Shown: positions 1 through 6,721 of the stretch, piece after piece
How positions within the stretch are numbered: the first letter of the stretch is position 1
Layout of the letters: every line of letters starts with the position of its first letter
Assembly: GCA_947175285.1 (NCBI GenBank)
Contig: CAMWMM010000278.1
Location: forward strand, 1-6,721
Reading direction: 5' to 3'
Length of the DNA: 6,721 bases
DNA from: an uncultured Lachnospiraceae bacterium
Lineage (GTDB): Bacteria > Bacillota_A > Clostridia > Lachnospirales > Lachnospiraceae
Notes under the pieces: model-generated
The model's database searches: none
What the model saw: only the letters and a program-made list of their open reading frames with translations
What the model was told of the DNA's origin: nothing
Made by a program: the position numbers and the translations under genes

Positions 1-642
1 ATATGTTGATTCTAATTCTGGCTTTTGTTCTATATTTGTAATAATTTCATCTATATAATCAAAGTAATTCTTTGTCCTATCATCCAATAATCTTATAAGT
101 TCTGGATATATCCCATATATTTCTTTAAGATATTCATTATCCCTTAACAAAACATCACAATAATATTTTCCTCTCTCAACACTTGTATCGCCTTTAAGCC
201 GTTCATCTTCTTTTGCTATACTTATTTCTAAAACAATTACTCTATAAGCCATGTTTACCAATTTCTTATATAAATTACTCAAAATACTTCTCACAAATAA
301 ATCTATATTTTCAATACTTTTACTATATGATATCTTTTCATACAAACTTGTGAAATAGGAATTAACAATCGGCTCAAAAAAATGAACCCATTGTATTTCC
401 TTTTGAATCAGATTATTAATCTCTTTTAAATATATATTCACATCTCTTGGCGGGAAATATTTGCCGATTATTTTCTCACTTAATGCATCTTCTTCTCTTA
501 ACTTTGCAATTTCTTCAATACTTTCATCAAAAAAAATCGAAATAATTCTTTTAAACTCTTCAACAGAATTTATTTCCGGGAAAAATGATTTCCAAAATTC
601 AATAATTTTATCATAGCTTTCTTTAGAATTAAATTGACTCAT
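1..642 (-). CDS. lanM: LanM-type class II lanthipeptide synthetase, N-terminal part (cut by left window edge)
   Basis: The minus-strand frame is open from an ATG at 642-640 to the window edge (214 codons, no stop). A ribosome binding site reading GAGGTGAT lies about 10 bases upstream. The text matches the N-terminal dehydratase (DUF4135) region of LanM enzymes as I know it: an FFEP segment near residue 88, then a helix with LEISIAKEDERLKG followed by T-S-x-E-R-G-K-Y-Y near residues 130-150, then a YPELIRLLDD segment near residue 179. LanM enzymes phosphorylate and dehydrate Ser/Thr in the precursor and then form (methyl)lanthionine rings through a C-terminal zinc cyclase domain, which lies outside this window. 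It is the second gene after lanA, separated by an attenuator-like hairpin. Codons are extremely A/T-rich (AAA, ATA, TTA, GAA), unlike lanA. Family full length is about 900-1050 residues, so roughly a fifth is visible. Whether the rest is intact cannot be seen. Confidence 0.85.
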   Translation of the reverse strand, partial: MSQFNSKESYDKIIEFWKSFFPEINSVEEFKRIISIFFDESIEEIAKLREEDALSEKIIGKYFPPRDVNIYLKEINNLIQKEIQWVHFFEPIVNSYFTSLYEKISYSKSIENIDLFVRSILSNLYKKLVNMAYRVIVLEISIAKEDERLKGDTSVERGKYYCDVLLRDNEYLKEIYGIYPELIRLLDDRTKNYFDYIDEIITNIEQKPELESTY

Positions 643-663
643 TTTACAATATCACCTCACATG

Positions 664-713
664 AAAAACGCCACAAAGTAGCAGCCATATGAAAGCACTG
701 CTAACTTTGTGGC
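664..713 (-). terminator. Attenuator hairpin between lanA and lanM
   Basis: The arms 670-684 (GCCACAAAGTAGCAG) and 698-713 (CTGCTAACTTTGTGGC) pair over 15 bp with a single bulged A at 703 and a 13-base loop. Read on the minus strand the hairpin is followed one base later by five T residues (668-664), the form of an intrinsic terminator. It starts 38 bases after the lanA stop and ends just before the lanM ribosome binding site. In lanthipeptide operons such partially read-through hairpins let the precursor be made in excess of its modification enzyme. The T tract is short, so partial termination is the likelier role. Confidence 0.8.
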
Positions 714-750
714 ATCATTTGACCTAACTCAACAACCTGCCCTTACTGCA

Positions 751-948
751 TTAGCCGCAAGAAACATTATTGCTGGTGCATTCATAAGAACCTGTGAAAT
801 GCTCGCCACATTTCCCAGCCAATGTCAACTGGATAGCCGTAAAGATACCAGCACCGGACTTGCCTGCCAGATCCTGCTCGCTGATCTCATAGCCCACTGC
901 CATCTTGTCATTTGTCCTGTTCATGGGATTTCTCATTGCCTTGCTCAT
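751..948 (-). CDS. lanA: Class II (LanM-modified) lantibiotic precursor peptide, 65 residues
   Basis: The start is the ATG at 948-946, preceded by AAAGGAG with an 8-base spacer. An upstream in-frame ATG at 981 overlaps this site and is unlikely. The leader has RNPMNRT (residues 6-12) and EISEQDLAGKSGA (21-33), resembling from memory the leaders of the mersacidin/lichenicidin/haloduracin-alpha group, where the peptidase domain of a LanT transporter cuts after Gly-Gly, Gly-Ala or similar. Cleavage after G32-A33 would leave a 32-residue core. The core has three Cys (47, 57, 64) and Ser/Thr at 37, 42, 52, 54, 58, 59 and 63, allowing up to three rings. T52-G-S-Y-E-C57 matches the T-x-S/T-x-E/D-C ring shared by mersacidin-like and lacticin 481-like lantibiotics, which binds lipid II. 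lanM follows directly. No second (beta) peptide is visible. G/C-ending codons contrast with lanM. Activity and exact cleavage site are inference. Confidence 0.85.
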   Translation of the reverse strand: MSKAMRNPMNRTNDKMAVGYEISEQDLAGKSGAGIFTAIQLTLAGKCGEHFTGSYECTSNNVSCG

Positions 949-1017
949 GTTTTTTTCTCCTTTCGTTTTTAGTGATTTCAAATTGCAATTTAATATGTGA
1001 TTACTGTAACCGTTTTT

Positions 1018-1023
1018 ATAATA
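1018..1023 (-). promoter_or_regulatory. Candidate -10 element of the lanA promoter
   Basis: On the minus strand these bases read TATTAT, about 70 bases before the lanA start codon. No recognisable -35 hexamer lies 16-18 bases upstream (the 17-base spacing gives CAGTTT), which is typical of activator-dependent promoters. The element sits 30 bases from the lower LytTR-like box, the same distance as in the agrD promoter. Confidence 0.5.
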
Positions 1024-1052
1024 CCAAAAATCAATCCATTAAACTGTTGCAT

Positions 1053-1085
1053 GTAATTTTTCCCATACTGCTCGTAATTTTTCCC
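1053..1085 (-). promoter_or_regulatory. Tandem LytTR-type operator upstream of lanA
   Basis: Two identical 12-base direct repeats, GTAATTTTTCCC on the plus strand (GGGAAAAATTAC on the minus strand), occupy 1053-1064 and 1074-1085, start to start 21 bp apart, i.e. two helical turns. Response regulators with a LytTR domain (AgrA, PlnC, ComE) bind paired direct repeats with this period just upstream of the promoters they activate. The same 12-mer recurs upstream of agrD at 2096-2107. The likely ligand is the LytTR regulator encoded at 2620-3363; that assignment is inference. Confidence 0.75.
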
Positions 1086-1099
1086 CTATATTTTTTTAT

Positions 1100-1428
1100 C
1101 TACAGCTTGTCCAATCTTTTCGCTATTTCTTTCAACATATGTAACAAATATTCCTTTTAGTTCTCGCCCCTTCCTCTTAAAATGCAATATATCCGTTCTA
1201 CTTCTGGTATCTCATCCATTTGATCATATAGAAGAAAGATAACGGTATACGGAGAGCATCCGGCAGCCTTATAAAGTTCTCTAATAACGTTGTTCTTTTT
1301 CCACCCTCAATCCGTTTTATAGAGTCCAGTGACAGATCTGCCCATTCTTGAAGCTCTGCCTGTGTTAAATTTTCTTTTTTCCGGTATAATCTCACGTTAT
1401 CCGCAATAATATATCTTATATCCTTCAT
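1100..1428 (-). pseudogene. XRE-family (helix-turn-helix) regulator, broken by a frameshift and a stop codon
   Basis: The start ATG at 1428-1426 follows a GGAG site. The open part (1198-1428) encodes an HTH_3-type DNA-binding domain: NVRLYRKKENLTQAEL (residues 11-26), then a recognition-helix region with SLDSIKRIEGGKR (33-45), then PLSFF. At a run of three T residues (minus strand 1237-1235) the homology jumps one frame. With one more T the text reads PLSFLLYD, then continues QMDEIPEVERIYCILRGRGEN to an in-frame TAA (1159-1157), and beyond it KEYLLHMLKEIAKRLDKL to a natural TAG at 1102-1100. The shifted text after the stop still reads as the C-terminal helix usual for small Clostridial regulators. 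So the ancestral protein was about 109 residues and has been hit at least twice. The 76-residue open product might still fold as an HTH domain. It lies between agrD and lanA and probably once controlled lanA. Confidence 0.8.
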
Positions 1429-1527
1429 TCATCTATTCTCCATTCTGATTTATTTTTAGAAATGAAGAACAAAGTGGAGGACTATGGATACAGACACAAA
1501 CATAAAGCTGCATTTTTCGACATGCAT

Positions 1528-1569
1528 AAAAAAATACATTATGTCAGGACGCATCCTTTCATATGTATT
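1528..1569 (-). terminator. Intrinsic terminator-like hairpin (minus strand)
   Basis: The arms 1533-1543 (AATACATTATG) and 1560-1569 (CATATGTATT) pair over 10 bp with one bulge. Inside them AGGA (1546-1549) pairs with TCCT (1554-1557), making a longer two-part stem. On the minus strand the stem runs into seven T residues (1534-1528). It could stop transcription that has escaped the two hairpins nearer agrD, or end a lost gene. Confidence 0.6.
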
Positions 1570-1669
1570 CTTCTTTTGTTATGATTTTTTATTAAATTGG
1601 GAAATCTTCTTACCCCATATGCCGCTAACATAAAAATATACAATATACTCCTGTCCTGAATTTGCGCAT

Positions 1670-1708
1670 AAAAAAACACGCATGAATTTCAAATGTATAT
1701 CATTCGTG
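1670..1708 (-). terminator. Second terminator-like hairpin (minus strand)
   Basis: CACGCATGA (1677-1685) pairs with TCATTCGTG (1700-1708) with one internal C/T mismatch. The minus-strand reading then enters seven T residues (1676-1670). The layout and the GCATAAAAAAA flank repeat that of the hairpin at 1528-1569, so the two may be related by duplication. Confidence 0.55.
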
Positions 1709-1794
1709 TGTTTTCACATTCTACCGTGTAGATTGTCTACTGTATATTTTTAAGTTCATTACAATGGAAATAAATTGACCGAATTTCTTTTCCA

Positions 1795-1842
1795 AAAATA
1801 CTGCCATATGTATAAGTTTCCTCACGCATATGGCAGTATTTT
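1795..1842. terminator. agrD terminator: 16-bp perfect inverted repeat
   Basis: AAAATACTGCCATATG (1795-1810) and CATATGGCAGTATTTT (1827-1842) are perfect inverted copies around a 16-base loop. The minus-strand 3' arm ends in five T residues, 20 bases past the agrD stop codon, so it is most likely the agrD terminator. The A/T ends make it symmetrical, so it could work in both directions. Confidence 0.75.
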
Positions 1843-1861
1843 CTTCCGCATGTCAGCTTTC

Positions 1862-2008
1862 TTATCGAAAAAGCTTCTTCATTCCTGTCGGCTGCTTGGG
1901 CTGATGGAGGCAATACATACATCTGCTGTCCGCTGCTGCTTTAGCAGAATTGAGTGCCACTTTTCCCAAAATTGTTGCCGCGATATTTTTCTTTTTGTTG
2001 TCTGACAT
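1862..2008 (-). CDS. agrD: AgrD-like cyclic (thio)lactone autoinducing peptide precursor, 48 residues
   Basis: ATG at 2008-2006 follows GGAGGTG (minus strand 2021-2015) with a 6-base spacer; the stop is TAA at 1864-1862. The protein has the three parts of AgrD precursors. Residues 1-27 are a Lys-rich, Ala-rich amphipathic helix (NIAATILGKVALNSAKAAA). A signal segment S28-R-C-M-Y-C-L34 follows, then a charged tail with HQPKQP (35-40) and KK. Firmicute AgrD peptides place a Cys four residues before the cleavage site, followed by a P-(K/E)-x-P motif. Here C30 with L34 fits this register exactly, predicting a C30-L34 thiolactone ring. AgrB (4709-5278) would cut and cyclise it. The gene is divergent from the agr operon, has its own LytTR-like box and a strong terminator. 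A second Cys (C33) inside the predicted ring is unusual. The real N-terminus of the mature signal cannot be read from sequence. Confidence 0.85.
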   Translation of the reverse strand: MSDNKKKNIAATILGKVALNSAKAAADSRCMYCLHQPKQPTGMKKLFR

Positions 2009-2039
2009 ATAATACACCTCCAATTTCATTTTCATTGCC

Positions 2040-2045
2040 AGTATA
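2040..2045 (-). promoter_or_regulatory. Candidate -10 element of the agrD promoter
   Basis: The minus strand reads TATACT here, about 32 bases before the agrD start codon. The sequence 17 bases upstream (AAGGAA) is not a -35 box, again suggesting dependence on an activator. The distance of 30 bases from the lower operator half-site is identical to the lanA promoter. Confidence 0.55.
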
Positions 2046-2074
2046 CCTTATTTTGCAGGCTTTTCCTTTTCAAT

Positions 2075-2107
2075 GTTGAAATTCCGACACAGCATGTAAT
2101 TTTTCCC
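2075..2107 (-). promoter_or_regulatory. LytTR-type operator upstream of agrD
   Basis: A full box, GTAATTTTTCCC, lies at 2096-2107 on the plus strand, identical to both lanA boxes. Its flank CATGTAATTTTTCCC is identical to that of the lanA box at 1053-1064. A degenerate second half-site GTTGAAATTCCG sits exactly 21 bp away at 2075-2086 (6 of 12 positions kept, concentrated at GT and TTCC). The strong site is distal and the weak site promoter-proximal, whereas lanA has two strong sites. This implies autoinduction of the signal by the regulator at 2620-3363 (inference). Confidence 0.7.
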
Positions 2108-2162
2108 CTGTAACTACGCCATACCGATATTAAACTTGCGTGTCCTCTATTTTACCGATATA

Positions 2163-2181
2163 TGAGTATTTTACATACTCA
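2163..2181. promoter_or_regulatory. Inverted repeat, candidate operator of the plus-strand operon
   Basis: TGAGTAT (2163-2169) and ATACTCA (2175-2181) form a perfect 7-bp inverted repeat with a 5-base spacer. It sits just upstream of a plausible promoter, TTGTTA (2188-2193), 16 bases, TATGTA (2210-2215), ahead of the XRE gene. Small XRE proteins commonly repress their own promoter through such palindromes, so this may be its autoregulatory site. No binding evidence is available. Confidence 0.4.
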
Positions 2182-2244
2182 CTCATGTTGTTAGCATATT
2201 TTGTCTAATTATGTAAAAATATTATCAGAAAGGAAGTTATAAAC

Positions 2245-2642
2245 ATGGTAAAAATCGTATTCGTGAGCTACGAAAGAACATGAACATGTCGCAAGAGGCC
2301 CTTGCAGTAGTAATTCACACTACTCAACAAGCAGTAAGCAGAATGGAAAATCACGCTTATGATATTCCTTCTGAATCGCTCATAGAAATGGCAGACTACT
2401 TTAATGTTACTACTGACTACATACTTGGAATTTCTGATACAAAGCGTGATTATAACGGACAGTACCGCATGAATCAGGAAATGGATAAATGCTATGATAT
2501 TGTCCTCCGCTATCAAAAGTTATCCGAAATCAACCAAAAGACACTCCGCTGCATACTTGAGCGCTTAGAGCAGGCGCAGAGAGAAAGCGAAGAAGCATCT
2601 GCAAAGGAAGTGGATAAAAATGCTGAGAATAGCAATATGTGA
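2245..2642 (+). CDS. XRE-family regulator leading the agr operon; apparent 1-base deletion near the start
   Basis: The frame open from ATG 2280 encodes 120 residues with most of an HTH_3 domain (SQEALA, then TTQQAVSRME, then the second-helix region ending DYILG near residue 50), and then a Glu/Lys/Gln-rich helical tail. The first helix is missing from that start, and ATG 2280 has no clear ribosome binding site. A good site (AGGAAG, 2231-2236) instead serves ATG 2245. From there one extra A in the five-A run at 2250-2254 would give MVKNRIRELRKNMNMSQEAL, an ideal XRE N-terminus and a 132-residue protein. As written, ATG 2245 yields only 12 codons, ending in a TGA that overlaps ATG 2280 as ATGA, so reinitiation could make an N-truncated protein. 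The gene end overlaps the response regulator start by 23 bases. Its target may be the inverted repeat at 2163-2181. It may be a mutant gene or a sequence error. Confidence 0.75.
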
Positions 2643-3363
2643 TGATGATTCAAAATTTACCGGGGAAATCAAAACTTTGGTATTTGAAGAAAGCCGGAAG
2701 TTAGGCATCCGTGTGGAAACCGAAGTATTCTCTGACGGCAAAACCCTTCTGAAAAGCATTCAGAACGGCGAGCATTATCAACTTATATTTATTGACATTG
2801 AAATGGAGCAGGTAGACGGAATAACGGCTGCACGGCACATCCGTGAAATAGACCGGACTGTACTGCTGATTTATGTATCGGGCTATGACAAATATTTAAA
2901 GGAACTGTTTGAAGTGGAGCCATTCCGCTATCTCTCAAAACCTTTAAACCATGCCCAGTTTGCCCGTTATTTTGAGGAATCCTGTATACGCATCAATGAG
3001 GCAGAAGTATTCTATCAGTTTACATTCAACAAGGAAATTCAGAAAGTGCCCGTAAGAGACATCGTTTATTTTGAAAGCAATAACAGAATCGTTTATATCC
3101 ACCTTAAAGACGGATCTGATGAACATTTTTATGGAAAGCTCAACAATGTCGAAAAGGAACTGGAAACAAGCAGGCAATATTTTCTGCGTATACACCAGTC
3201 CTTTTTAGTGAATTACGGCTATGTGAAGAAAATGAACTTTTTCAATATTACTATCAGTTTCATGGGAAAGGAAATGGAATTGAAAATCAGCGAGGATCGG
3301 CAGAAGGAAGTGCGCCAGCAGCTTTGTAAGATTGCAGGCGGAAAGGCGGTCATAGAAGAATGA
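2620..3363 (+). CDS. agrA: LytTR-family response regulator (AgrA type), 247 residues
   Basis: The start ATG at 2620 follows AAGGAAGTG and overlaps the end of the XRE gene, which suggests translational coupling. Residues 1-121 are a receiver domain: acidic cluster D8-D9-D10, phospho-acceptor D59 in FIDIEM, conserved S87 in YVSG, and K107 in LSKP. Residues about 135-240 are a LytTR DNA-binding domain (VPVRDIVYFES, then RIVYIHLKDG, then YFLRIHQSFLVNYGYV). Length and order match AgrA/ComE-type regulators, which bind pairs of direct repeats about 21 bp apart. The gene overlaps the kinase gene by 4 bases (ATGA), so the two are a co-transcribed pair. Its predicted targets here are the boxes upstream of lanA and agrD. 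It is the only regulator in the window with no visible lesion. Assignment to the Agr pathway rests on the agrB and agrD neighbours. Confidence 0.92.
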   Translation: MLRIAICDDDSKFTGEIKTLVFEESRKLGIRVETEVFSDGKTLLKSIQNGEHYQLIFIDIEMEQVDGITAARHIREIDRTVLLIYVSGYDKYLKELFEVEPFRYLSKPLNHAQFARYFEESCIRINEAEVFYQFTFNKEIQKVPVRDIVYFESNNRIVYIHLKDGSDEHFYGKLNNVEKELETSRQYFLRIHQSFLVNYGYVKKMNFFNITISFMGKEMELKISEDRQKEVRQQLCKIAGGKAVIEE

Positions 3364-4670
3364 CTGAATATTTGACGATGATACCCGAACTGCTCCTGTC
3401 GCTGCTCCACCTTCTCATTATACGAAAATATATGAAGGTATTTTGGGGACCGGAGAACAGGAATTTAAAGGGTTACATAGAATGGGGCATATACTATGGC
3501 TTTCTGATCATAAACAATATCAGTTCCGTATTCCCGCCTCAACTGTTATTGTTTGGGAATGTCCTGCTGATTTTTATGATAAGTTCAGCTACCCGCAAAA
3601 GAAGTGTCAAGCAGCGCTGCATATTTTCTATATTGATATGCACGGTATGGATGTTAGTGGAAGTCATTGTCCTGATGATACTAATATCTGTCGGTTTTGA
3701 TTCCAGAACGCTTCAGGATGCCGGGAGTTTCATATCTAAAATATGTATGCTGCTGTTATCAGTTATCATAAGCCACTGCATCAAGGATAACCACTATTCC
3801 GAAATTCCCCTGCTTTATTTTTTGAGCATTCTGCTGATACCAGTCAGCAGCATTTATGTGATGCACCATATATTTCTTATTGCGGCTGCTCATAGCGAGT
3901 ATATGATATTCTCTGCCACAGCGAGTTTCCTGCTGCTGGTTATAAACTATGTTATCTTTGAGGTCTACGACTGGATCAGCCGGAACGCTGAACTGCGTGA
4001 GCAAAACCGTCTGTATGCGCAGCAACTGGAGCTTTGCAGCCAGCAGGCGGAAGAACGTGAGAGCCTCTATCTTGAAATCCGCAGAATCCAGCATGATTTA
4101 AAAAATCATCTTTCCGGACTTCTCGGAATGGTTTAGGCAGGGCAGACCAGCGAGGCAGAGGAATACATCATGCAAATGTTAGATGTCGGCGCCGGAGACC
4201 GTCCGGAGGAAGTTTCCCGCAGCGGTAATATAGTCGTTGATTCCTTAATCAATAACGCATATGCTGCAGCACAGAAAGATAATATACAATTTAATGTCAA
4301 TGTTCTTGTACCCGCATCCCTTCCATTTCAAAGCGGGCATTTAGCCATAGTTCTAGGGAACTTGCTGGAAAATGCACTGGAAGCCTGCCGGGATATTCCG
4401 GACGGGAAAGGATTTATATGCCTTGATATTTCTTATGCCAAAGACATCTTTCAGCTATGCATAAAAAATAACTATCGAACAAAGCGGAAAAGAAATAATA
4501 GCGGACATTATCTAACTACAAAAGGCGATACCATATATCACGGTCTTGGGCTTTCATCCATAAACCATGCCGTCATAAATTATCATGGGCAAATGGATAT
4601 AATAGACAACGACAATATATTTCAGGTCATTGTCGTCATGTATGGTTCATATGCAGAGAAAGCCGGATAA
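3360..4670 (+). pseudogene. agrC: AgrC-type sensor histidine kinase interrupted by an in-frame amber codon
   Basis: The frame opens at ATG 3360, overlapping the agrA stop. Residues 1-258 hold about six hydrophobic segments (roughly 7-22, 43-52, 60-76, 88-111, 123-140, 149-200 containing two), then a linker helix rich in Gln/Glu, then the phospho-acceptor H245 in RRIQHDLKNH. Codon 259 is TAG (4134-4136). The same frame then continues without a break for 177 codons through the GHKL ATPase domain, with the N box (LGNLLENALEA) and the G box (HGLGLSSIN). Total length, 436 codons, is normal for AgrC, so this is one kinase with a point nonsense change. A separate start at ATG 4170 is preceded by AGAGGAA 6 bases away. 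Translation could thus restart 33 bases past the stop and give a free 166-residue ATPase domain. By family knowledge, AgrC senses the peptide at the membrane and phosphorylates AgrA. Function as sequenced is uncertain. Confidence 0.85.
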
Positions 4671-4708
4671 CATATGGATTGGTTTTCAAATTATTAAAAG
4701 GAGCTGTC

Positions 4709-5278
4709 ATGGAACATTTAGCAAAAAAATTAGCAGATTATATATATGAAAAAGAAATCATTACCGGAGAACTGGTTGAGATCTATCAGTACGGTTTTCA
4801 ATGCTTTTTGGAGCTGTCTGCGAGTACCATATGCAGCATTATAATAGCCCTGTTTCTTGGTATGCTGCCTGAATGCCTTTTCTTTTTCCTGTTTTTTATC
4901 CCTATGCGCTCCTACGGCGGTGGATTGCATATGAAAACATATTTTGCCTGTTTTATAGGCTCCTGCTTCATACTTACATCTTCTCTGTTGGCAGTAAAAT
5001 ATTTAACGATACCCATTCCGATCTCTTTTGCACTGTATCTGTTTGCTGCCATACTGATTCTAGTCATCGGTCCGGTTGACCATCCAAATCGGGAAGTAGA
5101 TGCACAAGAAAACCGCACATTCATTAAGAGAACTTATTTCACGATGCTTATCAGCTTTTTATTGGCTTTATTTTTCATCTTCACCCAAAACACAAGGTAT
5201 ATGCTTCTACAAGCAATCGTATTTGTTTTTATCTCTGCTACTTCCCTCATCGGACGTCTGATATACAAACAGACTTAA
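4709..5278 (+). CDS. agrB: AgrB-type accessory gene regulator protease, 189 residues
   Basis: The start is ATG 4709, after AAAAGGAG with a 5-base spacer; the longer frame from TTG 4679 has no support. AgrB is an integral membrane cysteine endopeptidase that removes the AgrD tail and forms the thiolactone. The sequence shows the AgrB signature: IPMRSYGGGLHMKTYFAC, with catalytic H74 and C81 seven residues apart, as in staphylococcal AgrB (H77, C84). Several hydrophobic segments (roughly 38-65, 78-97, 101-124, 141-162, 165-184) follow an amphipathic N-terminal part. GPVDHPNRE near residue 125 matches the conserved loop usually written as P-x-x-x-x-N. It is the last gene of the plus-strand operon, 38 bases after the kinase. 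Its substrate, AgrD, is encoded on the opposite strand 2.7 kb away. It ends tail to tail with the next gene, the two stops sharing TTAA. Confidence 0.93.
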   Translation: MEHLAKKLADYIYEKEIITGELVEIYQYGFQCFLELSASTICSIIIALFLGMLPECLFFFLFFIPMRSYGGGLHMKTYFACFIGSCFILTSSLLAVKYLTIPIPISFALYLFAAILILVIGPVDHPNREVDAQENRTFIKRTYFTMLISFLLALFFIFTQNTRYMLLQAIVFVFISATSLIGRLIYKQT

Positions 5279-5643
5279 CTTTCTTTTTGTAAGACAGCCT
5301 GTATTTTATCCTGCCAGATTAGAATATCCTGCTTATATTGATCCCGCAGGCTGTCCGGCAGCTCATCATCGAGCTTACAAATATCATCATAATCTTTTCG
5401 TGGCAGCAATTCCCTATTTTCATAAAACCACTGCCAGCGCCAGTTACGCAGTAAACTTTCCGCCATGTCCTCCGGCGAGGAAAATATTTCATCAACTATC
5501 ATTGACAGGTTCTGCCCTTCCTCTTTGCTTAATAAACCAACCAAAGACACATAGCCCACCTGATAGATATACGCAATATGGTAATCCTTCGATTTTTCGA
5601 GAACATCCGAAAAAAGACTTATCAGTTCTTTATATTTATCCAT
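5275..5643 (-). CDS. Unrecognised 122-residue soluble acidic protein
   Basis: The ATG at 5643-5641 follows AAGGAG (minus strand 5657-5652) with an 8-base spacer, a strong initiation site. I do not recognise the family. The protein has no signal peptide or membrane segment and looks helical and acidic. Visible features are an aromatic cluster NWRWQWFYENRELL at about residues 87-100, a DYDDICKLDDELPDSL stretch at about 104-119 of the reading frame, and a C-terminal amphipathic helix. It is convergent with agrB, the two stop codons overlapping within the palindrome TTAA (5275-5278), so no room for a terminator exists between them. It may have nothing to do with the agr system; a role such as immunity would be a guess. 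Confidence 0.75.
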   Translation of the reverse strand: MDKYKELISLFSDVLEKSKDYHIAYIYQVGYVSLVGLLSKEEGQNLSMIVDEIFSSPEDMAESLLRNWRWQWFYENRELLPRKDYDDICKLDDELPDSLRDQYKQDILIWQDKIQAVLQKES

Positions 5644-5822
5644 TTCTCACTCTCCTTGTTCTAATACAGAAATGTGTGTAAGCTACATTTCCTATAAATA
5701 TGAGTTTTTAAACCTTACTGAATTTATATAAAAAGTTTAACCGTTGTGTATACCTATATGCATAAATTTTTGCCATACACTTTTTATCATAGCAGAAAAA
5801 CATATCAATTACATTGACCTTG

Positions 5823-5839
5823 CAGAAAACGGCTTTCTG
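5823..5839. terminator. Small inverted repeat downstream of the hydrolase gene
   Basis: CAGAAA (5823-5828) and TTTCTG (5834-5839) flank a 5-base loop, 20 bases beyond the hydrolase stop on the minus strand. The stem is short, and the following minus-strand sequence (GCAAGG) has no T run, so termination here is weakly supported. Confidence 0.3.
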
Positions 5840-5858
5840 TTGCAGAAAAAGGAAATAT

Positions 5859-6721
5859 CTAATAGCCTTCTTCCACGCTCCGCACCCATTCCCTTACTTT
5901 TTCAACAAGTTCCTGTTTTCTCTCAAAATGCAGGTAATGCCCGCCATCCAGCCGCAGCACTTCGCTCTTATCCGTTTCTGCAATTACTTCCCTGTGCAGC
6001 GTTTCCCATGTTTCCAGCAGCTCACAGTTATCCTCTGAAACGAATTGCAATACCGGGACTGTTTCAGGAAATTTCATATCCCTTACAGACTCCAGACTAT
6101 CCTCCATATGCCCTATTTCATTCATAATATCTTTGCTGTATGCGAAATCCATAGACAAAATGCGGAATACTTCCAACTCCCTTTCTGAATATGGATAAGA
6201 AGTATCTGCATAGATTGCATTTTCCGGATGCCCTATGGATAATAAGCGGGTAATTCCCAACACATTTGTTGCCTTCTGGAAATACGCCGATAGCTTATTC
6301 AATGCTGCCATGCTGATCGGGAGTGGTTCTTCATCGGACTGCTTGGGTACAGACGGATCAATCCCTATAAAGCCCTTTACTTCCTGCGGATAAGTATTTG
6401 CCCAGTATAAGGAATACAACCCGGAAAGCGAATGTGGCATTAAATAATACTGATCACAGCCTAACTTTTGGGTACACTCATGCAGTTCTTCCACGACAAC
6501 GCTGATTTCCCGTTCCGTTCCAATCCTGTCGGAAAGTCCATATCCAAACGGCTCTATGGTAATAACCCTGAAATCCTCTGACAGTTCTTCCGCCAGGGGA
6601 AGAAATTCCAGGATAGGCGAAGGCGATCCCCAGCCGGGCAGCAATATGATTGTTGTTTCGTTATCTTCTCCCTTTATATCCACCACCATATTATGCCCAT
6701 TCACTTCAATAACCGTTCCAT
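5859..6721 (-). CDS. Alpha/beta-hydrolase fold protein, N-terminus cut by the right window edge
   Basis: The frame is open from the window edge to TAG at 5861-5859. A GTG at 6704 can be read as a start, but the in-frame codons upstream (GTVIE before VNGHNM) look coding and no ribosome binding site precedes it, so the true start probably lies beyond the window. Numbering from that GTG, LLPGWGSPSP (21-30) is the oxyanion-hole loop, E51-P-F-G-Y-G-L-S-D the usual strand-loop after the third strand, and M89-P-H-S-L-S-G the nucleophile elbow with S92. Proline replaces the common glycine in that elbow. H256 in GGHYLHFE is the catalytic His, and the acid is probably E225 or D226. Length (about 285 residues) fits small esterases/lipases of this fold. 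The substrate cannot be told. It is transcribed toward the unknown gene at 5275-5643, 215 bp away, and shows no link to the agr or lantibiotic genes. Confidence 0.85.
   Translation of the reverse strand, partial: GTVIEVNGHNMVVDIKGEDNETTIILLPGWGSPSPILEFLPLAEELSEDFRVITIEPFGYGLSDRIGTEREISVVVEELHECTQKLGCDQYYLMPHSLSGLYSLYWANTYPQEVKGFIGIDPSVPKQSDEEPLPISMAALNKLSAYFQKATNVLGITRLLSIGHPENAIYADTSYPYSERELEVFRILSMDFAYSKDIMNEIGHMEDSLESVRDMKFPETVPVLQFVSEDNCELLETWETLHREVIAETDKSEVLRLDGGHYLHFERKQELVEKVREWVRSVEEGY

What the first reader, a model, noticed from the sequence alone, without database searches (positions are those of the whole stretch)
1018..2107. agrD and lanA share the same LytTR-type promoter architecture: a quorum-sensing-controlled lantibiotic
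The 12-mer GTAATTTTTCCC occurs at 1053-1064, 1074-1085 and 2096-2107. In the agrD promoter a degenerate fourth copy lies at 2075-2086. Upper box, lower box and candidate -10 (1018-1023 versus 2040-2045) are all offset by exactly 1022 bp between the two promoters, so box period (21 bp) and box-to--10 distance (30 bp) are both conserved. Neither promoter has a good -35. LytTR regulators bind 21-bp-spaced direct repeats, and such a regulator is encoded at 2620-3363. The simplest reading is that a thiolactone peptide signal induces both itself and the lantibiotic precursor.
Basis: partly seen in the sequence, partly recalled or inferred. Interest (0 to 1): 0.88.

Follow-up and report, generated by a model that had tools for sequence, protein, structure and literature searches.

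The report
Quorum switch for swappable antimicrobial clusters
A short paired DNA signal that sits in front of a bacterial communication peptide also sits in front of a lantibiotic here and, in related gut bacteria, in front of several unrelated kinds of antimicrobial-type peptide clusters, which suggests that one signal switches on whichever cluster a strain carries.

Summary
Of four exact 12-mer copies in the 5.6 Mb genome three lie here; the fourth is inside an ORF. Nineteen other genomes carry the LytTR regulator at 60% identity or more. In 14 of 14 loci with this AgrD, the agrD promoter keeps both boxes. Box pairs peak at 21 bp (11; at most 3 elsewhere) and a -10 lies 29 nt downstream. A tandem-box scan of 18 of these genomes gave 18 hits, 14 outside long frames; 11 of the 14 precede lanthipeptide or radical-SAM RiPP genes, 1 an agrD. 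The own genome's only other hit precedes a second lanA. So shared control is supported and widens: one Agr-type circuit seems wired to interchangeable RiPP clusters. Against: binding and induction are untested; the raw count is 18 against 12 for a reversed pattern; here the kinase has an in-frame TAG and an XRE gene is broken, though a second agr copy is intact. Nearest precedents: Fsr/enterocin O16 and the Agr-controlled LanM-like CA_C0082.

The parts
1074..1085 (-). lanA promoter, upstream box GGGAAAAATTAC
   Evidence: exact 12-mer; paired-box family in relatives
1053..1064 (-). lanA promoter, downstream box GGGAAAAATTAC, 21 bp from the first
   Evidence: exact 12-mer
1018..1023 (-). candidate -10 of lanA (TATTAT), 29 nt after the downstream box
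   Evidence: 12 of 18 target promoters have at least 5 of 6 TATAAT matches at offset 28-30
2096..2107 (-). agrD promoter, upstream box GGGAAAAATTAC
   Evidence: kept with at most 2 changes in 14 of 14 loci with this AgrD
2075..2086 (-). agrD promoter, downstream degenerate box CGGAATTTCAAC (6 of 12 to the 12-mer)
   Evidence: unchanged in 14 of 14 loci with this AgrD
2040..2045 (-). candidate -10 of agrD (TATACT)
751..948 (-). lanA, 65-aa precursor, salivaricin M family lantibiotic
   Evidence: NF040663 103 bits, cut-off 60; 38 proteins in the homology search, the window's own included
1..642 (-). lanM, first 214 aa of a class II lanthipeptide synthetase, cut by the contig end
   Evidence: TIGR03897 E 1e-23, 83 bits, below the whole-protein cut-off 304
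1198..1428 (-). XRE-type helix-turn-helix gene, broken relative to 110-aa relatives
   Evidence: HTH_3; tblastn continues in another frame with a stop
1862..2008 (-). agrD, 48-aa autoinducer precursor, core CMYCL before HQPKQP
   Evidence: TIGR04223 36.6 bits, cut-off 19
2280..2642 (+). helix-turn-helix gene ahead of the regulator; no in-frame ATG where most relatives start
   Evidence: HTH_3
2620..3363 (+). LytTR response regulator (AgrA-like), presumed to bind the boxes
   Evidence: PF00072 + PF04397
3360..4136 (+). sensor kinase, N-terminal part up to an in-frame TAG just after the H-box HDLKNH
4170..4670 (+). sensor kinase, C-terminal GHKL ATPase part, same frame
   Evidence: PF14501 E 4.2e-21
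4709..5278 (+). agrB, processing protease of the signal peptide
   Evidence: PF04647 E 3.8e-39

Best explanation
The two promoters belong to one LytTR regulon. The AgrD peptide is cut and cyclised by AgrB (predicted five-residue thiolactone CMYCL), sensed by the GHKL kinase, and the phosphorylated LytTR regulator (2620-3363) binds the 21-bp tandem boxes whose lower half ends 29 nt before the -10, making up for a missing -35. It thereby raises agrD (strong upper box plus a weak but conserved lower box) and lanA (two perfect boxes). In relatives the same circuit drives other RiPP clusters placed beside it or elsewhere in the genome. Shown here: the boxes, spacing, -10 position, their conservation and the genes that follow. 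Inferred: that this regulator is the binder, that it activates, and the peptide structure. In this copy the kinase is interrupted, so function may depend on the second agr copy or be lost.
For: Exact boxes and equal offsets. agrD promoter boxes kept in 14 of 14 loci with this AgrD, 13 distinct sequences. Box pairs in the fetched loci peak at 21 bp: 11 against 0-3 at every other spacing from 13 to 60 (the window's own pair and L010/L011, which gave identical hits, are included). Tandem scan of 18 regulator-bearing genomes: 18 hits in 14 genomes; 14 are in stop-free frames under 150 aa, which I call intergenic; 11 of these lead into RiPP precursor or maturase genes and 1 into a second agrD-agrB. 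Reversed-pattern control in the same genomes: 12 hits, 4 under the same 150-aa limit, 1 with a ribosome site and ATG within 170 bp, against 11 of the 14. Own genome: besides lanA only C485:37813, ahead of a plantaricin C-type lanA (NF000539, 43.7 bits, cut-off 29) and a broken lanM; the control pattern also had one hit there. At least 5 of 6 TATAAT matches at offset 28-30 in 12 of 18 promoters; 0 of 2000 mononucleotide shuffles reach this, largest 7. The layout agrees with published LytTR sites: repeats mostly separated by 12 bp and near the -35 (PMC6193735, passages); AgrA repeats centred near -60 (PMC4227749, passage), while the boxes here would be centred near -58 if transcription starts 7 nt after the -10 (inference).
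Against: No binding or expression data. Loci were chosen by the regulator, and the IUPAC pattern was drawn partly, so only six scan hits are new to it (L029, L068, L069, L070, L073, L079: four RiPP, one agrD, one cupin/aroB-like pair). Raw hit counts are only 18 against 12 control hits. Two of the 14 intergenic hits precede non-RiPP genes (L070; L074, cut by the contig end). L023 and L025 (60% regulators) gave no pair in the relaxed scan; 4 of the 18 genomes had no hit at all. I see no match to the AgrA consensus that I recall (not tested by a tool). The kinase of this copy is interrupted.
Confidence: 0.82

Rival explanations
1. The boxes are bound by one of the helix-turn-helix proteins encoded nearby (1198-1428 or 2280-2642), not by the LytTR regulator.
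For: An XRE gene lies between agrD and the target promoter in the window, L012, L017, L018 and L024 (with the box positions); an HTH gene overlaps or precedes the regulator in 13 of 20 entries by a motif match.
Against: XRE proteins usually bind palindromes (general knowledge); the boxes are direct repeats two helical turns apart. L008, L015 and L020 have the paired box beside agr without an XRE match there; the XRE copy beside agrD is broken in the window and L018 and incomplete in L007. L022 has a tandem box with no HTH motif match; that match was a short pattern, not a homology search.
Confidence: 0.08
2. The shared architecture is real but the regulator represses, so the signal turns the lantibiotic off or the system is a brake.
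For: Nothing in the sequence fixes the sign; S. aureus AgrA also holds down bsaA (PMC4227749, passage).
Against: Boxes lie just upstream of promoters that fail the -35/-10 scan, at a constant 29 nt from the -10, the position of an activator; autoinducer genes with LytTR boxes are usually self-activating (general knowledge).
Confidence: 0.07
3. In this organism the locus is a relic: shared control existed in the ancestor, but kinase, XRE and HTH lesions show that this copy is decaying, and lanA is no longer quorum-controlled.
For: In-frame TAG in the kinase, broken XRE, no clear HTH start; lanM of the second box target is also broken. E. plexicaudatum ASF492 (L019) has a shortened kinase ORF too.
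Against: The lanA pair is the only one with both boxes exact; the ORFs of regulator, agrB, agrD and lanA are open; a second agr copy with a 436-aa kinase is in the same assembly, though the assembly shows 8.7% contamination and the lesions may be assembly errors.
Confidence: 0.35

Closest known systems
Fsr system of Enterococcus faecalis (FsrA-LytTR, enterocin O16)
   Same: Agr-like cyclic peptide system whose LytTR regulator binds sites before its own locus and before an antimicrobial peptide gene (PMC5454873, passages).
   Different: Enterocin O16 is not a lanthipeptide (recalled) and the text seen describes one target set in one species; here the cargo differs between relatives and includes several RiPP classes.
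Agr system of Clostridium acetobutylicum with LanM-like CA_C0082
   Same: Agr controls a LanM-like gene beside it, and the authors note lanthipeptide clusters near agr genes in other clostridia (PMC10301443, abstract and passages).
   Different: CA_C0082 lacks catalytic residues and the other lanthipeptide genes; no shared promoter box is described in the passages seen ('direct repeat' does not occur in the text).
LytTR-regulated bacteriocins of streptococci (HdrR/BrsR LRS, sil)
   Same: LytTR direct repeats, mostly separated by 12 bp, before bacteriocin and regulator promoters (PMC6193735, passages); sil is a peptide-signalled LytTR system (PMC2766830, search listing only).
   Different: Signals of the LRS are stated as unknown; sil uses a linear peptide (recalled); no AgrD.
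agr of Staphylococcus aureus and S. epidermidis
   Same: AgrA binds direct repeats before its own promoters (PMC4227749, passages); AgrB, AgrD, kinase and LytTR regulator (general knowledge).
   Different: Epidermin is controlled at precursor processing (title of Kies 2003 in the reference list of PMC10301443), not by a shared box; here agrD stands alone, divergent from regulator-kinase-agrB.

Membership tests
Agr-type quorum-sensing system | AgrD-type cyclic lactone precursor | tested here: met
   TIGR04223 36.6 bits, cut-off 19
Agr-type quorum-sensing system | AgrB protease | tested here: met
   PF04647 E 3.8e-39
Agr-type quorum-sensing system | LytTR response regulator | tested here: met
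   PF04397 and PF00072 over cut-off; AgrA equivalog NF046049 30.7 bits against a cut-off of 400, so AgrA-like, not AgrA
Agr-type quorum-sensing system | uninterrupted GHKL sensor kinase | tested here: not met
   in-frame TAG at 4134-4136; GHKL domain present in the second part; ORF of 416-436 aa in 17 of 19 other loci examined
Agr-type quorum-sensing system | secreted thiolactone signal | not testable with these tools
   core CMYCL inferred from AgrD sequences
LytTR tandem binding site | direct repeats about two helical turns apart just upstream of a promoter | tested here: met
   21 bp peak, -10 at 29 nt
LytTR tandem binding site | bound by the LytTR regulator | not testable with these tools
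   needs gel shift or footprint
Class II lantibiotic cluster | LanA precursor of a known lantibiotic family | tested here: met
   NF040663 103 bits, cut-off 60
Class II lantibiotic cluster | complete LanM synthetase and exporter | tested here: inconclusive
   LanM cut by the contig end, 83 bits against cut-off 304; no exporter among the ten ORFs scanned

The most novel reading that the evidence does not exclude
A common language for private weapons: gut Lachnospiraceae and kin share one nearly invariant Agr signal (CMYCL ring in 57 of 60 AgrD relatives found) and one promoter address, while the antimicrobial-type cluster plugged into that address differs from species to species (class II and class I-like lanthipeptides, RumMC-type sactipeptides, CcpM-like radical-SAM peptides). 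One species' signal would then arm its neighbours' different bacteriocins.
Probability: 0.4. Interest if true: 0.82.

Novelty: new variant of a known kind. Interest (0 to 1): 0.62.

Why it matters
It gives a sequence handle, one paired box with a fixed -10 distance, to find which antimicrobial-type peptide clusters in gut Lachnospiraceae may be silent until a defined cyclic peptide accumulates. A single synthetic peptide might then switch on several uncharacterised RiPPs in named strains such as Lachnospiraceae bacterium A4 and 3-1 or Roseburia faecis M72 (L013, L010, L012), and the question whether different species share one signal becomes testable.

Tried and rejected
Family-wide motif scan: 397 genomes at up to 1 mismatch gave 13 genomes with a hit (G000 included) against 7 control hits with the reversed pattern. 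Of the 12 loci outside G000, 8 lie in open frames of 298 aa or more; the others are L063 (183), L058 (118), L061 (96) and L059 (66, G113, with a TATGAT at 29 nt, counted by eye from the output; the genome has a 36% identical LytTR). So the motif is not a general Lachnospiraceae promoter. A Fisher test (11 of 18 against 3 of 396) is flattered by the pattern having been drawn from part of the 18 and by my hand-set 150-aa limit; I do not lean on it.

Phage or plasmid carriage: no phage match for the agrD stretch, no viral-contig relative of the regulator, plasmid relatives only below 60% identity. Cargo against regulator tree (16 rows): labels are not clustered (10 changes, shuffled mean 9.2, 200 of 200 shuffles as low), but 8 of 13 inner branches are unresolved, so it shows only that cargo does not visibly follow the regulator. 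Contig C228 and the first 6 kb of C143, which hold other lanM genes of the same genome, gave no paired box. The fourth exact 12-mer (C417) was rejected as regulatory because it lies inside a 116-aa ORF. Papers: eight searches; among the titles and abstract openings listed I saw none on a LytTR box shared across RiPP classes, but lists were capped at 10-20 of up to 4,773 papers. Six papers were opened by passages only (PMC10301443, PMC13239113, PMC11352710, PMC6193735, PMC4227749, PMC5454873); none was read whole. PMC11352710 notes cyclic lactone autoinducers near a thiopeptide cluster in a mouse Lachnospiraceae and proposes quorum control, without a promoter box in the passages seen.

Full report
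What was checked. The window is nearly the whole of a 6743-bp contig (C213) of a 5.6 Mb assembly, 97.9% complete, 8.7% contaminated. The 12-mer GTAATTTTTCCC is exact at the three places named, and upper box, lower box and -10 of the lanA and agrD promoters are each offset by 1022 bp. In the whole genome there are four exact copies, three of them here; the fourth is inside an ORF. Of 1000 dinucleotide shuffles of the window, one had any 12-mer three times and none had one with a pair at 20-22 bp. The second agrD box matches the 12-mer at 6 of 12 letters only.

Genes. lanA 751-948(-) is a salivaricin M family lantibiotic; lanM begins at 642(-) and is cut by the contig end; agrD 1862-2008(-); LytTR regulator 2620-3363(+); kinase from 3360(+), GHKL domain in its second part; agrB 4709-5278(+). 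The kinase frame holds a TAG at 4134-4136, directly after the H-box HDLKNH. In one search an ORF of 416-436 aa follows the regulator in 17 of 19 other loci examined; the exceptions are L019 (216 aa) and L021 (21 aa).

Conservation. A scan of one genome per species gave 22 loci with a relative of the regulator: 14 at 85-94% identity, L020 at 72%, L021 at 67%, L022, L023 and L025 at 60%, and L026-L028 at 27-35%. Of 20 loci searched (window and L007-L025), 14 carry an AgrD with CMYCLHQPKQP, and all 14 have TCGGAATTTCAACAT, whose box starts 21 bp after a box that reads GGGAAAAATTAC with at most two changes (13 distinct sequences). I anchored the alignment on the second box, so its invariance is a count of 14 of 14, not an independent column score. 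Most columns upstream of the first box vary; part of the spacer is conserved too.

Spacing. With the window's 12-mer alone (up to 3 mismatches a box, 4 a pair), same-strand pairs in the fetched loci fall at 21 bp 11 times and at any other spacing from 13 to 60 bp at most 3 times. L010 and L011 gave identical hits, so ten are distinct.

What the paired boxes precede. A tandem pattern was run over 18 genomes that hold these loci (L011 and L026-L028 left out): 18 hits in 14 genomes; 4 genomes had none. Four hits lie in open frames of 181-598 aa (L076, L080, L081, L082); 14 lie in stop-free frames under 150 aa, which I call intergenic. Downstream of the 14: lacticin 481-type lanA with lanM (L078/L107; L071/L101, whose precursor scores below the family cut-off, 27.6 against 46, while its LanM is over cut-off); a Cys-rich 78-aa peptide of no named family with a 1060-aa protein (TIGR03891 over cut-off) and a LanC-like one (weak match), which I read as class I lanthipeptide-like (L065/L095); RumMC-type radical-SAM proteins (L067/L097, over the RumMC cut-off; L069/L099 and L073/L103, below it; L072/L102, L075/L105 and L077/L106, unscanned, by a shared DTGTGKV/DRGTNKV-type stretch and ORF order); small peptides of no named family with CcpM-like radical-SAM proteins below cut-off (L066/L096, L068/L098); a second agrD-agrB (L079/L108); a cupin-like and aroB-like pair (L070/L100); and a dehydrogenase-like ORF, unscanned and cut by the contig end (L074/L104). 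That is 11 RiPP, 1 agr, 2 other. The ORFs of about 600 and 400 aa beside the RumMC-type genes look like ABC transporters and M16-type peptidases by eye; two of the latter matched no NCBIfam model. The pattern was drawn partly, so the fair new hits are L029, L068, L069, L070, L073 and L079: four RiPP, one agr, one other.

Controls. The reversed pattern gave 12 hits in the same genomes; 4 pass the same 150-aa limit (against 14 of 18), and 1 has a ribosome site plus ATG within 170 bp (against 11 of the 14). Raw counts, 18 against 12, do not separate by themselves. In 397 family genomes not chosen by the regulator the motif is near its control level (13 genomes against 7 control hits).

Own genome. 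At up to 2 mismatches there are two hits and one control hit: lanA of the window and C485:37813-37845, which stands 90 bp before a 63-aa plantaricin C-type precursor followed by lanM pieces with stops. C228 and the first 6 kb of C143, with other lanM genes, gave no pair. So the box marks particular RiPP clusters, not all.

Promoter geometry. In 18 target promoters (14 intergenic scan hits, C485, window lanA, L022, L021) the mean TATAAT match is highest at offset 29 (4.28 of 6; next 3.39), and 12 of 18 have at least 5 of 6 at 28-30; shuffling the downstream letters gives a mean of 1.6 and a maximum of 7 in 2000 trials. No -35/-10 pair passes the scan at lanA or agrD. This is the layout of an activator-dependent promoter and agrees with published LytTR sites: repeats mostly separated by 12 bp and about 10 bp before the -35 (PMC6193735, passages), or centred near -60 for AgrA (PMC4227749, passage); here the centre would be near -58.

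Signal. Of 60 AgrD relatives in the protein collection, 57 have CMYCL before HQPKQP, while leader and tail positions vary; the rest are CMYIF, CMFCL and one truncated. In the loci the core is kept through synonymous codon changes. The search draws candidates by shared 5-residue words, which favours a conserved core. More distant regulators go with other rings (L020 CMYIY, L023 CVYLF).

Reading. One Agr-type circuit with its own agrD box is joined by the same box to whichever RiPP cluster the genome holds. In the window, L008, L012, L015, L017, L018, L020 and L024 the target box lies within about 1.5 kb of the agrD box or regulator; in L010 and L013 8-9.5 kb away; in the genome of L019 about 39 kb away, and in those of L007, L009 and L014 on a contig of another length. 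The regulator tree does not sort by cargo, but 8 of its 13 inner branches are unresolved.

Limits. Regulator binding, sign of control and peptide chemistry are inferred. This copy has three lesions or assembly faults (kinase TAG, broken XRE, HTH without clear start); a 90% identical regulator with a 436-aa kinase ORF is on contig C89, which may be a second copy or a mixed strain.

Noticed in passing
window 4134-4136: In-frame TAG splits the sensor kinase between the H-box and the ATPase domain; 17 of 19 other loci examined have a 416-436-aa ORF there.
   Followed up: partly
window 1198-1428 (-) and 2280-2642 (+): The XRE gene loses frame against 110-aa relatives, and the HTH gene ahead of the regulator has no in-frame ATG where most relatives start; L015 also lacks it.
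   Followed up: partly
L042 (G000 contig C89): Second agr locus, regulator 90% identical, kinase ORF 436 aa, agrD box with one extra A.
   Followed up: partly
L037 (G000 contig C485) 4937-8820: Box-bearing plantaricin C-type lanA is open, but its lanM is broken and a transposase-like ORF (7812-8309, -, unscanned) lies between the pieces.
   Followed up: no
L007, L008, L012, L015, L016: A second AgrD type in the same regions (for example PPICWGITHQPKRPKR), with another predicted ring.
   Followed up: no
window 669-685 (-): Terminator-like stem-loop with a T run between lanA and lanM, a possible attenuator (2 found in the region, 0.8 expected).
   Followed up: no
L059 (G113 contig C116) 46-78: Box pair outside a long frame, TATGAT at 29 nt, before a lipoprotein-like ORF, found by motif alone; the genome has a 36% identical LytTR.
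   Followed up: partly
L079/L108 (G407 contig C18): A box pair precedes another agrD (predicted ring CCCFY) and agrB-like ORF, so one LytTR circuit may feed a second.
   Followed up: no
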